Assembly: GCF_019665765.1 (NCBI RefSeq) | Contig: NZ_CP081150.1 | Span: forward strand, 1,984,001-2,048,000 | Reading direction: 5' to 3' | DNA from: Deefgea tanakiae | GTDB lineage: Bacteria > Pseudomonadota > Gammaproteobacteria > Burkholderiales > Chitinibacteraceae | DNA: 64,000 nucleotides | In this document: positions 1 through 64,000 of the stretch, piece after piece | Layout of the letters: every line of letters starts with the position of its first letter | Numbering within the stretch: the stretch's first letter is position 1 | Notes under the pieces: model-generated | What the model was told of the DNA's origin: nothing | Database searches by the model: none | What the model saw: only the letters and a program-made list of their open reading frames with translations | Made by a program: the position numbers and the translations under genes

Positions 1-709
1 ATGCTGCTTTAGTGCTCGTTGGCTCTGTGGATTTTTTGATCGGTGCGATGTCTGCACTCGCAAAATCATGCTCCGCATCAGAATAGCTGACCTTGTGGAA
101 TAAATCTTGGCCAGACTTAAGCCCCAGCTCACGGCAGTATTCAGCCGCCGCCGTTTCACCCTCTTCACCAATCAACAACAGAGTTGGCGCGGCGACACGA
201 TAGTTTTTAAGACCTAAAAATAATCGGCAATTTGGGTAAAAAGCGACCGCTGATTTTACCCCAGGATTATTTCGGTTCATCAAAGACAGTACAGTCGACG
301 CGCCCTCAGCCCATCCAATAACAGCGATACGGCTGGCATCAACTTCATTACGCGCTTTTAACCAAGCAATCGCAATCTGTGCATCGTTGGCACGCAGGCC
401 AATATTTTTTTTGTTGGTACGGCCAATACAACCCTGTCGCTTACCCTTAGGGCCAAGTATATCCAACATCAAAACGCCAAAGCCCATTTCCTGCAGCAAC
501 GATGCCATTTTCATCGTTCGCTCATAGCTGGGTGTTTGTTGCTGAGCCAAGCGATTGCAACCGTGCAATAACAAAACCGCAGGGCCTATGACTTTATGCG
601 GCGCCAAGTAAACGCCAGACAGTGTAACTTTGCCGGAATTGATGGTGACTGTTTTGGCCGCGACTTGTAATGTCACGAACGTAAAGAGAAAACACAGCAA
701 AAATTTCAT
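1..709 (-). CDS. Dienelactone-hydrolase-like secreted protein, 3' end cut by window
   Basis: Reading frame open from an ATG at 709 to the window edge, about 236 residues with the C-terminus missing. The first 19 or so residues look like a signal peptide ending VAA, so the product is probably periplasmic. An alpha/beta-hydrolase layout follows: a strand and oxyanion segment LLLHGCNR near residue 50, the nucleophile elbow near residue 128, and a late segment with YSDAEHDF that supplies a plausible catalytic His. The elbow reads GWAEGA where dienelactone-hydrolase relatives have G-x-S/C-x-G, so the expected nucleophile is alanine. The start codon follows directly after the stop of the upstream DUF4870 gene (TAAATG), indicating translational coupling. 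Family is inferred from motifs; catalytic activity is doubtful. Confidence 0.75.
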   Translation of the reverse strand, partial: MKFLLCFLFTFVTLQVAAKTVTINSGKVTLSGVYLAPHKVIGPAVLLLHGCNRLAQQQTPSYERTMKMASLLQEMGFGVLMLDILGPKGKRQGCIGRTNKKNIGLRANDAQIAIAWLKARNEVDASRIAVIGWAEGASTVLSLMNRNNPGVKSAVAFYPNCRLFLGLKNYRVAAPTLLLIGEEGETAAAEYCRELGLKSGQDLFHKVSYSDAEHDFASADIAPIKKSTEPTSTKAA

Positions 710-1054
710 TTATGCAATCAGCCGAAAGGCAAAAGGGAATCGATACAACAAGCCTTTGCTAGCGCTTAATGCTGCCAAAATACAGCACACAATATTTGTG
801 ACAAACAACAAACCAGCTAGTAACCAGCCAATCAAGGGAATCCAGCCGAGCACGCATGACAATATCAGTACCGTAATCGACCAATTTAATGCTTCTTTTC
901 CAGTTTCATAAACAAACGGCTCTTCTTTTTTGCACAAAAAAGCGATTAAACCCGGCAGAAAGCTAAAAAAAAGCGTGAAGACATAGACCAAAGCCGCTAA
1001 GTTTTTGGCTTCAGTCGAAACAGGCGAAGAAACATTGAGCGAAGAGTGCGGCAT
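710..1054 (-). CDS. DUF4870 domain small membrane protein
   Basis: 114 residues. After a short polar N-terminus there are three to four hydrophobic segments (about residues 19-40, 55-75 and 76-98) with the charged stretch KKEEPFVYETGKEALNW between the first two, which is the hallmark of DUF4870 (Tic20-like) proteins. Inner-membrane location is expected; the biochemical function of the family is unknown. It lies directly upstream of the hydrolase gene with zero spacing, so the two are almost certainly one transcript. No strong ribosome binding site is visible before the ATG. Confidence 0.8.
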   Translation of the reverse strand: MPHSSLNVSSPVSTEAKNLAALVYVFTLFFSFLPGLIAFLCKKEEPFVYETGKEALNWSITVLILSCVLGWIPLIGWLLAGLLFVTNIVCCILAALSASKGLLYRFPFAFRLIA

Positions 1055-1264
1055 CAGTCTACAGATAGCAAAACTCGGGGTGAGACTTTACCACAGCGGC
1101 GCATATGAAAAAAGTTCATCCAAACCAAATCCGTGCGATGCCCCATATTTATCCGTTAATTTTAAGACTCAGTGGCAAAATCACTGGCAGAAATTCGGTT
1201 TGTACACTAAACCAACTATGAGTCTAGTGCGCCGCAGCAATTTTCAATCAATGAGGTCTATGGC

Positions 1265-2065
1265 ATGAGCGATACCACTCTATATTCAATCGATCACCGT
1301 GGCGTTGCAACGGTGACATTGAATCGGCCTGAGGTCTGCAACGCAGTTGATGAAATCATGATTGCAGAGCTAACCGCTACCTTTACCGCTTTGCGCCTCA
1401 ATAGCGAGGTGCGAATGCTGATTTTAGAAGCCAGTGGTAATTGCTTTTGCAGTGGCACTGATTTGAATTGGATGAAACGTGGCTCACTATCCGACCCAAA
1501 TCATAATTTTGAAGATGCGCTTCGCTTTGCTCGCCTACTTCGAACGCTCGACCGACTCCCTATTCCCACGATTGCCAGAGTTCACGGTCTTGCCCTAGGC
1601 GTTGGTCTAGGAATTATCTCATGTTGTGATTTAGCCATCTGCACCGAAGATGCTTGGTTTTCGATACCGGAAACACGGCTTGGCTTGATACCTGCAGTCG
1701 TTGGACCGTACATCATTAGCCGTATTGGCAGTACCGCTGCACGCAGGTATTTTTTAACTGCAGAGAAATTTAATAGCTCAACCGCCAATAAAATTGGCTT
1801 GGTCCATGAAACAGCGCCAGACTTGGGCAGTATGGATGCACAGATTGAGCTATGGGCGAATGAAATTTGCCAAAATAGCCCGCACGCTTTAGCGGCTGCA
1901 AAACGATTAATTACTTCAGTGGATCATCGCCCAATTGATGATGCGATGATTTCAGACACCGCCCACCGAATTGCCCATATTCGTACGCATGAGGAGGCTC
2001 AAGAAGGCGTTAATGCTTATCTTGAGCAACGCTCACCGTATTGGATTGCCACTACGACAGCTTAA
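1265..2065 (+). CDS. Enoyl-CoA hydratase/isomerase family protein, LiuC-like
   Basis: 266-residue crotonase-fold enzyme acting on acyl-CoA thioesters in the cytoplasm. The oxyanion-hole segments are CSGTDL (62-67) and HGLALGVGLG (107-116). Of the two catalytic glutamates of rat enoyl-CoA hydratase, the second is kept (E136 in SIPE), while the first position is glycine (G116). The segment LGLIPAVVGPYI followed by ARRYFLTAEKF resembles methylglutaconyl-CoA and carboxygeranoyl-CoA hydratases (LiuC/AtuE type) more than classical FadB-type hydratases. The ATG has GAGGT 9 bases upstream. No other leucine-degradation genes are adjacent, so the exact substrate is inferred only from motif resemblance. 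Confidence 0.85.
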   Translation: MSDTTLYSIDHRGVATVTLNRPEVCNAVDEIMIAELTATFTALRLNSEVRMLILEASGNCFCSGTDLNWMKRGSLSDPNHNFEDALRFARLLRTLDRLPIPTIARVHGLALGVGLGIISCCDLAICTEDAWFSIPETRLGLIPAVVGPYIISRIGSTAARRYFLTAEKFNSSTANKIGLVHETAPDLGSMDAQIELWANEICQNSPHALAAAKRLITSVDHRPIDDAMISDTAHRIAHIRTHEEAQEGVNAYLEQRSPYWIATTTA

Positions 2066-2231
2066 GCCAAGGCCGTGGTCGAGGTATTGGTTGATGCTCC
2101 TCGGATTCAGCAACCGTGAGTAAACGTAAAGCAAGTTCTTGTTGTGGAAAGTTATGAATTCTTTCGCTCGGCACATTTCGATCTTCAGTTGAAAGATCTT
2201 GGCCCGAAGACATGTCAAATATATGGGACAT
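2052..2231 (-). CDS. Small hypothetical protein, 59 aa
   Basis: 59 residues from an ATG at 2231, preceded by a strong GGAGGAG ribosome binding site 6 bases upstream; this start is better than the in-frame one at 2249, which would place the binding site inside the gene. The protein is acidic and polar in its first half and ends in a proline/arginine segment (QPIPRPRPWLKLS). No transmembrane segment, signal peptide or recognised domain. Its 3' end overlaps the end of the convergent LiuC-like gene by 14 bases. The Shine-Dalgarno sequence is the main argument that it is real. Confidence 0.5.
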   Translation of the reverse strand: MSHIFDMSSGQDLSTEDRNVPSERIHNFPQQELALRLLTVAESEEHQPIPRPRPWLKLS

Positions 2232-2340
2232 TTTATGCTCCTCCATCAATTGTATAACGTGTTGAGGAACCTTACAAAACTGGGCTTACAATTAGAATAT
2301 CGGACCAATTGATCAAAAATACAATCTTTTTTTGAAAATA

Positions 2341-2372
2341 AAAAACGGCAGCTTTTAAAGCTGCCGTTTTTT
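2341..2372 (-). terminator. Rho-independent terminator of ppiD
   Basis: Perfect 10-bp stem CGGCAGCTTT / AAAGCTGCCG flanked by A and T tracts on both sides, so it could act in both directions. It lies 16 bases after the ppiD stop codon and fits best as the ppiD terminator. Confidence 0.85.
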
Positions 2373-2387
2373 ACTCATTTTGAAAAC

Positions 2388-4226
2388 TTATTGCCCTTGA
2401 GGCTTTTTCAAATTGTACTTCACTTTAGTCTCTTTTTTGATTGCTTCAATAAATGCAGTCATCTCAACTTGGCCATACATCTTGGCTAAATTCTCTTGCA
2501 TTTGGAATTGATTCTCAGCCGACAAAGCCGGCGCAGGAACTGCCGCAGTCACTTTATAAATGGCATATCCTCGTCCAGGTACTGCAGAGCCAACATAAGC
2601 AGGTAGCTTGGCTGTATCGGCTTTGAAAATAGCTTTCAAGTCGGCATCCGCAACGCCTTGTCCAGCAATGCGCGTAAATCCTTTCGTTTCTGCCCAAGTT
2701 AAAGGAACAGCAGCACCAGTCTTAAGGCTAGCTAGTTTCTTTTCACCATCGGCTAAAGCTAAAGCCAGGGCCTTTTCTTGCTTTAATTTCTGAGTAATCA
2801 AAGGCGAAACTTCGGTCAAAGTTTGTGTGCTTGCCGGTTTATATTCTAAAACACGAGCAGCAATATATTGCCCTGGGGCGACTTCAATCGCTTCAGTATT
2901 GTGTTTGGCTTTTAATACATCATCCGAATAGGCCGCTTCAATCAATTTTGGATTATTCAAAATTGAATCAGCAAGTCCAGTCCGTGTGAGCCATTCGCTC
3001 TGCTTCACCGTTAGCTTGAGTGTATCAGCTGCTGGTTTTAAGCTATCTGACTGTTGATAAACCAACTCGGTAAACTTCTCAACTTGAGCAGGGAAAGCGG
3101 TTTGAATTTTCTGCAGCTTTAATTTCTCAACAATCGCGGGTTTCACATCAGCCAAGTTAACGGACTTGATGTCATTTAACTGCAAAATATGAAATCCGAA
3201 ATCTGTTTCTACAATCCCACTAATTTCACCTTTCTTAAGGGTAAATGCAGCTTGGTCAAACGGCTTCACCATGGCTCCACGCGCAAAAAAACCTAAATCG
3301 CCACCATTGACTGCCGAACCAGGATCTTGAGATTTTTGTTTAGCTAGCTCAGCGAAACGGGCTGGCGACGCTTTGACTTCAAGTAAAATAGCTTCAGCCT
3401 GTTTGCGCACTGCGGCCTTTTCAGCTGGTTTTGCGGCTTTATCCACAGTGAGCAAAATATGGCTAACACGGCGTTCTTCTTTTGCTAGTTCTTGCTGATG
3501 TTCAGCAAAATACTTGGCAACCTCTTCTTCGCTCACTGTTTGTGCTGCAGCTAAATCAGCCTGTGATAAAAGCAGGTACTCTAATTTGACCATTTCTGGC
3601 TTTTTATAGTTTGCTTGATTCGCATCGAAATATTTTTTAATTTCAGCATCAGAGACAGACACCTGAGCTAAATATTGTTCAGGAGAAACAATCGTTGTCG
3701 CAACTTCACGCTTTTCAGCCATCAACTGGTTCAGTTGCTGCATCGATGCATTAGATACAAAGCCAGTCTGTACAAAGCCATCCATCAACTGACGCATAAC
3801 AATATCTTGACGCACTTTTTGTTCAAAAATCGCTGGCGTCATTTGTTGCGCTGCCAATAGCTCTTGATAACGTTGGTCATTAAACTTGCCGTCGACCTGA
3901 AAAGCGGGGATTTGGGCGATCGCATTACGCACCATAGCATCAGGAGCTGCCAATTTAAGTTGAGCCGCACGCTCTTGCAGGAGTTTTTGTCGAACAAGCT
4001 GCTCAACTACCATAGGTTTCATATCATCAGGAACAGCTTGATTCCCAATCGCTTCAGCAACATCGCGATCTGTAATGGTCTGCGCACCGACTTTAGCAAG
4101 GTAAGGCTGATTAGCATCGCTCATCGCGTCATAGCCTGTGAGACCGACCCCCACAATCAAACCAAGTGAAACCAAACCCAAGACTACAGTTACTGCAGTT
4201 TTATTCTTTTCGACAATATCAAACAT
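2388..4226 (-). CDS. ppiD: Peptidyl-prolyl cis-trans isomerase D, periplasmic chaperone
   Basis: 612 residues from the ATG giving [12 protein letters not shown], which has GGAG 11 bases upstream; a longer frame to 4319 exists but runs into the tRNA terminator and lacks the family N-terminus. One N-terminal membrane anchor (about 11-33) leaves the rest in the periplasm. A SurA-type chaperone domain (about 35-180) is followed by one parvulin/rotamase domain around 250-350, recognised by [15 protein letters not shown] and FGFHILQL, and a C-terminal helical part. PpiD helps newly exported outer-membrane and periplasmic proteins fold near the Sec translocon. It ends the minus-strand quality-control block but has the tRNA-Asp terminator just upstream, so it probably has its own promoter. 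Confidence 0.95.
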
Positions 4227-4311
4227 ACTCAGAGAACTCCTGCTATTTATGCGCGTTATCATGCCATATTGCGGCGATGCTGTCTGTAAGCGAGGTGCTT
4301 TAAACAACAAA

Positions 4312-4337
4312 AAGGGCAAACTTAAAGTTTGCCCTTA
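4312..4337 (-). terminator. Terminator after tRNA-Asp
   Basis: Inverted repeat AAGGGCAAACTT / AAGTTTGCCCTT, read on the minus strand right after the tRNA-Asp CCA end and followed by a T run (CCCTTTTTGTTG). It separates the tRNA transcript from ppiD. Confidence 0.85.
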
Positions 4338-4346
4338 GGGATTTTT

Positions 4347-4423
4347 TGGCGGAGTGGACGGGACTCGAACCCGCGACCCCCGGCGTGACAGGCCGGTATT
4401 CTAACCAACTGAACTACCACTCC
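4347..4423 (-). tRNA. tRNA-Asp (anticodon GTC)
   Basis: 77-nt cloverleaf on the minus strand. Acceptor stem GGAGTGG / CCACTCC, discriminator G, encoded CCA; D arm with AGTTGGTTAGA; anticodon loop CTGTCAC giving GTC; T arm GCGGGTTCGAGTCCCGT. It sits between hupB and ppiD, as in many beta- and gammaproteobacteria. Confidence 0.97.
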
Positions 4424-4490
4424 ATTGATTAGCTACATGAGTGGTTCTTAACCATGCAGTGTTATCAGTTCATGCAAGAAGTAGCAGAAA

Positions 4491-4763
4491 TTACTGAACT
4501 GCGTCTTTCAAAGATTTACCAGCACGGAATTTAGGCTGTTTTGCGGCAGCGATTGTGATGCTTTCGCCAGTGCGTGGATTACGACCCGTGCGCTCTTCAC
4601 GCTCAGAAACGTAAAAAGAACCAAAGCCAACCAAAGTCACTTCGTCGCCACTCTTCAGGGCTCCAGAGATGGCTTCAATAGTTGCATCAAGTGCTTTACC
4701 TGCAGCGGCTTTAGATAAGCCAGCAGATTCAGCAATAGCGTCGATGAGTTCAGATTTATTCAC
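4491..4763 (-). CDS. hupB: DNA-binding protein HU, beta-type
   Basis: 90 residues, the normal HU length. N-terminal helices ([18 protein letters not shown]), the GFGSF turn and the DNA-binding arm with [12 protein letters not shown] are all intact. HU binds and bends DNA without sequence preference and compacts the nucleoid. The start is a GTG with AAAGGGG about 7 bases upstream. It lies downstream of lon, the usual hupB position. Confidence 0.97.
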
Positions 4764-4918
4764 TTACATCCCCTTTCAATTTGATTGGACTAAACAGTAT
4801 TGTTTTTTGCTATAAGCTTTATATCAAGCTACAAAAATACATGTCAACCTAGCATGGTACTTTGTTGGGTAGTTTCGACGTAATTGAACGTATTCCACTA
4901 CACCAACGATAAAAATTA

Positions 4919-7327
4919 TTAATGTTTCGTACTTGGCTGCGCTGCTTCAGCACTCTCTGGCACAGCCACTTCCGCTGCAATAATCTCTGCGGCTTCGGGC
5001 ATTCGTTCTAGAGCGTGCGCCAATACATCATCAAACCATTTGACGGAATGAATAGCAAGTCCTCGCTTCACATTGTCGGGAATTTCAGCTAAATCTTTGA
5101 CATTTCCCTCTGGAATGAGCACATGCTTGATGCCACCTCGATGAGCCGCTAACAGTTTTTCCTTCAATCCACCAATTGGCAGTACTTCACCACGCAAGGT
5201 AATTTCACCCGTCATCGCCACATCACAACGTACAGGTATACCTGTCAACACAGAGGTTAATGCTGTTGCCAGGCCAATACCCGCAGAAGGACCATCTTTC
5301 GGCGTGGCACCTTCAGGCAAGTGAATGTGCATGTCATTTTTTTGGTAAAACTCAGGATCAATACCCAAACTCACAGCGCGTGTACGCACCACCGATAAAG
5401 CCGCTTGGATCGACTCTTGCATCACATCGCCCAATTGCCCTGTCTGTATCATTTTGCCTTTACCAGGCAACTTTACAGCCTCAATAGTCAGTAATTCACC
5501 GCCAACTTCAGTCCACGCCAATCCGGTCACTTGACCCACTTGATTTTTGAGCTCTGCCACACCGTATTCATAACGATGCACACCGAGGTATTTATCCAAG
5601 TTTTTATTCGTAACGCTGACTTTTTTATCGCTTGGCTTCATCAACAAAGCTTTAACAACTTTACGACAAATTTTTGCCACTTCCCGATCAAGGCTACGCA
5701 CACCCGCCTCACGCGTGTAGTAACGAATAATATCGCGCACTGCAGTGTCTGCAATCAGCAACTCACCTTCTGCGACGCCGTTATTTTTCATTTGCTTAGG
5801 CACCAGATATTTCAGCGCGATATTCACTTTTTCATCTTCGGTGTAACCCGATAGGCGAATAATCTCCATCCGGTCTAACAATGGAGCAGGAATATTCAGT
5901 GAATTGGCAGTTGCAACGAACATGACATCCGAGAGATCGTAATCCACTTCCAAGTAGTGATCACTAAATGCATGATTTTGCTCAGGATCTAGCACTTCTA
6001 GCAGAGCAGAAGAAGGATCTCCACGCATATCACTGCCCAATTTATCCACTTCATCTAGCAAGAACAGTGGATTTTTCACGCCAACTTTGCTCATGCTTTG
6101 CAAAATCTTACCTGGCATCGAGCCGATATACGTACGGCGATGACCGCGAATTTCAGCTTCATCACGCACGCCACCCAAAGCCATGCGCACGAACTTACGA
6201 TTCGTAGCACGAGCAATACTCTCACCCAGCGAAGTTTTACCCACCCCAGGAGGACCTACTAAGCACAAAATCGGCGCTTTTAGTTTTTCAACTCGCGTTT
6301 GCACTGCGAGATACTCAACAATACGTTCTTTGACTTTATCGAGGCCATAATGATCGGCATCCAAAACGGTTTCAGCCGCAGCCAGATCTTTGCTAATCTT
6401 GGTTTTCTTTTTCCAAGGCAGGCCAAGCATTGTTTCAACGTAATTGCGAACCACCGTGGATTCAGCCGACATCGGCGACATCATGCGCAGTTTTTTCAAT
6501 TCAGCTTCGGTTTTTTCCTTCGCTTCTTTACTCATTCCTGCGTTTTTAATTTTCTTCTCTAATTCATCGAGATCGGCGTTTTCATCCAGCTCACCGAGTT
6601 CTTTTTGAATCGCTTTGACTTGCTCGTTCAAATAATATTCGCGCTGGCTTTTTTCCATTTGGCGTTTTACACGGCCACGGATGCGCTTTTCAACTTGCAG
6701 GATATCGAGCTCAGACTCTAATTGCTTGAGCAAATGATCCATTCGCGCCGCAACATCTTCCATCTCAAGCACAGCTTGTTTTTGCTCTAATTTCAACGGC
6801 AAATGTGCAGCGACGGTATCGGCTAAGCGACCCGCAGTCTCGATGCCAGCCAAAGAGGTCAAAATCTCTGGTGGGATTTTTTTATTTAATTTAACGTATT
6901 GATCAAATTGCGACAGTAAAGCACGGCGCATGCCTTCTGCCTCGTGGTTGCCTTCATCCGCCAATGCTTGCGGTGTGGCAATCGCTTGGTAAAAACCATC
7001 TTCATCTTGAAAAGACTCAACCAGCGCACGTTGCACACCTTCAACCAGTACTTTGACCGTACCATCAGGCAACTTTAATAATTGCAGCACCGTAGCCACT
7101 GTACCCACCGGATACAGATCAGCCATAGTTGGCTCATCTTTGGATGCGTTTTTCTGCGCGACCAATAAAATATGTTTTCCACCTTCCATTGCCGCTTCGA
7201 GCGCTTTAATCGATTTTGGGCGGCCAACAAAAAGAGGAATAACCATGTGTGGGAATACTACAACGTCACGCAATGGCAGCATTGGGAACGATGTAGATTC
7301 AACCGCGAGTAATTGATGCTCAGACAT
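4919..7327 (-). CDS. lon: ATP-dependent protease Lon
   Basis: 802 residues, full length. N-terminal substrate-binding domain (about 14-205), coiled-coil linker (205-290), AAA+ module with Walker A GPPGVGKT (358-365) and Walker B FLLDEVDK (about 422-429), and the S16 protease domain with the Ser-Lys dyad S681 (PKDGPSAG) and K724 (GGLKEKLLA). Lon degrades misfolded and short-lived regulatory proteins in the cytoplasm. It follows clpX on the same strand after 139 bases that contain a hairpin but no obvious terminator. Confidence 0.98.
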
Positions 7328-7369
7328 ATTGGGATGACCTGATCGAGAGTATGTTCACAATATGAGGTC

Positions 7370-7393
7370 ATTGCGATTAAATTCAATCGCAAT
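7370..7393. other. Hairpin in the clpX-lon gap
   Basis: Perfect 9-bp inverted repeat ATTGCGATT / AATCGCAAT with a 6-base loop, 42 to 66 bases upstream of the lon start. There is no T tract, so it does not look like a terminator; an operator or mRNA leader structure is possible. Confidence 0.4.
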
Positions 7394-7466
7394 GCCATAA
7401 ACAATCGCGCCCGCATTAAGCGCCTTAGATCAAGGAACCTGTTGCGGGCGAGAGTAATACAAGTTT

Positions 7467-8735
7467 TTATTTACTTGTTACATTCATTTCCGCAGTAACT
7501 GGCACAAATTCAGGCTTGGCCGATGCAGTGATCACTTCTTTGCTCACTACAACTTTGGCAATCCCTTCCATCGCAGGCAATTCAAACATCGTATCGAGCA
7601 ACGTTTGCTCAACGATAGAGCGCAAGCCACGTGCACCAGTTTTGCGCTCCATTGCTTTATGCGCAATCGCAGCGAGTGCTTCGGTGCCGATTTCTAGTTC
7701 AACGTCTTCCATTTCAAACAATTTTTGATATTGCTTGATCAGTGCGTTTTTCGGCTCAGTCAGAATCGTCACTAAAGCGGCTTCATCCAACTCAGCCAGT
7801 GTAGCCACAACAGGCAAACGACCGACAAACTCTGGAATTAGGCCAAAACGAATCAAATCATCTGGCTCAACTTCATGCAGCAATTCGCCGATGTTCTTAC
7901 GTTCATCTTTAGATTTAACTTCTGCACCAAACCCAATGCCACCCTTCACAGAGCGATTGCGAATGATTTTATCCAAACCTTCAAATGCACCGCCGCAGAT
8001 AAACAAGATATTTGTCGTATCCACTTTCGGCAAATCTTGATTTGGGTGCTTACGACCACCACTTGGCGGCACTGAAGCTACAGTACCTTCAATTAGTTTT
8101 AGTAAAGCTTGCTGAACACCCTCACCCGATACGTCACGTGTTATCGATGGGTTTTCTGATTTGCGTGCGATCTTGTCGACTTCGTCGAGATAAACAATGC
8201 CGCGCTGCGCTTTTTCAACGTCGTTATCGCACTGCGCTAACAACTTAGCAATAATGTGCTCAACGTCTTCACCAACGTAACCAGCTTCTGTCAATGTCGT
8301 CGCATCAGCAATCACAAACGGCACATCAAGCAATTTGGCCATCGTTTGCGCGAGCAGAGTTTTACCCGAGCCAGTTGGGCCGATCAGCAAAATATTAGAT
8401 TTTGCCAACTCAACTTCATTATCCGCCTTGCCTTTAGTCGACAAGCGTTTGTAGTGGTTATATACCGCTACCGATAGAATCTTTTTCGCCCGCTCTTGAC
8501 CCACAACGTACTGATTCAAGTCATCACGAATCTCAGTTGGCTTTGGCAAACGCTTGCCGTCTGTGGTCGTCACAGGGCCAGCGAGCAAATCACTAACTTC
8601 TTCTTGAATGACATCGTTGCATAAATCGATACATTCGTTGCAAATAAAGACTTGCGGGCCTGCAATCAGCTTTTTCACTTCATGCTGACTTTTGCCGCAG
8701 AAGGAACAATACAATAATTTTTCTTTATCAGACAT
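7467..8735 (-). CDS. clpX: ATP-dependent Clp protease, unfoldase subunit ClpX
   Basis: 422 residues. N-terminal zinc-binding domain with C10, C13, C32 and C35, which recruits adaptors and substrates; AAA+ domain with Walker A GPTGSGKT (119-126), Walker [10 protein letters not shown] (about 180-188), and the sensor region ending [10 protein letters not shown]. The hexamer unfolds tagged proteins and feeds them to ClpP. It lies just downstream of clpP but is separated from it by an attenuator-like hairpin. Confidence 0.98.
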
Positions 8736-8770
8736 GAACAGCCATTCCGAATAAAACGCGCTGAGGAAAG

Positions 8771-8796
8771 AAAAGCCGCCAGACAGGCTGGCGGCT
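8771..8796 (-). terminator. Hairpin with short T run between clpP and clpX
   Basis: 9-bp stem AGCCGCCAG / CTGGCGGCT with a 5-base loop followed on the minus strand by TTTT. It looks like a rho-independent terminator, perhaps leaky, inside the tig-clpP-clpX block. Confidence 0.7.
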
Positions 8797-8816
8797 ACTT
8801 AGGTTGAAGCTGGTGA

Positions 8817-9446
8817 CTAAGCTGCCAGACCTGACCGAGAAGCCAACACCTCATCAACCAGACCATAGGCTTTTGCCTCTTCTGCATTCATGAAGTTATC
8901 ACGATCAGTATCACGCTCAACGGTATCGATATCTTGACCGGTATGCTTGGCTAGCAACTCATTTAAAGTACGCTTCGTTTTAATCAATTCACGGGCATGA
9001 ATTTCAATATCCGAAGCTTGGCCTTGTAGACCACCAATCAACGGTTGATGAATCATGATGCGTGAATTAGGCAAAGTGAAGCGCTTACCTTTCGCGCCGC
9101 CCGACAACAAGAATGCACCCATCGATGCCGCCATGCCAATACACAAAGTAGAGACATCCGGTTTGATAAACTGCATCGTATCGTAAATCGCCATCCCCGA
9201 AGTGACAGAGCCACCCGGTGAATTGATATACAGCGAAATGTCCTTGTCAGGATTTTCTGATTCCAAGAATAACAACTGGGCCACCACAAGGTTTGCCATT
9301 TGATCATTCACTGGACCAACCAGAAAAATAACCCGCTCTTTCAGCAAGCGTGAATAAATATCGTATGCACGTTCACCGCGGCCGCTTTGCTCAACGACCA
9401 TAGGTACTAAACCAATATTTTGCGGATCAAATTCCATTCTGGACAT
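8817..9446 (-). CDS. clpP: ATP-dependent Clp protease, proteolytic subunit ClpP
   Basis: 209 residues. Serine protease of the ClpP family with S108 (GMAASMGA), H133 (MIHQPLIGG) and D183 as the expected catalytic triad; the oxyanion GGS motif is at 78-80. The N-terminal residues before about 14 correspond to the propeptide region. Fourteen subunits form the barrel that cleaves substrates delivered by ClpX. It starts 19 bases after the tig stop, so tig and clpP are probably cotranscribed. Confidence 0.98.
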
Positions 9447-9465
9447 TCCAACCTCTCAGTTTAAA

Positions 9466-10776
9466 TTATTGACCTTGCTGACCCATTAATTCATCAAAAG
9501 CGACAACTTGTTCAGTTACTTTAGCTTTTGACAAAACAAACTCAACCACATTGTCTTCAAGCGCCATATTGGTTGGGCCTGACAAGCGATCTGGGCTAGC
9601 GTAGTACCAAGCCACAACCTCGCTTGGATCTTCGTAGTTTTGCGCCAAATCTTCAATAATAGCTTTGATTTGTTCTGGCTGAGTTGTTAGCTTTTCAGCT
9701 TCAACCAGCTCAGACAACACCAAACCGAGGTGAACGCGGCGACGAGCCTGTGCTTCAAACAATGCAGGTTGGAACGGAACCGTTTTCGGATCAATACCAC
9801 GCTGTTGCAAGTCAGCTTGCGCGCCTTCAACCAAACGACCAATTTCAAGAGAAATTAATGAACGTGGCAGATCAAGCGGCGTAGCTTCAATTACAGCACT
9901 CATCGCGTTTTCTTTTGCGCGAGACTTCAAGCGGAAACGCACTTCACGCTCTAGATTACCTTTTACTTCAGCGCGCATTTTTTCTACGTCGCCATCTTCA
10001 ATGCCCAAACTTTTTGCAAAGTCAGCATCGAGCGCAGGCAAGTTAGCCGCTGCGACGTTTTTAACTGTGATTGCAAATACTGCAGTTTGACCTGCAACAT
10101 CTTTACCGTGGTAATCAGCAGGGAATGCAACAGTAACGTCTTTGCTTTCGTCTTCTTTCATACCAACAACGCCAGCTTCAAACTCAGGCAACATTTGGCC
10201 GTTACCAATAATGAATGCGTAGTTGTCTGATGAACCACCAGCAAAGGCAACGCCATCAATCGTGCCCTTGAAATCGATAATTACGCGATCACCTGCTGCT
10301 GCTGCACGTTCTACGCGCTCAAAGCGAGTACGTTGGCTACGCAAGATATCGATGGTTTTGTTGACTTCGTCATCACCAACAACCAAAGTTGGTTTTTGAA
10401 CTTCAACAGCGCTCAAGTCACCCAGCACGATTTCTGGGTAAACTTCAAAAGTAGCCAAGAATTCAAATGGGCCATTTTCAGCAACGTCTTGTTTTGCTTC
10501 AAAACGTGGGTAGCCGGCGACTTGGAGCTTTTGCTCAACAACCGCTTCGCCAAAACTACGCTCAACTGTTTCACCCAACACCTCTTCCTGAATACGGAAG
10601 CCATGGCTTTGGAAAACAACATTTAAAGGTGCTTTACCTGGACGGAAACCGTCGATTTTAGCGGTCTTAGCTACGCGCTTGAGGCGGGCATCAACTTGCT
10701 TAGCGATTTCTTCGCGCGGTACCGCAATGGACAAACGACGCTCTAGAGCGCTCAGGGTTTCCAGTTGTGCTTGCAT
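9466..10776 (-). CDS. tig: Trigger factor
   Basis: 436 residues, standard length. The N-terminal ribosome-binding domain carries the signature GFRPGKAP (45-52); a central FKBP-like isomerase domain spans about 150-245 with RVIIDFKGTIDG; the C-terminal helical chaperone arms follow. Trigger factor binds the ribosome exit site and shields nascent chains. First gene of the tig-clpP-clpX-lon block on the minus strand. Confidence 0.98.
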   Translation of the reverse strand: MQAQLETLSALERRLSIAVPREEIAKQVDARLKRVAKTAKIDGFRPGKAPLNVVFQSHGFRIQEEVLGETVERSFGEAVVEQKLQVAGYPRFEAKQDVAENGPFEFLATFEVYPEIVLGDLSAVEVQKPTLVVGDDEVNKTIDILRSQRTRFERVERAAAAGDRVIIDFKGTIDGVAFAGGSSDNYAFIIGNGQMLPEFEAGVVGMKEDESKDVTVAFPADYHGKDVAGQTAVFAITVKNVAAANLPALDADFAKSLGIEDGDVEKMRAEVKGNLEREVRFRLKSRAKENAMSAVIEATPLDLPRSLISLEIGRLVEGAQADLQQRGIDPKTVPFQPALFEAQARRRVHLGLVLSELVEAEKLTTQPEQIKAIIEDLAQNYEDPSEVVAWYYASPDRLSGPTNMALEDNVVEFVLSKAKVTEQVVAFDELMGQQGQ

Positions 10777-11090
10777 TACCAGTATTCCTCAAACGTATCC
10801 CGAATTGATTCGGAAGAAAATTAATCAATAAAATAAATGAAGCAAATTTACGTCAGACTGAGCTCCTAAATACCGCTTAGCCGACCTAATCACCACAAAT
10901 TCTTCTGATAAAGCGCATTTCTGACAGCTCTATCCAGTCAAGCTGAGCATTATAGCAAAATCCCCAGCCCATGACCATCTACCGCCCAGCGTGAAATTCA
11001 GATGCAACACACTCAGAAAATCAGCGTTTTTTATTAAATTAGGCTACCAGTGCGTATTTCAAGTCAAAGGCGACCACTTTCAATCGACGC
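10777..11090. other. Intergenic region upstream of tig
   Basis: About 310 bases between the tig start and the tRNA-Leu terminator. It must hold the tig promoter on the minus strand, but I could not single out convincing -35 and -10 boxes. No ORF with a credible ribosome binding site is present. Confidence 0.6.
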
Positions 11091-11120
11091 AAAAAAGCCA
11101 CTTGCTTTCGCTAAGTGGCT
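11091..11120 (-). terminator. Terminator of tRNA-Leu
   Basis: Stem AGCCACTT / AAGTGGCT with a GC-closed loop, followed on the minus strand by six T residues. It lies 31 bases beyond the tRNA-Leu CCA end. Confidence 0.85.
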
Positions 11121-11150
11121 CTTCAGTTTTGATGCTATGCATCCATGTTC

Positions 11151-11235
11151 TGGTGGGGGATAAGAGACTCGAACTCTTACACCTTGCGGCGCTGGAACCT
11201 AAATCCAGTGCGTCTACCAATTCCGCCAACCCCCC
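11151..11235 (-). tRNA. tRNA-Leu (anticodon TAG)
   Basis: 85-nt class II tRNA. Acceptor GGGGGGT / ATCCCCC with one G-U pair, discriminator A and encoded CCA; D arm GCGGAATTGGTAGACGC; anticodon stem CTGGA / TCCAG around TTTAGGT giving TAG; a variable arm GCGCCGCAAGGTGT; T arm AAGAGTTCGAGTCTCTT. Confidence 0.96.
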
Positions 11236-11378
11236 AACAAGACCCGCATCTTACAGAACAACTTTAGGGTCGTCTAGTCATTTTAGTAAAAACTATACAT
11301 AAACCTTAATAAGTCGATGAATTCAATCAGCATTCATCTAGCCGGATTTCCGCAAGGTGTTTATAAAGGGACAAATAG

Positions 11379-11414
11379 ATACTGTTCTGTTCCTACCTTT
11401 TTATTGAACAGTAT
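11379..11414. promoter_or_regulatory. Inverted repeat upstream of glnB
   Basis: Perfect 9-bp arms ATACTGTTC and GAACAGTAT separated by 18 bases, ending 67 bases before the glnB start. The position is suitable for an operator. No T run follows, so it is not a terminator. The binding protein is unknown. Confidence 0.45.
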
Positions 11415-11457
11415 TTGCCGCCCTTTCACCGGCAAAGCTATACTCGCTCAACGCTGA

Positions 11458-11820
<363 letters not shown>

Positions 11821-11833
11821 TTCGATTACCCCC

Positions 11834-11866
11834 AAAAAAAGCCAGCTTTTAAAGCTGGCTTTTTTA
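11834..11866. terminator. Bidirectional terminator between glnB and priA
   Basis: Perfect stem GCCAGCTTT / AAAGCTGGC with an A run before and a T run after it, so it can end both glnB (plus) and the convergent priA (minus). Confidence 0.85.
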
Positions 11867-11921
11867 TTCCCTAGGTATTTACTCGCAGCCTTTATGAATC
11901 AATAGCCAGAAGAAAATACAT

Positions 11922-14084
11922 CTAAACCTCGACTGGATCAACATCCAATGTCCAGCGTACTTTCCCGAGTTTCAAGGCTTGAATCGTCGGCAGAGCCTCG
12001 CCCAATACCGCTTGCAATTGCACCTTCGATTTCGCAGCAATTAAAAGCTGCGCCCGCTCTACACCCGCCTTTTTTAACATCGTCGCCGCCACGGGTTGGT
12101 TCAACACCAAATCTGGCTCGGGCGAAATACACTTACGAATATTGGCCAGCGCCGCCAAAGCTTGCTCCAATTCTGGCGCATCTGCACGAAATAACGCCCA
12201 TGCATTCGCTGGCGGCAAGAGCAGCATATTGCGCTCTTCTAAAGTGCGGTTAGCAAACGGCGCATAATCGCGAGCCAACAGCTGATGATAAAACGGATGA
12301 TCTGAAAAAGCGGTTTGGATAAATACTTCGCCTGGCGACTCGCGCCGCCCTGCCCGTCCCGCAACCTGCGTTAGCAAGGCAAATAAACGCTCTTCAGCGC
12401 GAAAATCAACGCTATACAACCCCGTATCTGCATTCAGTATGACGACACAATTGAGTCGGTCAAAGTCATGCCCTTTGGCCAGCATTTGTGTACCGATAAT
12501 AATGTCGGCCTCACCCGAATGCACTTGTGCCAGCGCAGCGTCGAGCTCACCTTTTTTGCTCGTCGAATCGCGATCAATCCGCAGGATTTTTTTGCCCGGA
12601 AAATGCTGCGGCAACGATTCTTCTAGCCGCTGCGTCCCCTGCCCGACCGGTTTCAAATCGTGATTGCCACAATCAGGGCAGGCATGCGTAATCGCTTCTT
12701 CATGACCACAATGATGGCAGCGCAGACGGCGCTCTTTGAGATGCAGCACCAAGCGCGCGGAGCAGTGCGAACAACTCGCCATCCAGCCACATTCACCACA
12801 TTGCAATACCGGTGAAAACCCGCGCCGATTCAAAAAGATTAAAACCTGTTCGCCGCGCTCCAATGCCGCATGCATCGCCGCCAAAGCCATCACATGCAAA
12901 CCATCGACTAAGCCCACATTCTTAGTGGGCAAAAGTACAATTTTAGGTAAAACCGCGCCAGCTACCGCCCGCTGAGTTAGCGGCAACAAGCGATAACGCT
13001 TGGCTTTAGCATTCGCCCAGCTCTCGATACTCGGCGTGGCTGAACCCAGCACAATTGGCACTTTAGCTTGGCGCGCTCGATAGACCGCCACATCACGTGC
13101 TGAGTAACGCAAGCCCTCTTGCTGCTTAAACGAAGGATCGTGCTCTTCATCGACAATAATCATGCCGAGCTTAGGCAGCGGCGTGAACACCGCCAGCCGT
13201 GTCCCCAGTACAATCTGCGCTTCACCGCGAAGCGCTGCCAGCCAATTGACCGCGCGTTCGGTATTATTCAATCCACTATGTAATGCCGCCATCCGAACGC
13301 CAGGGAAGCGTGCGCGGAAACGACCTTCGAGCTGCGGCGTGAGATTAATCTCGGGAATCAAGACCAATACTTGGAAACCGCGCGCCAATACCTGAGAAAT
13401 CGTTTGGAGATAAACTTCGGTCTTACCGCTACCGGTAATGCCATAGAGCAAAAACGGCATAAAGTCTTTAGCTTGCACCAACTCATCGACCGCTGCGGCT
13501 TGCTCAGCATTTAAAGGTAATTCAGGACTCGCTGCGCCGACACATTTTTCCTCGGCGGCTGCTTGTACCCAACCGGCCTCATGCCAAGCCTTGGTCCAAC
13601 GCCACGCGCTATCGTGCAATCGGCGAAGTGCCGCCGGTGTGTGTGGCACCAACAGGGCTTCTGCGACTTTACGCTGAGCGTGCGCTCGTTTTGAAATCTG
13701 ATTAAGTAGCGCATCCAGCGCCTCGACAAAATACACCGAAGCGGCCGCCGGCTCGGAAAACAGTGAATTGGCCCTAAATACCGTTGGCAGCGCCGCTGAA
13801 ACAACAGCACCAATCGGATAATGATAATAGTCAGCCACAAATTGGCATAGTTGCAGGGTATCAGCCGACAATGCAGGCAGGTCGTTGAATACGGTAATGA
13901 TGGATTTAGGCGTGCCAGTAAAATCGGCAGCATCGTCCCGCACATCCATAACGACACCCGACAATCGCCGCGGACCAAAGGGCACCAACACCCGCGAGCC
14001 TACAGCAACCGTAAAGTTAACCACCTCATACGCAAACAGTTTTTTGAGTGGTACGTCAAGCGCAACGAGGGCAAAACTAGCCAC
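11922..14084 (-). CDS. priA: Primosomal protein N', replication restart helicase PriA
   Basis: 720 residues. An N-terminal 3'-DNA-binding domain (1-105) precedes the helicase core with Walker A YGITGSGKTEVYL (about 216-228), DEEH box (VDEEHDPSFKQQ) and motif III GSATPSIE. Eight cysteines in CGECGWMASCSHC and, further on, RCHHCGHEE and CPDCGNH form the paired zinc sites. PriA reloads the replisome at stalled or repaired forks. The start is a GTG with a GAGAG binding site. Upstream lies a DnaA-box-like cluster that could bear on its control. Confidence 0.96.
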   Translation of the reverse strand: MASFALVALDVPLKKLFAYEVVNFTVAVGSRVLVPFGPRRLSGVVMDVRDDAADFTGTPKSIITVFNDLPALSADTLQLCQFVADYYHYPIGAVVSAALPTVFRANSLFSEPAAASVYFVEALDALLNQISKRAHAQRKVAEALLVPHTPAALRRLHDSAWRWTKAWHEAGWVQAAAEEKCVGAASPELPLNAEQAAAVDELVQAKDFMPFLLYGITGSGKTEVYLQTISQVLARGFQVLVLIPEINLTPQLEGRFRARFPGVRMAALHSGLNNTERAVNWLAALRGEAQIVLGTRLAVFTPLPKLGMIIVDEEHDPSFKQQEGLRYSARDVAVYRARQAKVPIVLGSATPSIESWANAKAKRYRLLPLTQRAVAGAVLPKIVLLPTKNVGLVDGLHVMALAAMHAALERGEQVLIFLNRRGFSPVLQCGECGWMASCSHCSARLVLHLKERRLRCHHCGHEEAITHACPDCGNHDLKPVGQGTQRLEESLPQHFPGKKILRIDRDSTSKKGELDAALAQVHSGEADIIIGTQMLAKGHDFDRLNCVVILNADTGLYSVDFRAEERLFALLTQVAGRAGRRESPGEVFIQTAFSDHPFYHQLLARDYAPFANRTLEERNMLLLPPANAWALFRADAPELEQALAALANIRKCISPEPDLVLNQPVAATMLKKAGVERAQLLIAAKSKVQLQAVLGEALPTIQALKLGKVRWTLDVDPVEV

Positions 14085-14123
14085 TTTTTCTCTCTTTATT
14101 GCGTAAATTGTTTGCTATTCGGG

Positions 14124-14333
14124 TTATGCACAGTTTCTGTGGGTAATTTTGTGGGCAACTTGTCAAAAATCCGATTATCCCCAGTAAAAATGGGGCTACG
14201 GCTAGGTTGCTCAAAAATTAAACACAAAAATAAAACAAATAAAATCAATGACTTATGTTTGTCAACGTTTTACATCATTTTTTTAAAAGGGGATTGACAA
14301 GTCAAAAACCAGGCCAATACAAAATGTGCATAA
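14124..14333. promoter_or_regulatory. Cluster of DnaA-box-like sites between hemE and priA
   Basis: Five 9-mers at or near the DnaA consensus TTATNCACA: TTATGCACA at 14124-14132 (plus), TTACCCACA at 14138-14146 (minus), TTGCCCACA at 14150-14158 (minus), TTATCCCCA at 14175-14183 (plus) and TTATGCACA at 14325-14333 (minus). The two perfect boxes flank the others in opposite orientation, and the interval 14210-14285 is strongly AT-rich. The whole intergenic region 14085-14424 holds no gene. A DnaA-regulated promoter or titration site is possible; dnaA itself is not nearby. Confidence 0.5.
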
Positions 14334-14424
14334 CTTACCGTAACTTCACAATGCAAGACTACATAAAACGCCGATAAATCATTGATTTTCATATTCATTA
14401 CAACTTCAATACAAGCTGTAAGAT

Positions 14425-15489
14425 TTACTTTTTACCCGAAAAACGATGCACTGCGGCGACCAATGCAGCAGCATGATCTGGGTTAGTAAATTGCGAAATT
14501 CCGTGTCCCAAATTAAACACATGTCCCGTTTTCAAACCGTCTCCGCCACCGTAGCTTGTCAAGATTCGTTCCACCTCGGCTTCAATCGCTGCTGGTGGCG
14601 CAAACAACGCCACAGGGTCAAAATTACCCTGCAAAGCGACTTTATCGCCCACACGGCGGCGTGCTTCGCCGATGTCCGTAGTCCAATCGAGACCAATCGC
14701 ATCACAACCCGTTGCGGCGATGTCTTCCAGCCATTGACCACCGCCTTTGGTAAACACAATCACCGGCACTTTACGACCATCGTGCTCGCGTTTGAGGCCC
14801 GCCACAATTCGCGCCATGTATTGCAATGAGAACTCTTGATATTTGCCGAATGGCAATGAGCCGCCCCAACTATCAAAAATCTGCACCGCTTGCGCACCCG
14901 CTTCGATTTGTGCATTTAAATAATCAATCACCGTTAGGGTATTGACCTCTAGAATACGGTGCAAAAGGTCTGGACGTGCATACATCATGGTTTTGATAGT
15001 ACGATAATCACTCGATGAGCCACCTTCAACCATATAGCACGCTAGCGTATATGGGCTGCCCGAGAAGCCAATCAATGGCACGCGATTATCCAATGCCTTG
15101 CGAATCGAACTCACAGCATCAGTAACGTATTTCAGCTCAGTGCCAACGTCTGGCACAAACAATTTGGCAACGTCTTCTTCAGTACGCACTGTGCGCTCAA
15201 ATTTCGGGCCTTCGCCTTCAGCAAAATACAAGCCCAAACCCATCGCATCGGGAACAGTCAAAATATCCGAGAACAAAATCGCCGCATCCAGCGGGAAACG
15301 ATCGAGCGGTTGCAAGGTGACTTCGGTTGCCAACTCGGTGTTTTTGCAAAGCTGCAAAAATGAACCCGCATTTTTGCGAGTTGCGCAATATTCAGGCAAA
15401 TAACGCCCCGCTTGGCGCATCATCCACACCGGAGTGTATTCAACAGGCTCACGCATTAAGGCGCGCAGAAAGGTATCATTTTTTAACAT
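14425..15489 (-). CDS. hemE: Uroporphyrinogen decarboxylase
   Basis: 354 residues from the ATG at 15489, exactly the usual length; a TTG 12 bases earlier is a less likely start. The signature [13 protein letters not shown] (about 22-34) contains the substrate-contacting arginines, followed by the catalytic D in ILFSDIL (near 72-78) and [17 protein letters not shown] in the middle. It converts uroporphyrinogen III to coproporphyrinogen III in heme synthesis. It is preceded on the minus strand by a large inverted repeat that probably isolates it from the ABC transporter gene. Confidence 0.97.
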
Positions 15490-15517
15490 TTTAAAATCCA
15501 AGAAAATAAAAAACCTG

Positions 15518-15579
15518 CACAGAGACGCAAAGGCACAGAGTTAGCGACTCGCTTGTCTCTGTGCCTTTGCGTCTCTGTG
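15518..15579. repeat. Perfect 23-bp inverted repeat in the hemE-ABC transporter gap
   Basis: Arms at 15518-15540 and 15557-15579 are exact reverse complements, built from the motif CACAGAGACGCAAAGGCACAG, with a 16-base spacer. The stem would be very stable. There is no clean T tract, so it is either an extragenic palindrome or a transcript-end processing signal. It lies 10 bases from the stop codon of the ABC transporter gene. Confidence 0.85.
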
Positions 15580-15589
15580 GTTCAATTGT

Positions 15590-17311
15590 TTAAGAGCTGA
15601 GCGCCCACTTGCCCTGCCCTTGGCATTCCAACACTTGAGCATGGTATTCGACCAAGCCCGCACGGTGGCCAACGCTAATCATCACGCCGTCTTTCATCGT
15701 CTCAGCAACAGCACGGTAAAGTCGCGCTTCGCCATCGGCATCAAGTGCAGACGTAGACTCATCCATCAAGAGAAAATCTGGTTTAACCAAGATCGCCCGC
15801 AGCAAAGCGATCCGTTGTTGTTCACCCAAACTCAGGACGTGTGACCAAGCATCGGTCTCATCCAAGCGCGGCATTAAATGACTTAATCCTGCTAAAGCGA
15901 GTAAACCCGCAATTTGCGTATCATCTTGCTCAGCCACATTGGGGTAATACAGCGCGGCACGCAAACTACCGAGTGGCATATACGGTTTTTGCGACAAAAA
16001 TAAACTCTTAGTATTGCTTTGAACGCTATATTCACCTTGGGCATAAGGCCATATACCCGCCAAAGCACGCAACAAGGTCGATTTACCCGAGCCGGATTGA
16101 CCCCGAATCAGCAAGGAATCACCGGCTTTGAGCGAAAAATTAAGCCGATCAAGTAGCGGGTCGCCGTTCGGTTTACTCACCGATAAATTGGCGACTTGCA
16201 GACCTTGTGCAATCGGCTTGGGCGAAATACGCGGCAAAGCATTTGCCTTATTAATACTATTTTCAAACGTCGTTAAACGATCAATCACCGCCTTCCAATT
16301 AGCCAGCGTACTAAAGCTACCAATAATAAAATCCAGTGCGCCGTACACTTGACCGAACGCTGAATTAATTTGCATCAAATCACCAAGCTGAATTTCTTTG
16401 GAAAAGAAACGCGGCGCAGCGACAATCAACGGGAAGATGATCGCCAATTGCCCCCAAAATGAAGTAAACCAAGTCAGGCGTTTATTCATCCGCATCAGCG
16501 ACCAAAAATTGCTGACCACATTCACAAAACGATAACCCAAACGCTCTTGCTCGTCTTTCGCGCCATCATAAATCGCAATTGACTCTGCATTCTCACGCAC
16601 GCGCACTAGACCAAAGCGGAAATCGGCTTCGTAGCGTTGTTGCATAAAATTGAGGCCAACCAAAGGGCGCCCGAGCAAAATCGTGATGCCGGTACCAATC
16701 AATGCATAAATGATCGCAACCCAAACCATATAACCTGGAATTGAAACCTCGCGACCACCCAACATAAAAGTCAGCGGCCCTGAGAGTACCCACAAAATGC
16801 CGATGAATGACACTAAGGTGACCACAGATCGCAATAAGCCTAATGAGAGCGACAAAGAAATTGACACAAACTGGCCAACGTCTTCGGCAATACGTTGATC
16901 GGGGTTATCGGTATCTTTATCAGTCAGTTGCAGGCGGTAAAAATTATTCTCGTTCAACCATTTTTGGGTGTAATGCAAAGTCGCCCATTTGCGCCAACGG
17001 ATTTCCAACATTTGCTGAAACCAAATCGCGTGTACCGCAATCACAATATAAGCAAAGGCCAAGTAGGCAAACTTAATCAGTGCAGCTTTAAAAGCCACGG
17101 CATCGACGTTTTGAAGTGTGTTATAAAATTCGCGATTCCAGCTATTAAACTGCACGCTCATAAACACCAACCCGAGTGACAAAGCAATCACTAACGCAAG
17201 CAAACCCCAAGCGTAGAATTTATCTTCGGAAACCCAATACGGTTTGGCAATTCGCCAGAAATTACGAAATAAATGCCGCACTGTCGGTGCTTTGTCTTTC
17301 ATAAAGCTCAT
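15590..17311 (-). CDS. SbmA/BacA-like (YddA-type) ABC transporter, fused membrane and ATPase domains
   Basis: 573 residues. The N-terminal half has about six hydrophobic segments (35-60, 80-105, 150-185, 195-215, 290-315) of the ABC_membrane_2 type, including NREFYNTLQ, which is typical of SbmA/YddA relatives. The C-terminal ATPase has Walker A RGQSGSGKSTLL (about 402-413), a signature loop written SLGEQQRIAL in place of LSGGQ, and Walker B FLLMDESTSALD. It likely acts as a homodimer in the inner membrane. The substrate is unknown; relatives move peptides or vitamin-like compounds. Two possible ATG starts 9 bases apart. Confidence 0.88.
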   Translation of the reverse strand: MSFMKDKAPTVRHLFRNFWRIAKPYWVSEDKFYAWGLLALVIALSLGLVFMSVQFNSWNREFYNTLQNVDAVAFKAALIKFAYLAFAYIVIAVHAIWFQQMLEIRWRKWATLHYTQKWLNENNFYRLQLTDKDTDNPDQRIAEDVGQFVSISLSLSLGLLRSVVTLVSFIGILWVLSGPLTFMLGGREVSIPGYMVWVAIIYALIGTGITILLGRPLVGLNFMQQRYEADFRFGLVRVRENAESIAIYDGAKDEQERLGYRFVNVVSNFWSLMRMNKRLTWFTSFWGQLAIIFPLIVAAPRFFSKEIQLGDLMQINSAFGQVYGALDFIIGSFSTLANWKAVIDRLTTFENSINKANALPRISPKPIAQGLQVANLSVSKPNGDPLLDRLNFSLKAGDSLLIRGQSGSGKSTLLRALAGIWPYAQGEYSVQSNTKSLFLSQKPYMPLGSLRAALYYPNVAEQDDTQIAGLLALAGLSHLMPRLDETDAWSHVLSLGEQQRIALLRAILVKPDFLLMDESTSALDADGEARLYRAVAETMKDGVMISVGHRAGLVEYHAQVLECQGQGKWALSS

Positions 17312-17348
17312 TGATTTTTATCCAAACTCAAATCAAAAAATGCACACT

Positions 17349-17370
17349 AAAAAAACAGGGGCTAAGCCCC
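17349..17370 (-). terminator. Terminator of the small secreted protein gene
   Basis: Short GC stem GGGGCT / AGCCCC followed on the minus strand by TGTTTTTTT, just after the stop codon at 17385. Confidence 0.7.
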
Positions 17371-17384
17371 CATTTTTCGACGGT

Positions 17385-17777
17385 TTATTTACACGGTTTT
17401 TGCGTCCAGCCCTTGCTGTTACCACGGCGGCATTGCCAATCTTGCTTTGCCGAATCAATCAGCCAGACCGAAGTGGCATCGTCAAAACTCAAACCCAACT
17501 GAAAACGCTGTGTGCGGACAGAATCGTCCATCAAGCCCTGCATTTGCAGCTCAATATTCACTTTTTTAAAGTTTTCAGGCCCCGCCGAAGTTTGCTGGAT
17601 GGCTAATCGTTGATACTCACCAATACCCAATTCGTTGGTGAGTCGATTGCCTAGGTATTCATACACGACCTGAACTGGCGCAGCCCCCAATTGGCCCGTA
17701 AACAAAGGTTTACGTGCTTCTTCAGCCATTGCAGTACCAGCCAGAACGATCATCATTGTTGCAAGTATCAGTTTCAT
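17385..17777 (-). CDS. Small exported protein of unknown function, 130 aa
   Basis: 130 residues from an ATG at 17777 that has GAGGT 8 bases upstream; longer in-frame starts lack this. Residues 1-18 form a signal peptide (MKLILATMMIVLAGTAMA, then EE), so the mature protein is periplasmic or secreted. No lipobox. The mature part has two cysteines near the C-terminus (DWQC and KPCK), which could form a disulfide. I do not recognise the family. It lies between glnS and the ABC transporter gene on the same strand. Confidence 0.7.
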   Translation of the reverse strand: MKLILATMMIVLAGTAMAEEARKPLFTGQLGAAPVQVVYEYLGNRLTNELGIGEYQRLAIQQTSAGPENFKKVNIELQMQGLMDDSVRTQRFQLGLSFDDATSVWLIDSAKQDWQCRRGNSKGWTQKPCK

Positions 17778-17847
17778 TCGTTTCAACCTCATCAATTCAA
17801 TTGAACACACCAAGTATCGGTCCGCAGAGCGCGAACCGAGCCTCCTA

Positions 17848-19554
17848 TTACTTCGCCCAGCTGTCTTTCAACGTGACCGTGCGGTTAAACACCGGCGTGC
17901 CGCCTGCTTGATGGCTGTGGCGGTCGGTAATGAAATAACCCAAACGCTCAAATTGATAACGCGTTTCTGGCGCTGCATTCACAACGCAGCTTTCCACGTA
18001 CGCGGTGATGGTTTTGAGCGATTCAGGGTTGATGAACTGGGTAAAATCCACGTACTGACCATCTTCACCACGCACGGCATCAGGGCGCGCTTCGGTAAAC
18101 AGGCGTTCGTACAAATTTACCGTCGCTGGCACTGCGTGTTCGGCGGAAATCCAGTGGATCACGCCTTTCACTTTGCGGCCTTCTGGATTTTTGCCGAGCG
18201 TTTCGGTATCCAAGCTGCAACGCAATTCGATCACATTACCGTCAGCGTCTTTCACCACTTCATCGCACTTAATGACATACGAATAGCGCAAGCGCACTTC
18301 TGATCCCAAAGTCAGGCGTTGCCAGCCTTTCGGTGGTTCTTCAGCAAAGTCATCGTGCTCGATCCAGATTTCACGCGCAATCGGGATTTCACGTTCGCCC
18401 ATTTCTTCGTGATGTGGATGGAATGGCGCAGAACGACTGCCCGTTACGCCCGCTTCAAAATTGGTCAGCGTCACTTTCAATGGATTCAACACCGCCATCA
18501 CGCGCGGGCTACTGCCTTCGAGCTGCTCACGCACCGCGCCTTCGAGCGTGGTGAAATCAATGATGTTTTCGCCTTTTGACACGCCAATCCGCTGCGCAAA
18601 TAAGCGAATGCCTTCTGGGCTATAACCACGGCGACGCATACCGCTGATCGTCGTCATGCGTGGATCATCCCAGCCCGAAACAAAATTGCCGGTCACCAAC
18701 TGATTGAGTTTGCGCTTCGAAGTGATCGAATACAGCAACTCAAGGCGCGAGAATTCGATCTGTTGTGGATGGCATTCAAGGCTGATATTGTCGAGTACCC
18801 AGTCGTACAAAGGGCGATGATCTTCAAATTCCAGCGTACACAGGCTATGGGTAATGCCCTCTAGCGCATCAGAGATGCAGTGTGTGTAGTCATACATCGG
18901 GTAAATGCACCAGCTATCGCCAGTTTTGATGTGCGTTGCACGTTTGATGCGGTAGATCACAGGATCGCGCATATTCAAATTGGGCGACTGCATATCGATT
19001 TTGACGCGCAACGTTTTGCTGCCGTCTTCAAACTCACCCGCACGCATACGCGTAAACAAATCGAGATTTTCAGCAGGCGTGCGATCACGGAACGGGCTGT
19101 TGCGGCCTGGCTTTTGGAAGTCGCCACGGTAATCACGCATTTCTTCGGCGTTCAACTCGCAGACATACGCTTTCCCTGCGTTAATCAATTCAACGGCGTA
19201 ACCGTACAGCAATTCAAAATAATCCGAAGAATGGCGCACATCGCCATTCCATTCAAAACCCAACCAGCGCACGTCGTCTTCGATCGCTTTGGCGTATTCG
19301 TCGTTTTCTTTTTCTGGATTGGTGTCGTCCATGCGCAGATTGCACAGACCGTTGTAATCTTGGGCGATGCCGAAATTAAGGCAAATCGATTTGGCGTGAC
19401 CGATGTGCAAATAGCCGTTCGGCTCTGGCGGGAAACGCGTCTGTACCGCAGTGTGTTTGCCGCTCGCAAGGTCGGCATCAATGATTTGGCGGATAAAATT
19501 ACTGGTCACAGGGGCATTTTCTGCATTGACTGCGGGGCTGTTTTTTTCACTCAT
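17848..19554 (-). CDS. glnS: Glutaminyl-tRNA synthetase
   Basis: 568 residues. Class I synthetase: HIGH motif in [15 protein letters not shown] (about 42-56), KMSKS-like loop [10 protein letters not shown] (about 275-285), then the anticodon-binding beta barrels of GlnRS. The GlnRS-specific features [11 protein letters not shown] and the [11 protein letters not shown]-like segment are present. It charges tRNA-Gln directly in the cytoplasm. Monocistronic by spacing, with about 270 non-coding bases upstream. Confidence 0.97.
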
Positions 19555-19824
19555 CGCGGCTCAAACTCATGGGATTTTTACTCAAGGCAACGATTCTACC
19601 AAAACAGCGACCAAATCGCCCTGCCAATCTGAAATCTAATGCAGTTCAACGTTAAAAATCGCGTTCTTTAGCCGCTGAAATTGCAAGCAATACACTTGTG
19701 GATCACGGCATACAGCACAGATCAAAAATCCATCCACTGCTATCACGGCTTGATGCCGTATATGTGTCTACTGAGTGTAAAAAGTTGGGCATAGACTTTA
19801 GTTACCAATTCACGGAGCAACATC

Positions 19825-20052
19825 ATGAATGCCGACTATCGCAATGCCCCGCAAGGCCATGGTTCTATTTCATTATCCGATGGCTCAATCTTTACCATCG
19901 ATCTGCATCCAAGCGCAGAACTCAATGATCGCTATATCGATTGCCACCTCATTCCACCGTGCTCGATCTGCAGCCAACTCCTTACTCGCTGGCATTCAAT
20001 CGCCCGCTGGATGCGCAATGCATGGTCGCAGCTCACTCATCAAAAAATATAA
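19825..20052 (+). CDS. Small hypothetical protein, 75 aa
   Basis: 75 residues with a GGAGC binding site 7 bases before the ATG. It contains a CSIC dicysteine motif around residues 48-51 and a tryptophan/arginine-rich C-terminal helix (RWHSIARWMRNAWSQ). No signal peptide or membrane segment. It stands alone on the plus strand between two minus-strand genes, so it needs its own promoter, which I could not identify in 19555-19824. Unrecognised; reality rests on the binding site and the isolated position. Confidence 0.5.
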   Translation: MNADYRNAPQGHGSISLSDGSIFTIDLHPSAELNDRYIDCHLIPPCSICSQLLTRWHSIARWMRNAWSQLTHQKI

Positions 20053-20064
20053 GGTTTCAAGCAT

Positions 20065-20092
20065 AAAAAATGGCGGAGAATCATCTCCGCCA
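20065..20092 (-). terminator. Terminator of uraA-like gene
   Basis: Perfect 9-bp stem TGGCGGAGA / TCTCCGCCA with a 4-base loop, followed on the minus strand by TTTTTT. It ends the uraA transcript and lies just after the convergent 75-residue ORF. Confidence 0.85.
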
Positions 20093-20144
20093 CGATATGT
20101 ATTTTAATGCAGCCATTATTAATTATTGGCCACAAAGCAATACC

Positions 20145-21386
20145 TTAAATATCCTGCCCTTCTACAATGCCATCATGATGCTTATCGGCTGGCAGCAATA
20201 AATTCAAAGCAATCGCCAGCACGCTCACCAAGCCCACACCCGCCAAGTTGAAATTGCCAACTTGCACCATCAAACCACCAATCCCGCAAGTGAGTACGAC
20301 CGACACAATGACCAGATTACGCGGCAACATCAAATCGACTTTGCTATCAATCAGTGTTTTCAGGCCAATCGAGGCAATCGTACCGAATAAGAGCACCATA
20401 ATACCGCCCATCACCGGCAATGGGATCGACACCAGAATCGCATTGAATTTACCAAAAAAGGCCAAAATCACCGCCAAAATTGCCGCATACGTCATGATGA
20501 CCGGATTGAAATTGCGTGTAATCATCAGCGCACCAGTCACTTCGGAATACGTCGTAATCGGTGGGCCACCAATCAAGCCAGCAAAACACACGCCCATACC
20601 GTCGCCAGCCAAAGTGCGATGCAAACCCGGTTTTTCAGTGTAGTCGTTGCCCGTCACTTTACCGACCGCCATCACCGCACCGATATGCTCAATCGTCGGC
20701 GCTATCGCCACCGGCAGCATAAACAGCGCTGCTGCCCAATTCACTTCAGGCGTAACGAAATGCGGTTTCGCCAACCATGGCGCAGCAGCAATCGCGGCCA
20801 AATCAACGACACCCAAAAAGATCGCCGCGATATAACCGACGACCACACCCGATAAAATCGGTACCAAACGGAGCATTCCGCCCGCAAATACCGACACGGC
20901 AATCGTCGTCGCGAGTGAAATCGCAGCCAAAAATAACGATACATTATATGGAACGAGCTGCTTACCACCGCCCTGCCCCATCGCCATGCCCGATGCCGCG
21001 ACCGCCACCGACAAGCCAATCACCATAATCACGGGGCCAATCACCACCGGCGGTAGTAATTTATGGATAAAGCCCATGCCGCGCCATTTGATCAAACCGG
21101 CGATGATGAAATACATAAAGCCAGCAAAAAATAGACCGAACTGCGTGGCGGCTTGGCCCCACGTTTGCATCGCGAAAATAATCGGACCGATAAAGGCAAA
21201 CGACGAGCCTAAAAAAATCGGCACTTGCCGACGGGTAATCAATTGAAACATCAAAGTACCGACACCAGCACCGAGTAGCGCCATAGCCGGATTCAAACCT
21301 GTCAACAGCGGTACCAGCACCAGCGCGCCAAAGGCGACAAATAAAATTTGCGCGCCCGATATAAATTGTTTTACTTCAGAAAACAT
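20145..21386 (-). CDS. uraA: NCS2 family uracil permease
   Basis: 413 residues from the ATG at 21386, which has GGGAGGGG directly upstream; an earlier in-frame start would lie on that site. About 12-14 membrane segments. Two uracil-binding glutamates of UraA are kept at the same spacing of 49: E233 in APTIEHIG and E282 in TTYSEVTG. The next gene downstream on other genomes is usually upp; here upp lies immediately upstream on the same strand (55-base gap), supporting uracil as substrate over xanthine. Confidence 0.9.
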   Translation of the reverse strand: MFSEVKQFISGAQILFVAFGALVLVPLLTGLNPAMALLGAGVGTLMFQLITRRQVPIFLGSSFAFIGPIIFAMQTWGQAATQFGLFFAGFMYFIIAGLIKWRGMGFIHKLLPPVVIGPVIMVIGLSVAVAASGMAMGQGGGKQLVPYNVSLFLAAISLATTIAVSVFAGGMLRLVPILSGVVVGYIAAIFLGVVDLAAIAAAPWLAKPHFVTPEVNWAAALFMLPVAIAPTIEHIGAVMAVGKVTGNDYTEKPGLHRTLAGDGMGVCFAGLIGGPPITTYSEVTGALMITRNFNPVIMTYAAILAVILAFFGKFNAILVSIPLPVMGGIMVLLFGTIASIGLKTLIDSKVDLMLPRNLVIVSVVLTCGIGGLMVQVGNFNLAGVGLVSVLAIALNLLLPADKHHDGIVEGQDI

Positions 21387-21440
21387 AACCCCTCCCAATT
21401 GCAGCGCTAGCTGAGAACATACCCAGCAGCGCCATTCTGA

Positions 21441-22073
21441 TTATTTATTAATTGTGCCAAAAATCTTGTCGCCAGCATCACCCAAGCCCGGAATGATGTA
21501 GCCTTGCTCATTCAAATGTGAATCGAGCGACGCCGATACGATTTGCACATCAGGATGTTTTTCATTCATCAGCTTCACGCCTTCTGGCGCTGCGACCATC
21601 ACAATCGCGATAATTTCTTTGCAACCATTGCGTTTGAGCATGTCCACCGTCGCAACCAAAGAGCCGCCCGTCGCAAGCATCGGATCGATAATTAAAGCAA
21701 GACGGTCTTCTAAATCGCCGACGAATTTTTCAAAATACGGTACTGGCTGCAAAGTTTCTTCATCACGCGCCAAACCCACCACGCTGATTTTGGCCGACGG
21801 CACTAAATCGAGTACGCCGTTGAGCATCCCCAAACCCGCGCGCAAAATCGGCACGACGGTGAGTTTTTTACCTTTGATTTTTTGGACTTGCACATCGCCA
21901 CACCAACCTTGGATCGTTACATCCTCCAGCGGTAAATCACGTGTGGCCTCATACGCCAGCAAACGAGCCAACTCTTCGGTCAGCAGGCGAAATTTATTGG
22001 TCGAAACATCCGCTTCTCGCAGCAAAGCCAATTTATGTTGAACCAAAGGGTGATGAACGACGGTGATTTGCAT
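21441..22073 (-). CDS. upp: Uracil phosphoribosyltransferase
   Basis: 210 residues from the ATG giving [15 protein letters not shown], the family length; upstream in-frame starts add residues not seen in UPRTases. The PRPP loop [12 protein letters not shown] (about 128-139) and the uracil-contacting C-terminal [17 protein letters not shown] are intact. Converts uracil and PRPP to UMP. Forms a salvage operon with uraA downstream. Confidence 0.96.
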
Positions 22074-22215
22074 GATCTGTCTCGCTGATAGTAATGCCGA
22101 CATTGTAGGCATTCCTAGCGAAAGCGCTATTGCGGGAAATACGGTGAATGGGGATTTGTTGATTTAGATCGATACCGTACAGACGACAAAGTCAGCAGCG
22201 AAACTCGGAGACTGC

Positions 22216-23109
22216 TTAATAAATCCGCCGTACCCACAGCACAGTAGGCATTTCACTTTTTGATCGATCGAGCAAGGCGCGATGCTGCAAGAATACATTG
22301 CCAAAGCGAGCCCCCAAATCTGCCCAGAAAAACTGGCTATTCACGGCCAGCATCGCTGGGGGAATTTCAGCTTGCATCTCTTTGGGCAATTGCTGCACAA
22401 AGTCACCAGGATTAGCGAAGTATTTGCTTCTACGCTTTGCTAAAGCTTGCTCAGCAGCCGATACGGTTATTTTTGGCCCCCATGCGGATAAAACTTCAGC
22501 AGATACAAAATTGACATTGATTGTCGTCTGCACTGGCAGAGCGACAATGCTAGGCTCGATTTGCCGTACCAGCTCAATGCTGTAGCCATCAATTAGCGTC
22601 AGTTCATTGACCTCCACCAGCGGCAAAATTTTACTTTTTCCTGCCTCTAGAATCGCTTTGCTCTGCAAATGCTTCACCAAGGCATCGGCCAAGCTAACGG
22701 GTTGACCTAAATTGAGCAGTAATTTTTTGTAGGCTGCGACGCCTGCCGGACTAAGTTGCCCCTCTTTATCCAGCAAATTGGCCAAATTAAAACGGCCATT
22801 GAGTTCAGTCAACCGACCACTCATCGCGCCATTTTCAATTTTGATTTCTGGAATTGGTACCGCCCATGGCTTGAGCAAATGGTCGGGCTGACCTGCGCGG
22901 GCGTCATCGCGCAGCGTGAGACGCACCAATTGCAAAACTGACCACGTTGCAGCACGCGCCTCGGCCGTGTCTTTGCGGATCTCGAGTTGCTGCAAAGCGC
23001 GCTGCTGCCTGAGCATCAACAATCCAGCAACCGAGGCGACTAAGGCCGCGACCATCAGCGCTGCGATAATCGCGACGCCACGCTGTTTGAATTTGGATGT
23101 CGGCATCAT
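22216..23109 (-). CDS. gspK: Type II secretion minor pseudopilin GspK
   Basis: 297 residues. Positive prepilin leader (MMPTSKFKQRG) followed by a hydrophobic helix VAIIAALMVAALVASVAGLLML, then the large globular domain characteristic of GspK (LNGRFNLANLL, the SAM-like domain around 110-200). As is usual for GspK, the glutamate at position +5 of the mature pilin is absent. It caps the pseudopilus with I and J. The start overlaps the gspJ stop. Confidence 0.92.
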   Translation of the reverse strand: MMPTSKFKQRGVAIIAALMVAALVASVAGLLMLRQQRALQQLEIRKDTAEARAATWSVLQLVRLTLRDDARAGQPDHLLKPWAVPIPEIKIENGAMSGRLTELNGRFNLANLLDKEGQLSPAGVAAYKKLLLNLGQPVSLADALVKHLQSKAILEAGKSKILPLVEVNELTLIDGYSIELVRQIEPSIVALPVQTTINVNFVSAEVLSAWGPKITVSAAEQALAKRRSKYFANPGDFVQQLPKEMQAEIPPAMLAVNSQFFWADLGARFGNVFLQHRALLDRSKSEMPTVLWVRRIY

Positions 23110-23666
23110 GGAATCAAAAACACTCGTTCGTACTCACCCAAATGCTGCTCGACGGCAAGGCGCACGCGAATCGCCCTTGGCCGACTGGCTGACTCGCCCC
23201 ATTGCTTACGCCATTGATTTTTATCATCGAGGAAATCAAATTCACAGCGACGTAGGTTTTTGAGTAATTCATGCGGTACCGCTTGATCGGTCTTGGCAAG
23301 GTCGGGCTGAGAAAACAATTTGAGCGTTAATGACTGAGGACGGCATTCATACACGCCATGCAAAGGCGCGCGGTCGCCATCAAAGCGAATAAATTCCAAA
23401 CTGCTTGGCACTTCTGCTGAGCTGAAACTACGCAATGGCGGTTGCGATTTGCCTTCGCTATCAGTCCATGAGCGAGGTGCGATTTGGCTTAAATCACTCT
23501 CCATCCGCTCAAATGCCAGCGTCAATTCGCGCCAATAAGCGGTTTCATTGACCACCGCCGTGCGCGTATCAATCACCATATTGACGCCACGGTAGGTAAT
23601 CAAACTCATGATGGCAAAAATCGCCAAGGCCACTAACACTTCAAGCAAGGTGAATCCGCGTGACAT
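23106..23666 (-). CDS. gspJ: Type II secretion minor pseudopilin GspJ
   Basis: 186 residues from the ATG giving MSRGFTLLEVLVALAIF, with the prepilin peptidase site after the glycine and E at +5. A start 24 bases further upstream would overlap gspI and add MPPEWIKP, which is unlike the short family leader. The globular domain (about 35-186) matches GspJ length. Minor pseudopilin of the tip complex. Four bases separate it from gspI. Confidence 0.92.
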   Translation of the reverse strand: MSRGFTLLEVLVALAIFAIMSLITYRGVNMVIDTRTAVVNETAYWRELTLAFERMESDLSQIAPRSWTDSEGKSQPPLRSFSSAEVPSSLEFIRFDGDRAPLHGVYECRPQSLTLKLFSQPDLAKTDQAVPHELLKNLRRCEFDFLDDKNQWRKQWGESASRPRAIRVRLAVEQHLGEYERVFLIP

Positions 23667-23670
23667 CGGC

Positions 23671-24042
23671 TTAATCCACTCGGGCGGCATAAAATACCTG
23701 CTGTGCCAGTATATGCTCAGGGCGCTCTGCTAATGCCACGCTCAGCTCGATACGTCGAAAACTATAATTGGGGGTGGGGCTGATATTCATCGTATAAATG
23801 AAATTCTCATTGCCTTGCGTAATTTGGCCTTGCGTTGAACCTGTCTCTGGATACGCGCGCATGGCCAGCATCTGATTCACCTGATTACTCGCCACCCAGC
23901 TTGCCAACGTTCGACTGCGATAGGTCATCAACGTATCGGTTGAGCCGATGACCAATTTTGCAGCGGCGGCTAAAGTAACCCCGAGCACCGCCAGCGCGAC
24001 CAAGACTTCAACCAAAGTAAAACCCAGTGATTTGGCTCGCAT
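23671..24042 (-). CDS. gspI: Type II secretion minor pseudopilin GspI
   Basis: 123 residues. Leader MRAKSLG, then FTLVEVLVALAVLGVTLAAA with E at +5. The rest matches the GspI fold in size and carries WVASNQVNQM, a GspI hallmark. It starts inside the gspH stop codon (TGATG), indicating translational coupling in the G-H-I-J-K operon. Confidence 0.92.
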   Translation of the reverse strand: MRAKSLGFTLVEVLVALAVLGVTLAAAAKLVIGSTDTLMTYRSRTLASWVASNQVNQMLAMRAYPETGSTQGQITQGNENFIYTMNISPTPNYSFRRIELSVALAERPEHILAQQVFYAARVD

Positions 24043-24524
24043 CAGCGTTGTACCTGCTGCACCGTAAAGCGCCCCATCACATCACCGCTAATGCGCCACT
24101 GCGTTTGGCTGCCATTGAGTTGCACTTCAAACGACTCAATCACGCCATCGGCTGGCAGGACTATTCTTTCACCCAAGGGTCGATTTTGTTGATTAATTTT
24201 TTGCTCAGTCACCTGCACGCCATCGGCAAGTTGAGTCGCCCGTAAACCATCACGTGCACTCAAGGCTTCCCATTCTTGGCGCTCATTTTTTGACCAGAAC
24301 TGATAACCGGCCCCATCGCTGGTCCACGCTAAAGCCCGACCACTGGCAATGGCCTCGTCACGTGCAGATTCAAACTGCAACATCAAACGCTCCGCCGCCG
24401 CCTGCGCGCCATCCCCACGATTAAATTGAAACACCGTAAAGCTGGTTGCAATCAAAATAATCGCGGTGACGACGAGGATTTCGAGCAGGGTGAAGCCGGA
24501 TTGTGATCGCACAGAACTCTTCAT
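24042..24524 (-). CDS. gspH: Type II secretion minor pseudopilin GspH
   Basis: 160 residues from the ATG at 24524, giving leader MKSSVRSQSG and FTLLEILVVTAIILIATSFTV with E at +5. GspH-type globular domain with AAERLMLQFESARDEAIASGR. No clear ribosome binding site is seen, and the start lies 12 bases from a long hairpin that fills the gap to gspG; that hairpin may influence GspH expression relative to the major pilin. Confidence 0.9.
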   Translation of the reverse strand: MKSSVRSQSGFTLLEILVVTAIILIATSFTVFQFNRGDGAQAAAERLMLQFESARDEAIASGRALAWTSDGAGYQFWSKNERQEWEALSARDGLRATQLADGVQVTEQKINQQNRPLGERIVLPADGVIESFEVQLNGSQTQWRISGDVMGRFTVQQVQR

Positions 24525-24535
24525 AAAAGACGCTG

Positions 24536-24662
24536 GATTTTGCGTAGCGAGAAGCTCGAAGACAAGGCATTGCAAGCTAAAAAACCGGAGTTGGCATCAA
24601 GCCAATGAGGATTTTTTAGTGAAGCAATAACGCCGTATTCGGGCTTCGCAGCAGCAAAAATC
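24536..24662. repeat. Long imperfect palindrome filling the gspG-gspH gap
   Basis: The whole gap forms one imperfect hairpin: left arm 24536-24595, loop 24596-24600 (atcaa), right arm 24601-24662. Outer ends pair as GATTTTGC with GCAAAAATC, the middle as GAAGCTCGAA with TTCGGGCTTC, and the inner part as CTAAAAAACC..TTGGC with GCCAA..GGATTTTTTAG. It resembles a dispersed extragenic palindrome. It would sit in the transcript between the major pseudopilin and the minor ones. Confidence 0.8.
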
Positions 24663-24663
24663 A

Positions 24664-25083
24664 TTATTGCCATGAGCCGATGAGATTCTCTGGCTTATCC
24701 GCTCCCGCTTGCCCTTCTGGACCATAGCTCAACACGTCCACCTCGCCATGCGCACCGGGATTGAGATACACATAATCCTGACCCCAAGGATCTTTCGGCG
24801 CTTTTTCGAGATAGCCACCCGATTTCCAATTCATCGGTACCGGATCTGACGTTGGTTTTTGCACCAAGGCTTTTAAACCTTGCTCCGTCGTCGGCAAACG
24901 GCCGTTGTCTAATTTATATAATTTGAGCGCCGCCATAATCGCCGACACGTCTTGCTTGGCCGCGACAATCCGCGCCTCATTGGGTCTATCCATAATCTTT
25001 GGCACAATCAGCGCGCCCAAAATCGCTAAGATTGATACGACCACTAAAATCTCAATTAAAGTAAAACCACGGTTTTTTTTCAT
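24664..25083 (-). CDS. gspG: Type II secretion major pseudopilin GspG
   Basis: 139 residues. Leader MKKNRG then FTLIEILVVVSILAILGALIV with E at +5. The GspG signature is complete: NGRLPTTEQGLKALV, KDPWGQDYVYLNPGAHGEVDVLSYG with the calcium-site aspartates near the C-terminus, and PENLIGSW. It polymerises into the pseudopilus. First pilin gene of the G-H-I-J-K group. Confidence 0.96.
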   Translation of the reverse strand: MKKNRGFTLIEILVVVSILAILGALIVPKIMDRPNEARIVAAKQDVSAIMAALKLYKLDNGRLPTTEQGLKALVQKPTSDPVPMNWKSGGYLEKAPKDPWGQDYVYLNPGAHGEVDVLSYGPEGQAGADKPENLIGSWQ

Positions 25084-25150
25084 TTTTGCTCCGCTTGGGG
25101 TATTAGCCCATAATTCATATTAAATACAGCACTTAGTGCAATACATCCGA

Positions 25151-25654
25151 TTAAACTTGCTGATTTCGAATTCTTGCCATGAAATATGCATTCACGTAAC
25201 GCCCATCGCGAAACGCATAGTCCTTACCCTCTCCTTCCACTTCAAACCCAAATTTGCGATACAAAGCAATAGCCGCTTCGTTGTCGATATACACTGTAAT
25301 TTCTAGGCGGTGGATATTCTGCCAATTTTCTGCCAAGTCGATGGCGGCGGCGAGCAACTGACTACCAACGCCCTGCCCTTGTGCATCATCGCGTACCCAA
25401 ATACCAAACCAAGCAATATGTCGCCGACGAATATGCGGATCAATCCCCATCATCAAATGACCAAGTACTTTACCGTCACGCAGCGCCACTAAACTCGTCG
25501 AGTTTGGCGGTAACTCACTCAACATTTTTTGCCATTTCATTGGATTGCCATACGGCAAATCCAGCGTTCCCGCAAAAGCCTTTGGCCCAGCATGTACAGC
25601 ATTGATTGCTTCAATATCAGCCAGCGTACTATGCCTAATTTCAACTTTCTGCAT
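25151..25654 (-). CDS. GNAT family N-acetyltransferase
   Basis: 167 residues. GNAT fold with the acetyl-CoA loop in VRDDAQGQGVGSQLLAAAI (Q/R-x-x-G-x-G/A around 93-102) and the C-terminal strand VYIDNEAAIALYRKFGFEVEG. The arrangement resembles RimI/PhnO-like or YhhY-like acetyltransferases; HLMMGIDPHIRRRHIAWFGIWV is especially YhhY-like. Substrate unknown. It is inserted between gspF and gspG on the same strand and may be cotranscribed, though nothing links it to secretion. Confidence 0.85.
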   Translation of the reverse strand: MQKVEIRHSTLADIEAINAVHAGPKAFAGTLDLPYGNPMKWQKMLSELPPNSTSLVALRDGKVLGHLMMGIDPHIRRRHIAWFGIWVRDDAQGQGVGSQLLAAAIDLAENWQNIHRLEITVYIDNEAAIALYRKFGFEVEGEGKDYAFRDGRYVNAYFMARIRNQQV

Positions 25655-25706
25655 TTAACCTCTCATAAGCACCGCATGCCGACAAAATACAAAGGCGCAG
25701 TCGTCG

Positions 25707-26909
25707 CTATTTAACTAACTGATTCATCTCAAACACGGGCAATAGAATCGCCAGCACAATCACCATCACCACCGCCCCCATCACCAGCACCATCAAAGGG
25801 CCGAGCAAGCTGGTGAAGGCAGTGACTTTGCGATCGAGTTCTTTAGTTTGTTCAATCGAAGCACGATCAAGCATTAGCGCCAATCGCCCTGTCGCTTCAC
25901 CGCTGGCAACCAAATGCAACAGCAGTGGCGGGAATTCATCGGCGGTTTTCATCGCGCGTGCCAAGCTGACGCCTTCACGCACTTCACTCGCAACCTCACC
26001 CACCGCACTTTGTAATTTCAAATTACTCATCACGCCTTCGGCCGCATCCAACGATTTAAGCAGCGGTACACCGCTGCCGACCAAAATTGCTAAGGTACTA
26101 GCAAAGCGCGCGGTGTTGGCCAAGCGATCCAAATAACCAAGGATCGGCCATGTTAAACGCCAAACATGAAAGCGGTGTTTCAGCTCAGGTTTCTTCAACG
26201 CGTAAAATCCAGCCACGCTGGCAATCAGCACAGCAAGTAATACCCAGCCACCCGCGCTTTTGACTGCAGCGCTGGTCCATAACAAAGCACGTGTGAGTAG
26301 CGGCAAGGTTTGCTTGGCGGACTCAAATACTTGCACCATCTGCGGCACCACCCACGTTAGCATCCCTAAAATCACCAAGGCTGACACAAACATCACCACG
26401 GCAGGATAAATAAACGCAATGGCGATTTTGCTATTGAGCTCGCCACGGGCTTCCAAGTAATCGGCCAAACGCTGCATCACGCCAGCCAATTTGCCCGATT
26501 CTTCACCCGCTTTGACCAAGGTGCGATACAGCATGGGGAAAACACGTGGGAATTGTTCCATACCATTCGATAGCGGCATCCCCGCCATCACGTCAGCACG
26601 CAATCCAGCAAGGACTTGGCGTGTTTTATCGTGATCAGCTTGCTCGGCCAAAACGATGAGTAATTCATCAATCGTTAAACCTGCATCGAGCAAAGCCGAA
26701 AATTGCCGCGTGAGTGTTGCAAGCTGTTGGCTGGATAGACTCAACCTTGCCGACTGGCCTTGTGCGGCGCTTGATTCAATGAGCTGAGTCGCCAGCAAAC
26801 CTTGTTCACGCAACAAATTGCGCGCGTGACGCGGCGTATCGGCGTCTATTTGCCCTGATTTTGCTTTGCCACCAGCGATAGGAACTGCTTGATATTGGAA
26901 TGCCGTCAC
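25707..26909 (-). CDS. gspF: Type II secretion inner-membrane platform protein GspF
   Basis: 400 residues. Two GspF domains (about 65-190 and 265-390) with membrane segments near 165-190, 215-240 and 370-395. Signatures: AFQYQAVPIAGGKAKSG at the N-terminus, FSALLDAGLTIDELL, LVKAGEESGKLAGVM and the repeated LVASGEATGRL. It couples the ATPase GspE to pseudopilus assembly. The start is a GTG with a weak binding site. It faces gspC across a 435-base divergent promoter region. Confidence 0.95.
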   Translation of the reverse strand: MTAFQYQAVPIAGGKAKSGQIDADTPRHARNLLREQGLLATQLIESSAAQGQSARLSLSSQQLATLTRQFSALLDAGLTIDELLIVLAEQADHDKTRQVLAGLRADVMAGMPLSNGMEQFPRVFPMLYRTLVKAGEESGKLAGVMQRLADYLEARGELNSKIAIAFIYPAVVMFVSALVILGMLTWVVPQMVQVFESAKQTLPLLTRALLWTSAAVKSAGGWVLLAVLIASVAGFYALKKPELKHRFHVWRLTWPILGYLDRLANTARFASTLAILVGSGVPLLKSLDAAEGVMSNLKLQSAVGEVASEVREGVSLARAMKTADEFPPLLLHLVASGEATGRLALMLDRASIEQTKELDRKVTAFTSLLGPLMVLVMGAVVMVIVLAILLPVFEMNQLVK

Positions 26910-27344
26910 GAAAGGGTCACTTGAAAGGCGGTCATCCGCGTTTAAATTCTAAAACTGAAGTTGTAATGTAAACCTTGTTTACAACTTTGCATTGCTGCAT
27001 TTGAAATGCCGCCTTGCTTAGCCGCTATACCTGAAAGTTATTACTAACACTCTGCAAATAAATCTATGAATGCCATATTACATTCATCTACTTGTGCTTC
27101 AATACACGCTACTGCTGAATATTTCTAGGATATTACTACCGAAAATGGTAAATTTTCTACTCAAGGTCATTTATTCAACCGCTATGTCGCCTAGAATTTA
27201 CCCTTACACCACAGAAGTACTAAATTATTGATGATGTGCTTACCAATCTCGCGGCACGGGCTGTAGTTTACCGCGCAATAATGACGAATATAAGTAAATC
27301 AAAAGCTTTCACAGGGAATTTCAGGCCTTACCGCCACTTAGACT
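26910..27344. other. Divergent promoter region between gspF and gspC
   Basis: 435 bases without a gene. It must drive gspF-G-H-I-J-K leftward and gspC-D-E rightward. It is AT-rich and contains a short palindrome at 26967-26983 (listed separately). I could not assign promoter boxes with confidence. Confidence 0.6.
26967..26983. promoter_or_regulatory. Palindromic operator candidate upstream of gspF
   Basis: Perfect 7-bp arms TGTAAAC and GTTTACA around CTT, embedded in a wider imperfect repeat GTTGTAA..TTACAAC, 58 bases upstream of the gspF start. Size and symmetry suit a dimeric regulator; identity unknown. Confidence 0.45.
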
Positions 27345-28151
27345 ATGCCTTTTTCTATTAAACATTTGGCGCATACCGTTCAATACCTTGCTATCGCACT
27401 GCTCATCTGGCTCGCTATTGGTCTGATTTGGCAACTACTCACGCCCAACCGTCCTGGCTCGACACTACGTTTAGCGCAAACGGCCCCCAGCTCACAAGCC
27501 TTCAATCCTGATGCGGTATTGCGCTTATTTAATACCACTACAGCCGTCAGTAGCGAAACCAGCGCTTTATCACTCAAAGCGCTAATTTCAGGTCAAAATG
27601 GCATTGCGATTATTGAAGGGTTGGAAGCGAGCGCAGTCGCAGTCAAAGTCGGTGGTGATGTCGGGCAATATGGCAAGTTAGTCGCTGCGATGAAAGACCA
27701 TATTGTGTTGGAACGCAGTGGGTCGCAAAGCAAAGTCTATTTACCGGCATCGGCAACAACGTCACTCAATAATGCTGTGATTACTTCCGGCAATCCTACT
27801 CAAGCCAATGCGCCAGCCGCAGCCGTTGCCAATGTCGAAGCGGCGGGTATCACACTGACTCGCGGCCAATTAACAGGCATTTTGCAAGGCGGCAATCTCG
27901 CCAACTGGAGCAAAGGACTAGGTACCAGTCAAGCCGGTGGCATTTTGGTTGAGCAAGCCAGCCAACAACAGCTGGCACAAGTATTGCAGCTGCGTGATGG
28001 CGATATTTTGAAAGCCATCAACGGCAGGCCGCTGAATAAACTCGACGATCTGTCTTTACTCTATGGCGCTTTCAGCCAGCAAACGAATTTGTCTTTGCTC
28101 ATCCAACGCCAAGATAAGCCCCAAACCATCAGCTACACCGTTAATCCTTGA
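27345..28151 (+). CDS. gspC: Type II secretion protein GspC
   Basis: 268 residues. A single inner-membrane helix (about 13-31) is followed by the periplasmic HR domain (about 60-130, with LIATTT-like ALISGQNGIAIIEG and KVYLP) and a C-terminal PDZ domain (about 170-265, LRDGDILKAINGRPLNKLDDLSLLY). GspC links the inner-membrane platform to the secretin N0 domain. First gene of the C-D-E operon; gspD begins 4 bases after its stop. Confidence 0.92.
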   Translation: MPFSIKHLAHTVQYLAIALLIWLAIGLIWQLLTPNRPGSTLRLAQTAPSSQAFNPDAVLRLFNTTTAVSSETSALSLKALISGQNGIAIIEGLEASAVAVKVGGDVGQYGKLVAAMKDHIVLERSGSQSKVYLPASATTSLNNAVITSGNPTQANAPAAAVANVEAAGITLTRGQLTGILQGGNLANWSKGLGTSQAGGILVEQASQQQLAQVLQLRDGDILKAINGRPLNKLDDLSLLYGAFSQQTNLSLLIQRQDKPQTISYTVNP

Positions 28152-28155
28152 AACC

Positions 28156-30234
28156 ATGAAAAAAATATTAATTGCCGCACTACTTTGCAGCCAGCTTGCG
28201 TTTGCTGCTGACGAAAACGAAAAAATCATGCTCAATTTCGTGAATTCAGATATTGAAACCACGATTAAAGCCATTAGCCTGATCACCGGGAAGAATTTCA
28301 TTATTGACCCGCGCGTCAAAGGCACAATTAATATTGTTTCAACCCAACCGGTAGCAAAAGACTTGGTGTATCCAATTTTGCAATCGGCACTGCGGCAAGC
28401 TGGTTTTTCAACAGTGCAAAGCAATGGTGCAATCAAAATCCAACCCGAAGCCGATAGCAAAGCACTGAGCAATAAAACCCTCGTGCGTGGCGAAAATGCG
28501 TCTGGCGAGCAAGTGATTACACAAATCTTTGCGTTAAACAATGAAAGCGCCAATCAAATGGCGACCATGTTGCGTCCTTTAGCGACTCCTTCGAGCTTGA
28601 TTAGTGCTTATCAATCGGGTACCAGCAACACTTTGGTGATTACCGATTACGCAGACAATATCCGCCGCCTCGCGCGCATTATCGACAATATTGATCAGCC
28701 TAAAAATACCGACGTCTTTACGATAAAGCTGCATAACGCATCAGCCTTAGATGTGGCACAAAACATTGCCCGCCTGATGCCTGAGGTGTCAGTACAAGTT
28801 GGCGGCGCGCCGATCCCGCCGCCAGATGGTGTGCGTCGTTCGATTATCGTGCCGGAGCCACGCGGCAATCGCCTCATGATTCGCGCACTCAATGCGCCGC
28901 AAGCCAGTCAATTGCGCCAATTAATCAAGAGCATGGATGAAGCGGCAACGACCGACAATTCGATTAACGTCATTTATTTACGTAATGCCGATGCAGTAAA
29001 ACTAGCCAGTACCCTCAAAGGCATTTTGACTGGGCAAGATGATTCACCCACTACAAACAATAACAGCAGTTCAATGAGCAATAACCCTGCCACAAGCAAC
29101 ACGACCAATAACAGCCCAAGCAATACCGGCACAAATATTCAAATCGCTGGCGCAACGGTTCGAGTTCAAGCCGATAGCACGACCAACTCACTCATCATTA
29201 CGGCACCTCAAAATGTCTACAACAATTTGCGTTCCGTCATTGAAAAACTCGATGTACGCCGTTCACAAATTTACGTGGAAGCGATGATTGCCGAAGTCAA
29301 TCAGGCCAAACTGGCTGAATTCGGCTTTCAATGGCTGGTTGCCGGCGGCAACGATAAAATCGGAGCAGGGGGTGTCAGTAACCTCAACCCAGGCCCTGGC
29401 GGTTTGGGTAATGTCATCAGCAATATTCTAGCAAAAACACCAGCAGGGATTCCTGCTGGCTTGACCATGGGCTTGTTTAATGGCGACCCGCGTGATGGAA
29501 CTGCTTCACTCGGTTTACTCGCCTCAGCTTTACAAAGCACGGGTAATGGCAATGTACTTTCTACGCCTAATTTACTGATGCTGGATAACGAAGAAGCCAA
29601 AATCACTGTTGGCCAAAATATTCCGATTATCACCGGCTCGCAAAATGGCACCGGCGCCAACGCCAATCCATTCGTATCCGTAGAACGCAAAGACGTGGGT
29701 ATTAAATTACGGGTACGCCCACAAGTATCAGAGGGCGGCGTGATTACGCTGAATGTGTACCAAGAAGTCTCTAGTGTTGACTCATCACTGAACACCGATG
29801 GTGCTGGTTTAGCCACCAAAGTGAGAACTATCGAAACCAAAGTCTTGGTGGACGATGGCCAAATCGTTGTGCTCGGCGGCCTTATCGAAAATCGCGTGAT
29901 TAACAATGACAGTCAAGTGCCTGGTTTGGGCAATATTCCTTATATTGGTGAGTTATTCAAGTTTCAGAGCCGTAAGTACGAAAAGGTCAATCTGATGGTA
30001 TTCCTACGTCCGGTAGTTATTCGCGACAGTGTTGCCAATCACACGCTGACCAATGATCGCTATCAGTACCTACGCAAACAGCAAAGCGACTTTAAAACCG
30101 ATCCACATTGGTTATTGGACGACATCCCACAAATTCAGTTGCCTTCTAAGCCACCTGAAGCCGGCTTGTCGATCTATTCGGTGCAACCCAAAGCGAGCGC
30201 ACCCGCTGCAGTTCCACTTCAACCGCAGCAGTAA
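28156..30234 (+). CDS. gspD: Type II secretion outer-membrane secretin GspD
   Basis: 692 residues from the ATG at 28156, giving signal peptide MKKILIAALLCSQLAFA; a longer frame into gspC is not credible. N0 domain (about 25-95), N1-N3 KH-like domains (about 115-375) and the secretin core (about 390-610) with VPGLGNIPYIGELF and VDDGQIVVLGGL. A Ser/Asn/Thr-rich low-complexity insert lies near 290-330, between N3 strands, a common feature of GspD. C-terminal residues 625-692 may serve as pilotin/S-domain. Forms the 15-mer export channel. Confidence 0.95.
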   Translation: MKKILIAALLCSQLAFAADENEKIMLNFVNSDIETTIKAISLITGKNFIIDPRVKGTINIVSTQPVAKDLVYPILQSALRQAGFSTVQSNGAIKIQPEADSKALSNKTLVRGENASGEQVITQIFALNNESANQMATMLRPLATPSSLISAYQSGTSNTLVITDYADNIRRLARIIDNIDQPKNTDVFTIKLHNASALDVAQNIARLMPEVSVQVGGAPIPPPDGVRRSIIVPEPRGNRLMIRALNAPQASQLRQLIKSMDEAATTDNSINVIYLRNADAVKLASTLKGILTGQDDSPTTNNNSSSMSNNPATSNTTNNSPSNTGTNIQIAGATVRVQADSTTNSLIITAPQNVYNNLRSVIEKLDVRRSQIYVEAMIAEVNQAKLAEFGFQWLVAGGNDKIGAGGVSNLNPGPGGLGNVISNILAKTPAGIPAGLTMGLFNGDPRDGTASLGLLASALQSTGNGNVLSTPNLLMLDNEEAKITVGQNIPIITGSQNGTGANANPFVSVERKDVGIKLRVRPQVSEGGVITLNVYQEVSSVDSSLNTDGAGLATKVRTIETKVLVDDGQIVVLGGLIENRVINNDSQVPGLGNIPYIGELFKFQSRKYEKVNLMVFLRPVVIRDSVANHTLTNDRYQYLRKQQSDFKTDPHWLLDDIPQIQLPSKPPEAGLSIYSVQPKASAPAAVPLQPQQ

Positions 30235-30241
30235 ACCGAAT

Positions 30242-31702
30242 ATGTCTATTGTTTCTTATGCTTATGCTCGTGAATATGGCGTATTTGATGGTGAAGTCAT
30301 TGATGGCAGCACCACAATTGTAATGCGCCAAGGCGGCAGTATTGCCGCGATGGGTGAATTGCGTCGCAAACTCGCTCAAAGTCGGCTCATCGTTTTAGCT
30401 GAAGCTGAATTCAATACCAAACTGACTCAGCATTTTGGTGACGGCAAAGCCAGTGCCATGAATATGGTCGATGACATTGAAGAGTCAGCCGACTTGGCGC
30501 GACTCATTCAAGACATGCCTGAAGTCTCAGATTTGATGGAAGCGGAAGAATCATCGCCCGTGATTCGGCTCATCAATGCGATTTTCACCGAGGCGCTACG
30601 CGAAAATGCATCAGATATTCATATCGAACCGTTTGAAACCCGATCGGTAGTCCGCTACCGCGTGGATGGTGCTTTACGCGATGTGGTCGAGCCCAATCGT
30701 GCCCTGCATGCTGCCCTCGTTTCGCGGATTAAAGTGATGGCGGCGCTTGATATTGCCGAAAAACGTATCCCACAAGACGGCCGCATCAATTTGCGAATTG
30801 CGGGTCGCCCAGTGGATATTCGCGTCTCAACCTTACCGACTGGGCATGGCGAGCGCGCAGTACTGCGTTTACTCGATAAGTCAGCAGGCCGTTTGCAATT
30901 GGCTAAACTCGGCATGGCGGAAAAAACGCTAAAACCGCTCAATCAACTACTCGCCTCCCCGCACGGCATCGTCTTGGTCACTGGGCCAACAGGATCGGGC
31001 AAAACCACGACCCTGTACGCCGCGCTCGGCAGCATGGATGCAAAAAACAGCAATATCATGACGGTGGAAGACCCGATCGAATACGACTTAGATGGCATCG
31101 GCCAAACCCAAGTCAATATGCGGATTGATATGAGCTTTGCGCGGGCACTACGAGCGATTTTGCGGCAAGACCCCGATGTGATTATGATTGGTGAGATTCG
31201 CGATTTAGAAACCGCCCAAATCGCAGTTCAAGCGTCATTGACCGGCCATTTGGTGCTCGCCACCTTGCACACCAATGATGCCAGCAGCGCCATCACCCGC
31301 TTAGTGGATATGGGTATCGAGCCATTCCTGCTGGCCTCATCGACCATCGGCGTACTGGCCCAGCGCTTAGTTCGCAATCTTTGCAATGACTGTAAGCAAC
31401 CGTATACAGCTACAGACGACGAATTAAAACAGCTAGGAATCAATACCCCTACCACCCTTTATCGCGCAGTCGGTTGCCCAAATTGCGCACAAACCGGTTA
31501 TCGCGGTCGAACCGGCATTCACGAATTACTCGTCGTCGATGAAGCCATGCGCACCCAAATTCACAATGCCGCCAATGAACAAGACATTCGCACCTACGCC
31601 GAAAGCTTAGGCATGACCAGTTTACGCGATGACGCGATTGAACGTGTTTTGGAAGGCGTGACGAGTATTGAAGAAATGCTCAGAATCACACGAAATAATT
31701 AA
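30242..31702 (+). CDS. gspE: Type II secretion ATPase GspE
   Basis: 486 residues from the ATG at 30242, 7 bases after the gspD stop. N2 domain (about 70-170), then the RecA-like ATPase with Walker [14 protein letters not shown] (near 248-260), Asp box MTVEDPIEYDLDG, Walker B DPDVIMIGEIRD and His box TGHLVLATLHTND. The zinc-binding knuckle CNDC..CPNC (about 380-415) is present. Compared with longer GspE proteins the N1 domain is reduced. It powers pseudopilus assembly via GspL and GspF. Confidence 0.95.
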   Translation: MSIVSYAYAREYGVFDGEVIDGSTTIVMRQGGSIAAMGELRRKLAQSRLIVLAEAEFNTKLTQHFGDGKASAMNMVDDIEESADLARLIQDMPEVSDLMEAEESSPVIRLINAIFTEALRENASDIHIEPFETRSVVRYRVDGALRDVVEPNRALHAALVSRIKVMAALDIAEKRIPQDGRINLRIAGRPVDIRVSTLPTGHGERAVLRLLDKSAGRLQLAKLGMAEKTLKPLNQLLASPHGIVLVTGPTGSGKTTTLYAALGSMDAKNSNIMTVEDPIEYDLDGIGQTQVNMRIDMSFARALRAILRQDPDVIMIGEIRDLETAQIAVQASLTGHLVLATLHTNDASSAITRLVDMGIEPFLLASSTIGVLAQRLVRNLCNDCKQPYTATDDELKQLGINTPTTLYRAVGCPNCAQTGYRGRTGIHELLVVDEAMRTQIHNAANEQDIRTYAESLGMTSLRDDAIERVLEGVTSIEEMLRITRNN

Positions 31703-31856
31703 GCAATCCAACACTTCTAAGTCAATTAGAAATGATAATTGACTAAATGAGCTGATTTTCATACCCTACGAATTCATTTGAATGTAGCAAAGAATAAATC
31801 ATTGCGCTGATTTGACCAGCTCTGCCTGTGAGTTTAATTTATAAAATGGAGTCGCC

Positions 31857-32081
31857 ATGCGTTACGTTTATATTGCTCTGATTGTTATTGTGACCGCTAT
31901 TGTTGTTTTATTTCAATTTCAAAATCTCACTGCAGTCACTATTTCTCTATTCACGCTTAGTATCACGATGCCAGCCTCATTGCTTGTATTCGCAGTATAT
32001 ACGCTAGGTATGGTGACTGGCGGAGCGCTCTTGTCTTTATTGCGCACGTGGATTAACCGAGCAACACGCAAACCGTATTAA
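31857..32081 (+). CDS. LapA-domain (DUF1049) small membrane protein
   Basis: 74 residues with GGAG 6 bases before the ATG. Two hydrophobic helices (about 4-22 and 42-62), with FQFQNLTAVTISLF between them, the pattern of LapA/YciS (DUF1049) proteins. In E. coli the LapA-LapB pair adjusts lipopolysaccharide synthesis through LpxC turnover, but no lapB neighbour is here, so function is open. Confidence 0.8.
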   Translation: MRYVYIALIVIVTAIVVLFQFQNLTAVTISLFTLSITMPASLLVFAVYTLGMVTGGALLSLLRTWINRATRKPY

Positions 32082-32131
32082 TCCAACTGGGTTCTACGTT
32101 TTATTTTTATTAAATTAACTGGATCTAAACC

Positions 32132-32512
32132 ATGATGAGTAATTTTTGGGATGTTGTTTGGCTAATCGCCGAAGCATTTATGTTTATTGTTTATCTTTTC
32201 GTACTATTTCATATTTTTGCAGATTTATTCCGCAACCATGAAATGAGTGGTGTTCGAAAAGCGCTCTGGGTTATTGGTTTGATTTTGCCCGTACCTTTCG
32301 TTGCGTTAATTTATATCCTTTGCCACGGCCGAGGCATGGCACAACGCCAGCAACAAATGCTTGAACGCATGAAAACGGATACCGATAGCTATATCCGCCA
32401 AGTTGCCGCAAAGTCACCAGCCGAACAAATTAGCGACGCGAAAGCATTACTCGATGCAGGCACAATCACTACAGATGAATTTGCAAAGCTCAAAGCCAAA
32501 GCACTCGCTTAA
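32132..32512 (+). CDS. PLDc_N plus SHOCT domain membrane protein
   Basis: 126 residues. Two membrane helices (about 8-32 and 44-65) in the PLDc_N/cardiolipin-synthase N-terminal style, followed by a charged linker and a C-terminal SHOCT motif (AEQISDAKALLDAGTITTDEFAKLKAKALA, in two parts around 97-126). Such proteins are common, of unknown function. The start could be either of two adjacent ATG codons. Ends at a terminator shared with gspN. Confidence 0.8.
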   Translation: MMSNFWDVVWLIAEAFMFIVYLFVLFHIFADLFRNHEMSGVRKALWVIGLILPVPFVALIYILCHGRGMAQRQQQMLERMKTDTDSYIRQVAAKSPAEQISDAKALLDAGTITTDEFAKLKAKALA

Positions 32513-32527
32513 GCTTTATTCTGCGTA

Positions 32528-32559
32528 CAAAAAAGCCATCATGACTGATGGCTTTTTTT
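32528..32559. terminator. Bidirectional terminator between SHOCT gene and gspN
   Basis: Stem AAAAAAGCCATCA / TGATGGCTTTTTT with A and T runs on either side; it ends both convergent transcripts. Confidence 0.85.
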
Positions 32560-32567
32560 GTATCTCA

Positions 32568-33314
32568 CTAAAATTTAATCTGATACCCATCAGCCGTCGC
32601 GGGAACTTGTAATAGCAATGGCGCAAGTTGTTGGCGTACTTTTTCATCGGGCTTGAGATTAATCGTACCGTGCGCCGCGCCGCGCCATTGCATATCGCCA
32701 TTCCCATTGACTGCTATCGCGCTAGCACCAGCGGGGGCAATTTGCCAGTTAGCGCCACCTACTACCACATTCAAATTCACTCTCAGCGCTGTAATCGGCG
32801 TCAACGCAGGAACAAGTTGGCTAAATATGGGATCGAGCACCAACTCTGCACTGTCACCAGCTTGTTGAGACAAACGCGGGCTGCGTAATTGCGCTTTGCC
32901 GCCTAAGCCCCAATTCGCGACTTTAGGAATAGACCGAAAAACGCCTTCGAGCGGAAAAGTAATATCAACATTTTCTAGCGCACTGCCGCCCAGACCCAGT
33001 GCTATACGTGCTTGATTACTGGCTCCCAAGGCTTCACCACGCAATTGCCAAGCCATCTGCGCGCGAAGCAGCGAGTTGGGTTCAAACTGCCAAGAAAGAT
33101 CCTGCTGCAAAACTACGCCTTGCAAACCCAAGGCACTAGCTCGGCCATCCCAGATACTGCCACTGGCTTGTACCAAGCTCACTGAGCTGGGCAAAAACCA
33201 CACCACGACACTCACTGGCATTCTGGCGATAAAAACTACCAGGCTGAAAACCACTAAGAGCAAAATAATCAGCTTGCGACGAGGATGCGCTATCACGATT
33301 TGAGTCTGTTTCAT
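32568..33314 (-). CDS. gspN: Type II secretion protein GspN
   Basis: 248 residues. One N-terminal membrane helix (about 13-37) and a periplasmic beta-rich domain with VSLVQASGSIWDGRASAL, a signature of the T2SSN family. GspN is an accessory component found in only part of T2SS systems. Overlaps the gspM stop by 4 bases, as the last gene of L-M-N. Confidence 0.88.
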   Translation of the reverse strand: MKQTQIVIAHPRRKLIILLLVVFSLVVFIARMPVSVVVWFLPSSVSLVQASGSIWDGRASALGLQGVVLQQDLSWQFEPNSLLRAQMAWQLRGEALGASNQARIALGLGGSALENVDITFPLEGVFRSIPKVANWGLGGKAQLRSPRLSQQAGDSAELVLDPIFSQLVPALTPITALRVNLNVVVGGANWQIAPAGASAIAVNGNGDMQWRGAAHGTINLKPDEKVRQQLAPLLLQVPATADGYQIKF

Positions 33315-33787
33315 GTCCGCTCCAAAACTAAAACCAGCGCAGCGGCCGAATTATCTTGTTTGATTTGTACTGAAATGACTTTGGCACCGAGTTCAGACTT
33401 CAGGGCATTGGCTAATTGCAAAGCTTCATTAACCGAAGCATGCGAGCTACGTAATTCCAATTGCGTGGCCGAAATGGAGCGCACATCGGCACTGATTTTC
33501 TTGGCCGATAAGGCCGAAAATGCCGCGCTGCGTAAATCACCGGAACTGGCTTTAGGGCGTGTGGTTTCTGGCTTACTGCCCCGCATCGCAAACAGATGAC
33601 CTTCTAATCGCGGCACATTCACCGATAACTTGCCAATTTGCGTGTTCAAAGGCGAATAAATGCCAAAGTACAAAACAACCAAGGCAACGGCGATTGACCA
33701 AATGGCCAACATTTTTCGTTCACGTGGATTGCGTTGCTGCCAATAAGTTTGTGCTTGCAGCCGCCAGCTTTTAATCAGCGGGTTCAT
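33311..33787 (-). CDS. gspM: Type II secretion protein GspM
   Basis: 158 residues. Cytoplasmic N-terminus WQQRNPRERKML (typical of GspM), one membrane helix (about 27-44), and a small periplasmic ferredoxin-like domain. GspM stabilises GspL in the platform. Overlaps the gspL stop by 4 bases. Confidence 0.9.
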   Translation of the reverse strand: MNPLIKSWRLQAQTYWQQRNPRERKMLAIWSIAVALVVLYFGIYSPLNTQIGKLSVNVPRLEGHLFAMRGSKPETTRPKASSGDLRSAAFSALSAKKISADVRSISATQLELRSSHASVNEALQLANALKSELGAKVISVQIKQDNSAAALVLVLERT

Positions 33788-34827
33788 GGTTGCACCTCGA
33801 TACTCATTCGCCCATCTGGCATTTTATTACTTTGAACTTTTGCGCCCTGCGCCGTTAATTTAGCTAACAAAGCGGCTGATTTACTTTCAGCCAACACGAT
33901 GTTCACCTTACCTGCTTTGACTTCAACACTATCAATACCCACATCCAAATCGATTTGCGCTGCTGTTTTATGCAAAAGATCTAAAGCATCAGCCGAGGGG
34001 CTTGCCCCACGGTTATTACCGGCATTTTGCTGACTTTGCCATTGCAAAATCGGATCAACCACAGGGACACCGGGGAAAATACTGGCAAAGGTCTGGCGGA
34101 TTTCTTGCCGAAGGGCCACTTCTTGATTCGCTAAACTACGCCATTGAATAAATAGGCTAAGGAGATAAATAAAGAAACATGCCACAAGTACGTATATCGC
34201 CCCACGCCAATCAGACCAATGAGTAGAAAGCGATACTTTGGGATTTTGATAAAAAGAAACCGTGTTTTGTGGCGGTAGAATCAATTCTGCAGCTGCGATT
34301 TCTTTGAAAGACAGTGCAGGATAAAGTGCTAATAAATCAGCCTCTGATTCAAGCCAGCCCGACTCCTTATCGGTGCAAAACATGATGCCTTTGCTCGAAT
34401 GGGAATAGGTCAATGCGTGCGGTAAAAGCAATAACTCAGGCAACCAGCGCTGAAAATTCAAACCCGACTGCGCAATCCATGTTGAAATCGCCGCCAGCCG
34501 TGTTTTTTCAATCACCCACACCGTCGTGATGCCATTCACTGCAGCACCCGCTACCCAGTGCACATCACTCAATTTACCCAAGATCCGATCTTCGAGTGCT
34601 TGGCTAATCAGTTGATCGCGCTGCTTTTTATTAACTGCAGGTAGCGTTAAGGAATGAGCCGTCAGCCAAGCTGCGGGAATTGCCAAATCCATTGTAGTCG
34701 CAGCCTGCAAATCCAACGTATCGTTCCGATGTGCCATTAAAGCGCCACTTGCAGTAAAACCAAACCAATCGTGAATTGACTCAGTATCTGAACCCATCCG
34801 AATTACTAAATGTTCTAGCCGATCCAA
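33784..34827 (-). CDS. gspL: Type II secretion protein GspL
   Basis: 347 residues. Cytoplasmic actin-like domain (about 1-195) that binds GspE, one membrane helix (about 207-224), and a periplasmic ferredoxin-like domain that contacts GspM. The start is given as a TTG; an ATG 10 codons later (MGSDTES) would shorten the first strand and seems less likely. First gene of L-M-N, placed apart from the other gsp genes with the C-D-E operon in between. Confidence 0.88.
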   Translation of the reverse strand: MDRLEHLVIRMGSDTESIHDWFGFTASGALMAHRNDTLDLQAATTMDLAIPAAWLTAHSLTLPAVNKKQRDQLISQALEDRILGKLSDVHWVAGAAVNGITTVWVIEKTRLAAISTWIAQSGLNFQRWLPELLLLPHALTYSHSSKGIMFCTDKESGWLESEADLLALYPALSFKEIAAAELILPPQNTVSFYQNPKVSLSTHWSDWRGAIYVLVACFFIYLLSLFIQWRSLANQEVALRQEIRQTFASIFPGVPVVDPILQWQSQQNAGNNRGASPSADALDLLHKTAAQIDLDVGIDSVEVKAGKVNIVLAESKSAALLAKLTAQGAKVQSNKMPDGRMSIEVQP

Positions 34828-35371
34828 AATACAAGCCTCAAAAAAAAGGCGGCACGATTAAGCATGCCGCAAGATCCATTATTGTACTCAATATTTATGT
34901 CAGAAAGATGCTAACCGCACATATCGCGCCCTATTTGTAACATGCCTTGGGCTTTTAAAAATATGTGACCAAATTTGGGCGATTCGTCATGAATTCAGGT
35001 CAACACAAAAACAACGCTCAATAGCGATGAATTTTTGTTGACAGTTTTAAGAAATATTTAAGTCAAAACAAAAAATAAATGCAAAACACACTCCGAGACA
35101 ATCCAGAATTCATTTTACCAAGTAGATAAAAATTTCTAAGTATCTCTCTACAGGCATTAATTATTAATGTTTGCAACCCAATACCCATAATTTACATACT
35201 GTAAGTAGAGCACACAGCTCCAAATCATGAGTCCGCTTTGAAATGCTTAAAAGCGGACACAGATACAACTTTTTTGATTCGAACAAAATTTAAAATTGTA
35301 AAACAGCATGTCCTTATCTAGGTTTAGTAATGATTCTTACCAAGTCCTTTACTACATCACTAAGGTCTTTC
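34828..35371. other. AT-rich intergenic region upstream of the barrel protein
   Basis: About 540 bases, visibly richer in A and T than the surroundings. It carries a GCGGCA/TGCCGC hairpin at 34855-34876 and a 9-bp inverted repeat GTCCGCTTT / AAAGCGGAC at 35231-35258. A TTGACA occurs at 35038-35043 without a matching -10 box. No credible ORF before 35330. Confidence 0.6.
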
Positions 35372-35944
35372 ATGCAGCGAATCCAAGCTATCACACAAGC
35401 AAGTATTTTACTGATATTGAGTACCATTGGACTTAGCCACGCAGATGAGAGAGCCATCAGCACAAGCCAAGCTTTTGGCGAGCACACGCCTGATTTTCTA
35501 TCGAATATGAATACCAACAATGATTGGCGAACTTGGATTAAAACGCCAATATGGACACATCATTACAACCGTGAAATGGTAAATCATGGTGATTTATCAG
35601 AAAATAATCCAGGAATAGGTATAGAGCGTAGCAATGGTCGTTGGCATTGGATGCTAGGAGGCTATCGCAACTCAATCCGACAAACATCACTTTATGCCCA
35701 ACTAGCTTGGACACCACTACAGTTGGAATTTTGCGAAAACGGAAATCTTTCATTCGGTGCAACAGCCGGTCTACTAACAGGCTACAAAACGAAGAAAAAT
35801 AAATACGATATAATCCCAGCCGGGGGTTTATTCATCTCTCTAGAAACCCCCTATCACTTTGGAGTCAATTTAGTTGTTGTTCCAACAATCAAATCAGTCG
35901 ACCTAGAAGGATTTGTCGCCGCACAAATTAAAATTCATTTTTAG
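35372..35944 (+). CDS. Outer-membrane beta-barrel protein of unknown function, PagP-like in outline
   Basis: 190 residues from the ATG at 35372, which has AAGG 9 bases upstream and gives a clean signal peptide (about 1-24, ending SHA before DE). An in-frame ATG at 35330 also has an AGGT site and is an alternative. The mature part is rich in alternating hydrophobic/polar strands and ends in a phenylalanine (IKIHF), as outer-membrane barrels do. Motifs NPGIGIE, GGYRNS and GLLTGY recur in a family of small barrels from bacteria and phages; size resembles lipid A palmitoyltransferase PagP, but its catalytic residues cannot be assigned. More AT-rich than neighbours, so possibly acquired. Confidence 0.65.
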   Translation: MQRIQAITQASILLILSTIGLSHADERAISTSQAFGEHTPDFLSNMNTNNDWRTWIKTPIWTHHYNREMVNHGDLSENNPGIGIERSNGRWHWMLGGYRNSIRQTSLYAQLAWTPLQLEFCENGNLSFGATAGLLTGYKTKKNKYDIIPAGGLFISLETPYHFGVNLVVVPTIKSVDLEGFVAAQIKIHF

Positions 35945-35957
35945 ACCTCAGTTTGGA

Positions 35958-37157
35958 TCAAGAAATAGCCTTAATTCGCCGAGCAATCCAAATCGCCAAC
36001 AAACCTGCGGCGCAACTCAAAACCCCAATCCAACCATAATGATGCAAATGTCCTTGTGCATCTTGCGTGAGCAACAAGCCAGCCAACAATGACGCAGCAC
36101 CGGAGGCGAAATTTTGCATGGCTGAGTTAAACGCCATCAATCGACCCCGCAAATGCGGCACCGTGGCTGCGGTCACCATCGTTGAGGCCGGAATAAATCG
36201 ACCACTGACAAAGATAAAAAACAAGACCGAAATCATTAAATGCCATGGTAGTCCGACTTTGAAATTTTGCGTAATCAAAAGAATCGGCACAAAACTAGCC
36301 AGCACCAGCCATGGCATGATTTTTCGGGCAGAGTAGCGATCGGTAAAGCCACCAATCAAAGGTCGGCTAACAATGGTTGCCGCGCCCCCGACTAGATAAA
36401 AGTACATCAGATCGCTGGCGGGTAAACCCACATTTGCCACCATGGTTGGCGCGATAAATGGAATGACCATAAAGCCAGACACCATCAATGCTCCAGTGAG
36501 GCACACCGCCCACCAGTGATTGCGCACGGTAAGCAGTTCTCGATAATTATCGACCCAACTCGCATCGCGATTGAGCGTTGCCAAGTGTACACGCACAGGC
36601 GGCACGTAGCGCACCATCGCCACTGCGACCAAGGCACAAATCCCCGTCAAGGCGAAAAACGGCATCCGCCAGCCACTTTGCGCAGCCAGCCACAAACCCA
36701 AGGGCACACCAGCCACTGCTGAGATCGAAAAACCCAGCATGACCCAGCTCATTGCTCGACCGCGCCGCTCAACTGGAATCAAGTCACCGACAATCGCTAA
36801 TACAATCGAGCCAATCACACCGCCAAAAATACCCGCCAAAATGCGCGCAGCGAGTAAGGTATAAAAGCTATTACTCAAACCGCAGGCCAATGTCGCCACG
36901 ATCAAACCGGCATAACAAAACAGCAGCGCGTGACGCCGATCGAATCGATCTGCTTGCGATGACGCCAGCAATGCGGAACATCCTGCAGCCAAGGAATACG
37001 CCGAAACCAGCAGACCAAAATGGGCGGTATTAATCTGAAACTCATCCATCAAATACGATGCCAAGGGCATCATAATCATAAAGTCAGCAATAGCAGTGAA
37101 CATCACCAACATCAGAGTGATGAGCATGGCGATTTCTTGGCGGGAGGAAAGGGGCAT
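35958..37157 (-). CDS. MFS transporter, DHA1-type
   Basis: 399 residues from the ATG at 37157 with AGG upstream; the longer TTG start is less likely. Twelve membrane segments. Motif A region SSQADRFDRRHALLF between helices 2 and 3 and the repeat FTDRYSARKIMPW between helices 8 and 9 identify a 12-TM drug:H+ antiporter of the AraJ/YdhP type. Probably exports a small molecule. Convergent with the barrel gene and separated from the TauE gene by a large inverted repeat. Confidence 0.85.
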   Translation of the reverse strand: MPLSSRQEIAMLITLMLVMFTAIADFMIMMPLASYLMDEFQINTAHFGLLVSAYSLAAGCSALLASSQADRFDRRHALLFCYAGLIVATLACGLSNSFYTLLAARILAGIFGGVIGSIVLAIVGDLIPVERRGRAMSWVMLGFSISAVAGVPLGLWLAAQSGWRMPFFALTGICALVAVAMVRYVPPVRVHLATLNRDASWVDNYRELLTVRNHWWAVCLTGALMVSGFMVIPFIAPTMVANVGLPASDLMYFYLVGGAATIVSRPLIGGFTDRYSARKIMPWLVLASFVPILLITQNFKVGLPWHLMISVLFFIFVSGRFIPASTMVTAATVPHLRGRLMAFNSAMQNFASGAASLLAGLLLTQDAQGHLHHYGWIGVLSCAAGLLAIWIARRIKAIS

Positions 37158-37232
37158 CGGTTTAACCTGCAAGGGGGTTTTTGCAGTCTACCCGAATCGA
37201 TAACTATGACAATGGAGAATTACACAGAGGAT

Positions 37233-37277
37233 GTATATCGATCTAGGCTATGTAATTTATTGGCCAGATCGATATAC
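37233..37277. repeat. 12-bp inverted repeat between tauE-like and MFS genes
   Basis: Perfect arms GTATATCGATCT (37233-37244) and AGATCGATATAC (37266-37277) with a 21-base spacer and no T run. It lies after the TauE-like stop and 75 bases before the MFS start on the minus strand. An operator for the MFS gene or a transcript-end structure. Confidence 0.7.
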
Positions 37278-37285
37278 CCACGTTA

Positions 37286-38263
37286 CTAACTCAGTGATTT
37301 ATACAGATTAAATAAGCTTAATATTGAAATCAAGCTACCTACCATCCACAACAGCGTACGCGCATTTAATTTATGGCACAGCCATGCCGCAAATGGGGCG
37401 GCGAATAAACCACCGACAATCAAGCCTGCGACCAAGAGCCAATGATCCATCTTCGCCCACAGCAAAAATGCGCCAGCCGTTGAAAAGGCAATGAAAAACT
37501 CAGCGGCATTCACCGTACCAATTGTTTTGCGTGGGTCATTACCACGACCAACCAAAGTTGAGGTGACCACTGGCCCCCAGCCACCACCGCCCACCGCATC
37601 AACAAATCCGCCCAGCAAGGCCAATGGAGCGACATGCTTGATTTCATTTGAGTGTGGTTTTGGATGCGTGGCCAGCCAAGCCTTACGCAATATGTACACA
37701 CCCATGAACAACAAATAGGCGGCGATATACGGTTTGATGAGTTTGCCATCGATATTAGTCAATAAAAAAGCACCGACCACACCGCCAATGACACCAGGAA
37801 ATACCAAACGCTTAAACAAGGCTTTATCGACATTACCAAATTTCAAATGCGACAAACCTGAAAATCCAGTCGTAAATACTTCGGCCACATGCACCGCCGC
37901 CGAAGCCGAAGCAGGACTAGCACCGATCCCAATCAAGAATGTATTCGAGCTAATGCCGTAAGCCATCCCCAAAGCACCATCAATCGCCTGAGCAGCAAAG
38001 CCCACGCCCACCGCCAGCCAGAACATCGGCGAAGTTAATACGTAGTACGCACCGCTAGATAAGCTCTGTTGCAGCGGCTCATTGACATTTTGCAGCGCAA
38101 AACCCAACGTCGTCACCAACATCAGCAAAGCTAAACCGATAAAGCGTTTGCGTTGCCAAAATTGCCGCTCGCTAACAACAGCCTCATCAAGCGGTGGAAT
38201 ACCAATCGCTTGGTGCTCTAGATTTTCGGGCGTAGCCGAAAGGTCTGCGTGGCGGATTTTCAT
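37286..38263 (-). CDS. TauE/SafE family sulfite/anion exporter
   Basis: 325 residues from the ATG at 38263; an upstream TTG is a weaker start. Eight or so membrane segments, with the internal repeat of the family visible as GFAAQAIDGALGMAYGI in the first half and GGFVDAVGGGGWGPVV in the second. TauE/SafE proteins move sulfite, sulfoacetate or related organosulfur anions. No sulfur-metabolism neighbour fixes the substrate. Confidence 0.88.
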   Translation of the reverse strand: MKIRHADLSATPENLEHQAIGIPPLDEAVVSERQFWQRKRFIGLALLMLVTTLGFALQNVNEPLQQSLSSGAYYVLTSPMFWLAVGVGFAAQAIDGALGMAYGISSNTFLIGIGASPASASAAVHVAEVFTTGFSGLSHLKFGNVDKALFKRLVFPGVIGGVVGAFLLTNIDGKLIKPYIAAYLLFMGVYILRKAWLATHPKPHSNEIKHVAPLALLGGFVDAVGGGGWGPVVTSTLVGRGNDPRKTIGTVNAAEFFIAFSTAGAFLLWAKMDHWLLVAGLIVGGLFAAPFAAWLCHKLNARTLLWMVGSLISILSLFNLYKSLS

Positions 38264-38360
38264 CAGGACAACTCGAATAAGCAAATGATTCGAGAGTGTA
38301 AGCGAAAATCAAATTCCAAATTAGAACGATTTGTTGTTGATTTATAACCTTTAGCGCTAT

Positions 38361-38390
38361 AAAAAAACCGAGCTGAACTCGGTTTTTTTA
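38361..38390 (-). terminator. Terminator of the LEA-like gene
   Basis: Stem AAAACCGAG / CTCGGTTTT with a short loop between A7 and T7 runs, 18 bases after the stop codon of the repetitive protein gene. Confidence 0.85.
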
Positions 38391-38407
38391 CTCGTATGCA
38401 AAAACGA

Positions 38408-39022
38408 TTAAGCTTTTGGCTTCTCATCCGCAACCGCCTGCTTCACGCTGGCAATCCCATGCTGAACCTGTTCACCTGCTTTACTGGCAAGTTCAGCCGC
38501 CTTCACTTTCGCTTGATCACTTAATTCTGCAACTTGAATCAGCGCTTGATCTGCTGCATGGCCAGCTTTATCGGCTAGTTCTGATGTTTTCAATGCCGCT
38601 TCATCGGCCAAAATTTCAGCCTTGCCCACAACGTTAGCCGCAGCATCCTTGGTTGCATCCCATGCTTGATCAGCAGCGACCGTGGCTTTATCGCTCAGTT
38701 CACCGGCTTTGAGTGCTGCATCATCAGCTACTTGGCCCACTTTATCTGCAATTTCTGCCGCTTTCCAAGCGGCCTGATCGGCCAACAGCTCTGCTTTTTC
38801 AGCTAACTCAGCAGACTTTTCCTTCACCGACTCCAAAGCGTGATCAGCAGCAATCGTCGCTTCATCACCCAATTGGGCAGCTTTAAAGGCCACTTGATCA
38901 GCAACTTGACCGGCTTTATCTGCTAAATCCGCCGCTTTGGCAGAAGCGCGCTCCGCCGCCGCCTCCACGGTTTGCTCCGCAGAGCCCAATAGCTCTTTGA
39001 CTTTGTCGAAAATACCAGTCAT
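38408..39022 (-). CDS. Repetitive amphipathic-helix protein, LEA/apolipoprotein-like
   Basis: 204 residues from the ATG at 39022, which has AAGGAG 6 bases upstream. After MTGIFDKVKELLG the whole chain is an alanine- and charge-rich helix with an 11-residue rhythm (A-x-L-A-D-K-A..). On top of this a 58-residue unit occurs about 2.4 times: units begin at ADKAGQVADQ, ADKVGQVADD and ADKAGHAADQ. No signal peptide or membrane segment. Group 3 LEA-like and phasin-like proteins look like this; a role in stress protection or surface coating of lipid or PHA granules is possible but not shown. phaC is 17 kb away. Confidence 0.75.
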   Translation of the reverse strand: MTGIFDKVKELLGSAEQTVEAAAERASAKAADLADKAGQVADQVAFKAAQLGDEATIAADHALESVKEKSAELAEKAELLADQAAWKAAEIADKVGQVADDAALKAGELSDKATVAADQAWDATKDAAANVVGKAEILADEAALKTSELADKAGHAADQALIQVAELSDQAKVKAAELASKAGEQVQHGIASVKQAVADEKPKA

Positions 39023-39406
39023 TGAATACTCCTTTAGATTGAGAGACAAACAATACACTAACAGTTTATTGCGGATTCTGATCAACTCATCCAAGCCCTC
39101 TGATTAGCTGTCGCCAAATATAGAGATTCGGATTGCTCAACGGAGTGAGCTATGTGTAGGGCAAAAGATAAATTTAATTTTTCAACCGCAAATTAAGTTC
39201 AACTTAGGCTCTTAAGCGAATCCTCCGTATTAAATCGTTTGCCTATTGATTTGAAAGCAAAAATATCGATGTTTTAGACTCCAACATTTTGCCATTTGAC
39301 ATAATCGAAGATAGTCGTACTCAGTTCCGCCGACTCGAAACTCTGCCGTGGGACCTTCCGCACTTTCCCAACAGCTTGCGCCAAGGCAAACACGAATGCT
39401 GGCGCT
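39023..39406. other. Intergenic region upstream of the LEA-like gene
   Basis: About 380 bases. Holds the promoter of the minus-strand LEA-like gene and perhaps of the next plus-strand ORF. A minus-strand frame across 39274-39480 has no ribosome binding site and was not accepted. Nothing else seen. Confidence 0.5.
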
Positions 39407-39772
39407 ATGGCACACTGTAAGCAATTACATTTTAATTTGCTAATGATGAATCTTGAAACAGCTAAAACAATCGTAGCCAACTGGGATAAACCGCTTATTC
39501 GCCAATTATTTTGGTATTTAGTGATTCCTGCTTATGTCGAAATACAGCGTGCAGAGCCAAGCCATTTTGTTTATCACAACCAACATGGCTGGTCTTATCG
39601 GTGGCTGACTTTACTGCAAAGCATGCTGGCGCTGCTCATGCTGCTAGTAGTCGATACGGCATTAAGCGGCACCCTAGCCGTGCTGGGCCAACTGCTGTGC
39701 GCTTATTTTATGGTGATGTATGGCGTTTGGACTTTGGCCTATTGGTCGATGAAAATCCCGCGGCCTTTGTAA
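39407..39772 (+). CDS. Small hypothetical membrane protein
   Basis: 121 residues as listed; an ATG pair at 39443-39448 gives a shorter form of about 108 residues. None of the starts has a clear binding site. Two strong hydrophobic helices (about 68-85 and 90-115) follow a cytosolic-looking N-terminus WDKPLIRQLFWYLVIPAYVEIQR. Coding quality (regular aromatic and charge distribution, no low-complexity) suggests a real protein. Not recognised. Confidence 0.5.
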   Translation: MAHCKQLHFNLLMMNLETAKTIVANWDKPLIRQLFWYLVIPAYVEIQRAEPSHFVYHNQHGWSYRWLTLLQSMLALLMLLVVDTALSGTLAVLGQLLCAYFMVMYGVWTLAYWSMKIPRPL

Positions 39773-39942
39773 TTTGATAAGCGCTGCGTTTAAATGCTTC
39801 TTCTGGCAAGGCAAACCAATAAGACTAAATTCGTTTGCTTCGCTCATTTTGGCCTCATGCATCTTACTACAGCGGCAAGCATGAGCGATTGAATTAAATC
39901 CATACCGCTCACGGTGCCTTAATGTTCAAGCGCTTTTCTTAA

Positions 39943-41256
39943 TCAACTACTGATTTCTTCATTACTTGGTGTTGCGTCAGTTTTCTTGATGGCTAAGATT
40001 TTATCGATTCGTCGACCATCCATATCCACCACTTCAAGTTGCCAATCTTCCCACACGGCAATATCGCCCGTGCGCGGCATTTGCCCGAGGATAAACATCA
40101 CCAAACCGCTGAGTGTATGGTAGCTATGCTTGGCTTCATCGGGTACGGATTGCAAATCCAAGCGATCTTTAAGTTCGGGGATTGGGATTAAGCCATCGAG
40201 CAGCCATGAGCCATCGGCGCGCTGAATCGCCCAAGCATCCGCACCGTCTTGTGGCGTAAATTCGCCCGTCAAGACTTCGAGCACATCTTGTAAAGTCACC
40301 AAACCTTGCACTTCGCCGTATTCATCGATCAAAAAGACCATTTCTACGCCGGAAGTGCGCATCTGCGCGAGCAACTCCAGACCAGTCAGACTTTCAGGCA
40401 CAAATACGCAAGGCTGTAGATGGCTGGATAGGTCAATTTCTTCGCCTTTAAGCATTTTTTGCAAAATGTCTTTGGCACTTAAAATCCCCAGCAAATTATC
40501 TAGACCATCGCGGCAAACAGGAAAGCGTGAAAACGGCGTATTCGATACTTTGGCTAAGTTGTCGGCTACCGAATCATCTAAATCCAGCACGACCATGTCG
40601 GAGCGTGGGATCATCAATGAAGTCACGAGGCGATCATCCAAACGCAGTACGTTTTTCATCATCGCGTGCTCGTGCTCTTCGATCAAACCGGCTTCTGATC
40701 CCTCGTGCAACATCGCGTCAATTTCGTCTTGCGTCACCGCTTGTTGTGTCGTTTGATCTGCACCGAGCAAACTGAGTACGCCCTTAGTCGATGCGGTGAG
40801 TAAGCGAACAAATGGACGTGTCATCAGTGCTAACAATTGCAGTGGTCGCGCAACAAATACGGCGATGGTTTCAGGGCTAATTTGTCCTAAGCGCTTTGGT
40901 ACCAACTCGCCCAGCACAATCGAAAAATAAGTCACAGAAACGACCACACAGACTGTCGCGCTGGTGTCGCTCATGCTTTCAGGCAATCCAAAGGTCATCA
41001 ACCAGTCGGCAAAAGGCTCGGCCAAAACAGACTCACCGACAATACCGCTCAGTACACCAATCGAAGTAATCCCAATTTGTACCGTGGACATGAACTTAGT
41101 CGGATCAGCGCCTAATTCCAAGGCCACTGCGGCGCCCTTATTTCCTGCTTCAGCCATTTTGGTCAGCCGTGCTTTGCGCGCGCTCACCAAGGCCAACTCC
41201 GACATCGCAAACAGGCCATTGAGTAAAATCAGCCCGAGCAGTAAGAACACTTCCAT
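39943..41256 (-). CDS. CNNM/CBS-domain transporter of the CorC/hemolysin-like family
   Basis: 437 residues. CNNM (DUF21) membrane domain with helices near 1-20, 55-80, 98-120 and 130-150, a tandem CBS pair (about 205-335, including MIPRSDMVVLDLDD and FLIDEYGEVQGLVTLQDVLEVLTGE), and a C-terminal CorC/HlyC transporter-associated domain (about 345-425). These proteins handle magnesium or sodium efflux and protect against high Mg or Co. It ends the minus-strand region left of the piuC repeat array... reading leftward the array lies upstream of it. Confidence 0.9.
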   Translation of the reverse strand: MEVFLLLGLILLNGLFAMSELALVSARKARLTKMAEAGNKGAAVALELGADPTKFMSTVQIGITSIGVLSGIVGESVLAEPFADWLMTFGLPESMSDTSATVCVVVSVTYFSIVLGELVPKRLGQISPETIAVFVARPLQLLALMTRPFVRLLTASTKGVLSLLGADQTTQQAVTQDEIDAMLHEGSEAGLIEEHEHAMMKNVLRLDDRLVTSLMIPRSDMVVLDLDDSVADNLAKVSNTPFSRFPVCRDGLDNLLGILSAKDILQKMLKGEEIDLSSHLQPCVFVPESLTGLELLAQMRTSGVEMVFLIDEYGEVQGLVTLQDVLEVLTGEFTPQDGADAWAIQRADGSWLLDGLIPIPELKDRLDLQSVPDEAKHSYHTLSGLVMFILGQMPRTGDIAVWEDWQLEVVDMDGRRIDKILAIKKTDATPSNEEISS

Positions 41257-41342
41257 GAAATCATCCGACGTATTAATGAAACATCAATATCAGGCCATTG
41301 CGCTATTTTGCAAGTTTATCAACGACTTCATTGAAGAATTAA

Positions 41343-41505
41343 TTAAATGTCGCCCCATTTGCGCAATAAATTATGATGTATGCCCGTCATTGAAATTGCG
41401 GTGGCATTGTCGCCATAATCGGCGCGCAGTTGGCGAATATTCGTATCAAGTTCAAACAGCAACCCTCTTTCACTGCCATCTATTAACCTTACTCGGCCAT
41501 CCACA
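41343..41505 (-). pseudogene. Remnant of a second piuC-like gene 3' end (unit 1)
   Basis: Encodes in one frame about 50 residues matching the PiuC C-terminus ([12 protein letters not shown].., ending KWGD plus a stop TAA) but with no start codon or upstream domain. Its end region differs from resident piuC at many bases, so it probably derives from a diverged paralogue rather than a recent copy. Confidence 0.75.
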
Positions 41506-41668
41506 TCAAATATCGCCCCATTTACGAAGCAAATTATGATAGATACCCGTCATAGATATTGCAGTGGCATTGTCGCCATAATCAGCGCGCAGTTGGCGAA
41601 TATTCGTATCAAGTTCAAACAGCAACCCTCTTTCACTGCCATCTATTAACCTTACTCGGCCATCCACA
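41506..41668 (-). pseudogene. Hybrid remnant of piuC 3' end (unit 2)
   Basis: Same C-terminal coding segment. The part coding for the last 27 or so residues and the stop (TGA) is nearly identical to piuC, while the preceding part matches unit 1. It directly abuts the piuC stop codon. Because the period is 163, each unit is shifted one frame from its neighbour, so there is no read-through fusion. Confidence 0.75.
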
Positions 41669-42349
41669 TCAAATATCGCCCCATTTACGAAGCAAATTAT
41701 GATAAATACCCGTCATAGATATTGCAGTGGCATTGTCGCCATAATCGGCGCGCAGTTGGCGGATATTGGTATCGAGTTCAAATAACAAACCACGCTCGGC
41801 GCCGTCCTTAATCATACTTTGCATCCACATAAACGACGCAACCCTTGTACCGCGCGTGATTGGTTCGACACGGTGCAAGCTGCTGGATGGGTATAAAACC
41901 ATATCACCGGCGGCGAGTTTGACCTCGTGCACGCCATAAGTATCTTCAATGACCAATTCTCCACCATCGTATTCCGCCGGATCAGAAAAAAACAGTGTCG
42001 CGGATAAATCCGAGCGTACCCATTCGCCAGTATCAGTCATACGACGCATCGCATTATCAACATGCATGCCAAAGCCCATCCCCACGCCATAGCGATTAAA
42101 TAAAGGTGGAAAGATTTTTTTGGGCAACGCGGCCGAAAAAAACAAGTCATTTTTGGCCAGCGCCGCCAAAATCACTTCGCGCACCGCAACAGCGTTCACT
42201 TCATCATTGGGCAACTGTTCATTATTTTTAACTTTGGCCGATTGACTCCCTGCTGTGATACGACCATCGAGCCATGCCGCACGATCCAGCTTTTCACGAC
42301 ACGCGACTACGGTTGCAGCATCGAGTACCGCAGGAATATGTAACAACAT
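41669..42349 (-). CDS. piuC: Fe(II)/2-oxoglutarate-dependent hydroxylase PiuC
   Basis: 226 residues from the ATG at 42349, which has GGAG 5 bases upstream; this is the family length. PKHD-type dioxygenase with the iron triad H96-x-D98 (GMHVDNA) and H159 (LHRVEP) and the 2-oxoglutarate arginine R169. PiuC genes commonly accompany TonB-dependent siderophore receptors, as here with the Fiu-like receptor just upstream; its precise substrate is not established. The gene's 3' end is the template of the tandem array that follows it. Confidence 0.93.
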
Positions 42350-42368
42350 AAAAACTCCAAATAATAAT

Positions 42369-42393
42369 GGGGTATTCACATATGGAATACCCC
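42369..42393 (-). terminator. Hairpin between the receptor gene and piuC
   Basis: Perfect 9-bp stem GGGGTATTC / GAATACCCC, 7-base loop, followed on the minus strand by the AT-rich ATTATTATTT. Weak tail; may attenuate rather than stop transcription into piuC, whose ribosome binding site follows within 15 bases. Confidence 0.6.
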
Positions 42394-42435
42394 AATCGAT
42401 GGTTACAAGTAAATACCCATCATTAATCTACAAAA

Positions 42436-44667
42436 TTAGAACTTGTACGATGCCGTCACACGAGCAGTCCGCGTAGTGCCTGGCACAGCAAAGCCTGCGT
42501 AAAGACCTTCATAGTATTCAGTATCAAACAAATTAAGAACATTGAGCTGGACACTCAAATCACGGTGCGTCCATTCAACCATCGCATCCCAACGCACATA
42601 ACTTGGCAAGAACACCGTATTGTCCAAGCTGGTGTAACGTTTGCCCATCGCATTCATACCGCCACCCACTTTCCAATTGCCATCGACTTGATAAGTCGTC
42701 CACAAATTGCCGGTGTACGTTGGCGAATTGTCTGGGCGATTGCCTTCTTGATATTTGCGTGCTGGATTAGCCACTTCATCAATCACTGGATCCATCAGCG
42801 CAAGGCCAGCAAAGACTTGCCATTTGTCGCTCAAACGACCTGCTGCTTCGAGTTCAATACCATCGGTATGGCGTTTGCCCGACAACAAGTATGGTTTCAC
42901 CACGCCCGGTTCGATATCGGTTTGACGCTCATTGGTTTTTTCCGTACGGAACACTGCCGTGCGCAAGGCCAAATCGCCATCCAGCAAAGTCCAACGTGCG
43001 CCGATTTCGTAGTTCGCGTTTTTCTCTGGATCAGTCAAAGCACCTTTTGGATCAGTTGAATACGCTTCAGCAGAAGGATTGAACGACGTACCATACGACA
43101 CATAATACGATTGCACTTGATCAGGCTGATAGATCAAACCTGTGCGGTAGCTCCACACTTTGTCCGTACGGCTCACATTATCGGCGGCTTTTTGCTTGGT
43201 GAACGATAGATTCTCGGTGCTGGCTTTAAAGTTATCGTATCGAGCGCCCAACAACACTTTCCAATGCGGATTCAAGTCAATCATGTCTTGGAAGTAGAAA
43301 GCCACGGTATCCGCTGTCGAATCAGCGGTCACGGTATTCACTGGATCGCTACAATTGCTTGGTACACCACCTGTGACCGGGTTGCCCACCGTGGTTGATG
43401 GCAAATTGCACCCCGCCAAGCCTGTCGTTGAACTTGGAAGCACTTTACCTGTTGTATCCAATTGCATACGGCCTGTGCTCAGTAACTTCTCGCGAGTTAA
43501 TTCAATACCAGCCAGCACATTGTGGCGAACCGTACCCGTTTCGAAATCCCACAAGAAATCTGTTACGTTGGAGTAGATTTCTTGTTCACGCATGCGCAAT
43601 TTACGACCACGAGTCACCGTCGTGCTGTCGGTCAATGCATCTGTTGGCTTGGCAAAAGACAAACCTGGTGCGCTGGCGCGTAAGTCCAAATCATACTTAC
43701 CAGCCCGAGTTGAGTTTTTGATTTTCATATTCGGGTTGATTTGATGCTCAACACGCAAACTCAATACATCGGCTTGTGTTTCTTCAGAGTCAAAATCTTT
43801 TAGGCCATAGAAAGTATCGACGCGATCAATGGGTTGATTGGTTCCTTGATTGAGCGGCGTTTTACGATAGTAAGGCACGCCGTAATCCGGCACATTGTCT
43901 TCTTGGTAATGCAAATACGAGGCCGTGATTTGTGTTGGTTCGCCCAAACCCCAAGTGATACTTGGTGCAACGCCCCACCGATTCATTTCTGCGCCTTCGC
44001 GGAAACTATCGGCTTTTTGACCCATCACATTGATACGTGCCGCGGTGCTTTCACCAATAGCGCGATTGAAATCACCTTCAACACGGTAAAACGAATCCAT
44101 GCCGATGGTTGTTGAAAGCTGATTCAAATCACCACGGAATGGCGTTTTGCTCACTTGATTGACCACACCACCTGTCGAACCACGACCAAACATCATCGAC
44201 GCAGGGCCACGCAAGACTTCAACGGTATCAATATGGAATGTATCGCGATTATATTGTGCAGAATCACGGAAATTATCTAAGTAGAGGTCATTCGATGCAC
44301 CAAAACCACGAATACGGATGCCGTCACCACTAGCGCCACCTTCGGCAGCGTTAAATGTCACGCCGACTGCATTACGCAGCGCTTCTTTCAGCGTATTGGC
44401 ATCTTGGTCATTCATCAATTGGCGCGTCACACTCGTCACCGATTGCGGAATATCCCGCGCGTCTTGCTCAACGCGACCGACATGCACCGTTGGTGCTTTG
44501 AAGGTATTCACTGTGCCATTGCGGCTTTGAGGATTTTCTGCACTCACTTCAACGGGCGCTAATACGGTCTCGGCCGCATTCACACCACCTGCTACCGCGC
44601 CAAATAAGGCGGCAGCAGCCGGTAATTTCGCAAAATGGCGGATGCCTGACTTGTGTTTATCTCGCAT
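42436..44667 (-). CDS. TonB-dependent catecholate siderophore receptor, Fiu-like
   Basis: 743 residues. Signal peptide (about 1-31, ending VNA), a TonB-box-like VLAPVEVSA segment, plug domain (about 60-175, with DIPQSVTSVTRQLMNDQ, IRIRGFGASNDLYLDNFRD and VEVLRGPASMMFGRGSTGGVVN) and a 22-strand barrel ending in F (VTASYKF). Plug motifs match the Fiu/PiuA group that takes up Fe-catecholate breakdown products such as dihydroxybenzoylserine. Downstream piuC and upstream exbD place it in one iron-uptake cluster. A terminator separates it from exbD, so it likely has its own promoter; no clear Fur box was found there. Confidence 0.92.
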   Translation of the reverse strand: MRDKHKSGIRHFAKLPAAAALFGAVAGGVNAAETVLAPVEVSAENPQSRNGTVNTFKAPTVHVGRVEQDARDIPQSVTSVTRQLMNDQDANTLKEALRNAVGVTFNAAEGGASGDGIRIRGFGASNDLYLDNFRDSAQYNRDTFHIDTVEVLRGPASMMFGRGSTGGVVNQVSKTPFRGDLNQLSTTIGMDSFYRVEGDFNRAIGESTAARINVMGQKADSFREGAEMNRWGVAPSITWGLGEPTQITASYLHYQEDNVPDYGVPYYRKTPLNQGTNQPIDRVDTFYGLKDFDSEETQADVLSLRVEHQINPNMKIKNSTRAGKYDLDLRASAPGLSFAKPTDALTDSTTVTRGRKLRMREQEIYSNVTDFLWDFETGTVRHNVLAGIELTREKLLSTGRMQLDTTGKVLPSSTTGLAGCNLPSTTVGNPVTGGVPSNCSDPVNTVTADSTADTVAFYFQDMIDLNPHWKVLLGARYDNFKASTENLSFTKQKAADNVSRTDKVWSYRTGLIYQPDQVQSYYVSYGTSFNPSAEAYSTDPKGALTDPEKNANYEIGARWTLLDGDLALRTAVFRTEKTNERQTDIEPGVVKPYLLSGKRHTDGIELEAAGRLSDKWQVFAGLALMDPVIDEVANPARKYQEGNRPDNSPTYTGNLWTTYQVDGNWKVGGGMNAMGKRYTSLDNTVFLPSYVRWDAMVEWTHRDLSVQLNVLNLFDTEYYEGLYAGFAVPGTTRTARVTASYKF

Positions 44668-44708
44668 GGTTTTTCTCTTATTGATTTGGAATATATTAAA
44701 ATTTGGAC

Positions 44709-44733
44709 AAAAAAAAGGCGGGTTTCACCCGCC
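44709..44733 (-). terminator. Terminator of tonB-exbB-exbD
   Basis: Stem GGCGGGT / ACCCGCC followed on the minus strand by eight T residues, 28 bases after the exbD stop. Confidence 0.88.
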
Positions 44734-44760
44734 TGTTTAAGCGTGTTAACTTCAGAACAC

Positions 44761-45177
44761 TCAACCTCCCTGCCCATTGGTCATCAGACCAATCTTGTTT
44801 AAACCTGCCCGCTGCGCAGCGGACATGGTTTGTGCGATACGTTCGTACTGCACAGTTTTATCGGCGTAAATATGCACCTCGGTGTGTGGATCGGCGGCAA
44901 AAACCGCAGCAAGCCGCGCATCTAATGTGGTCGCATCGATTAAGGTCTTGTCGTCCAACAAGCCACCATCGGCCTGTAGTGTCAGCCGCAACGGTGTTTT
45001 TTCTTGCTGAACCACTGCAGCGCTCGCTTTGGGCAACTCGACTTTGACGGCATGCGTCATCACGGGCGCGGTGACGATAAACACCACCAACAGCACTAAC
45101 ATCACATCAACCAATGGCGTGGTATTGATTTCCGCCATCGGCGCAGCGTCTTGCTGACCAAAACTACCGAATCCCAT
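44761..45177 (-). CDS. exbD: Biopolymer transport protein ExbD
   Basis: 138 residues from the ATG at 45177 with GGAGGTG 5 bases upstream. One membrane helix (about 20-42) holding the essential aspartate in INTTPLVDVMLVLLVVF, then a periplasmic domain. Works with ExbB and TonB to convert proton motive force into outer-membrane transport. The first residues (MGFGSFG) are repeated at the nucleotide level just upstream, over the exbB stop. Confidence 0.93.
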   Translation of the reverse strand: MGFGSFGQQDAAPMAEINTTPLVDVMLVLLVVFIVTAPVMTHAVKVELPKASAAVVQQEKTPLRLTLQADGGLLDDKTLIDATTLDARLAAVFAADPHTEVHIYADKTVQYERIAQTMSAAQRAGLNKIGLMTNGQGG

Positions 45178-45257
45178 GTTGCACCTCCGACCCATACATC
45201 GTATTCATTCCCACCATCGACTCAGGATCACGCCGTCCAAAACTACCGAATCCCATG
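45158..45257 (-). repeat. 21-bp direct duplication at the exbB-exbD junction
   Basis: The 21 bases at 45158-45178, which encode the start of exbD, recur exactly at 45237-45257 across the exbB stop, with a shift of 79. The upstream copy opens a 30-codon frame (45164-45256) that begins MGFGSFGRRDPES, has GAGG before it, and ends on the same HGIR-stop that closes exbB, read from the second copy. Probably a scar of local duplication, possibly a leader peptide. Confidence 0.8.
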
Positions 45258-45914
45258 ACCACCCTCCGTCAGCAACTGCGCATGCAAATCATGTGTGAAG
45301 CCATCTAGCTCTTGGCCAAAACGGCGATTGGCGCGAATAAATGCGTTGTAGGCCACCACCGCAGGAATCGCGACAGCCAAACCCGCCGCAGTCGCTACCA
45401 AGGCTTCACCAATCGGGCCTGCCACTGTGGCTAAGGAAGCATTGCCACTCGCAGCAATCCCAACCAAAGCGTTATAAATGCCCCAAACCGTGCCAAATAA
45501 ACCAATAAATGGCGCTACCGAACCAGTCGTAGCCAACCACGTCAAGCCGCGCTCCATTTGCGCTGTTTCTTGACTTAAACGCGTCCGTAATTTGCGAACT
45601 AAATACTCATCCAAGGAAACGCCTTTTCCCAAGCCACCACCTTCATGGGCGCGGTAATGACGCAGGCCATCTGCCGCCGAAGTCGCTAATTTCGCCGCTG
45701 GCGACTGATTTTTTGCCGCCAAACTCAGTGCAACTTGCCAATCGCTAGCATCCCAAAATTCATTCATAAACCTTTGTTGATGACGCTTCATTACCCACAA
45801 CAAACGCGAACGCGCCACGATGACGACCCAGCTCACCACCGACATCAACACTAATAAAGCAAACGTTGCTTGCAATACAGGGTCACCCGAGTGCAATACC
45901 AAAGACAAATCCAT
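45243..45914 (-). CDS. exbB: Biopolymer transport protein ExbB
   Basis: 223 residues. Three membrane helices (about 12-36, 120-145 and 165-190) of the MotA/TolQ/ExbB family, with GLTWLATTGSVAPFIGLFGTVWGI and the conserved LVATAAGLAVAIPAVVAYN. Forms the proton channel with ExbD. It starts 9 bases after the tonB stop and is followed by exbD after a duplicated junction. Confidence 0.94.
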   Translation of the reverse strand: MDLSLVLHSGDPVLQATFALLVLMSVVSWVVIVARSRLLWVMKRHQQRFMNEFWDASDWQVALSLAAKNQSPAAKLATSAADGLRHYRAHEGGGLGKGVSLDEYLVRKLRTRLSQETAQMERGLTWLATTGSVAPFIGLFGTVWGIYNALVGIAASGNASLATVAGPIGEALVATAAGLAVAIPAVVAYNAFIRANRRFGQELDGFTHDLHAQLLTEGGHGIR

Positions 45915-45923
45915 TACCGTACC

Positions 45924-46637
45924 TCAAGAACTTTTAATCGAAAAAACAACCGGCACAATGACCGTTCCTGCAACAGCGACATCACCCCGCTTGGCAGGCA
46001 CAAACCGCCAGCGTTGCACCGTATTTTGTGCTTCCTGATCCAAGCGTAAAAATCCACTGCTTTTGTGCAACTCAACCTGATCGACGAGGCCCTGTTGATT
46101 CACCGCTACGCGCAAATACACCACGCCTTTTTCGCCCAACTCTCTGGACTGCAGCGGGTAGCGTGGCTTGGGATTATTCAAATAATTGGCGTGAAAACTA
46201 GGCTCAGTCGGTGCCTCATTGCGCTCGGTACTTTGTCCTTGTGCACCACCGCCCGTTGTCGCTGCCACCACCTTGGTGCTCGTTGCGCCTTGCCCTTCAT
46301 CTTTTGCTGGCGCAATTTGCGGTTTTTCTACTGCTGCCACTTCCATTGTTGAAACGCGCTCTGGCGTTGCTTCTTGTTTAGGCGCAACCGGAGCAGACTT
46401 TGCCATACGGCGCTCTTGCACCTTTTGTTTTACCTGCTGAACCTTTTGCTTCACCTTTACCACAGGCTTGGCAGGCGCAACTTCCGGAGCACGCTCGCCC
46501 ATTGCCACCGGCATCGCCAGCATCACAATCGGCTCTGCTTCTGTGGTTTTCGGCGGCGATGATGTCATCACAGCATGCAGTACCCCCACATGCGCCAGCA
46601 TCACCAATAAAATAGTTTTTCTGTTATCGAGAATCAT
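45924..46637 (-). CDS. tonB: Energy transducer TonB
   Basis: 237 residues from the ATG at 46637; a GTG 6 bases upstream is the other option and neither has a Shine-Dalgarno. One N-terminal membrane anchor (about 8-25), a long proline/alanine/lysine-rich periplasmic spacer (30-145), and the C-terminal TonB domain (about 155-237) with KPRYPLQSRELGEKGVVYLRV and the hydrophobic FVPAKRGDV. Spans the periplasm to contact TonB boxes of receptors such as the Fiu-like one. First gene of the operon, under a Fur-box promoter. Confidence 0.92.
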   Translation of the reverse strand: MILDNRKTILLVMLAHVGVLHAVMTSSPPKTTEAEPIVMLAMPVAMGERAPEVAPAKPVVKVKQKVQQVKQKVQERRMAKSAPVAPKQEATPERVSTMEVAAVEKPQIAPAKDEGQGATSTKVVAATTGGGAQGQSTERNEAPTEPSFHANYLNNPKPRYPLQSRELGEKGVVYLRVAVNQQGLVDQVELHKSSGFLRLDQEAQNTVQRWRFVPAKRGDVAVAGTVIVPVVFSIKSS

Positions 46638-46643
46638 TCGCAC

Positions 46644-46676
46644 ATATTATCGAAAATCATTCTCATTAGCAATATG
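46644..46676 (-). promoter_or_regulatory. tonB promoter with Fur box
   Basis: On the minus strand a -35-like TTGCTA and a -10 box TAATAT are 17 bases apart. The 19-bp site between them (46652-46670, GCTAATGAGAATGATTTTC) matches the Fur consensus closely. The -10 box ends one base before the possible GTG and six before the ATG, so transcription would start at or next to the start codon. Iron-repressed expression of tonB-exbBD is the expected result. Confidence 0.75.
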
Positions 46677-46743
46677 CTATAACTATAATTTTGTAAGTTT
46701 TATTTGCAAACAACACATCGACAAAATGCCGACCACAGAACGC

Positions 46744-46772
46744 AAAAAAGCCCGTCACGCTGACGGGCTTTT
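46744..46772 (-). terminator. Terminator of the 68-residue ORF
   Basis: Stem AAGCCCGTCA / TGACGGGCTT with a tiny loop, followed on the minus strand by TTTTTT; a weaker T4 is present in the other direction. Confidence 0.8.
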
Positions 46773-46883
46773 CACTCAAAAGCTAAAGATCAACTTTTCT
46801 ACTTTTGATCGCTTAAAAAATAATCCAAAGGTATATGGCCAAGCCAGTTATTTTAAAAAAGGCTACAAAGCTATACCCATAAA

Positions 46884-47090
46884 TTAGTTCTCAGCATCTA
46901 TATTCGCTTGGGCAGCAGAATCACGCTGCACTGGGCTCGATGAGAAATGAAACACCACGGCATTAGCAAACATGGCATCGAAGCCTTTCTCAATCATTGT
47001 TTGCACCAGCGTTTGCGCCTGACAACCTCGCGCAAGATTTTCAATAATCCATTCTTGCCACTCTGGCGTTAACTGCGTATAGCCCGACAT
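46884..47090 (-). CDS. Small protein resembling an oxygenase N-terminal segment, 68 aa
   Basis: 68 residues from the ATG at 47090, with GAGGAG about 10 bases upstream; a GTG two codons earlier is possible. The segment LTPEWQEWIIENLARGCQAQTLVQTMIEKGFDA, given here in outline, resembles the helical N-terminal extension of some bacterial prolyl-4-hydroxylase-type oxygenases, but no catalytic domain follows and the frame ends cleanly before a terminator. It is either a free-standing small helical protein or a truncated remnant. Unrecognised otherwise. Confidence 0.55.
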   Translation of the reverse strand: MSGYTQLTPEWQEWIIENLARGCQAQTLVQTMIEKGFDAMFANAVVFHFSSSPVQRDSAAQANIDAEN

Positions 47091-47317
47091 CGTCACACTT
47101 CTCCTCGTCTGTTACGGCACACTCGAACGGTATGCTCGTAGAACACCACTCCGCTTACAATTTCAAACAAAAAAACACTAAAAACATCAAACTTGTAAGA
47201 TATCGCATTATTCATCTGAAATGCGCTGCTGTCACGAATCGAATTTCAGGTGTGCATTGTGCCAACAGTTTAAGCGGCCCAATTGACGACACGCGTGGCT
47301 GTGAGGCGATGCGCGCA

Positions 47318-47329
47318 GTGTGTTAGAAT
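47318..47329 (+). promoter_or_regulatory. Extended -10 promoter candidate for purB
   Basis: TGTTAGAAT gives an extended -10 (TGnTAGAAT) 43 bases before the purB ATG; no good -35 at the usual distance. Confidence 0.4.
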
Positions 47330-47344
47330 CTGCGCTTTGATTGA

Positions 47345-48742
<1,398 letters not shown>

Positions 48743-48759
48743 GTCTGTTGTTGTACTAG

Positions 48760-48777
48760 AGTGGGCTCACGCCCACT
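48760..48777 (+). other. Hairpin between purB and the YdgA-like gene
   Basis: Perfect 7-bp stem AGTGGGC / GCCCACT with a 4-base loop and no T run. Possibly a processing or attenuation site. Confidence 0.4.
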
Positions 48778-48799
48778 TATCGTCTTAAAGGATTTCACA

Positions 48800-50254
48800 G
48801 TGAAACGTAAAGTTGTTTTGGCCAGCAGCATCACCTTCGTCGCCCTTGCTATTGCATACGTCGGAGGCAGCTATTTTGCCGGCCAAGCCGTCGAAAAAAC
48901 CATGCAAAAACAGCATGAATGGCTCAGTAACTTACCTTACTTCATTGTGAAATCTCACAACTACCAACGTGGCTGGTTTAGTTCAACCGAAACCACGACA
49001 TTGCAAGTGCGCCCTGAGCTTTATCGCTTCTTGCTCGAAAAAGAAGGTCAGCCACTCCAAAAGTTTGAAGTGACGTATACCAATCACATCAAACACGGCC
49101 CACTGCCTTTATTGAGCAAATTTAATCTTCTACCGTATAAAGCTGCGGTCAATACAGAATTTGTCTTTTCAGCCGATACCCAGAAGTTTTTAGCTAAATT
49201 TTTTGGTGAACAAAAACCCATTACCATCGAAAACCGCATCAGTTTTAACGATGATGGTATCGTCAAATTATCCGTACCTAGCTTTGAATACGAAGAGGCC
49301 CTTTCTGGCATCAAAGCGCATTGGAAAGGCCTTGATGCAACATTAGATTACGGCGGCGACTTTAATCGCGTCACACTGCTTGCAAATGCACCGGGCATCA
49401 CTGGCGAAGCCAAAACTAAAGGCCAATTTGCACTGACCGACTTCAGCCTAAAAATGCAGCAAGTGCGTGGCACTAGCGGTATTATGATCGGCAGCACAGA
49501 AGCCAAAATCGGCAAACTTGATTTGCAGCTGATTGAAGGCACGCCGATTAAGCTCAACTTAGAAAACCTCGCTTATGCTGGAGATATCAAAGAAGCGGGC
49601 GAATTTATCAATGGCAGCGCCAAAATTGATCTCGCCAAGCTCATTCTAGATGGGCAAGCCTATGGCCCCGCCGTATTAATTGCTGAAGCCAATCACTTGC
49701 ATGGCAAAACACTGGCCAAAATTGGCGATGAACTCACGATCATCCAAAAACAAAATCTAGATAGCGAGCAACTCACGGCAGCATTGACCAACTTAGCCAA
49801 AACACACGGCCTGCCTTTATTGCAAAACGATCCCCAACTGGCGATCAAAAAACTCGAAGTCAAATTACCCGATGGCAAAATCCACTTTACTGGCGAAGTC
49901 GGCCTCAAAGGCTTTGTAGCCGCCGATTTGGATAAACCCGTTGATTTGGTCAACAAGATTTCAGCGAAAGCCGATTTTGCAGTGCCACGCAAAGTGGTCG
50001 AAACTTTAGCCCTGTGGCAAGCTCGCAATGTATTTGGCGGGCCAGATACGCAAGTTGATATGGATTCTTTGGATTTCTTAGCAGGGCAATTTGTTGAAGG
50101 CCAAATTAATAAACTCGCTGAACAAAATCTGATTCGAGTCGAAGGCAAATTACTCGCCACCACGGCATCCCTCAATAAAGGCATCTTTATTTTAAATGGC
50201 ATTAAAGTGCCATTGCCTTGGGAAACACCAGCGACAGCCAGCGAAGCACAGTAA
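48800..50254 (+). CDS. YdgA family (DUF945) protein
   Basis: 484 residues from the GTG at 48800, which has AAAGGA 7 bases upstream and begins with a short positive N-terminus and one hydrophobic helix (about 6-26, signal anchor). The body is a long beta-rich repeat typical of DUF945/YdgA: TTLQVRPEL and IKHGPLPLL in the first part, GLDATLDYGGD in the middle, and FTGEVGLKGF near the C-terminus. Periplasmic, of unknown function. Ends just before a terminator. Confidence 0.85.
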   Translation: MKRKVVLASSITFVALAIAYVGGSYFAGQAVEKTMQKQHEWLSNLPYFIVKSHNYQRGWFSSTETTTLQVRPELYRFLLEKEGQPLQKFEVTYTNHIKHGPLPLLSKFNLLPYKAAVNTEFVFSADTQKFLAKFFGEQKPITIENRISFNDDGIVKLSVPSFEYEEALSGIKAHWKGLDATLDYGGDFNRVTLLANAPGITGEAKTKGQFALTDFSLKMQQVRGTSGIMIGSTEAKIGKLDLQLIEGTPIKLNLENLAYAGDIKEAGEFINGSAKIDLAKLILDGQAYGPAVLIAEANHLHGKTLAKIGDELTIIQKQNLDSEQLTAALTNLAKTHGLPLLQNDPQLAIKKLEVKLPDGKIHFTGEVGLKGFVAADLDKPVDLVNKISAKADFAVPRKVVETLALWQARNVFGGPDTQVDMDSLDFLAGQFVEGQINKLAEQNLIRVEGKLLATTASLNKGIFILNGIKVPLPWETPATASEAQ

Positions 50255-50274
50255 GTACAATCTGCTTCACGACC

Positions 50275-50304
50275 AAGGTCTCGATTTACTCGGGGCCTTT
50301 TTTA
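50275..50304 (+). terminator. Terminator between the YdgA-like gene and earP
   Basis: Stem AAGGTCTCG / CGGGGCCTT (with G-U pairs) followed by a T run, 20 bases after the YdgA-like stop. Confidence 0.7.
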
Positions 50305-50333
50305 TTGAAACCCACTGATAAACAGGCTTGAAC

Positions 50334-51470
50334 GTGCAGACATGGAGCATTTTTTGCCGCGTAGTTGATAATTTTGGCGATATCGGCGTCTGCTGGCGTT
50401 TGGCGCGGCAACTCGCGCACGAGCACCCGCTTAGAATCACCTTGTGGGTAGATGACCTTGCCATCTTTGCCAAAATTCGTGCCGAAATCAATCCAAATCT
50501 CGCCGAACAAAAACTCGAATCCGTCACGATTCGGCATTGGTCAGAACAGTGGTCTGCAGACATTCAGGCCAACGATGTGGTGATTGAAACCTTTGCTTGC
50601 GATTTACCGACGGCCTACATTGAGCAGATGCGTAGCAGCACCACGCCACCGATTTGGATCAACCTCGACTACCTCAGTGCGGAAGACTGGGTCAGCGGCT
50701 GCCACGGCCTACCCTCGCCGCAACAAGGCCTCAGTAAATACTTTTTCTTCCCAGGCTTTAATGATAAAACCGGCGGACTGATCGGCGAGCAATCTATGCG
50801 CCAACAACGCAGAGCTTGGCAATCTGCAGATGCAAAACAATTGCGTCAACAACTCGCTCCGAAGCGCCCAGCAGAGACCGCAGACACGCAATACATTTCG
50901 CTGTTTGCTTATGAAAATTCGGCGCTTAATGCTTGGTTACACCGATTAAAAGACAGCCCCAACCCGATCCATCTCTTTGTGCCGCAAGGTAGGGTATTGC
51001 CTCAAATAACACAATTATTTATGCAAGCAGAGCTACACGCTGGAGAGGTATATCAGTACGGTGCGGTGACGATTTCAATCTTGCCGATGTTGCCGCAAGA
51101 TCAATACGATCAACTGCTCTGGAGTTGCGATCTCAATTTTGTACGCGGCGAAGACTCATTTGTGCGCGCGCAATGGGCAGGTCTACCCATGGTCTGGCAG
51201 ATTTATCCGCAATCAGAAGATACTCATCTCGAAAAACTCGTTGCTTTTTTGCAGCTCTATCTAGCTGACCTGCCCGACGAGCTCGCACAAGCGCTACGTG
51301 ATTTTTATTACACGTGGAATCAAGGCGGCGACATTGCGCAAAGTTGGACAATCCTCAATACCGAGCGTGAAGTTTTGCGGCAACATGCTAAAAATTGGGC
51401 TTTACGACTAGCGGCGCAGGGAGATCTTGCGACTAATCTGGTCAAGTTCACCCAATCCAAGTTAAAATAG
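50334..51470 (+). CDS. earP: EF-P arginine rhamnosyltransferase
   Basis: 378 residues from a GTG at 50334 with AGG upstream; a TTG two codons earlier is an alternative. The N-terminal FCRVVDNFGDIGVCWRLARQL holds the two aspartates that EarP enzymes need, and the C-terminal half has the nucleotide-sugar site FVRGEDSFVRAQWAGLPMVWQIYPQ with its conserved acidic residues (GT-B fold). EarP transfers rhamnose from dTDP-rhamnose to an arginine of EF-P. The target gene efp follows after 193 bases. Confidence 0.93.
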   Translation: MQTWSIFCRVVDNFGDIGVCWRLARQLAHEHPLRITLWVDDLAIFAKIRAEINPNLAEQKLESVTIRHWSEQWSADIQANDVVIETFACDLPTAYIEQMRSSTTPPIWINLDYLSAEDWVSGCHGLPSPQQGLSKYFFFPGFNDKTGGLIGEQSMRQQRRAWQSADAKQLRQQLAPKRPAETADTQYISLFAYENSALNAWLHRLKDSPNPIHLFVPQGRVLPQITQLFMQAELHAGEVYQYGAVTISILPMLPQDQYDQLLWSCDLNFVRGEDSFVRAQWAGLPMVWQIYPQSEDTHLEKLVAFLQLYLADLPDELAQALRDFYYTWNQGGDIAQSWTILNTEREVLRQHAKNWALRLAAQGDLATNLVKFTQSKLK

Positions 51471-51663
51471 TCAATTGTGTCGAGCGCGTTTTAAAAGTAC
51501 TGATAAGTTAGTAGCAAAAGATCGGCAAAGCGTAACGTCAAGCACGGTCCTAAAAGTACAGTGGGACCAAACAACGCTTTGGATGTATTTTGCATTAATG
51601 CTTACAAAATCGCCGCACTCTTAAAACCCGTTCTATTTAATCCGCATTTAGGTATGTAAAAAC

Positions 51664-52233
51664 ATGGCAATCAAAACTGCACACGAAGTTCGCTCTGGTA
51701 ACGTAATCTTGGTTGATGGCCAACCTTTGGTCGTACAAAAAACTGAGTTCTCAAAATCAGGCCGTAACTCTTCAGTAGTGAAAATCAAATCGAAAGGTTT
51801 GTTGACAGGCTCTGGCTCTGAAGTCGTTTATAAATCAGACGACAAACTCGAAGTTGTGACTTTAGAAAAACTCGATTGCACCTACTCTTACTTCGCTGAC
51901 CCAATGTTCATTTTCATGGACGCTGAGTTTAACCAACACGACGTTGAAGCCGACAACTTGGGCGACACACGTGGTTTGATCGTTGACGGCATGGAAGACC
52001 AATGCCAAGTGACTTTCTACGATGGCAAAGCAATTTCTGTTGAATTGCCAACAGTTGTAGTTCGTGAAGTTGAATACACTGAGCCAGCAGTTCGCGGCGA
52101 CACTTCAGGCAAAGTCATGAAGCCAGCAAAATTGAAAGGCACTGACTTTGAATTGCCAGTGGCTGCGTTCATCGAAATCGGCGACAAAATCGAGATCGAC
52201 ACGCGCACCAACGAATTCAAAAAACGCGCTTAA
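51664..52233 (+). CDS. efp: Elongation factor P, arginine-type
   Basis: 189 residues. Three beta-barrel domains. The modification loop reads SGRNSS with R34 (R32 in mature numbering) where E. coli has lysine, so it is of the type activated by EarP rhamnosylation rather than EpmA lysylation. C-terminal signature [19 protein letters not shown] relieves ribosome stalling at polyproline stretches. earP is the preceding gene. Confidence 0.97.
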
Positions 52234-52246
52234 TCTGCGATTTGAA

Positions 52247-52279
52247 TAAAAAAGCCACCGATATTTCGGTGGCTTTTTT
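52247..52279 (+). terminator. Terminator of efp
   Basis: Stem AAAAAGCCACCG / CGGTGGCTTTTT with a 6-base loop, followed by a T run, 14 bases after the stop codon. Confidence 0.9.
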
Positions 52280-52376
52280 GTTGCCCCTAAAAATTTAGTT
52301 ATTTAGTTAAACCACCATGTAAGAACTGAATCTATTCACCGACTATAGTCATTACTTACTCACTAGGAACTGTCTC

Positions 52377-52835
52377 ATGTCGCCCAAAGTTTTGCTCAAC
52401 GCGCTGATCTCGGCCAAGCCTCTCAATGCGCTAGCCCCTGTCGCTGACTTACTTTTGCGCTTGTACGTGAGCAAAGTTTTCTTTCTTTCGGGTCTGACAA
52501 AAATTCAAGACTGGGAAACGACAGTGTTTTTATTTACCGAAGAATATCGAACACCTTTTTTACCGCCACTGATTGCTGCGATGGGCGGCACGGCTGCGGA
52601 GCTGATTTTACCCGTGTTGCTCACGCTCGGACTACTAACACGCCTGTCTGCCTTGGGCCTTTTTGCTGTCAACATTGTGGCTCTAGTGTCGTACTACCAT
52701 GTATTGCATGAGATTCCAGCGGCTTTACAAGATCATCTAGAGTGGGGCTTAATGTTATTAGTGATTGCTAGTCTTTCTTGCGGCCGATGGGGTCTGGATA
52801 CGCGCATTGCGCGCAAGAACAAATTTAATGAATGA
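52377..52835 (+). CDS. DoxX family membrane protein
   Basis: 152 residues with AGGAAC upstream of the ATG. Four hydrophobic helices (about 25-45, 63-85, 88-108, 118-138). The opening LLLRLYVSKVFFLSGLTKIQDW and GTAAELILPVLLTLGLLTRLSALGLF match DoxX proteins, often linked to redox or stress functions. Ends in an ATGA overlap with a 44-codon frame that was not accepted as a gene (52832-52966). Confidence 0.85.
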   Translation: MSPKVLLNALISAKPLNALAPVADLLLRLYVSKVFFLSGLTKIQDWETTVFLFTEEYRTPFLPPLIAAMGGTAAELILPVLLTLGLLTRLSALGLFAVNIVALVSYYHVLHEIPAALQDHLEWGLMLLVIASLSCGRWGLDTRIARKNKFNE

Positions 52836-52990
52836 GAGAACACTATAAAAACAATTCGCTACTACGATTGCCTTATTACTCATCAGTCATGGCTATGTCC
52901 CTGCTGCAGCCAATTAGTAATGCATCGAAAAAATTAGCACACTACAGTTCTGAATTTTCTTTAACATAACCCACGGTTCTACGAATCGTA

Positions 52991-53296
52991 TTAAGTGCGG
53001 CCTACTCGCTCTGCCCAGTTCAGAAAAATAATTAAAACCTCTTCAAGATTTCTAGCGCCACAAGCACCGATGAACTTCACTCCATCCGATTTGCAGCTTA
53101 CCCAATCAAGCTCATCGTCACGCTGCTCTCGCTGAAACTCTTCAAAAGGAACGCAATATAAATTAGTCTCAGTCAGATCAATCTTAACGATCCAACCAGG
53201 ATTGTCGATATTTTCTATAGTGATTCCATAAGAGTGCTCCCAATCTTCGTTGCACTGCGATGCATACCACTCTTGAACTCTTTGAATCGTATTCAT
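52991..53296 (-). CDS. Immunity protein 53 (Imm53) family, orphan
   Basis: 101 residues from the ATG at 53296; the longer frame starts without a binding site. The pattern MNTIQRVQEWYASQC, DWEHSYGITIENIDNPGWIVKIDL and NLEEVLIIFLNWA identifies the Imm53 immunity family, which neutralises toxins of contact-dependent or polymorphic systems. No toxin gene, Rhs or CDI locus lies in the window, so it is an orphan immunity gene. Its surroundings (doxX-like and tkt) are housekeeping genes. Slightly AT-rich upstream, possibly acquired. Confidence 0.8.
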   Translation of the reverse strand: MNTIQRVQEWYASQCNEDWEHSYGITIENIDNPGWIVKIDLTETNLYCVPFEEFQREQRDDELDWVSCKSDGVKFIGACGARNLEEVLIIFLNWAERVGRT

Positions 53297-53390
53297 AAAA
53301 TTTCGTTCTCTATTTTCCAGATCTAAGATAACACGCGCTAACACACAAACTAACACTTAAATTTGAACACCACTCTAAAAATTATCCCCA

Positions 53391-53420
53391 ATAAAAAAGC
53401 GCCCGAAGGCGCTTTTTTAT
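53391..53420 (-). terminator. Terminator of tkt
   Basis: Stem AAAAAAGCGCC / GGCGCTTTTTT with a 4-base loop, 15 bases after the tkt stop, symmetrical enough to act in both directions. Confidence 0.9.
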
Positions 53421-53435
53421 TGGGGCTGGAAAAAC

Positions 53436-55436
53436 TTATTTCACCAATGCTTTCGCACGAGCTACTACGTTTTCTACCGTGAAACCAAAGTGTTTGAAGA
53501 GCAATGGCGCTGGTGCTGATTCGCCGAAGGTATCGATACCGATGACATCACCTTCGAGACCCACATATTTACGCCAGAAGTCGCTCGTTGCAGCTTCAAC
53601 TGCCAAGCGTGGCACGCCAGCTGGCAATACTGATGCTTTGTAAGCAGCGTCTTGTTTGTCAAACACATTGGTGCTTGGCATTGAAACCACGCGCACTGCA
53701 GTACCTGCAGCATTGAGTTCTGCTGCCGCTTTCACCGCCAAATCCACTTCAGAACCCGTTGCGATAATCACAACTTGCGGATTCGCTGCATCAACGAGTA
53801 CATAGCCACCTTTGGCGATATCAGCCAATTGTTGCTCAGTACGGGTTTGGAATTGCAAGTTTTGACGTGTGAACACCAATGAACTTGGCGAAGTACGTTC
53901 GCCAATTGCGGCAGCCCAAGCCACAACCGATTCAACGGTATCCGCAGGACGCCATGTGTTCATGTTCGGGATGCAACGCAAGGTTTGCATTTGTTCTACT
54001 GGCTGATGCGTTGGGCCGTCTTCACCCAAACCAATTGAATCGTGCGTGTAAACGAAGATGTTGTTGGTTTTCATCAACGCTGACATACGCAATGCATTCA
54101 AAGCGTATTCGCAGAACATCAAGAACGTGCCGCCGAATGGACGGAAACCACCATGCAACACGATACCGTTCATGATGTGGCTCATACCGAACTCACGCAC
54201 ACCGTAGCTGATGTGGTTACCAGAGATTTGGCCATCAACCACTTTCAAGCTCGTAGAGCCTTTCCAGTTGGTCAAGTTTGAACCCGTCAAGTCAGCAGAA
54301 CCGCCGAGCATTTCTGGCAATTGTGGGCACAAGGCCGACAAAGCGTTTTGGCTGGCTTTACGTGTTGCAATCGTTTCTGCTTTGCTGTTTGCATCCGCAA
54401 CGGCTGCTTTTACGATGTCGTTCCAGTTTGCTGGCAAATCGCCTTTCATACGGCGAGTAAATTCAGCAGCTTCAGCTGGGAATTGCGCGCTGTATTTAGC
54501 AAACAAGGTGTTCCATTCAGCTTCAAACGCAGCACCAGCGGCTTTGCGATCCCAACCAGCGTACACATCAGCAGGGATTTCAAACGGTGCGTATGGCCAG
54601 CCAATGGCTTCGCGAGTTGCTGCGATCTCTGCATCGCCCAATGGTGCGCCGTGGCAATCATGGCTGGCTGCTTTGTTTGGCGAACCTTTACCGATGATGG
54701 TTTTGCAGCAGATCAATGTTGGTTTGTTGGTTTCAGCTTTAGCCGCATCGATCGCTGCGTTCAATGCATCAACGTCATGACCATCAACGCCAGCAATCAC
54801 ATGCCAGCCGTAGGCTTCAAAACGTTTTGGCGTGTCATCTGTAAACCAGCCTTCAACGTGGCCATCAATAGAGATGCCGTTGTCGTCCCAGAACGCAACC
54901 AATTTGCCCAAGCCCAAAGTACCTGCCAATGAGCAAGCTTCGTGCGAAATACCTTCCATCAAGCAGCCGTCACCCATGAATACATAAGTGTGGTGATCAA
55001 CGATGTCTAGACCTGGTTTGTTAAATTGCGCAGCCAGCAGTTTTTCTGCCAAAGCAAAACCCACTGCATTGGTGATACCTTGACCAAGAGGGCCAGTCGT
55101 TGTTTCTACACCTGGCGTGTAATGAACTTCTGGGTGGCCAGGGGTTTTTGAATGGAATTGACGGAAGTTTTTGATGTCTTCAATCGATACATCAAAGCCT
55201 GTGAGATGCAACAAAGCATATTGCAGCATCGAGCCATGGCCGTTTGACAACACGAAACGGTCGCGGTTAGCCCAAGCGGTGTTTTGTGGATTGAAGCGCA
55301 TTTTGCCGCCCCACAAAGCCAAACCAATTTCAGCCATTCCCATTGGCGCGCCTGGGTGGCCTGAATTGGCTTTTTGCACAGCATCCATTGCCAGTGCACG
55401 AATTGCATTTGCTAAATCAGTACGCGTTGCTGCCAT
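53436..55436 (-). CDS. tkt: Transketolase
   Basis: 666 residues from the ATG at 55436 (a GTG codon precedes it), with GAGG upstream. Thiamine-binding motif [18 protein letters not shown] (about 155-172), the conserved HxxH-type residues in [17 protein letters not shown] and [13 protein letters not shown], and the glutamate of the pyrimidine domain in [13 protein letters not shown]. Transfers two-carbon units in the pentose phosphate pathway. Follows phaC on the same strand across a hairpin-rich gap. Confidence 0.97.
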
Positions 55437-55759
55437 CACAGTTTCCTCAGATTTAAATTGTGCGCTTCATGCGCAAACTTGATTAAAACCACAACTTCAG
55501 TAGCGAGAATAATTACTCGCCACCGTCAAAATACTTGCTGCCCCTACATAAAAAGGAATAGTAGTAACGGCACAAAAGTTTTCCAGTAAGGCGAAAAGTC
55601 GCAGGCAGTACAAATCGTACTGCAAGACGAAGCAACGCTACTGGAGAACTTTTGTCTTACTACCTAACAGACACGCCAGCATTGTACTCATGCTGGCGCA
55701 TCTATGATATTGCTTTGGCGCAAAGCTCAGTGCTTCAGACCAAATTTTATTGCCTTGTC
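55437..55759. other. Gap between phaC and tkt
   Basis: About 320 bases with no gene. It contains a small GCGAG / CTCGC hairpin at 55503-55520 and the long imperfect palindrome listed next. The tkt promoter must be here, unless phaC reads through. Confidence 0.6.
55560..55663. repeat. Long imperfect palindrome between phaC and tkt
   Basis: Arms of about 50 bases around a 5-base loop (55612-55616). Outer ends GTAGTAA / TTACTAC, then ACAAAAGTT / AACTTTTGT and CCAGTA / TACTGG, inner perfect stem GCAGTAC / GTACTGC. Similar in size and design to the element between gspG and gspH. No T tract. Confidence 0.8.
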
Positions 55760-57487
55760 TTATTCCAACACATAAGTGCCCGGTGCTAGGCAGAGCTTAG
55801 GGTTGGCTCGGCTCGACAATTTCGGTTTCACTTGCTCACCCGAATATGGTTTAAGCCATTCAATCCAATTCGGCCACCATGAGCCTGCGACCTGCGTTTT
55901 GCTGGCGAGCCAATCTTCGGGCGACTCTTTGGCATTCGGCGTGCCCTGCCAAAAGCTGCGTTTGGATTTGGGCCCAGGTGGATTAATAATGCCGATGATG
56001 TGACCCGACGTCGATAAGGTGAACGTCACCGGCGAGGCGACGCGATCCACCAGAGTAAAGGTTTGTTTCCACGGTGCGATATGGTCTTCTTCGGCACTGA
56101 CCATATAAATCGGCTGCGTGATTTTACCCAAGTCGATTGGCTGACCGGCAATGGTAAGCGCATCAGGCTGAATCATTTTATTGTGCCAATACAATTCGCG
56201 CAGATAGGTGTGGTGCATCTTCTTCGGCATGCGTGTGGTATCCATATTCCAATACAGCACATCAAACGCCATCGGCGTTTCGCCCATTAGATAATTGCTG
56301 GCCCAGTAGTTCCACACCAAGCTATTGCTGCGCAGCATGCGGAAGCTGGCGGCCATATCTTTGCCATCGAGATAACCTTTGCGCTCCATGATGGCATCGA
56401 TGTAATCAAGGCCGTCTTCGTCGATAAAGACTTCAATGTCACCAGGACGTTCAAAGTCGGTGAGCGTGGTCAGCAAAGTGGTCGAGGCAACAGGAACTTG
56501 CTCTGGATTTTGCCGATTGGCCCAAGCGAGATACAAACTCACCAAAGTACCACCAATGCAATAACCCAATAAATTGACTTTATCGCTGCCCGAGATTTCG
56601 CGGGCGACATCGATGATTTTCGCGATACCTTCAGTCAAATAATCATCCATGCCGACTTCGGCCATCGACGCATCTGGATTTTTCCAGCTCGTCACAAACA
56701 CAGAAAAACCTTGGTCGACTAAATATTTGATAATGCTTTTTTGTGGGTTTAAATCGAGAACGTAATATTTATTAATCCAAGGCGACACTAAAACCAAAGG
56801 TACTTTATGGACTGTTGGGGTATTACTCTCGTAGTGAATTACTTCAAGGAGTTTACCCCTATACACCACCGCACCTTCGGTGGTCGCTAGGTTTTCACCG
56901 ACAGTGAACGCGGACAAATCAGTCATAGCGATATCGCCTGCGGCTTTATCGCGCTTAAAGTTTTCCCAGCCTTGCAGCAAGCTCTCGCCGTGCGTGGTCA
57001 TTGCTTTGGCAATGGCCGTTGGATTGGTGAGTAGAAAATTGGTGGGAGCTAATGCATTGAGGTATTGACGCAACCAAAATGCCGCTTTACTCCGCTCTTG
57101 CTCGGTCAAACTCGGCGTTGCGTACAAGGAATCTTGCAACCAGCGGGTATTGAGTAGGTAGTGTTCTTTGATGCTGTCCCAGTAAGGGGAATCACACCAG
57201 ATCGGATCGGTAAAGCGCGGGTCTTCTGGATTGGGAGGAATACAATCGGTATCGGGCTCGCCCAAATAGCGACGCATGGTACAAGCTTGAACCCGCACAC
57301 AATCATTCAAATACTGACTAAGCGCATCATTGAGATCCTGCGGGTGCATCAACCACGCTTGATAAGCTTTGCTGGTGGTGGCCAAAAGACCAAATGGATC
57401 AAAGGCTTGGCGCAGTTGGTGCTTCAGTGCTTGGTTGCGCTCAGCTTGACCGATAAAAAATTGTTCAAACACTGATGATTCAGACAT
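55760..57487 (-). CDS. phaC: Class I poly(3-hydroxyalkanoate) synthase
   Basis: 575 residues from the ATG at 57487 with GGGGAAG upstream; the longer frame is not typical. Alpha/beta hydrolase fold with the lipase-like box GYCIGG and catalytic cysteine C310, the aspartate in VSAEEDHIAPW and the histidine in STSGHIIGI. N-terminal PhaC_N region about 80-250. Polymerises hydroxyacyl-CoA into PHA granules. phaA and phaB are not adjacent. Confidence 0.95.
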   Translation of the reverse strand: MSESSVFEQFFIGQAERNQALKHQLRQAFDPFGLLATTSKAYQAWLMHPQDLNDALSQYLNDCVRVQACTMRRYLGEPDTDCIPPNPEDPRFTDPIWCDSPYWDSIKEHYLLNTRWLQDSLYATPSLTEQERSKAAFWLRQYLNALAPTNFLLTNPTAIAKAMTTHGESLLQGWENFKRDKAAGDIAMTDLSAFTVGENLATTEGAVVYRGKLLEVIHYESNTPTVHKVPLVLVSPWINKYYVLDLNPQKSIIKYLVDQGFSVFVTSWKNPDASMAEVGMDDYLTEGIAKIIDVAREISGSDKVNLLGYCIGGTLVSLYLAWANRQNPEQVPVASTTLLTTLTDFERPGDIEVFIDEDGLDYIDAIMERKGYLDGKDMAASFRMLRSNSLVWNYWASNYLMGETPMAFDVLYWNMDTTRMPKKMHHTYLRELYWHNKMIQPDALTIAGQPIDLGKITQPIYMVSAEEDHIAPWKQTFTLVDRVASPVTFTLSTSGHIIGIINPPGPKSKRSFWQGTPNAKESPEDWLASKTQVAGSWWPNWIEWLKPYSGEQVKPKLSSRANPKLCLAPGTYVLE

Positions 57488-57657
57488 AAGACTTCCCCAA
57501 TCGTGATGATCAACCTTTAATTTACGTTGCAACGCAACAAAAAACAAGCATCCTTTTCCCTAGTCCACCAAGGAAATTACGCTTGGAATCAACGCGTGCA
57601 GTCTAGTAAATCAAAATCACAGATCAATGAGGCGTGCTATGTCTACGCAAAACGAGA

Positions 57658-58362
57658 TTAACTGGTAAGGGCTTGGCGCTCTGCCATCAATCGGCGCGCA
57701 AATTCGAGACGCTCAACGGTGCCCACATCAAGCCATTCCCCCGTATAACACTCGCCTGTCACCTGCCCCGCCGCCATCGCTTTGAGTAAACAAGGCAATA
57801 AAGGCATTGGCGCATCGCTGGGTACATCGGCAAAAAAAGCAGGATGATAAGCGGCTAGGCCACAAAACGTATACGGCGTGTCGTTCTCACCACAAGGTCG
57901 CACAAGGCCATCGCGCAAGGTCAAATCTCGCCCCGTTGGGTAACCTGCTTTGGGCACGACAATCAAATGCGCCAGCGCGCTATTAACACTCAATTGATTG
58001 GCAGCAGTTGCTAAACGTGCAAAATCAAAATCGGTAAATACATCGCCATTCACCACCAAAAATGGCGCATCTCCCAAGAGCGGCAAGGCGCGAGCAATGC
58101 CAGCAGCCGTTTCTAAGGCACTGGTTTCGGGTGAATATTGAATCTGTACACCATAGGCGGCACCGTCTTGCAAGGTCGATTCGATTTGAGTACCCAGCCA
58201 AGCGTGATTGATAACGACTTCGCTCAAACCAGCAGCAGCTAAACGGCGCAAATGCCAGCCAATCAAAGGCGTTCCGCCCACGTCGAGCAAGGGTTTAGGT
58301 GTCGCATCCGTCAAAGGCCGCATCCGTTCGCCACGACCTGCAGCTAGAATCATTGCTTTCAT
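57658..58362 (-). CDS. murU: N-acetylmuramate-1-phosphate uridylyltransferase MurU
   Basis: 234 residues from the ATG at 58362. Nucleotidyltransferase fold with LAAGRGERMRPLTDATPKPLLDV at the N-terminus, the metal-binding VNGDVFTDFDF and GEWLDVGTVERLEF near the C-terminus. Together with AmgK it makes UDP-MurNAc directly from recycled MurNAc, bypassing MurA/MurB. amgK lies upstream on the same strand, but a strong terminator-like hairpin lies between them. Confidence 0.9.
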   Translation of the reverse strand: MKAMILAAGRGERMRPLTDATPKPLLDVGGTPLIGWHLRRLAAAGLSEVVINHAWLGTQIESTLQDGAAYGVQIQYSPETSALETAAGIARALPLLGDAPFLVVNGDVFTDFDFARLATAANQLSVNSALAHLIVVPKAGYPTGRDLTLRDGLVRPCGENDTPYTFCGLAAYHPAFFADVPSDAPMPLLPCLLKAMAAGQVTGECYTGEWLDVGTVERLEFARRLMAERQALTS

Positions 58363-58402
58363 TGCTGTTAACTCAAAAAGAAAGGCGCAATATGGCGCAC
58401 AA

Positions 58403-58458
58403 AAACAAAGGGTATTGCCATGTAGCAGATACTTATTAAGTACTACGTGGCAATACCC
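58403..58458 (-). terminator. Strong hairpin between amgK and murU
   Basis: 16-base arms GGGTATTGCCATGTAG and CTACGTGGCAATACCC (one mismatch) plus an inner TACTT / AAGTA stem, followed on the minus strand by TTTGTTTTTG. Looks like a rho-independent terminator located just before murU, so murU may be expressed separately or by read-through. Confidence 0.75.
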
Positions 58459-58478
58459 ATATCCAATAATCAATTCAA

Positions 58479-59471
58479 TTAAAACGTAAAGCCAGTTTCG
58501 ATTTTTTCACCATTCAAATTCACCAGCAAACGACCCAGCGGTGTTAGCTCGCTATAGCGCAAGCATACTTGGCGAACATAGTGAAATACGCGCGGGATAT
58601 CGGCTTGGTACTGCGGCTTGTTATCACGGAATTTCAAACGCGCAAACAGGCCGAGAATTTTCAAGTGGCGTTGCAAACCGGCCATTTCAAACGCCAGATA
58701 GAAATCGCCGAAATCTTCGTGCACAGGCAGTCCAGCTGCGCGGGCTTGTTCCCAATAACGAATAACTAAGTCCAAGACAAAAGTCTCGCCCCATTCTACA
58801 TACGCATCGCGCAGTAATGACACCAAGTCATACGCAATCGGGCCTTTAACGGCGTCCTGGAAATCAATCAAACGTAACGCATCGTTTTGTACCAAGAGAT
58901 TGCGCGAATGGAAATCGCGGTGCATAAACACTGTCGGTTGGCTCAATACTTGTTGCGTAATCAAGGCGCATGAACGCTCCCAAGTTGCCAGTTCTTTCCC
59001 TGTGAGGGTCACACCAAATTGCTGGCCAAAATACCATTCCAGACAAATATTGAGTTCACGTTGAATGAACTCAGCATCAAACTTCGGCAACTCGTCATCA
59101 GACGTATTGGCTTGTAGCTCAACCAGTAATTTGATTGCGCGCAGATACCAAGCCTTCGCCGTCTCTTCGCTCAATAAACTCGCCAAAGTCACATCGCCCA
59201 AATCTTCAAGTACTACAAAGCCCTGCGCTAGATCTTGTTCATACACGGCAGGTACAGGCATTTCCGCGCCGGATAATTGCTGCTGACGCGCTAAAAATGG
59301 GGCGCAATCAAACACCGCCGGATCAAAATCCATCACGATGACACTGAAATCGGCAAACGTTGCGCGCCAATATTGGCGCACACTGGCATCCGTAGCTGCC
59401 AAAACGAGGGAGTGTGGCGCAATGCCACGGACTTGCTGTAACCAATTGGAAAGCTGTTCGCTGCGATTCAT
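58479..59471 (-). CDS. amgK: N-acetylmuramate/N-acetylglucosamine anomeric kinase AmgK
   Basis: 330 residues. Aminoglycoside-phosphotransferase fold with catalytic loop MHRDFHSRNLLV (about 184-195, Brenner-type HxDxxxxN) and metal loop LIDFQDAVKGP. AmgK phosphorylates MurNAc or GlcNAc at C1 for recycling. Divergent from lptD with a 96-base shared promoter region, the same layout as in Pseudomonas putida. Confidence 0.93.
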   Translation of the reverse strand: MNRSEQLSNWLQQVRGIAPHSLVLAATDASVRQYWRATFADFSVIVMDFDPAVFDCAPFLARQQQLSGAEMPVPAVYEQDLAQGFVVLEDLGDVTLASLLSEETAKAWYLRAIKLLVELQANTSDDELPKFDAEFIQRELNICLEWYFGQQFGVTLTGKELATWERSCALITQQVLSQPTVFMHRDFHSRNLLVQNDALRLIDFQDAVKGPIAYDLVSLLRDAYVEWGETFVLDLVIRYWEQARAAGLPVHEDFGDFYLAFEMAGLQRHLKILGLFARLKFRDNKPQYQADIPRVFHYVRQVCLRYSELTPLGRLLVNLNGEKIETGFTF

Positions 59472-59524
59472 CTGATGTTTAGGCCTTATTTACAACGTTT
59501 GTTAAGAATAATTCGGGCGTTTAC

Positions 59525-59533
59525 TGCTAGAAT
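59525..59533 (+). promoter_or_regulatory. Extended -10 promoter candidate for lptD
   Basis: TGCTAGAAT (TGnTAGAAT) 34 bases before the lptD ATG in the divergent amgK-lptD gap. No -35 of quality. Confidence 0.4.
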
Positions 59534-59567
59534 CACCCAATTCTATCAAAGTAATGACAAAAGCCAC

Positions 59568-61745
59568 ATGCAGGTGCGCAATTCTCCTCCGTATCAAATC
59601 AAGATCGTTGCCCTTTCCTTGGCTATTTTGCCAATGTTTGCCGTGGCCGCAGCGACGACTGCCCCCGTTGAACCGCCCGTTTTTATTGAGTCGGATGAAG
59701 CCAGCGTTCAAGAAGGAAAATTTGCAGAAGCGCGCGGTAATGTCGTGATCAAACGTGGTGACGTCACCGTCGATGCCGATTGGGTCAAAAATGACTTTAC
59801 GACCGATCAGATTCTTGCGGGTGACAAAGTCAAAATGGTGCAAGCGGGCGACACGCTGCAAGGCACGACGCTGAATATGACGATGCAAACGCGCATCGGC
59901 GATATGGACAACCCAATCTATCACATGGCCGAAGGCCGAGTGCGTGGCGATGGCGTAAAAGTTTTATTTGGCGGCAAAGACAAATACAAAATCCAAGACG
60001 GCCGCTTAACCACGTGTATCGATGGCAATGACGATTGGTATTTACATGCCAAAGAGCTCGATCTGGATTACACAACCAATTACGGTCAAGCTTGGCATGG
60101 CTGGGCAGAATTTAAAGGTGTGCCGTTTTTCTACTACCCATGGGTTGATTTCCCCCTCGATGGCGGGCGAAAAACCGGCTTTTTGATGCCTTCATTTGGT
60201 TATAGCAACAAGAATGGTCTGCAATACACGCAGCCCTTTTACTGGAATATAGCCCCGAATTACGATGCGACAATTACCCCTAGTTATTACGGTAACCGAG
60301 GCGTGATGCTTGGCGGCGAATTTCGTTACTTGCAACCTGACTATGCAGGGATTATTCGTGCAGCAGGCATCCGCGATAATGAAACAGAAACGGATCGCTA
60401 TGGCGTCTATTTCCAACATAACCAAGCATTAAGCGATCGTCTGTCGCTTAGTTTAAATTACCAAAAAGTCTCTGATGCCAATTACTTCATTGATTTTTCT
60501 GATTCATTAGCTGGTGCGTCACAGGTCAATTTACCGCAAGAAGCCTTACTCAATTACAACGGCGATTTTTGGTCGACTCACCTACGGGTTCAGCGCTACC
60601 AAACCTTGCAAACACCAAGCAATCCTGTTGATGTACCTTACTGGCGGATGCCGCAGTGGTACTTCAGTGCTGCGCCTGAAGTTGGCTATGGGCTAGAAAC
60701 CCGTATTAGCGGTGAAATCACCCGCTTTGTGAACGACACCAAAGTCCAAGGTGACCGAGCTTGGATTAATCCAAGTATCAGCCTACCACTGGCCAATAGC
60801 TATGCTTTCATCACGCCACGCCTGAGCCTACAAGCTAATACCTACCGTTCAGAAACTGCGAGCGGACAAAATTTAGGCAATGAATCGCTAGTGGTGCCAA
60901 TGGCAAGCATTGATTCAGGCTTATTTTTTGAGCGTGAAGGAGAATTGTTTGGCTCTGGGATTGTCCAAACACTTGAACCGCGCATTTTTTATCTGTACGC
61001 ACCCTATAAGTCGCAGGCCAATATCCCGAACTACGATTCGGCACTGGCCGCACTGTCTTGGTCGCAATTGTTTGCAGAAAATAAATTTACCGGCCGCGAT
61101 CGTGTGAATGATGCCAATAATCTGACGCTAGCAGTGAGTTCGCGTATTTTTGATGACGCCACAGGCGCAGAACGCTTTTCACTGGGTGTAGGACAGCAAT
61201 TTTATCTCACATCGCCAAAAGTCAGTTTATCTGGATTAGACAATGCCGAAGAAGAAAAGAATTCAAATCTTTTTTTCACTGTTGGCAGCCAACTTCCCAA
61301 TAACGTGAATGTAAATTACCTATTGCAGCAGGATTTAAACGCCAGCAGAACCATCAACTCAGAAGTGAATATAAACTGGACTCCCAGCGAATTTAAAACG
61401 CTGAATCTGCGCTATGTGAGTAATCAACCCTCCGAGATTGAGCAAGTTTCTGCCTCTGGACAATGGCCGCTTGGGAACGGTTGGTTTGCAGTAGGCCGCT
61501 ACAACTATTCACTGAAAGACAGCAAATCACTAGAGACGATTGCTGGGCTTGAATATAATGCTGGCTGCTGGGCGCTGCGTTTTGCCGCTCAACGATACAT
61601 CACCACCGATAACACGTTTAAAACAAACTATTTTGCTGTTTTAGAATTAGGCGGTTTAGCGGGCATCGGGATGAACCCGATCAATTTATTGAAGCAATCC
61701 ATTCCTGGTTATGCCGACACATACCGCTCTCCAAAACTTCGTTAA
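59568..61745 (+). CDS. lptD: LPS-assembly protein LptD
   Basis: 725 residues from the ATG at 59568, which gives a signal peptide (about 1-28, ending VAAA); a frame starting at 59475 would prepend a non-signal stretch. N-terminal jellyroll LptA-like domain (about 40-160, VFIESDEASVQEG), then the large beta-barrel ending near YRSPKLR. Only two cysteines are seen (TTCIDG and NAGCW) against four in E. coli, as often in betaproteobacteria. With LptE it inserts lipopolysaccharide in the outer leaflet. First gene of lptD-surA-pdxA. Confidence 0.95.
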   Translation: MQVRNSPPYQIKIVALSLAILPMFAVAAATTAPVEPPVFIESDEASVQEGKFAEARGNVVIKRGDVTVDADWVKNDFTTDQILAGDKVKMVQAGDTLQGTTLNMTMQTRIGDMDNPIYHMAEGRVRGDGVKVLFGGKDKYKIQDGRLTTCIDGNDDWYLHAKELDLDYTTNYGQAWHGWAEFKGVPFFYYPWVDFPLDGGRKTGFLMPSFGYSNKNGLQYTQPFYWNIAPNYDATITPSYYGNRGVMLGGEFRYLQPDYAGIIRAAGIRDNETETDRYGVYFQHNQALSDRLSLSLNYQKVSDANYFIDFSDSLAGASQVNLPQEALLNYNGDFWSTHLRVQRYQTLQTPSNPVDVPYWRMPQWYFSAAPEVGYGLETRISGEITRFVNDTKVQGDRAWINPSISLPLANSYAFITPRLSLQANTYRSETASGQNLGNESLVVPMASIDSGLFFEREGELFGSGIVQTLEPRIFYLYAPYKSQANIPNYDSALAALSWSQLFAENKFTGRDRVNDANNLTLAVSSRIFDDATGAERFSLGVGQQFYLTSPKVSLSGLDNAEEEKNSNLFFTVGSQLPNNVNVNYLLQQDLNASRTINSEVNINWTPSEFKTLNLRYVSNQPSEIEQVSASGQWPLGNGWFAVGRYNYSLKDSKSLETIAGLEYNAGCWALRFAAQRYITTDNTFKTNYFAVLELGGLAGIGMNPINLLKQSIPGYADTYRSPKLR

Positions 61746-61757
61746 AGGCACGACCGT

Positions 61758-63047
61758 ATGAAGAATATGCATTTGCTGCGCACAGCAACACTCACCCTGA
61801 CCCTATTAAGCAGTTCGCTGATGGCGGAAATTATTACAGCCGATCGCGTCATTGCCGTCGTGAATCGCAATGCCATCACCCAAGTTGAGCTCCAGCAAAA
61901 AATGAATACGGTTCGCGAGAATCTTGCGAAGCAAAGCGTGAAAGCACCACCCAATGAGGTACTTCTGCAGCAAGTACTCGATCGAATGATTATTGACCAG
62001 ATTCAAATTCAGTTTGCACAGCAGACCGGAATTCGGATTGATGATAATCAACTCGAAAACGCCATCAATCGCATCGCCGCACAAAATCAAATGTCGCTAC
62101 CTGAGTTTCGCAAAAAGCTAGAAGAAACCGGTATGAACTGGCGTGGCTTTCGTGAGCAAATTCGTCAAGATATGTTGTTAGGACGATTAAAAGAACGAGA
62201 AATCGACAACAAAGTGGTCGTCACCGAATCAGAGATTGATGATTACTTAAAACTAGCTGCCAATAAAGCGCAGATGGAATACGATTTAGCGCAAATTTTT
62301 ATCCCACTGCCAGAAAATGCCAATCCAGACCAAATTCAGGAGCGTCGTATCAAGATTCAAGCTGCGCGTAAGGAGCTGGAAGCCGGGACTTCATTTGCCA
62401 GTGTAGCCGCTAGTTTTTCGGCCGATAAAAATGCCAACAATGGCGGTGCACTCGGCTGGCGCCCTGCCGGCTCTTTGCCACCAGCATTTACTTCACTACT
62501 TGATAAGCTAGAGGCTGGCGGTCTAACTGATATCGTGCGCAGCCCTGCTGGTTTCCATATTTTCAAATTGCTCGACAAACGTAGCCAGCAGGAACAAGTC
62601 GTGGTTGAGCAAACCAATGCGCGCCACATTCTGATTCGCAGCAATGAGATTACCTCAACTACCGATGCGAAACAAAAGCTAAGCCAACTTCGTATTCGCC
62701 TCGTTAATGGCGAAAAATTTGAAGACCTTGCCAAAGCGTTTTCTGATGATGCAACAGCGCCCAAAGGTGGCGATTTAGGTTGGCTCAATCCAGGAGAAAC
62801 CGTACCCGAATTTGAAAAAGCAATGAACGCACTCAAAATCGGTGAAATTAGCACGGTAATCCAAAGCCCATTTGGCTTTCACCTAATCCGCGTTGATGGA
62901 CGCCGTAAACAAGACGTTACCCTAGAGCGTGCTCGTTTTAAAATTCGCAGTGAATTAAAACAGCGTAAAGCGGAAGAACAATACGATGATTGGATTCGTC
63001 AACTGCGTGATCGCGCGCACGTTGAAATCCGCCTGAAGGACGAATAA
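61758..63047 (+). CDS. surA: Periplasmic chaperone and prolyl isomerase SurA
   Basis: 429 residues. Signal peptide (about 1-22), N-terminal chaperone domain (about 25-165), two parvulin domains (about 175-275 and 290-385) recognised by GGALGWR and GGDLGWLNPGE plus FGFHLIRVDG, and a C-terminal helix. Assists folding of outer-membrane proteins such as LptD. Starts 12 bases after the lptD stop and overlaps pdxA. Confidence 0.97.
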   Translation: MKNMHLLRTATLTLTLLSSSLMAEIITADRVIAVVNRNAITQVELQQKMNTVRENLAKQSVKAPPNEVLLQQVLDRMIIDQIQIQFAQQTGIRIDDNQLENAINRIAAQNQMSLPEFRKKLEETGMNWRGFREQIRQDMLLGRLKEREIDNKVVVTESEIDDYLKLAANKAQMEYDLAQIFIPLPENANPDQIQERRIKIQAARKELEAGTSFASVAASFSADKNANNGGALGWRPAGSLPPAFTSLLDKLEAGGLTDIVRSPAGFHIFKLLDKRSQQEQVVVEQTNARHILIRSNEITSTTDAKQKLSQLRIRLVNGEKFEDLAKAFSDDATAPKGGDLGWLNPGETVPEFEKAMNALKIGEISTVIQSPFGFHLIRVDGRRKQDVTLERARFKIRSELKQRKAEEQYDDWIRQLRDRAHVEIRLKDE

Positions 63048-64000
63048 TGCAAAGACCATTGGCGATCACCACTGGCGAACCTGCAGGTATTGGCCCAGAG
63101 TTATCAATTCAATTAGCTCAGAGCAATATACGCAATCCGATTGTTTTATTGGCTGATCGCCAATTATTAATTGAGCGCGCAGACTGTGTTGGCGTGAGTG
63201 CCGCCGATGTAGCGGCATGGCCTGATTATGAAGTAGGCTGCGATGCGCTAATTTCCGTTTTAGATATACCGATGGGCGCGCCTTGCGTGGCGGGCGAATT
63301 GAATCCAAACAATGCCGCCTATGTACTCGCCTTGCTGGACCGAGCAATTGATGGCTGTGTCAGCGGTGAATTTGGCGCCATGGTGACCGCGCCATTGCAT
63401 AAAGGCGTCATCAACGATGCCAAGCTGGGTGGGTATTTCTCTGGGCACACCGAATATCTTGCCGAGCGAACTAATACCCAGCAAGTAGTCATGATGCTGG
63501 CGGGGCAATACGGCCACGAGCAGAAAATGATGCGCGTAGCATTAGCAACCACACATCTGCCACTCAAAGACGTTGCCAATGCCATCACAGCAGAATCACT
63601 AGAGACCACATTAAGAATTTTGCATCAAGACCTGCAGCAACAATTTGGCTTGTCCAATCCCAAAATCATTGTCGCTGGACTAAATCCGCACGCGGGTGAA
63701 AGTGGCCATATGGGGCGGGAAGAAATAGACGTCATCATTCCAGTGCTCAATCAATTGCGCGCTCAAGGCATGCAATTGATCGGACCACTTCCTGCCGACA
63801 CCTTATTTAATCCACCGATTTTGGCACAAGGTGATGCCGTGCTGGCGATGTATCACGACCAAGGTTTGCCCGTTTTAAAATTTGCCACCTTTGGTGCAGG
63901 CATCAATATCACTTTAGGTTTGCCGATTATTCGCACCTCAGTCGATCATGGCACCGCATTAGATTTAGCTGGCACCGGCCAAGCCGAAGTCGGCAGCCTC
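63047..64000 (+). CDS. pdxA: 4-hydroxythreonine-4-phosphate dehydrogenase, 3' end cut by window
   Basis: 318 codons from an ATG overlapping the surA stop (TAATG), open to the window edge, lacking roughly the last 10-15 residues. MQRPLAITTGEPAGIGPELS at the N-terminus, metal-binding SGHTEYLAE (about 135), GLNPHAGESGHMGREE (about 213-228) and HDQGLPVLKF with RTSVDHGTALDLAG near the end are all PdxA hallmarks. Oxidises 4-phosphohydroxy-L-threonine in pyridoxal phosphate synthesis. Third gene of the lptD-surA-pdxA operon. Confidence 0.95.
   Translation, partial: MQRPLAITTGEPAGIGPELSIQLAQSNIRNPIVLLADRQLLIERADCVGVSAADVAAWPDYEVGCDALISVLDIPMGAPCVAGELNPNNAAYVLALLDRAIDGCVSGEFGAMVTAPLHKGVINDAKLGGYFSGHTEYLAERTNTQQVVMMLAGQYGHEQKMMRVALATTHLPLKDVANAITAESLETTLRILHQDLQQQFGLSNPKIIVAGLNPHAGESGHMGREEIDVIIPVLNQLRAQGMQLIGPLPADTLFNPPILAQGDAVLAMYHDQGLPVLKFATFGAGINITLGLPIIRTSVDHGTALDLAGTGQAEVGSL

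Follow-up and report, generated by a model that had tools for sequence, protein, structure and literature searches.

Why does the end of a hydroxylase gene occur three times in a row, and why do the extra copies still resemble coding sequence? We addressed these questions for piuC, an iron-uptake enzyme gene, of the freshwater bacterium Deefgea tanakiae, referred to here as the window species, in a stretch of 64,000 nucleotides (the window) and in the corresponding loci of related genomes. Two readings had to be weighed above all: that the extra copies are translated as small proteins, or that they are untranslated and are renewed by recombination with the gene.

The piuC gene and its repeated end

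The window contained an intact piuC (Table 1), in whose product the Pfam domains 2OG-FeII_Oxy_3 (residues 94-186) and PKHD_C (194-235) were found, and which matched the PiuC-type chains 9qn1, 9qn0, 9ghl and 3dkq by sequence. As the orthologues of G002 and G004-G006 aligned only from residue 10, and Met-11 was invariant in the PiuC alignment, the true start is probably Met-11, at 42349. The order of receptor gene, piuC and a further gene, which we take to be CorC/HlyC-like, was kept in the Deefgea loci compared, with the receptor gene partial in G002 and G005. A terminator-like hairpin of 10 pairs (42368-42394) overlapped the listed GTG start of piuC (42379). It is suggested in PMC12004947 that PiuC/YbiX homologues act on the substrate of the adjacent receptor.

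Table 1. Positions of piuC, its repeat units and adjoining features in the window.
Feature	Position	Strand	Basis or remark
piuC, PKHD-type Fe(II)/2-oxoglutarate hydroxylase, intact	41669..42379	-	ORF, 236 aa counted from GTG
Unit A, last 163 bp of piuC itself	41668..41830	-	Repeat-family comparison
Unit B, hybrid copy	41505..41667	-	Frame from GTG 41667 to TGA 41506-41508, 53 codons, complete PKHD_C
Unit C, second extra copy	41342..41504	-	Frame from GTG 41504 to TAA 41343-41345, 53 codons
Junction A/B, 31 nt, gene end with TGA and short linker into B	41644..41674	-	
Junction B/C	41481..41511	-	31/31 bases identical to junction A/B
Zone where the match of B changes from C to A	41563..41599	-	Putative crossover or conversion end point
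Downstream spacer up to next gene	41257..41341	-	

Repeat comparison and Tandem Repeats Finder both confirmed what a preliminary description of this DNA had reported, namely three tandem 163-bp copies with stop codons 163 bases apart. The units abutted directly, with start-to-start spacings of 163 (A-B) and 163 (B-C), and their stop codons in gene order were TGA, TGA and TAA. Tandem Repeats Finder returned a single 163-bp array with a score of 764, the other four rows of the window scoring 40-45, and the array occurred once in the window genome (3.56 Mb, one contig). Over 163 columns, 132 were identical between A and B, 122 between A and C, and 150 between B and C. Because the units differed by 8-25% and a homologous array was present in a separately assembled species, an assembly artefact is very unlikely. 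No RNA element of Rfam was matched across 41000-42800 at E up to 1. Downstream of the array, 41257-41344 matched the D. chitinilytica spacer in 65 of 89 aligned columns (mean of shuffles, 46). Elsewhere in the window, an Ala-rich ORF (38408-39094) had an internal periodicity of 174 bp at 38549-38938, with 68% identity.

The repeated segment corresponded to PKHD_C (PF18331), the C-terminal two-helix hairpin of PKHD-type hydroxylases, with 66.2 bits for unit B and 60.1 bits for unit C. In the alignment, the Tyr of YHNLLR was nearly invariant, and unit C had His in its place. When unit B was modelled alone, helices were formed at 10-30 and 34-50, with a mean pLDDT of 86 and block pLDDT above 90 in the helices. 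The best Foldseek matches of this model were to the corresponding hairpin of the PiuC-type structures 9ghl, 9qn0, 9qn4 and 3dkq (rmsd 0.9-1.4 A), at E values of 0.003-0.03, none being below 0.001, as expected at 53 residues. In the model of full-length PiuC the hairpin came after the last strand of the catalytic core (179-188), and the copied segment began inside that strand. The unit is a whole domain, and it is predicted to fold alone.

Distribution and origin of the array

One full piuC was present in all seven Deefgea genomes, and a second full copy in none of the seven. Extra tail pieces occurred in two of them, the window genome (G000) and Deefgea rivuli DSM 18356 (G003), and a single piuC end was found in D. 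chitinilytica (G001), D. salmonis (G004), an uncultured Deefgea (G006), G002 and G005. In an order-wide sample, piuC was matched in 129 of 399 genomes, with adjoining C-terminal pieces in the window genome and D. rivuli; these two were the only Deefgea listed there, and at the threshold used (E up to 1e-6) short pieces in distant genomes could escape. A class-wide sample gave PKHD_C in 107 of 369 genomes and neighbouring copies only in the window genome, while four other genomes with two PKHD_C matches carried them on different contigs. No second tail motif was found up to 1.2 kb downstream of piuC in 39 of the 41 loci examined; the two excluded loci were the D. rivuli array itself (L029) and a partial match (L055), and four loci offered less than 1.2 kb.

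Self-comparison of 20 stretches of the window genome (400 kb of 3.56 Mb) for direct repeats of at least 60 bp within 3 kb yielded seven pairs in four stretches. One close tandem was an intergenic 125-bp repeat, two further pairs came from its third copy, and no tRNA genes lay in the remaining four (L083, L084, L090); within this 400-kb sample, no further tandem repeat of a gene end was recognised. The 125-bp direct repeat formed a tandem pair of 94% identity at G000:C1:286043-286293 (L073 6043-6293), and its third copy, ca. 2.5 kb off (L073 3582-3700), was 76-79% identical.

Integrative elements that restore the 3' end of a gene are known, and the units could be attachment-site remnants of such an element targeting the 3' end of piuC. 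However, the array was without a match in phage or plasmid collections, the units abutted with nothing between the copies, and in the seven Deefgea loci the last piuC end or unit was closely followed by the next gene, leaving no room for an element. An origin of this kind is scarcely credible.

The array of D. rivuli also comprised three units, with a period of 162 and TGA after A and B. It had been proposed that no fusion protein results since 163 is not a multiple of three. This applied to the window species, whereas in D. rivuli the period is a multiple of three, and TGA still separated the units despite the in-frame period. In D. rivuli unit C the last four residues and the stop were replaced or lost, and the frame ran into the spacer (L029 4877-5090) with a stop just before the next gene. 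Unit spacing was constant within each array, and all four extra units kept an open frame. Between the two species, 17-18 of the first 20 bases of the junctions matched. The shared junction included TGA where five single-copy piuC genes have TAA, as well as bases absent from the gene's own segment.

This common junction indicated an old in-place duplication. The preliminary description had instead derived the array from the 3' end of a diverged paralogue beside piuC, an origin opposed both by the shared junction and by the absence of a second intact piuC from all seven Deefgea genomes. The duplicated piece would have comprised some 161 nt at the 3' end of piuC, beginning immediately ahead of the Trp codon in MWM and reaching to the stop.

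Trees of rpoC (unrooted) and of the receptor grouped the window species with D. chitinilytica, with 100% and 99% support, respectively. Rooted with Chitinibacter and Chitinilyticum, the piuC tree contained the same pair (91), with D. rivuli next (89). In the corC tree, which included Chitinibacter, D. rivuli clustered with the other four genomes (97), without a pairing of the window species with D. chitinilytica (63). D. rivuli was placed differently by the corC and piuC trees, and the conflict may reflect recombination in the region. With the branching order of piuC, a single gain and a single loss (in D. chitinilytica) are enough; that of corC calls for at least one further loss or for transfer of the array. 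As judged from these sequences, the likeliest course is a single in-place duplication in a common ancestor of the window species and D. rivuli, followed by loss of the array in D. chitinilytica at least. A single origin is not certain, as five of the seven Deefgea genomes were without the array and the corC tree conflicted; two separate origins sharing their end points are less likely.

Exchange between the copies and the gene end

The middle copy had been described as a hybrid such as unequal crossover would make, and base-by-base alignment, in which divergence was non-uniform along the units, bore this out. B was identical to C across the first 83 columns, and from column 70 on it differed from A at only two columns. 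Within the 135-nt coding body, the 13 sites at which B equalled C and not A all lay at 2-44, and the 10 sites at which A equalled B and not C all lay at 80-131, so that the two classes were perfectly separated (p = 1.7e-6). Given this separation, unit B is a hybrid of a C-like upstream half and a piuC-like downstream half. The hybrid was of the form that an unequal crossover or a conversion tract within the conserved centre of the unit would produce.

In D. rivuli, there were 12 sites at which A and C shared a base that B lacked, among them all six sites that varied in codons 0-19. Six residues differed between the gene tails of the window species and D. rivuli, and each extra unit carried the residues typical of its species, apart from position 2 (A in the window-species gene, S in B and C, and G in D. 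rivuli) and the replaced end of D. rivuli C. Sequence exchange between the copies and the gene end was evident in both species.

Exchange of this kind could by itself account for the coding appearance of the array, if an untranslated array were renewed by recombination with functional piuC ends through unequal crossover, gene conversion, or import of such ends from relatives by transformation. Each unit would then have been a real gene end for most of its history, so that only the synonymous changes of the gene would show. The A-like downstream half of B and the agreement of A and C in D. rivuli, which made the exchange clear in both species, argued for renewal, as did the finding that the units of each species shared that species' own residues.

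Coding constraint on the extra copies

The tails encoded by A, B and C had the same 45 residues except for one or two. In the window species, amino-acid changes over nucleotide differences were 1/15 (A-B), 1/12 (B-C) and 2/24 (A-C); in D. rivuli, where C was compared over its first 41 codons with the replaced end omitted, they were 1/16, 1/16 and 0/8. Under neutral simulation, means of approximately 8-16 amino-acid changes were expected (5-6 for D. rivuli A-C), and P was at most 2.5e-4 for every pair and every transition bias tried. The synonymous-only pattern held for the B-C pairs too, in which neither copy is the gene. Most variable sites were third codon positions, no indels occurred in the compared bodies, and pairwise dN/dS within genomes was 0-0.05.

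Such near-identity bore directly on the proposal that the array is a reservoir for switching the PiuC C-terminus, in which the diverged 3' end of a second piuC lay beside the gene and unequal crossover made the hybrid. The hybrid was real, but the seven Deefgea genomes held no second full piuC, and switching among tails that differ by one or two residues would change almost nothing. The proposal did not stand up to these findings, and we consider it highly improbable. Silent-cassette switching of gene ends is a known class of system, and the piuC array resembled it in having partial copies that recombine beside an expressed-type gene. In contrast, the piuC units encode almost the same peptide, and there is nothing to switch.

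A two-rate codon model gave lnL of -582.7 with the array branches at dN/dS 1 and -557.4 at the rate of the gene (2dlnL ca. 50), and fixing the array dN/dS at 0.1 cost 3 lnL units. Neutrality was rejected for each species separately, with 2dlnL of ca. 19 (window species) and 29 (D. rivuli); the alternative topology gave ca. 32. Array dN/dS was estimated at 0.019 overall, 0.045 in the window species and 0.012 in D. rivuli, values that are rough because the optimiser had not fully converged: two "free" fits fell short of the nested "same" fit by 0.1 and 0.4 lnL. The model covered nine of 11 sequences (the near-duplicates G004 and G006 were omitted), with codons 41-44 of D. rivuli C set to missing. 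The two half-unit topologies were chosen from the mosaic pattern; the tests assume these trees, and the alignment is short, at 45 codons.

Strict polarisation assigned six synonymous changes to one nonsynonymous to the B lineage (P 0.008) and six to two to the C lineage (P 0.022), B and C sharing most changes; the ratios were three to one for D. rivuli B, which was not significant (P 0.12), and three to none for D. rivuli C (P 0.04), all of these being small counts with many sites ambiguous. One nonsynonymous change in each of the polarised B and C lineages belonged to a two-base change between Arg codons that left the residue as it was. Codon usage did not separate translation from import, the gene of G002 scoring as low as units B and C. 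The extra copies appeared to be under coding constraint as strong as that of the gene, which may be borrowed through recombination. Neutral debris was excluded, provided that the units evolved in place, by the codon model and the simulation, both of which rejected neutrality.

Another reading takes the units as left-over tails. The piuC of a relative would have replaced the resident gene, the 3' end of the resident would have remained as C, and a later unequal crossover would have produced B, all of it recent and untranslated. Both the synonymous-only divergence and the A-hybrid-C order of the window species would be accounted for. However, to explain the junction match with D. rivuli (17-18 of 20 bases), either identical end points must have been used on two occasions or the array must have passed from one species to another; no close donor was present among the seven Deefgea genomes, and some changes polarised to the unit lineages, where they were mostly synonymous. 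We regard left-over tails as improbable.

Renewal by recombination met a different difficulty. D. rivuli B differed from A along its whole length, by 15 synonymous differences and one nonsynonymous (dS ca. 0.76), and the 5' half of B and C in the window species held codons, such as AGA and ACG, that none of the seven genomes had at those positions of its gene copy. Had the units been renewed from A, both the whole-length divergence of D. rivuli B and the unique codons of B and C would have disappeared, and renewal would need recent import, in both species, from unsampled donors with the right residues. It is still a serious contender, at somewhat less than even odds. Because the unexchanged parts, D. 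rivuli B and the 5' half of B and C, were nearly without replacements, we lean towards translation, to which we give a rough probability of 0.4-0.46.

Possible translation of the units as PKHD_C microproteins

In the reading that we prefer, re-initiation of translation would yield a free PKHD_C microprotein from each unit. A unit would act as a small cistron, and ribosomes finishing the preceding unit would restart at once, at a GTG that follows the TGA by one base (window species) or at an ATG that follows it by 15 bases (D. rivuli). The products would be free PKHD_C hairpins of about 48-53 residues. Our guess is that they would most likely bind PiuC or join its assembly, replacing its own hairpin or lying beside it, and so tune the enzyme. 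More tentatively, the two Deefgea species may make free PKHD_C hairpins from tandem mini-cistrons by termination-reinitiation, and thereby set the assembly or activity of the enzyme in trans.

Several findings stood against translation. By eye, no strong Shine-Dalgarno sequence stood at a suitable distance from the GTG of the window species, and the window species and D. rivuli differed in the frame of a unit with respect to the stop before it. Unit C looked damaged in both species, with His for Tyr in one and the replaced end in the other. Recombination with the gene end was evident in both, and the constraint could be borrowed. Apart from this, units B and C each contained an out-of-frame ATG, with AAGG seven bases upstream, opening a frame of 30 codons (MAVKEG...; 41550-41642 and 41387-41479). 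Since the constraint sits in the PKHD_C frame, these frames are probably due to chance, despite their better-looking start context.

Relation to known systems and significance

Tandem partial gene duplication with concerted evolution or unequal crossover is a phenomenon of a general kind. The piuC array is similar in its head-to-tail segment copies, its mosaic middle, and the species-specific residues common to the copies of one genome; it differs in that only a terminal domain was copied, in separate frames past a stop, with coding constraint of the strength seen in the gene. The small subunit of type I-C Cascade is reportedly made from an internal start in a larger gene. In comparison with the non-canonical small subunits of PMC7684278, the likeness would be a C-terminal helical piece possibly made apart from its parent, which is putative here; the piuC array consists of separate downstream copies and not of an internal start, and no sequence relation is claimed. 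The intact gene, its Pfam domains and the neighbouring receptor resembled those of the PiuC/YbiX (CciO) hydroxylases beside a TonB-dependent receptor, as described in PMC12004947, whereas neighbouring PKHD_C units were found nowhere outside Deefgea in the screens run. Among the literature matches listed, no title or abstract opening reported such an array of piuC tails.

Short partial gene copies are usually dismissed as debris. Here, one terminal domain was found copied in two species, which share the junction, and the copies showed gene-like constraint. If the units are untranslated, recombination alone would keep debris looking coding, a warning for small-gene calls based on dN/dS. If they are translated, the array would represent a simple route from a domain to a separate microprotein, and annotation would miss such fragment-like copies.
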